A program made the translations under genes and the position numbers. Positions 1 through 17,270 of a stretch of 17,270 nt of DNA are shown here, piece after piece. The first letter of the stretch is position 1, and each line of letters starts with the position of its first letter. Below the pieces are notes generated by a model. The model was not told the DNA's origin, made no database searches, and saw only the letters and a list, made by a program, of their open reading frames with translations. The DNA comes from Planctomycetota bacterium (GTDB lineage Bacteria > Planctomycetota > B15-G4), in assembly GCA_003644265.1 (NCBI GenBank), contig QNBX01000097.1, forward strand, positions 1 through 17,270, written 5' to 3'.

Positions 1-411
1 CACGAGCACGCCGTCGCTGGGCAGGTCCAGCCGCGAGTAGGCCCAGGCGGCCCGCCCCAGGCGCCCCTGCTCGTCGAGCTCACGTCGCACCCAGGCGCGG
101 GCCTGGCCCCGCTCGCCGACGAGTTCGCCGCCCTCGACGGGCGCGGCGGACTCACGCGACAACAGATGCGCGGCGTACACGGCGTCGGGTCGCAACGGTC
201 GCCGGCCGCGGTCATCCACCGCCTCCAGCACCAGCCAGTCGCTGGGAGTCACGGCCTCCGGCAGGCTGGGCGTGGGCCCCAGGCGCCCCGTGGCCAGCAC
301 CCACGGGCCCGCGTCCGGACGGGGAGCGACACGACAGGCCACCGCGCCCAAGCCTGCCACCAGGAGCAGACACAGGAGCGCGGTGCGCGGGACGCCGGAG
401 GTTGGCAGCAT
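1..411 (-). CDS. Putative lipoprotein of unknown function, 5' part only (gene runs off the left edge)
   Basis: An open frame on the minus strand begins with ATG at 411-409 and stays open for 137 codons to the window edge, so the C-terminus is missing. The first 26 residues (MLPTSGVPRTALLCLLLVAGLGAVAC) are reported here only as a description: a short positively charged start, a hydrophobic core LLCLLLVAGLGAVA, then Cys 26. This fits a lipoprotein signal peptide with a loose lipobox (A-V-A-C). The mature part contains DWLVLEAVDDRGRRPL and VYAAHLLSRES and matches no family I recognise. Codons mostly end in G or C, as in neighbouring genes, which supports real coding. No clear Shine-Dalgarno sequence precedes the ATG. 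It is divergent from the FG-GAP gene, with 146 bases between the starts. The location is inferred to be membrane-anchored outside the cytoplasm; the function is unknown. Confidence 0.6.
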   Translation of the reverse strand, partial: MLPTSGVPRTALLCLLLVAGLGAVACRVAPRPDAGPWVLATGRLGPTPSLPEAVTPSDWLVLEAVDDRGRRPLRPDAVYAAHLLSRESAAPVEGGELVGERGQARAWVRRELDEQGRLGRAAWAYSRLDLPSDGVLV

Positions 412-557
412 GGACGGGCTCGCGAGGGGGAGGTCAGCGCGCCATCATGGGCCAGGGCTCAGGCGCCGGACCAGCCTCCACGAACTCAGCCGTAACCCAG
501 CCGCCGCGCTCGGGTTGCAGTCACCGCGCGCACAGCGCTCCCACGGAACCTCACGCC
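412..557. promoter_or_regulatory. Divergent intergenic region between the lipoprotein and FG-GAP genes
   Basis: These 146 bases separate two divergent starts and should hold a promoter for each. I see no convincing -35/-10 pair, no strong inverted repeat and only a weak GGAA (545-548) nine bases before the FG-GAP ATG. The FG-GAP reading frame is open back to an ATG at 402, but that extension is Ser/Arg/Gly-rich without pattern and would bury the signal peptide, so it is treated as noncoding. Confidence 0.35.
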
Positions 558-2294
558 ATGACGCACGACACCCACCGGCCGACGCACGTGGCGCTCTGCC
601 TGTCCCTCTGGGCGGCGCTGGCCGGCCCGGCCTGGACCCAGCAGGCCCCCGACGAGAGTCCCGCCCCCCCGCAGGCGGCCGCCCCTGCTGCGGCTGATCC
701 CGCGCCTCCCCCCGGCGAGTCCTCCGCCACGCCCGGCGCCATGCCCGCCGCCGCCCCATCCGTCGCCGACACCCCCGCCCCTGGCACCCCGAGCGACCCG
801 ACGCTGATCACCGGCTGCGGCGCGAGCCTGGTGCTGGACAACCCCGACCCGCACCCCGCCTCCCGCTGCCAGAGCCTGGGCGACGTCAAGCCGGAGCCCG
901 CGCCCCAGCTCATCTCCATCTGCCGCACCAACGACCACTTCGGCGCCAGCTTTGCCGCGGGCGGCGACTTCGACGGCGACGGTCGCCCCGACATCGCCAT
1001 CGGGGGCATGCACCGCTCCACCCGGGGGCAGGGGCACAGCCAGGTCTGGGTGCTGCCGGGCGATGGCGGACGGGCGCTGCTGGTCCTGGAGGGCGATGGC
1101 CGCGCCGACTTGTTTGGCTACGCCCTGGCCTTCGTGCCCGATCTGGACGGCGACGGCCGGGACGAGCTGCTGGTGGGCGCCCCCGAGCAGGGGCTCATGG
1201 GCAGGCTCTATCTGCTGCCTGGCCAGGCCGACCAGGCCGGGGGACGACTGCCCGCGCGCCGGGGCGCCGCGCTGGTGCTCGAGGGCATCGAGCCCGGCGG
1301 GCGCCTGGGCGCCGCCCTGTGCGTGGGCGACCTCGACGGCGACGGGCGCCTCGACCTGGCCGTGGGCGCGCCCGGCGGCGAGCGCTCCGATCCCCGCGGC
1401 TACGCCGGCGCGGTGCACGTCTTCCCCGACCTGATGGGCCTGATCGAGGGCCGCAACGAGACGCTGGTGCACAGCGCTCGCCAGGCCGCCTGGACCTGGC
1501 GAGGAGAGTCCTCCGGCGCCCGCTTCGGCGCGGCCCTCGCCGTGGTGCCGCAAGACGCCGGCGTGCCCCTGCTGGCCGTCGGCGCCCCGGCCACTCGGGG
1601 CGGCGGCGCCGACAGCCTGACGTCCGACGCCGTGGGCAGCGTGGAGGCCTTCCGCCTGTCGCTCGACGCAGCGGTCTGGAGCGTCACGTCGCCCCCGGGG
1701 AGCGGCCTGGGCTACGCGCTGGACGCCGGCGGCGATCTCAACGGCGACGGACAGGCCGACCTCCTGGTGGGCGCCCCGCTGTGGAGTTCGGCAGAGCAGC
1801 CGGCGGGCAGCAGGCCCAGCGCGTCCGAAGGCGCGATCATGGTGCTCTCAGGCGCGGACGGCGCGCCCCTGCTCGGCGACCCCAGCGCGGATCCCCTGCT
1901 CGGCAGCGGCCGGCTGGGCGCCGCCGTGCGCTGGCTGCCCGACGTCACGGGCGACCTGCGACCCGACCTGCTGGTGGGCGCTCCGCTGGACAGCACGGAC
2001 ACCCTGGACTGCACGCGACACGGGCAGTTCCACGACCAGGGCGGGTCCATAGCGGGTTCGGCCTGGGTGCTCGACGGCGTCGACGGCTCCCCCGTGCTGC
2101 AGATCGTGGGCGAGATGCAGCGTGACCGGCTGGGCTGGGCCCTCGCCGCCCACGACCTCGACGGGGACGGCCTGCCCGAGCTGCTCACGGGCGGCCTGGG
2201 CTGGTCGCCACCGGCTGGCGACCCCTCCCGCTCCTGGCTGCGCGAGGTCGGCCGGGCCTACGTCGTGAACGGCAGCCGCATCCCACGCGACTGA
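558..2294 (+). CDS. Secreted FG-GAP repeat (integrin alpha-like beta-propeller) protein
   Basis: 578 residues from the ATG at 558. That start is chosen because it places a signal peptide (VALCLSLWAALAGPAWT) at the N-terminus; the weak SD is GGAA at 545-548. Residues about 28-80 are a Pro/Ala-rich linker. Seven FG-GAP repeats follow at roughly 127-149, 186-209, 250-272, 323-345, 384-409, 453-476 and 525-546. Each has the pattern [FL]G.A...D.DGDG..[DE]L..GAP. Seven repeats are what a complete seven-bladed integrin alpha-type propeller needs. Repeats 1, 2, 3, 5 and 7 keep the calcium loop (DFDGDG, DLDGDG, DLNGDG). Repeat 4 has lost it (PQDAGVP) and repeat 6 keeps only DVTGD. Known members are extracellular binding or adhesion proteins; the ligand here is unknown. 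It converges on the EEP gene with 7 bases between the stops. Confidence 0.88.
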   Translation: MTHDTHRPTHVALCLSLWAALAGPAWTQQAPDESPAPPQAAAPAAADPAPPPGESSATPGAMPAAAPSVADTPAPGTPSDPTLITGCGASLVLDNPDPHPASRCQSLGDVKPEPAPQLISICRTNDHFGASFAAGGDFDGDGRPDIAIGGMHRSTRGQGHSQVWVLPGDGGRALLVLEGDGRADLFGYALAFVPDLDGDGRDELLVGAPEQGLMGRLYLLPGQADQAGGRLPARRGAALVLEGIEPGGRLGAALCVGDLDGDGRLDLAVGAPGGERSDPRGYAGAVHVFPDLMGLIEGRNETLVHSARQAAWTWRGESSGARFGAALAVVPQDAGVPLLAVGAPATRGGGADSLTSDAVGSVEAFRLSLDAAVWSVTSPPGSGLGYALDAGGDLNGDGQADLLVGAPLWSSAEQPAGSRPSASEGAIMVLSGADGAPLLGDPSADPLLGSGRLGAAVRWLPDVTGDLRPDLLVGAPLDSTDTLDCTRHGQFHDQGGSIAGSAWVLDGVDGSPVLQIVGEMQRDRLGWALAAHDLDGDGLPELLTGGLGWSPPAGDPSRSWLREVGRAYVVNGSRIPRD

Positions 2295-2301
2295 ACGCCC
2301 G

Positions 2302-3663
2302 CTACGGCGTCGTGCCCTGCAGTCCGTTGCTGGCCGCGAAGCCCTGGGGCCCGACCGGGTCCGTGATCCAGTGCTGGGCAAAGAAGGACAGGCCGCTCGG
2401 AATCCCGGCGGGCCAGGTGTCCAAGATGACCAGCTCGCCGGCCCCGTCCGTGCTCAAGCCGAACACGACGTCATCGGGCGAGGGCACCAGCACACCGCCC
2501 TTGAAGCCGACCTGCAGCAGCGCGAAGCCGATGACCAGGGCCGTGCTGGCGCCCGGGCGAGCGGCGGACAGGCTCAAGGACACCACGCTCCCGCCCGCCA
2601 GGCTGCCGCCACCCTGTAGCGCGGGCTCGCCCGCCGTCCCCGCGAGGGCGCCGCCCAGATCGCTCCAGGGCGAGGCATCGGCGCGGTAGTCCGTCACCAA
2701 CGGCAGGTGGTCGAAGGCCAGCCCGGCCGAGTCGATGGTGACGTCGTTGGCCAGCAGCCCCGACGCCGAGAGCTGCGCCGGCGACATGCTGGTGGTGTTC
2801 AGCGAGTAGTCGTACACGCTCTGCAACACGCTGTCGGTGGTGATCACGAAGTCGAGCCGACCTGGCGGATACGGGCCGGGCGTGAACCAGGTCCAGTCCG
2901 CCGGACCCACGACGTTGTGCAGGGGCTGGATGTCCAGCGCGTCGCTGCCGTCCCAGTCGGGCGGCGAGTCCGGACCGAACGCCGCCTCGTCGATGATGTC
3001 GCCGTCGATGAGCGTCTGCGCCGGCTGGAAGCTGTCCACGATGTTGAGGTCCCCCAGCACCATCATGGGCGTACCCGCGGGCAGATCGATGAAACCACCG
3101 GCCGTGCGCGCGTCGCGCATCCAGGACACGATGGCGTCGGACTGCTTCTGGCGCCGATGGTCGTTGCCGCCGCAGCACTTGTAGTGGTTGTTCATCACGT
3201 ACAGGTCGACGGGCCAGTCGGCGTCCGGCAGATCCACCAGCGCCATGGCCAGCCCCTTGTCGCCGGCAGGGATGGTGCTCGTCGCCTGCATGGAGAGCGG
3301 CCAGCGGCTGATGATCACGCAGTCGCCCTCCTTGTGCCCATACCAGCCGGCGCCTGCGCCCAGCGGCGCGATGTCGTTGAACAGGCTGATCACGACGCTC
3401 ACGTGGGTGCTGTAGCCGATCTCCTGGATGCACCACACGTCGGCGTCGAGCGCCGCCACCACGCGCACGAACTTGGCGGCCTGCAGCGGATCCTCGTTCG
3501 GGAAGATCGTGTCCCACAGCACGTTGTAGGAGACGACGCGCAGGTCATCCGGATCGAGACGATCCACGAAGGTCTGGCCGGCGGACGCGGGCGCGAGGCA
3601 TAGCGCCAACACCAGCGCAGACAGCAGCAGCGCGAGGGGAGCAGCCTGGGGACGGGACGTCAT
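2302..3663 (-). CDS. Secreted endonuclease/exonuclease/phosphatase (EEP) family protein with planctomycete-type C-terminal domain
   Basis: 453 residues with a signal peptide (LALLLSALVLALCLAPASA, cleavage near 29). The EEP (DNase I-like) catalytic set is complete: Asn47 in SYNVLW, Glu81 in WCIQEIG, His160 in MNNHYK, Asp205 and Asn207 in LGDLNIVD, Asp271 in RLDFVI, and Asp318-His319 in FDHLPLV. Enzymes of this family cleave phosphodiester or phosphomonoester bonds with a divalent metal, in nucleic acids, sphingomyelin or inositol phosphates. The substrate cannot be read from sequence; export suggests extracellular nucleic acid or phospholipid. Residues about 335-453 form a second domain ending FAASNGLQGTTP, which I recognise as a recurrent C-terminal module of secreted planctomycete proteins, probably for sorting or surface attachment (inference). 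No SD is visible before the ATG at 3663. It is divergent from the glycosyltransferase gene. Confidence 0.88.
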   Translation of the reverse strand: MTSRPQAAPLALLLSALVLALCLAPASAGQTFVDRLDPDDLRVVSYNVLWDTIFPNEDPLQAAKFVRVVAALDADVWCIQEIGYSTHVSVVISLFNDIAPLGAGAGWYGHKEGDCVIISRWPLSMQATSTIPAGDKGLAMALVDLPDADWPVDLYVMNNHYKCCGGNDHRRQKQSDAIVSWMRDARTAGGFIDLPAGTPMMVLGDLNIVDSFQPAQTLIDGDIIDEAAFGPDSPPDWDGSDALDIQPLHNVVGPADWTWFTPGPYPPGRLDFVITTDSVLQSVYDYSLNTTSMSPAQLSASGLLANDVTIDSAGLAFDHLPLVTDYRADASPWSDLGGALAGTAGEPALQGGGSLAGGSVVSLSLSAARPGASTALVIGFALLQVGFKGGVLVPSPDDVVFGLSTDGAGELVILDTWPAGIPSGLSFFAQHWITDPVGPQGFAASNGLQGTTP

Positions 3664-3785
3664 GATCAGCAGCCAAGCGAGGGGGCGCGGGGCGCCCGCG
3701 GGCGACGGGCGCAGGCTGAGCGTACCAGCAGATCCGCAACGCCGCCCGCGGGCCGGGAGCGACCGAGGACGCAGGAGCGCTTGCT
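3664..3785. promoter_or_regulatory. Divergent promoter region with a repeated GC palindrome
   Basis: These 122 bases lie between the divergent EEP and glycosyltransferase starts and should contain the promoter of the eight-gene operon. The 11-mer CGCCCGCGGGC occurs at 3693-3703 and again at 3743-3753, exactly 50 bases apart. Its inner ten bases, GCCCGCGGGC, are a perfect palindrome, so a paired operator is possible. TTGCTATGCT (3781-3790) resembles an extended -10 element, but it overlaps the chosen ATG, and using it would force translation to begin at the ATG at 3807. No good -35 was found. Confidence 0.3.
3773..3777 (+). promoter_or_regulatory. Ribosome binding site deciding the glycosyltransferase start
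   Basis: AGGAG lies eight bases before the ATG at 3786. The other in-frame ATGs, at 3807 and 3954, have no comparable site, so 3786 is preferred. Confidence 0.55.
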
Positions 3786-4853
3786 ATGCTCACGAAAGCG
3801 GGCGGCATGAGCCCAGGCGACACAGCAGAGCGCGAGGCGAGGGGTCCAGTGCAGCTTCCGACGGTCGAGGACGACCCGGCGCTCGCCCGCTCGGCACCCG
3901 ACGCGCGGGAATCCACGGCCGCGACCGCCAGCGCCACGGCCTCGGGCGCGCTCATGACGGCCATCGTGCCCGCCTACAACGAAGCCGAGACCATCGGCGC
4001 GGTGATCTCCGGTCTGCTCGCGCTCGACCTGCCCCTGCGCGTGCTTGTGGTGGATGACGGATCGCGCGACGGCACGGCCGCGGTGGCGCTGGCGGCGGGC
4101 GCCGAAGTGCTCCACCACATCGCCCGGCGTGGCAACGGCGCCGCGATCAAGTCCGGGCTGGCCAGCCTGGGTCAGGGCCTCGCCGCCGACCGCCAGCTGG
4201 TGGCGCTGCTCGATGGCGACGGCCAGCACGACCCCGCGCAGCTGCCTGCTCTGTGGGCCCTGCTGCACGACGGCGCGGACCTCGCCGTGGCAGCGCGGAC
4301 CTCGTTCGCAGGATCGGGCTGGGCACGCGACGCGGGCAACCGCCTGCTGTGCGCCCTGGCCGCGTTCATGACGCGCCAGCCCGTGCCCGACCTGACCAGC
4401 GGCTTCCGCGTCTTCCGGTTGGGAGACATGCGGCCCTGGATCCCGCTGCTACCCCAGGGCTTCTCCACACCCACCACCTCGACGCTGGCGTTCCTGCACA
4501 GCGGACGGCGGGTGGCGTTCCTGGACGTCCCGGCCCGGCCCCGCGCCGGTGGAGGACGCACGCGCACGCGCCTGCTGCGCGACGGTCCCTGGTTCTGCGC
4601 CATCGCCATCAAGATCACGACGCTGTTCGACCCCGGCCGGGCGCTGACGCCGCTGACGCTGGGCCTGGGATCCGGCCTGGCAGTCGGCCTCGCGCTGGGA
4701 GCCACGCTCGCCGGGGGCGCGCTGCTGCTGGGGCTTGGGCTGGTGCTCGGCCCAACGCTGGCCCTGGCGCGCGGCTGCACGATCCAACGCAGCGGACTGC
4801 GCAGACCGGCGAAAACAGCGCCCCATCCCGCAGCGCTCGGATCAGGCCCCTGA
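3786..4853 (+). CDS. Glycosyltransferase family 2 (DPM1/dolichol-phosphate-mannose-synthase-like)
   Basis: 355 residues. After about 55 disordered residues comes a GT-A fold: IVPAYNEAETI (60-70), VVDDGSRDGT (88-97, nucleotide binding), ALLDGDGQHDP (140-150, metal-binding acidic motif) and SGFRVFR (205-211). This order is typical of the DPM1-like branch of GT2, which moves a sugar from a nucleotide sugar to polyprenyl phosphate or a similar lipid at the cytoplasmic face. A hydrophobic Leu/Gly/Ala stretch (about 288-328) could form one or two membrane helices. A basic tail follows. The gene is first in a run of eight plus-strand genes, 24 bases before the sulfatase-fold gene. The donor and acceptor are unknown; a role in making a lipid-linked sugar for the flippase downstream is inferred. 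Confidence 0.85.
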   Translation: MLTKAGGMSPGDTAEREARGPVQLPTVEDDPALARSAPDARESTAATASATASGALMTAIVPAYNEAETIGAVISGLLALDLPLRVLVVDDGSRDGTAAVALAAGAEVLHHIARRGNGAAIKSGLASLGQGLAADRQLVALLDGDGQHDPAQLPALWALLHDGADLAVAARTSFAGSGWARDAGNRLLCALAAFMTRQPVPDLTSGFRVFRLGDMRPWIPLLPQGFSTPTTSTLAFLHSGRRVAFLDVPARPRAGGGRTRTRLLRDGPWFCAIAIKITTLFDPGRALTPLTLGLGSGLAVGLALGATLAGGALLLGLGLVLGPTLALARGCTIQRSGLRRPAKTAPHPAALGSGP

Positions 4854-4877
4854 GGAGCGCAGCGAGCAGACTGCAAG

Positions 4878-7478
4878 ATGCGTGATCATCTCCGGCCTGC
4901 GGCCGCCGCACACACCCGCTCAGAGAAGCTCACCCGCGTGAATCGACCGTCGCCCCTTCGACTCCGACGCGCCGCCCTGCTGGGCGCGAGCCTGGGTGCG
5001 GTCTCGTTCGCCGCGCTCATGCTGCTGCAGGCGCTCGCGGCCCGGCTGGCCGGCATGGCCTGGACGATCGACTCCCCGCTGCTCAACCTGTGGCTCTATC
5101 CGACGCTTGGAGCCGCGCTCGGCGGCGTGGCCGCGCCGCTGCTGGAGCTGATCAGGCGGCTCGCTGCCAGCCGCGTGCACGGGCCGGCCTGGGTCGCCGG
5201 TTGGCTGGCCCTGGCGGCGTACGCGGGCCGGGCTGGGGCCACGGCCACGCTGCGCGCGCACCAGGGGCTGCCCGGCGGTCGCGGTGCGGCGCTCGCCTGG
5301 CAGGCCGCCATCGCCGTGAGCCTGGGGCTGATGCTGGTGTCGCTGCTGCATCGCCGCCAAGTCCGCCGCCAAGTCCGCCGCCAAGCCCAGCGCCCGGACC
5401 AGCGGCTGGGCCCCGTGCTGGTGGATGCCCTGTGCGTCGCGCTGCCCATGCTGTGCGCGGTCTACCTGACGCACCTGCAGTGGCTCGCCATCAAGGAGCG
5501 AGCCCTGCTCAGCGGGCTGCTGGGCTGGCCGACGCTGGCGCTGAATGCCGGGGCGGGCGCCCTGGGCCTGGCCCTGGGCTGGGCGCTGATGGGACCCGCA
5601 GCAGCTGACGCTGCGCGCGCCACAGCGCGCCGATCCGTGGCCGCCGCGGCGTTGCTGATCGGCCTCGGCCTGGGCTTGGCGCAGCAGCGCGCACCCGGTG
5701 GTCCAGCTCGCGCTCCGGCCGCAAACACGCACGAAGCCAACGCCCCCGCTGCCAACGCTCCCGACGCGGCCGCGCCTGTCGATGCCGCGGGCGCAGGTGA
5801 CGCCGGCGTCACGCCCGACCGGCCGGGGAGCAGCCCAAACGTCCTGTTGCTCGTGCTCGACACCCTGCGGCGCGATGCGGTCTCGGCCTACGGCATGGTC
5901 GCCGACACGACGCCGCGCTTCGACGCCCTGGCCTCGCAGGGCGTGCGTTGGGACGACTGCGTCGCCAATGGCTGTTGGACGATCCCCAGCCACGCGTCCC
6001 TGTTCACAGGGGCCGAGGTGTCGCGCCACGGCGCGGGCCACTTCCGTAAGCGGCTGCGGCGCACGCCCGCTGGCCCCGGCACACAGCCCCTGCCCACGGC
6101 GGCCGAGTTGCTCGCGCGCCGCGGCTGGGACACGGCCGCCTTCGTCTGCAACATGAACGTGAGCCGCGCCAACGGCTTCGACCGGGGCTTCGACGAGTAC
6201 CAGGAACTCTGGCGCGCCGGCCAGGGTGACTATGACGTGCTGGCGCCGGCGTTGCGGGCCTGGGCCGGCCTGGGCGTGTTTGACAAGGGCGGCGAGCTGT
6301 GCACGCGCGGGGTGAACGCGTGGCTGGGCGACCACGCCGACAGCGCGCGACCGTGGTTTCTATTCGTGAACCTGATGGAGTCCCACTCGCCCTATCACCA
6401 GGCGCCGGAGCGCTTTGCCCGGGCCTTCCTCGAGCCGCATGAGCCCACGCCCGACGTGCAGGCGCTGATCGATGACACCATGGCGCACGTCTACAACGCC
6501 GGCGTGAGCGATGCCGACGCCGAGCAGCTCTGGCGCGTCTACCTCGGCGGCGTGCGCTACCAGGACTGGCTGCTGGGGCGCATCATCGCGCGCCTCGACG
6601 AGCTGGGCCTGGACCGGAACACGCTCGTCATCGTGACCTCGGATCACGGCGAGAACTTCGGTTGGCAGCAGCTCCTGGGCCATGGACAGGACCTCAACGA
6701 TGACCTGCTGCGCGTGCCCCTGGCCATGCGCGGGCCGGGCCTGGGGAGCGGCCGCGTCGCCCCCTCGCCGGCCAGCCTGGTGGACATCCTGCCCACGCTG
6801 CTGGCCCTCACCGGCAGCCCGCCCCTGCCGAGCAGCGCGGGTCGCGACGGCGTCACGCTCGCCGGCGGCGGCTGGCCCCTGGATGAGCAGCGCGAGCGTG
6901 CGCGCGTGGTGGAGAAGCACCCGACGTTTCTGGAGAGCCTGCAGGAGTACGAGCAGCTGACGTCCGCGCTCAGCGCGCCGGGCGGCGATCGGCGCTGGGC
7001 CTGGGGGCGCGCCGGCATCTATCTGGGAACGCGCAAGCTCGTGCGGCTCGAGCCCGCGCACGACGGATCGGCGCTCAGCGGGCCGGCGCTCGACGAGCTG
7101 ACCGCGCGCGTCACGCAGATCGCGGATCGGTCCGGCACGCCGCCACTGGACGACGGCCGCCGCGCGCTGCACGACCCGGCCGCCCGCGCGGAGCTGGGCG
7201 CGCTGCTGGACGCGCTGCGCGAACGCTGGCCCACGGCGCTCGAGCCGGACCCAGCCGACTTGGCGCCCCTCGACGACGAGGATCTCGCGGCGCTGCGGGC
7301 GCTGGGCTACGTGGGGGCGTCGCGCGACGCGCAGCAGCGGCGGGCGGGCCGCCCCGAGTCCCGCCCCGAGTCCGAGTCCGAGTCCGAGTCCGAGTCCGAG
7401 TCCGAGTCCGAGTCCGAGTCCGACGACGACGACGACGACGACGAGCCCGTCAGCGATGGCGACGGCGCGCGCCGATGA
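4878..7478 (+). CDS. Membrane-anchored sulfatase-fold (alkaline phosphatase superfamily) enzyme with Thr at the nucleophile position
   Basis: 866 residues from ATG 4878. GTG at 4938 (residue 21) is a better-supported start: AGAGAAG at 4922-4928 precedes it by nine bases, and the extra 20 codons have weaker GC3. Residues about 30-266 contain six or seven hydrophobic segments, followed by an Ala/Pro linker (268-312). The sulfatase domain (about 318-680) has NVLLLVLDTLRRD (320-332, metal ligands), WTIPSHASLFTG, and TSDHGENFG with Asp589-His590. At the nucleophile position of C/S-x-P-S-R sulfatases it has Thr368, followed by I-P-S-H. It therefore lacks the formylglycine signature and is probably not a classical sulfatase. 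EptA, MCR and LtaS share this layout (membrane domain, outward-facing catalytic domain, Thr nucleophile) and transfer phospholipid head groups; such a role here is inference. The C-terminus is (ES)9-D7. The stop overlaps the next start as ATGA. Confidence 0.85.
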   Translation: MRDHLRPAAAAHTRSEKLTRVNRPSPLRLRRAALLGASLGAVSFAALMLLQALAARLAGMAWTIDSPLLNLWLYPTLGAALGGVAAPLLELIRRLAASRVHGPAWVAGWLALAAYAGRAGATATLRAHQGLPGGRGAALAWQAAIAVSLGLMLVSLLHRRQVRRQVRRQAQRPDQRLGPVLVDALCVALPMLCAVYLTHLQWLAIKERALLSGLLGWPTLALNAGAGALGLALGWALMGPAAADAARATARRSVAAAALLIGLGLGLAQQRAPGGPARAPAANTHEANAPAANAPDAAAPVDAAGAGDAGVTPDRPGSSPNVLLLVLDTLRRDAVSAYGMVADTTPRFDALASQGVRWDDCVANGCWTIPSHASLFTGAEVSRHGAGHFRKRLRRTPAGPGTQPLPTAAELLARRGWDTAAFVCNMNVSRANGFDRGFDEYQELWRAGQGDYDVLAPALRAWAGLGVFDKGGELCTRGVNAWLGDHADSARPWFLFVNLMESHSPYHQAPERFARAFLEPHEPTPDVQALIDDTMAHVYNAGVSDADAEQLWRVYLGGVRYQDWLLGRIIARLDELGLDRNTLVIVTSDHGENFGWQQLLGHGQDLNDDLLRVPLAMRGPGLGSGRVAPSPASLVDILPTLLALTGSPPLPSSAGRDGVTLAGGGWPLDEQRERARVVEKHPTFLESLQEYEQLTSALSAPGGDRRWAWGRAGIYLGTRKLVRLEPAHDGSALSGPALDELTARVTQIADRSGTPPLDDGRRALHDPAARAELGALLDALRERWPTALEPDPADLAPLDDEDLAALRALGYVGASRDAQQRRAGRPESRPESESESESESESESESESDDDDDDDEPVSDGDGARR
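5352..5385 (+). repeat. 12-base tandem repeat, just under three copies, in a loop of the membrane domain
   Basis: The unit CGCCGCCAAGTC is present at 5352-5363 and 5364-5375, with ten bases of a third copy at 5376-5385. It encodes RRQVRRQVRRQA, a strongly basic loop between two hydrophobic segments of the sulfatase-fold enzyme. Under the positive-inside rule this loop should face the cytoplasm. Confidence 0.8.
7368..7421 (+). repeat. Hexanucleotide tandem repeat GAGTCC x9 encoding (Glu-Ser)9
   Basis: Nine perfect GAGTCC copies are followed by seven GAC codons (7422-7442), giving an (ES)9-D7 acidic tail near the end of the sulfatase-fold protein. A degenerate unit (GAGTCC CGCCCC) just before it suggests expansion from R-P-E-S. 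The six-base unit preserves frame, so copy number can vary without breaking the gene. Confidence 0.92.
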
Positions 7479-9001
7479 GCGTCGGCGGCCAGCGAGCGGA
7501 GGTGGTGCGCGGCGGGCTGCTGCTCATGCTCGCCAAGCTGGTGCACACCATCGCGGGCTTCGGGCTGTTCTTCTTCCTGTCCGCCATCCTGGACTGGTCC
7601 ATGGGCGGCGCCGGCATCGCGGCCTTCGGCATCTACGGCACGGCGCTGGTGGTCATCAACCCGCTCAACATGATGTTTGCCCAGGGCACACTGCAGCTCG
7701 TGAGCCAGATGGTCGCCAGCCACCCGGACGATCCCGGCGGCGTGTTCCGCGCCTGCGCACGCATGCAGCTGCCGTTGGTGCTGGCGTTCGTGGTGCTGTT
7801 CCAGCTGGCCGTGCCCGCCATCGCGCGGCACGGGCTGAACGACCCGGCCTACGAGACGATCCTGCGCGTGGGCGGCGCCATCCCGATCTTCTACGCCCTG
7901 CGCTGTCTCTACCAGGGCTACTGCAACGGCACGCGGCGCTTCCGCGAGCAGTCGTGGATCGACATGGGTAGCTCGATCCTGCGCATGGCTCTGGTGCTCA
8001 CGGGCGCGGCCCTGGGTTACGGCGCGCTGGGCGCGCTGCTGGGCTTCGTGGCGGCGTCGTTCGTGATGATGGTGGTGGCCATGCTCTGGATCCGCCCGGC
8101 GCGTGGGGGCGCAACGGCGGCGCTCGACCTGACGCAGCTGCTGCTGTTCCAGGGCAAGGTCCTGGCCGTGACGCTGGTGACCTTCTACCTCATGAGCCTC
8201 GACCAGCTGGCCGTGAAGGCGCTGGCGGACAGCGACCCGGACATCGCCGACCGGCTCGCGGGCTACTACACCGGCAACCTGAAGATCGCGCAGATCCCGT
8301 GGAGCATCATCAGCGCGCTGGTGTGGGTGTTGTTCCCGCTGGTGGCCGCGAGCGCGCAGGACCCGGCGCGGCAACGGGCCACCCTGCGCCAGGGCTTCCG
8401 GCTGGTGCTGCTGCTGATGGCGCCGGTGTGTGTGGTGCTTGGCAGCACCGCGCACGAGACCTACGCGCTGGTCTTCCACGGCAACGCCGCGCGGGCGCTG
8501 ACCGAGTTCGGTGACCCGCTCTCGGTGGTGAGCGGTCCGCTGCAGGTGCTCGCGCCGGGCTACTTCGTGTACGGGCTGCTGATCGTGGCCACCATGCTCA
8601 TCACGGCGCAGGGCCGCGCGGGCACCTCGCTGCTGATCATGTCGCTGACGCTCGTGCTGGGGCTGGTGTTCACCCGCAGCCTGGTCGAGAGCCACGGGCC
8701 CGTGGGCGCGGCGGCTGGCAGCGCGGCCGCGTGGACGCTGGGGCTGGTGGCCGCCTCGATCGTGCTGGCGCGACGCTTCGGCGCCTTCGTCCCCGGCGCC
8801 AGCGTGGTGCGCATCGCCCTGGCCTGCGGCGCGCTCTGGCTGGTGTCGATCGCGCTGCCGGGCGAGGGCCTGATGCTGCTCGCCAAGGACAGCTTGCTGG
8901 GCCTGGTCTACCTGGCCGTGATCCTGCTCACGCGCGAGGTGACCCCCGCCGAGATCCGTGAGATCATGCTGGCAGCCCGAGCCGGGCGGGCGGCACAATA
9001 G
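7475..9001 (+). CDS. MOP-superfamily polysaccharide/lipid flippase (Wzx/MviN-like)
   Basis: 508 residues, almost wholly hydrophobic, with about 12-14 predicted membrane helices from GGLLLMLAKLVHTIAGFGLF (13-32) to LLGLVYLAVILL near the end. The pattern fits MOP exporters, which flip lipid-linked oligosaccharides or other amphiphiles across the inner membrane. The N-terminal helix followed by a Gly-rich stretch and a mid-protein LFPLVAASAQDP also fits, but subfamily (Wzx, MATE, MurJ) cannot be fixed by eye. The ATG overlaps the stop of the sulfatase-fold gene as ATGA and has no SD of its own, so translational coupling is likely. Position between a glycosyltransferase/transferase pair and the phosphonate genes suggests the substrate is a lipid-linked glycan or the phosphonolipid itself (inference). 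Confidence 0.82.
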   Translation: MSVGGQRAEVVRGGLLLMLAKLVHTIAGFGLFFFLSAILDWSMGGAGIAAFGIYGTALVVINPLNMMFAQGTLQLVSQMVASHPDDPGGVFRACARMQLPLVLAFVVLFQLAVPAIARHGLNDPAYETILRVGGAIPIFYALRCLYQGYCNGTRRFREQSWIDMGSSILRMALVLTGAALGYGALGALLGFVAASFVMMVVAMLWIRPARGGATAALDLTQLLLFQGKVLAVTLVTFYLMSLDQLAVKALADSDPDIADRLAGYYTGNLKIAQIPWSIISALVWVLFPLVAASAQDPARQRATLRQGFRLVLLLMAPVCVVLGSTAHETYALVFHGNAARALTEFGDPLSVVSGPLQVLAPGYFVYGLLIVATMLITAQGRAGTSLLIMSLTLVLGLVFTRSLVESHGPVGAAAGSAAAWTLGLVAASIVLARRFGAFVPGASVVRIALACGALWLVSIALPGEGLMLLAKDSLLGLVYLAVILLTREVTPAEIREIMLAARAGRAAQ

Positions 9002-9116
9002 GACCATTCGGAGCGCCGGTGCGCCGATCTGTGCGGCTCCGATCGCGGCCGCCGGCCAGCAGCGGGACAGCGGCCGGGCAGGCCCGCCGCGGCTCGACAG
9101 ACGAAGGGCTCCACGC
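9002..9116 (+). other. 115-base gap between flippase and PEP mutase genes, with two GC-rich inverted repeats
   Basis: This is the only sizeable gap in the operon. CGGAGC (9009-9014) pairs with GCTCCG (9036-9041), and CCGGCC (9052-9057) pairs with GGCCGG (9072-9077) across a 14-base loop. Neither is followed by a T run, so they are not typical Rho-independent terminators. CACAAT (8994-8999) is a weak -10 candidate that could give the phosphonate block its own promoter. The function is unproven. Confidence 0.3.
9103..9108 (+). promoter_or_regulatory. Ribosome binding site deciding the PEP mutase start
   Basis: GAAGGG lies eight bases before GTG at 9117. It supports that start over the longer open frame, which extends upstream into the flippase gene to 8958. 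Confidence 0.6.
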
Positions 9117-10790
9117 GTGAACAAGTCCAGCCAGCTTCGAGCGACCCTCTCGGGCGAGCGCCCCGTGCAGGTCATCGGCGCCCACAACGGGCTCGGCGCG
9201 CGCATCGCCGAGGACGCGGGCTTCGACGCGGTCTGGGCCAGCGGCCTCGAGATCTCGACCGCCGCCGGCGTGCCGGACGCCAACATCCTCACCATGACGC
9301 AGCTGCTCGACGCCGCACAGCAGATGCACCACGCCACGCGCCTACCCGTGATCTGCGACTGCGACACGGGCTTCGGCAACAGCAACAACGTCATCCACAT
9401 GGTGAAGCGCTACGAGGCCGCGGGCATCGCCGCGGTGTGCATGGAGGACAAGCTGTTCCCCAAGGTGAACAGCTTCGTCCCCGGGCGGCAGGACCTGGCG
9501 CCCATGGCCGAGTTCGTCGGCAAGCTCATGGCCGCCAAGCACGCCCAGGCCAGCGACGACTTCTTCGTGATCGCGCGGGTCGAGGCGCTGATCGCGGGCT
9601 GGGGTATGCAGGAGGCGCTCAAGCGAGCGGAGGCCTACCGCAAGGCCGGCGCCGACGCGATCCTGATCCACAGCAAGCAGAGGACGCCGGACGAGATCCT
9701 GGCCTTCCTCAAGCAGTGGGATCACCGCTCGCCGGTGGTGGTGGTGCCCACGACCTACCCGCAGCTCACGGCCAGCGAGCTCAAGGCCGCCGGCGCCGAC
9801 ATCGTGATCTACGCCAACCACGGGCTGCGCGCGGGCATCGGCGCCATGCAGCAGACCTTCGCCGAGATCATCGAAGCCGAGGGCGCCATGACCGTCGTCG
9901 ACGAGCTGGCCCCCATGACGGAGGTCTTCAGGCTGCAGGGCATGCTGCGCATGAAGGAGCAGGAGAAGGAGTTCCTGCGCACCGGCGCCAAGCCCGTCAG
10001 GATCCTCGTGCCGGCGGGCGGTGACATCGACCTGCCCGCCGACCTGGCCGAGATCGTCGATGCCGGAGGGCCGCGTGCCCTGCTCGACCTGTACGGCAAG
10101 CCGCTGATCGAACGCCAGATGGACGCATTTGCCCTGGCCGGCGCCCAGGACATCTCGCTGGTGGGTCCCATAGCGCCTGCGCAGGTAACGCTCGGCAACC
10201 TCGGGCTGGTGGACTCACGAGCCGAGTCGCTGTTGGGCACGGTGCACGCGGGCCTGACCGCCAGGCCCTGCCCCGCCGGCGGGGCGGTGATCATCTGCTA
10301 CTCCGACATCCTGTTTGGCGAGCCCGTGGCCCGTCGCATCGTCAACTGCGACGCCGACATCGGCGTGCTGGTCGACCGCTCGTTTTCCGAGAGCGACCGC
10401 GGCCGGACCAAGGCTCTCGACTACGTCTTCACCGACCCGGCGCCGGACGAGTCGGGCCGCGTGCTCGACACCACGCGCAGCTACGCGGTCCAGCACATCG
10501 GCAAGCAGATCGACCCGCGCGAGGCCCACTTCGAGTTCATCGGCATGCTGAGCCTGAGCGAGGTCGGCTACGCCACGGTCATGCAGCGCTACGCGACGTG
10601 GTCACGCGAGCGCGCGGGCCAGCCCTTCGGCAACGCCGCGAGCTTCGAACAGGCGACGCTGACGGACTTCCTGCAGGAGCTGATCGACGCGGGCGAGTCC
10701 GTCGTCGCGCTGGAACAGGACCGCGGCTGGATGGAGATCCACGACTTTGACGACTACAAGGCCGCCATCGCGCAGCTGAGCCGGGAGTAA
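9117..10790 (+). CDS. pepM: Phosphoenolpyruvate mutase fused to a nucleotidyltransferase-like domain
   Basis: 557 residues from GTG 9117, where the PEP-mutase fold begins at once (SSQLRATLSG...QVIGAHNGLGARIAEDAGFDAVW). Residues 1 to about 290 are PEP mutase of the isocitrate-lyase superfamily. The diagnostic EDKLFPKVNS (110-119) matches the EDKxxxxxNS mutase signature, and CDCDTGFGN (80-88) supplies metal-binding Asp residues. The enzyme rearranges PEP to phosphonopyruvate, the entry step of nearly all phosphonate synthesis. Residues about 293-557 look like a second domain of NTP-transferase fold: RILVPAGGDIDLP, YGKPLIERQMDAF, YSDILFGEP (395-403), HFEFIGMLSL and GWMEIHDFDDY (538-547). Its first loop lacks the GxGxR of active nucleotidyltransferases and PKP is replaced, so it may be inactive or altered. 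The next gene starts 4 bases downstream. Confidence 0.94.
   Translation: MNKSSQLRATLSGERPVQVIGAHNGLGARIAEDAGFDAVWASGLEISTAAGVPDANILTMTQLLDAAQQMHHATRLPVICDCDTGFGNSNNVIHMVKRYEAAGIAAVCMEDKLFPKVNSFVPGRQDLAPMAEFVGKLMAAKHAQASDDFFVIARVEALIAGWGMQEALKRAEAYRKAGADAILIHSKQRTPDEILAFLKQWDHRSPVVVVPTTYPQLTASELKAAGADIVIYANHGLRAGIGAMQQTFAEIIEAEGAMTVVDELAPMTEVFRLQGMLRMKEQEKEFLRTGAKPVRILVPAGGDIDLPADLAEIVDAGGPRALLDLYGKPLIERQMDAFALAGAQDISLVGPIAPAQVTLGNLGLVDSRAESLLGTVHAGLTARPCPAGGAVIICYSDILFGEPVARRIVNCDADIGVLVDRSFSESDRGRTKALDYVFTDPAPDESGRVLDTTRSYAVQHIGKQIDPREAHFEFIGMLSLSEVGYATVMQRYATWSRERAGQPFGNAASFEQATLTDFLQELIDAGESVVALEQDRGWMEIHDFDDYKAAIAQLSRE
10783..10787 (+). promoter_or_regulatory. Ribosome binding site of the phosphonopyruvate decarboxylase gene
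   Basis: GGGAG lies inside the last codons of pepM, seven bases before the GTG start at 10795. It identifies this GTG as the start although the gap between the two genes is only four bases. Confidence 0.5.
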
Positions 10791-10794
10791 GGCC

Positions 10795-11952
10795 GTGGCC
10801 ATCGACATCGAGCGTTTCGCGCTGGCCCTGCGAGCACAGGGCGTCGACTTCTTCACGGGCGTACCGTGCAGCTACTTCCAGTCGTTCGTGAGCTACGCCT
10901 CCGCCAGCGACTCGCTGCCCTACACCATCGCGGCCAGTGAGGGCGAGGCCATCGGGATCGCCACAGGCGCCTGGCTGTCCGGCCGCATGGGCGCCGTCTT
11001 GCTGCAGAACTCGGGCCTGGGCAACTGCGTCAACCCGCTCACCAGCCTGTCGGCCACCTTCGAGATCCCGCTGCTGCTGCTGATCAGCCACCGCGGCGAG
11101 CAGGGCGACGACGCTCCCCAGCACGACCTCATGGGCGAGATCACCTACGACCTGCTGGAGGCCATGCGCATCCCGGCCTTCACCCTGGCTGCCGACGACG
11201 ACGGCGCCCAGCGCAGCCTGGAGCAGGCCCTCGGCGAGACGCGCCGCAGCAACCGCCCCGTCGCGCTGGTGGTGCCCAAGGGCCGCTTCGAGCGCTTCAC
11301 GTGCGACCAGCAGCCGCCACACAAGGCGCCCTCGCGCTGCGTGCCCGAGCGGCTGCCCGGCCCCAGCGCGTGTGTGCCCCGCGAGCAGGCCCTGCGCGAG
11401 CTCGACCGCGTGCTCGACGAGCGGGACCTCGTGGTCACCACCACGGGCATGACCTCGCGCGAGCTGTTCACGATCCGCGATCGCCCGGGCAACTTCTACA
11501 TGCTCGGGTCCATGGGCTGCGCGGCGGCCATCGGCCTGGGCCTGACGCGCTGCGCGCCGGACCGCAAGCTGGTGGTGCTCGACGGCGACGGCGCCCTGCT
11601 GATGAAGCTCGGCACGGCGGCGACCATCGGCCACTATCGCCCGCGCGGCCTGCTGCACGTCGTGCTCGACAACGGCACCTACGAGACCACGGGCGGCCAG
11701 CCCACCACGAGCTGCTCGGTGGCCTTCGAACAGATCGCCGCGGGCGCGGGCTACGCGCGCTCGCTGGTGGTCAACAGCCCGTCCGCCCTCGCGCAGGTCG
11801 TGGCCGAGTTCGAGGTCGGGCAGGGCCCGCTGTTCGTGACCCTCGCCATCCGCAGCGGGCACATGCAGGGCGTCGGCCGCGTGGGCCGCAGCCCCCAGCA
11901 GATCCGGGACGACTTCCGTCATGCCGCCAGTGAATCGCTTCGCGTTTCATAA
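10795..11952 (+). CDS. ppd: Phosphonopyruvate decarboxylase (ThDP-dependent)
   Basis: 385 residues, the usual length of the family. It decarboxylates phosphonopyruvate to phosphonoacetaldehyde, the irreversible step that pulls the unfavourable PEP mutase reaction forward. The N-terminal pyrimidine-binding half has FFTGVPCSYF (19-28), Glu49 in AASEGEAIGIATG (likely the ThDP-activating Glu), QNSGLGNCVNPLTSL (71-85) and ISHRGEQGDDAPQH (97-110). The C-terminal half carries the ThDP-magnesium motif from GDG (264-266) to Asn293 (VLDN), then GTYETTGGQPTT. The active-site and spacing features match the Ppd/AepY group rather than acetolactate synthase, and the shorter length agrees. The GTG start has a good SD. 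The end overlaps the dehydrogenase gene by 32 bases, implying cotranslation. Confidence 0.94.
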   Translation: MAIDIERFALALRAQGVDFFTGVPCSYFQSFVSYASASDSLPYTIAASEGEAIGIATGAWLSGRMGAVLLQNSGLGNCVNPLTSLSATFEIPLLLLISHRGEQGDDAPQHDLMGEITYDLLEAMRIPAFTLAADDDGAQRSLEQALGETRRSNRPVALVVPKGRFERFTCDQQPPHKAPSRCVPERLPGPSACVPREQALRELDRVLDERDLVVTTTGMTSRELFTIRDRPGNFYMLGSMGCAAAIGLGLTRCAPDRKLVVLDGDGALLMKLGTAATIGHYRPRGLLHVVLDNGTYETTGGQPTTSCSVAFEQIAAGAGYARSLVVNSPSALAQVVAEFEVGQGPLFVTLAIRSGHMQGVGRVGRSPQQIRDDFRHAASESLRVS

Positions 11953-13069
11953 CCCCGTCGAGGTGCGCTTCGGGCGGGGCGTCAGCGCCGATCTCGGCGC
12001 GTGCCTGCAGCTGCCGGCGCTGCTGGTGCTGGGCCGCGCGACGCTCGAGCGCACGGGCCTGGCCGACTTCGCCGCGCGCACCGAGGGGGTGCACACGCAC
12101 GCGGGCGTCCCGCCCAACCCCACGCCCGACATCATCGACGCCGGCGCCACCCACGCCCGCGAGCTCGGCGTCCGCACCATCGTCGGCGTGGGCGGAGGCT
12201 CGGCCCAGGACGCGGCCAAGTGCATGGCGGTCATGCTCGGACACAGCGAGTCGATCCGCGACCTCCAGGCCCGATGCCGTGCCGGCGAGGCGTTCATCCG
12301 GCGCGTGCGCCTGATCCAGCTGCCGACCACCGCGGGCACCGGCAGCGAGGTCACCCGCTGGGCCTCCGTCTGGGGCGAGAACGGCAGCAAGTCCTCCCTG
12401 GATCACGAGAGCGGCTACGCCGATGTGTGCCTCGTCGATCCGGCCCTGACCGACGGCATGGGCGCCGCGCTCACCGCCACCACCGGGCTCGACGCCATGG
12501 CCCACGCCATGGAGGCGCTCTGGGGCGTGCACCACAATCCCGTCTCGAGCCTGCACGCGCGCGCCGCGCTGGGCCTGGTGTCGCGGCACCTGCTGCCCTG
12601 CGTGCGCGCGGGCGACGCGGGCATCGCCTCCGCGGCAGCCGCCGCGACGCAACGACAGCGCGACGGCATGGCCCTCGCGTCCCTGCACGCCGGCCTGGCC
12701 CTGTCCAACACGCGCAGCGCCGTGGCCCACGCCTTGAGCTACGCGCTCACCGGCGAGCACGGGGTCTGTCATGGCGCCGCCGTGGGCCTGCTGTGCCGCG
12801 GCGCCCTGCCCGTCAACGCGGCCCTGGTGCCGGAGCGCGTGGCGGCCATCACCGACGCGCTGGGCCTGCCCGACGTGCGCGCGGCCCAGGCCTTCATCGA
12901 CGAGGTGTTCGTGGCGGCGGGCCTGCCCACAGACCTGGCCGGACACGGCGTCCCCGCCTCGGCCCTGCCCGCGCTGGTCGACACCGCCTGCGGCGCCGAG
13001 CGTCTGGCCAACAACCCCGGACAACTCCAGCCCGCCGACCTGGCGGCGATCCTGGAGGCCATCGCGTGA
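11921..13069 (+). CDS. phpC: Iron-containing alcohol dehydrogenase, probable phosphonoacetaldehyde reductase (2-hydroxyethylphosphonate forming)
   Basis: 382 residues, a normal length for the type III (Fe-ADH) family. NAD(P) binding is shown by GVGGGSAQDAAK (89-100) and TTAGTGSEVT (136-145). Metal ligands are Asp191 and His195 in GLDAMAHAMEA, His270 in VAHALSY and His284 in GVCHG. Fe-ADHs of the PhpC/FomC group reduce phosphonoacetaldehyde to 2-hydroxyethylphosphonate; TAGTGSEVTRWASVW followed by a KSSL segment resembles that group. Function is supported chiefly by its position directly after ppd and by the lack of any aminotransferase, so the substrate is partly inferred. ATG 11921 is used; GTG 11930 is an in-frame alternative. 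The start lies 32 bases inside ppd, and the stop overlaps the next GTG as GTGA. The symbol follows the functional analogue. Confidence 0.85.
   Translation: MPPVNRFAFHNPVEVRFGRGVSADLGACLQLPALLVLGRATLERTGLADFAARTEGVHTHAGVPPNPTPDIIDAGATHARELGVRTIVGVGGGSAQDAAKCMAVMLGHSESIRDLQARCRAGEAFIRRVRLIQLPTTAGTGSEVTRWASVWGENGSKSSLDHESGYADVCLVDPALTDGMGAALTATTGLDAMAHAMEALWGVHHNPVSSLHARAALGLVSRHLLPCVRAGDAGIASAAAAATQRQRDGMALASLHAGLALSNTRSAVAHALSYALTGEHGVCHGAAVGLLCRGALPVNAALVPERVAAITDALGLPDVRAAQAFIDEVFVAAGLPTDLAGHGVPASALPALVDTACGAERLANNPGQLQPADLAAILEAIA
13054..13058 (+). promoter_or_regulatory. Ribosome binding site deciding the cytidylyltransferase start
   Basis: GGAGG sits seven bases before GTG at 13066 within the last codons of the dehydrogenase gene. 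It supports a start there rather than anywhere in the much longer in-frame open stretch beginning at 12001. Confidence 0.7.
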
Positions 13070-13965
13070 GCGCCGACGCCCGCCGCGACAGCCACCACCC
13101 CACGGGCAGTGGCGTCAGCCGCGCGGTCATCCTGGCGGCCGGCCGCGGCGCGCGCCTGGGAGCGCACACCGATGCGTGCCCCAAACCGCTGCTGAGCCTG
13201 CACAGCTCGGGCCAACCCACGCTCATCGGGCGACAGCTCGAGCAGCTGGAGTCGCGCGGCGTTCGACACGTGACCGTCGCCGTGGGCTACCTCGGTGCCG
13301 TGCTGGCCAAGGAACTGGCCGCGCGACCCGGAGCCCTGACGATCGCCACGGTCGAGAACCGCGACTGGGCGAGCAGCGGCTCGGGTTGCTCCCTGGTCCA
13401 GGCGGCGGACGCGTTTCGGGCGGGCGAGGACGTGCTGCTCACCCACGGCGACATCATCTACGACGACGCCATCCTCGATGCCGTGCTCGCGACGGCGAGC
13501 CGGGCCGGCAGCGCCATCGCCGCTGACCGCAGCTGGCGCGCCGAGACCCACGACGAGGTCCTGGCCTGGACGCGCGACGGCCGCCTCGCCGGCGTGCGCA
13601 AGGGCGCGGCGGATCGCGAGGCCGACCCCTCTGACCGCGTCAGCGCGCGCGACGCTGCTCCCGGCATGGTGTCACAGCTCGCTGGGTCTCCCGGCGCCGG
13701 CGGCCGCGGCACGGGCGAGTTCATCGGCGTGTCCGTGTTCAGCGCCGGCTTCGCCGCGGCCTTCGTCGGCTTCGTCGAGCAGCGCACACGCCACGACCGC
13801 TCGCTCGACTACGAGCAGCCGCTGCTGTCCGAGTTCATCGCGCGATCGGAGCACAGCGCCGCGGTCGCGTTCAGCGACGGCCTCGACTGGCGCAACGTCA
13901 ACTACCCCGAAGACCTGGCATGGGCGCGTGAGCGCTGCGTCGCGGCCCAGGAGCGCGGCGCATGA
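13066..13965 (+). CDS. NTP transferase domain protein, probable phosphonate (2-HEP) cytidylyltransferase
   Basis: 299 residues from GTG 13066. The sugar-nucleotidyltransferase fold is clear: AVILAAGRGARLG (20-32) for triphosphate binding, CPKPLLSL (38-45), VAVGYLG, ENRDWASSGSGCSLVQAAD (97-115), LTHGDIIYDD (125-134) with Asp129 as the likely metal ligand, and GEFIGVSVF later. Proteins of this type make CDP-choline (LicC), CDP-inositol or CMP-phosphonates (PntC). Because it lies between the 2-HEP-forming enzymes and a CDP-alcohol phosphatidyltransferase, the likely reaction is CTP plus 2-HEP to CMP-HEP and pyrophosphate. The motif near 97-115 also resembles inositol-1-phosphate cytidylyltransferases, so an inositol substrate is an alternative, though no inositol-phosphate synthase is nearby. 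It overlaps both neighbours by four bases (GTGA and ATGA). Confidence 0.85.
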   Translation: MSADARRDSHHPTGSGVSRAVILAAGRGARLGAHTDACPKPLLSLHSSGQPTLIGRQLEQLESRGVRHVTVAVGYLGAVLAKELAARPGALTIATVENRDWASSGSGCSLVQAADAFRAGEDVLLTHGDIIYDDAILDAVLATASRAGSAIAADRSWRAETHDEVLAWTRDGRLAGVRKGAADREADPSDRVSARDAAPGMVSQLAGSPGAGGRGTGEFIGVSVFSAGFAAAFVGFVEQRTRHDRSLDYEQPLLSEFIARSEHSAAVAFSDGLDWRNVNYPEDLAWARERCVAAQERGA

Positions 13966-14732
13966 GCGGGCACCCGCCGACGCAGACCACCGACGGCCTG
14001 TTCGCCAGGGCGCGAGAGATCCTGCGCCAGTCCCACAAGCCGGACGACTTCCTGTGGGCGCGCTGGGTCTCGCGCCCGTTCGCGGCGCTGGCCCTGGCCG
14101 CCCTGCGGCGCGTCCCCATGACGCCCAACGCCATCAGCCTGGTGAGCCTGGGCGTCGGTCTGCTCTCGGCGCTGGCCTACGGCTTCTGGCCGGGCTGGAC
14201 CGGACTGTGGATCGCCTGGAGCGTCGGACAGCTGGCCTACATCATCGACTGCATGGACGGCATGCAGGCCCGGGCGCGGGGCCTGCACTCGCCCGCGGGC
14301 ACGGCCATGGACTTCCTGGTGGACGCCATCAAGCAGATGCTGCTGTTCCCCGCCATCGCGTACCGCGTCTGGGTCGAGGCCGGTCAGCCGCTCGGGCTGG
14401 TGCAGGGCTGGGCCCTGTGGGCCGCCATTCTCAGCGGCCCCATCGTCGCCGCAGGCCTGGCCCTGACCGTGTTCCTGCGCAGCGGCGAGGTGACGGGCGA
14501 GGTGCAGCGCCAACAGCGCGCGGACCACGACAGCACGCCGGCAGGTCGCGTCATGGCCGGCTTCGCGTTCCTGATGAACTACCCGAGCTGGATCCTTGTG
14601 CCGGTGATCTTCCAGCGCATGGACCTCTTCCTGATCATCTCGCTGCCGCTCTACGCCGCGTACTGCGCCCACGCGCTGCGGCTGGTGTGGAAGCGGGTCT
14701 GCGGATTCGACCACTACGCCGGACGGGACTGA
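13962..14732 (+). CDS. CDP-alcohol phosphatidyltransferase family protein, probable phosphonolipid synthase
   Basis: 256 residues with about six hydrophobic segments. The full family signature D..DG..AR(8)G(3)D(3)D is present: Asp96, Asp99-Gly100, Ala103-Arg104, Gly113, Asp117 and Asp121 (IDCMDGMQARARG then GTAMDFLVD). Such integral membrane enzymes transfer a phosphoalcohol from a CMP-activated donor to an alcohol such as diacylglycerol, or the reverse. Here the expected donor is CMP-2-HEP and the acceptor a lipid alcohol, giving a phosphonolipid (inference). The N-terminal segment KPDDFLWARWVSRPFA then MTPNAIS resembles members that use soluble alcohols, such as di-myo-inositol-phosphate synthases, which leaves the acceptor open. 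AGGAG at 13949-13953 is eight bases before the ATG, and the start overlaps the cytidylyltransferase stop as ATGA. It is the last gene of the operon. Confidence 0.9.
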   Translation: MSGHPPTQTTDGLFARAREILRQSHKPDDFLWARWVSRPFAALALAALRRVPMTPNAISLVSLGVGLLSALAYGFWPGWTGLWIAWSVGQLAYIIDCMDGMQARARGLHSPAGTAMDFLVDAIKQMLLFPAIAYRVWVEAGQPLGLVQGWALWAAILSGPIVAAGLALTVFLRSGEVTGEVQRQQRADHDSTPAGRVMAGFAFLMNYPSWILVPVIFQRMDLFLIISLPLYAAYCAHALRLVWKRVCGFDHYAGRD

Positions 14733-14815
14733 TCCGCCCGCGCGCAGAGCGTGGCCACGTCCGCGTGCGGCCGCACGAAGCGGGGCTCACACCGAGGGCG
14801 TGTAGCGCTCGCCGC
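14733..14815. terminator. Convergent intergenic region with two adjacent palindromes, possible bidirectional terminator
   Basis: The 83 bases between convergent stops contain CGTGGCCACG (14750-14759) and CGTGCGGCCGCACG (14764-14777). Both are perfect palindromes with the same CGTG/CACG ends. They could fold as hairpins on either transcript. There is no T tract on either strand, so the terminator call is tentative and a Rho-dependent or roadblock role is equally possible. Confidence 0.35.
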
Positions 14816-16281
14816 TCAAGCCTGGCCTGCTTCGAGCCGCGCGCGCCACAGCGCCGCCTGCGCGCGCACGTTCTGCAGGCACGCGCCGCCCACCGAACTG
14901 CGCGCATTGAGCGCGGCCTCCACTGAGAGCGCCGCGCGCACGCCCGGTCCCAGGGCCGGATCGCAGGCGCGCAGCTCCGCGTCGCTGAGCTCGGCCAGCC
15001 CCACGCCGCGGGCATCGGCGGCGCGCACCAGCGCTCCCACCGCGCCGTGGGCCTGCCGGAAGGGGACACCCTGGCGCACGAGCCAGTCGGCGGCCTCGGT
15101 GGCCAGCAGGTGCCCGCCCGCCTCGTCCACCGCGGCGCGCATGGCGTCCCGGTCGAAGGCGATGTCGCGCAGCATGGCCTCGGCCACGGCGAGCATCTGA
15201 CCGAGCTGATCCTCGGCGTCGAACAGGGCCGGCTTATCCTCCTGCAGGTCCTTGAAGTAGCCCATCGGCAGACCGCGCTGCAGCTCCAGCAGGGTGGCGT
15301 GGGCGGAGGCCACCCGCACGGCCTTGCCGCGCAGCAGCTCGGCGCCGTCCGGGTTGCGCTTCTGCGGCATGATCGAGCTGCCGGTGCTGACCGCGTCTCC
15401 CAGTCGCGCGAAGCCGAACTCGCGGCTGCACCAGAGCACCAGCTCGCCGCCCAGGCGCGAGAGCGTCACCGCCGTGCCGGCCAGGGCCGCCGCGAAGCGC
15501 GTGGCGTGCTGGCGTGAGGCCACCGCCGCCAGGCTGTTGGGCTCGGGTGCCGCGAAGCCCAGTTCGCTGGCGGTGAGCTGCGCGTCGATGGGAAAGCCCG
15601 TGCCGGTGCCGGCTCCCGCGCCAAGCGGGCAGCGCTGGGGCGCGCAGTCCAGGGCGTCGGCGTCCAGCGCCAGCATCTCCACGTAGGCCAGCAGGGTGTG
15701 GCCCAGGTGCACGGGCTGGGCCCGCTGCAGGTGCGTGTAGTAGGGCAGCACGGCCTCGCCGTCGCGCGCCACCAGCTCCAGCAGCGCTCGCTGGACCCGG
15801 GCCACGCCGGCGCGCGCCTCTTGCACGGCGCCGCGCAGGTGCAGCGCCAGGTCAGTGGCCACCTGATCGTTGCGGCTGCGCGCGGTGTGCAGGCGCCGGC
15901 CGTCCTCTCCGATCAGCTCGGTCAGCCGCCGCTCCACGGCCATGTGCACGTCCTCGTCGGCGGGCTGCGGGACAAAGCTGCCCTGCTCCAGCTCGCGCTG
16001 CACCTGATCGAGCCCGGCCAGGATCGCGCTCACGCTAGCCCTGGGCAGGATGCCCGTGGCGCCCAGCATGCGCGCGTGGGCGCGGCTGCCGGCCAGGTCC
16101 TCGCGCCAGAGGCGCAGGTCGAATTCGAGGCTGCGGTTGATGGCGTGCAGCGCCGGGTGCACCCCGCCGGCGAAGCGCCCGCGCAGCAGGCCGGCGCCGG
16201 CGCCGGCGCCGAGCGTGGCGGCGGCGGGGGCCGCGGCGGGAGCGACGGCATCGAGCTTTACGTGCTCGGGATCAGGTGCGG

Positions 16282-16285
<4 letters not shown>
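14816..16285 (-). CDS. argH: Argininosuccinate lyase
   Basis: 489 residues. It splits argininosuccinate into arginine and fumarate, the last step of arginine synthesis, as a cytosolic homotetramer. The family landmarks are in order: [20 protein letters not shown] (33-52), [12 protein letters not shown] (134-145), [13 protein letters not shown] (184-196), [12 protein letters not shown] (302-313, the fumarase/lyase signature with the catalytic Ser loop) and [16 protein letters not shown]. ArgH is usually about 460 residues; the excess is an Ala/Gly-rich N-terminal extension of about 30 residues, part of it encoded by a GC-only hexanucleotide repeat. ATG 16285 is chosen because GGAGG (complement of 16293-16297) lies seven bases upstream. 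The open frame continues upstream without meaning. The start overlaps the M20 stop as ATGA. Confidence in function is high. Confidence 0.97.
16191..16210. repeat. GC-only hexanucleotide repeat (CCGGCG, about 3.3 copies) in the argH leader
   Basis: The tract consists of three CCGGCG units and two further bases. On the minus strand it encodes alternating Gly-Ala in the nonconserved N-terminal extension of argininosuccinate lyase (about residues 26-32), before the conserved fold begins at residue 33. Confidence 0.7.

Positions 16286-17270
<985 letters not shown>

Follow-up and report, generated by a model that had tools for sequence, protein, structure and literature searches.

A probable phosphonolipid operon of the hydroxyethyl type in a member of the Planctomycetota

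2-Hydroxyethylphosphonate (HEP) is known as an intermediate of antibiotic biosynthesis and as an ester on glycans. The general idea of a phosphonolipid cluster built from a phosphoenolpyruvate (PEP) mutase (pepM), an NTP transferase, and a CDP-alcohol phosphotransferase (CDP-APT) has already been published, in a study of lichen Nostoc that names Yu et al. (2013) as the source of its adapted scheme (PMC5987646). As described there, the Nostoc cluster is of the 2-aminoethylphosphonate (AEP) type and has pepM, ppd, the NTP transferase, and CDP-APT in common with our locus; it also has a 2-aminoethylphosphonate aminotransferase, an OG-Fe(II) oxidase, and hpnL, whereas ours has an iron-containing alcohol dehydrogenase (Fe-ADH) and lacks a transaminase. 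A Burkholderia phosphonolipid headed by 2-hydroxyphosphonoacetate has been proposed, which likewise departs from AEP, but it carries another phosphonate, reached via phosphonoacetate and TauD-type dioxygenases (PMC12723261). The Pnt pathway (PntC of Treponema denticola and Atopobium rimae) resembles our locus in the activation of a phosphonate with CTP, in the GxGxR..PK motif, and in having two nucleotidyltransferases, one fused to the mutase and one separate; characterised PntCs, however, use AEP and belong to clusters with LicD-like transferases or glycosyltransferases, in contrast to the predicted HEP and the CDP-APT found here (PMC6697681). In fosfomycin biosynthesis, Fom1 resembles our locus in its PEP mutase fusion and in forming CMP-HEP, the intermediate predicted here. 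In Fom1, CMP-HEP is made by the cytidylyltransferase joined to the mutase, but that domain is N-terminal and of family PF01467, and the product is an antibiotic rather than a lipid (PMC6697681). In IPCT-DIPPS, too, a cytidylyltransferase is found together with a CDP-alcohol phosphotransferase, although the substrates are inositol phosphates; for AF2299 of Archaeoglobus, no substrate is named. Neither a HEP lipid nor a gene set for one was found in the titles, abstract openings, and passages searched, a body of literature in which subscription journals are thinly covered.

The window (the whole 17,270-nt stretch of DNA analysed, on contig QNBX01000097.1) encodes five successive ORFs on the + strand that are spaced by +4, -32, -4, and -4 bases, so that the ORF coordinates bear out the pathway order, gap, and overlaps given in the first-pass annotation. 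We consider it probable that they form an operon for a hydroxyethyl-type phosphonolipid. The plan is that of amine-type clusters previously proposed to make phosphonolipids (PMC5987646), with a predicted hydroxyl form in place of the amine. By this route, PEP would be converted to phosphonopyruvate by PEP mutase, phosphonopyruvate to phosphonoacetaldehyde by the decarboxylase, and phosphonoacetaldehyde to HEP by Fe-ADH; a separate PntC-like enzyme would then form CMP-HEP from HEP and CTP, and CDP-APT would transfer HEP from it to a hydroxyl group on diacylglycerol or a comparable membrane lipid, with displacement of CMP, giving lipid-O-P(O)(O-)-CH2CH2OH. A promoter and terminator scan returned no promoter-like element and one terminator-like element, against 1.6 expected. 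The fused degenerate nucleotidyltransferase domain, the amine-type sister clusters, and the upstream same-strand genes described below are absent from the first-pass annotation.

The first gene (9117..10790, + strand) encodes PEP mutase (residues ~1-290), with the motif EDKLFPKVNS as previously noted, which continues in the same protein into a degenerate MobA-like nucleotidyltransferase domain (~291-557). The mutase scores 326.4 bits against TIGR02320 (cutoff 319.55), and the single-chain phosphonopyruvate decarboxylase (10795..11952, + strand) scores 380.2 bits against TIGR03297 (cutoff 312.5); the first two steps are thus predicted from family models that exceed curated cutoffs. The C-terminal extension of the mutase matches NTP_transf_3 (Pfam; residues 317-415, E 6e-7), which brings the cluster to two nucleotidyltransferase domains, one mutase-fused and one separate. 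In the alignment, which has indels in this region, none of 29 fused domains, that of the window included, retains the Arg that is catalytic in the PntC motif, and the Lys is kept in 23/29 and replaced by Arg in the window. The fused domain was put aside as a candidate HEP activator because of this absence of Arg from all 29, and judged from its sequence it probably does not have that role. In fold comparison, the matches of the fusion protein were all taken up by the mutase barrel, and none was informative on the fused domain.

The third gene (11921..13069, + strand; PF00465, PF25137) encodes an Fe-ADH that stands where amine-type clusters have a transaminase, for which no profile match was found among the window ORFs. 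Its best NCBIfam match is TIGR03405 (phosphonate-associated Fe-ADH, PsrA), at 205.6 bits and below the cutoff of 423.7. Asp191, His195, His270, and His284, which we take to be the metal ligands of the Fe-ADH family, are invariant across 28 aligned rows (the window's included), and 3 of the 120 listed relatives (P0176, P0200, P0228) carry the source name phosphonoacetaldehyde reductase. The enzyme is predicted to reduce phosphonoacetaldehyde to HEP, as PhpC-type reductases do, on the basis of family, gene replacement, and active-site residue.

For the fourth gene (13066..13965, + strand; NTP_transf_3), the same three lines of evidence lead us to predict a PntC-like cytidylyltransferase that makes CMP-HEP, which is the best-supported intermediate. 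The protein matches T. denticola PntC (PDB 6pd1) at E 3e-7, and its GRGAR-X8-PK motif keeps the Arg and Lys of the PntC pattern GXG(T/S)RX4-8PK (Arg15 and Lys25 in PntC), with Ala at the T/S position. Glu104 of PntC contacts the amine of the substrate (PMC6697681). The corresponding position is Asp or Glu in all 19 transaminase-linked nucleotidyltransferases aligned, as well as in T. denticola PntC and LicC; in the window it is His127 rather than an acidic residue, as would be expected for a substrate without an amine. The other acidic amine contact, Glu196, has a counterpart in Glu250 of the window protein. A di-inositol-phosphate-type route, by which this enzyme and CDP-APT would act on inositol phosphate with the phosphonate genes as mere neighbours, draws on matches of the two proteins to NF041135 (IPCT-DIPPS) at 37.2 and 25.7 bits, far under the cutoff of 580, and on DIPPS being the second-best fold for CDP-APT. 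We regard it as highly improbable: the nucleotidyltransferase frame overlaps that of Fe-ADH, relatives of Fe-ADH, the mutase, and CDP-APT lie on apparent same contigs, and no inositol-phosphate synthase is among the family matches of the 12 window ORFs.

The fifth gene (13962..14732, + strand; CDP-OH_P_transf) encodes a helical membrane enzyme predicted to transfer HEP to a lipid alcohol. In its motif DxxDGxxAR(x8)GxxxDxxxD, Asp, Gly, and Arg are invariant in 23/23 rows and Ala is kept in at least 90%, and the CDP-APT fold is confirmed by fold comparison, with IPCT-DIPPS and AF2299 closest (16-18% identity). HEP resembles glycerol-3-phosphate and inositol phosphate in combining a hydroxyl group with a phosphorus acid, and it might instead serve as acceptor, its hydroxyl being joined to CDP-diacylglycerol in the manner of PgsA or PI-phosphate synthase to give phosphatidyl-HEP with a terminal phosphonate; the nucleotidyltransferase would then be otherwise employed. 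The fold is nearer to PI-phosphate synthase than to cholinephosphotransferase, and the best NCBIfam models are archaetidylinositol-P and PI-phosphate synthases, but at 34 and 31 bits these fall far under their cutoffs (180 and 170). A sequence search of the PDB (E<=1) retrieved, among others, cholinephosphotransferases, AF2299, and DIPPS, and neither PgsA nor PI-phosphate synthase was among the matches. Furthermore, the cytidylyltransferase gene directly precedes that of CDP-APT in the window, and, of the 13 planctomycete mutase loci with CDP-APT, 12 have a separate nucleotidyltransferase within the same stretch, which counts against a CDP-diacylglycerol enzyme, since this would need none; we therefore consider HEP an improbable acceptor. 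Transfer of HEP to a lipid alcohol is the best-supported end of the pathway, and it is the enzyme family alone that points to a lipid as acceptor. Of the earlier reading as a phosphonolipid route, C-P bond formation, decarboxylation, reduction replacing transamination, and a PntC-like gene immediately 5' of the CDP-APT gene are supported.

Relatives of these genes were counted as sharing a contig where contig sizes match. By this measure, Fe-ADH and CDP-APT relatives are together on 8 apparent contigs (of 23 CDP-APT rows; 0.12 expected), Fe-ADH and fused-mutase relatives on 9 (0.69 expected), and all three on 4 (58945, 353252, 39107, and 22513 nt); one linked set bears the name Planctomycetes bacterium. 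A mutase match is present in 33 of 392 Planctomycetota genomes, and 11 of these 33 loci carry an amine-type cluster made up of fused mutase, decarboxylase, aminoethylphosphonate transaminase, PntC-like enzyme, and CDP-APT. The last-step enzyme passes PF01066 (Pfam) in 10 of the 11; that of L159 is a fragment at a contig end and gives no match. Three further amine-type clusters (L116-L118) have no mutase on the stretch, and in L116 transaminase and nucleotidyltransferase form one protein with CDP-APT directly after, which ties CDP-APT to a CMP-phosphonate donor. Because relatives share contigs and the parallel amine-type cluster recurs in planctomycetes, the five-gene set is not a chance assembly. 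In the planctomycete genomes searched, the plan recurs with a transaminase in place of Fe-ADH; the sole Fe-ADH locus among the 33 (L175/L182) has a stand-alone mutase with Fe-ADH ~8.6 kb away on the opposite strand, and no nucleotidyltransferase or CDP-APT within the 20 kb read of its 26.6-kb contig. A search of genome contigs with the CDP-APT alignment profile gave a top identity of 37% among the best 80 of 400 related stretches, and none of these 80 loci, some of them short, matched the mutase, decarboxylase, or Fe-ADH (tblastn, 1e-8); a profile search of viral contigs found no relative. The window's ArgH reaches 67% identity to genomes of Planctomycetota, the one phylum searched with it, and this, with the linked set of homologues named Planctomycetes bacterium, supports a planctomycete origin. 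In the class of the nearest ArgH genome, CDP-APT is matched in 0/14 genomes (E <= 1e-10), and in the class of another genome (G166) in 8/12, with a different module in those read.

Upstream of the mutase on the same strand are genes for a GT2 glycosyltransferase (3786..4853; PF00535), an alkaline-phosphatase/sulfatase-fold protein (4878..7478; PF00884, PF01663), and a flippase-like protein (Polysacc_synt_3; 7475..9001; PF13440). The first two are 24 bases apart, the second and third overlap by 4 bases, and 115 bases separate the third from the mutase. Strand and spacing make it possible that the flippase gene is part of the five-gene transcript. The phosphatase-fold protein, aligned to 4upi, has Thr at the position usually held by Cys or Ser, presumably the nucleophile site; a Thr nucleophile is found in phosphoethanolamine and lipoteichoic acid transferases. 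All three genes could belong to a phosphonoglycan pathway in which HEP ends on a surface polysaccharide and the lipid is a mere carrier or donor, and 2-HEP esters have been described on marine polysaccharides (PMC9381506). This is unlikely: no LicD-type transferase is among the 12 window ORFs scanned (Pfam), and with single-sequence profiles in the loci numbered from L105 (without L121-L150), the flippase and GT2 have no relative and the phosphatase-fold protein has one (L181). It is quite doubtful that the eight-gene run 3786-14732 makes a HEP lipid in the cytoplasm that is flipped and then donates HEP to a Thr-type phosphatase-fold transferase decorating a surface glycan; such a system would be the phosphonate equivalent of phosphatidylethanolamine/EptA.

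If the reading as a hydroxyethyl phosphonolipid operon is true, the five genes would offer a compact means of making a phosphonolipid that resists hydrolysis and ends in a neutral hydroxyl, its head group bound through the hard-to-break carbon-phosphorus bond. They would also provide a residue-level hypothesis for how PntC enzymes select an amine or a hydroxyl phosphonate, and a route to assay the last step of bacterial phosphonolipid synthesis.

All five open reading frames of the cluster at 9117–14732 are encoded on the + strand, at intergenic distances of +4, −32, −4, and −4 bases, which upholds the gene order of the first-pass annotation. Its calls of PEP mutase and phosphonopyruvate decarboxylase agree with the NCBIfam equivalog cutoffs, which both proteins pass (326.4 vs. 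319.55 bits and 380.2 vs. 312.5 bits, respectively). The Fe-dependent alcohol dehydrogenase (Fe-ADH; 11921–13069) fits TIGR03405 (phosphonate-associated Fe-ADH) best, at 205.6 bits, half of the cutoff; the PntC-like cytidylyltransferase (NTase; 13066–13965) and the CDP-alcohol phosphotransferase (CDP-APT; 13962–14732) have broad family matches only (Pfam, NCBIfam). 2-hydroxyethylphosphonate (HEP) is very probably made. Beside the cluster are an FG-GAP-repeat protein (402–2294, +) and an endonuclease/exonuclease/phosphatase-family protein (2302–3663, −).

In its 557 residues, the first protein fuses the mutase to a second PF12804 domain, absent from the first-pass annotation. Passages of the survey by Rice et al. 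give 33% of mutases as fused to PF12804 (PMC6697681), and precomputed domains include it in 108 of 120 mutase relatives among the matches listed, the window's own included. In the alignment, Arg15 is missing from the fused domain in 29/29 rows, and the window also has Arg instead of Lys25. Two residues that it keeps, D397 and E540, are possible metal ligands; neither varies across 60 rows, which represent 60 of the 120 relatives listed. We read the domain as accessory or non-canonical. The CTP motif of this domain (9987–10790) is degenerate, yet the domain is widespread among mutases.

For the separate NTase, passages of PMC6697681 place Glu104 and Glu196 of Treponema denticola PntC near the amine of 2-aminoethylphosphonate, with Asp at both places in LicC. 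The residue aligned with Glu104 is acidic in every one of the 19 transaminase-linked NTases read (Asp in 18, Glu in one), His127 in the window NTase, and, in printed alignments, Met in archaeal IPCT, an enzyme with a substrate lacking an amine. Glu196 is retained as Glu250, and the E220/D222 pair, which we take to be a second metal site, is Asn277/Asn279; neither helps the substrate reading. GlmU uses Asn at this metal-site place, and thus activity of the window NTase is possible. CTP-activated HEP (CMP-HEP) is a likely product.

Linkage was assessed by seeking longest contigs of equal size, which is no proof, among relatives of CDP-APT (23 rows), Fe-ADH, and fused mutase (119 rows each among the matches listed). 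Fe-ADH shares at least eight such contigs with CDP-APT and at least nine with the fused mutase; CDP-APT and mutase share at least five, and all three genes at least four. When Fe-ADH sizes were jittered by up to 10% (2000 trials), the mean was 0.12 (maximum 2) for Fe-ADH/CDP-APT and 0.69 (maximum 5) for Fe-ADH/fused mutase. The source of one of the contigs shared by all three genes (353,252 bases) is named Planctomycetes bacterium; for a contig of 30,176 bases shared by Fe-ADH and CDP-APT, the name is Myxococcota. The gene set is real and conserved. The CDP-APT has 22 relatives at 42–70% identity and one at 32%; profile searching of genome contigs recovered none of the close relatives (best, 37% identity), and across 392 planctomycete genomes the top profile match reached E 2e-37 with 28% identity. 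A planctomycete host is likely, because ArgH (14816–16285, −) has its best match (67% identity) in Planctomycetota, the only phylum searched with it (matches in 175/384 genomes at E ≤ 1e-90).

The mutase was matched at E ≤ 1e-60 in 33/392 Planctomycetota genomes, and the stretches around all 33 were fetched. The five-gene set was recovered in an amine-type plan but not with the reductase: fused mutase, decarboxylase, transaminase, separate NTase, and CDP-APT occur together in 11/33 loci, whereas Fe-ADH occurs in one, distant and without NTase or CDP-APT. The window follows the same plan, with a reductase where the amine loci have a transaminase. Five further loci lack only CDP-APT, one has decarboxylase, NTase, and CDP-APT without transaminase, another has decarboxylase and CDP-APT only, and the remaining 15 hold less, several being cut by contig ends. 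Ten of the 11 CDP-APTs exceed the Pfam cutoff; that of locus L159, a contig-end fragment, is supported by our own profile alone. The transaminases are PhnW-like (TIGR03301 cutoff passed by 2/8 scanned and best match of the other six). In 9/11 full loci, CDP-APT lies on the strand opposite the mutase, and therefore transcription of the whole set as one unit is not the rule; in eight of these nine it is convergent with NTase, and in L177 it is co-directional with NTase, the mutase being turned. Three further stretches, L116–L118, carry no mutase but do have decarboxylase, transaminase, NTase, and CDP-APT; L116 encodes its transaminase and NTase as a single chain. In L151, a 396-aa CDP-APT with a long N-terminal extension (3265–4455) lies upstream in a fused-mutase/decarboxylase locus, where neither the transaminase nor the Fe-ADH looked for was found.

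Other CDP-APT arrangements were also seen. In one planctomycete class, 8/12 genomes have a CDP-APT matching the window profile, and 5/8 fetched loci (L105, L108, L109, L110, and L112) have an NTase-bearing ORF upstream. In L108 (6315–10087) this ORF fuses a pyruvate-kinase barrel to a MobA-like NTase, and ATP-sulfurylase and PUA domains (Pfam in L105 and L108) lie between it and CDP-APT. Such loci, with no mutase on the stretch, are putative head-group modules. L113 has two tandem CDP-APT genes (1174–2686) behind a PntC/IPCT-like NTase (403–1161), in a planctomycete genome with no mutase match. L168 has CDP-APT and LPG_synthase_TM domains in one 920-aa open frame (4344–7106, −), a gene type not seen in the window; LPG_synthase_TM is presumably the family of HpnL. 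Passages of the Nostoc paper also name hpnL in its cluster (PMC5987646).

Upstream of the five genes, the sulfatase-fold protein (4878–7478) has Thr where a Cys/Ser nucleophile is expected and carries Ser-Glu repeats plus an Asp run in its C-terminal tail; it may be a phospho- or phosphonotransferase. The eight-gene run at 3786–14732, which also includes a GT2 (3786–4853) and a flippase (7475–9001), could have the HEP lipid flipped as donor for this Thr-type enzyme to decorate a surface glycan. We rate this as improbable, and slightly more so because no flippase or GT2 relatives and just one relative of the phosphatase-fold gene were found in the other loci scanned.

The phosphonolipid proposal reportedly goes back, in all likelihood, to Yu et al. 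(2013). Full-text searching returned no article that combined hydroxyethylphosphonate, phosphatidyltransferase, and lipid, although an HEP-type example in Yu et al. (2013) is possible. CDP-alcohol phosphatidyltransferase and phosphonopyruvate decarboxylase are both named in the Nostoc paper, passages of which propose phosphonate lipids from a cluster of this kind that includes a transaminase (PMC5987646), and in a Pantoea paper (PMC9933511); the window's gene set is not described in passages of PMC8931226, PMC9381506, PMC12723261, and PMC9666466. An HEP lipid is, on balance, the favored main product, and the gene set reads as a coherent new version of the phosphonolipid pathway predicted for bacteria.
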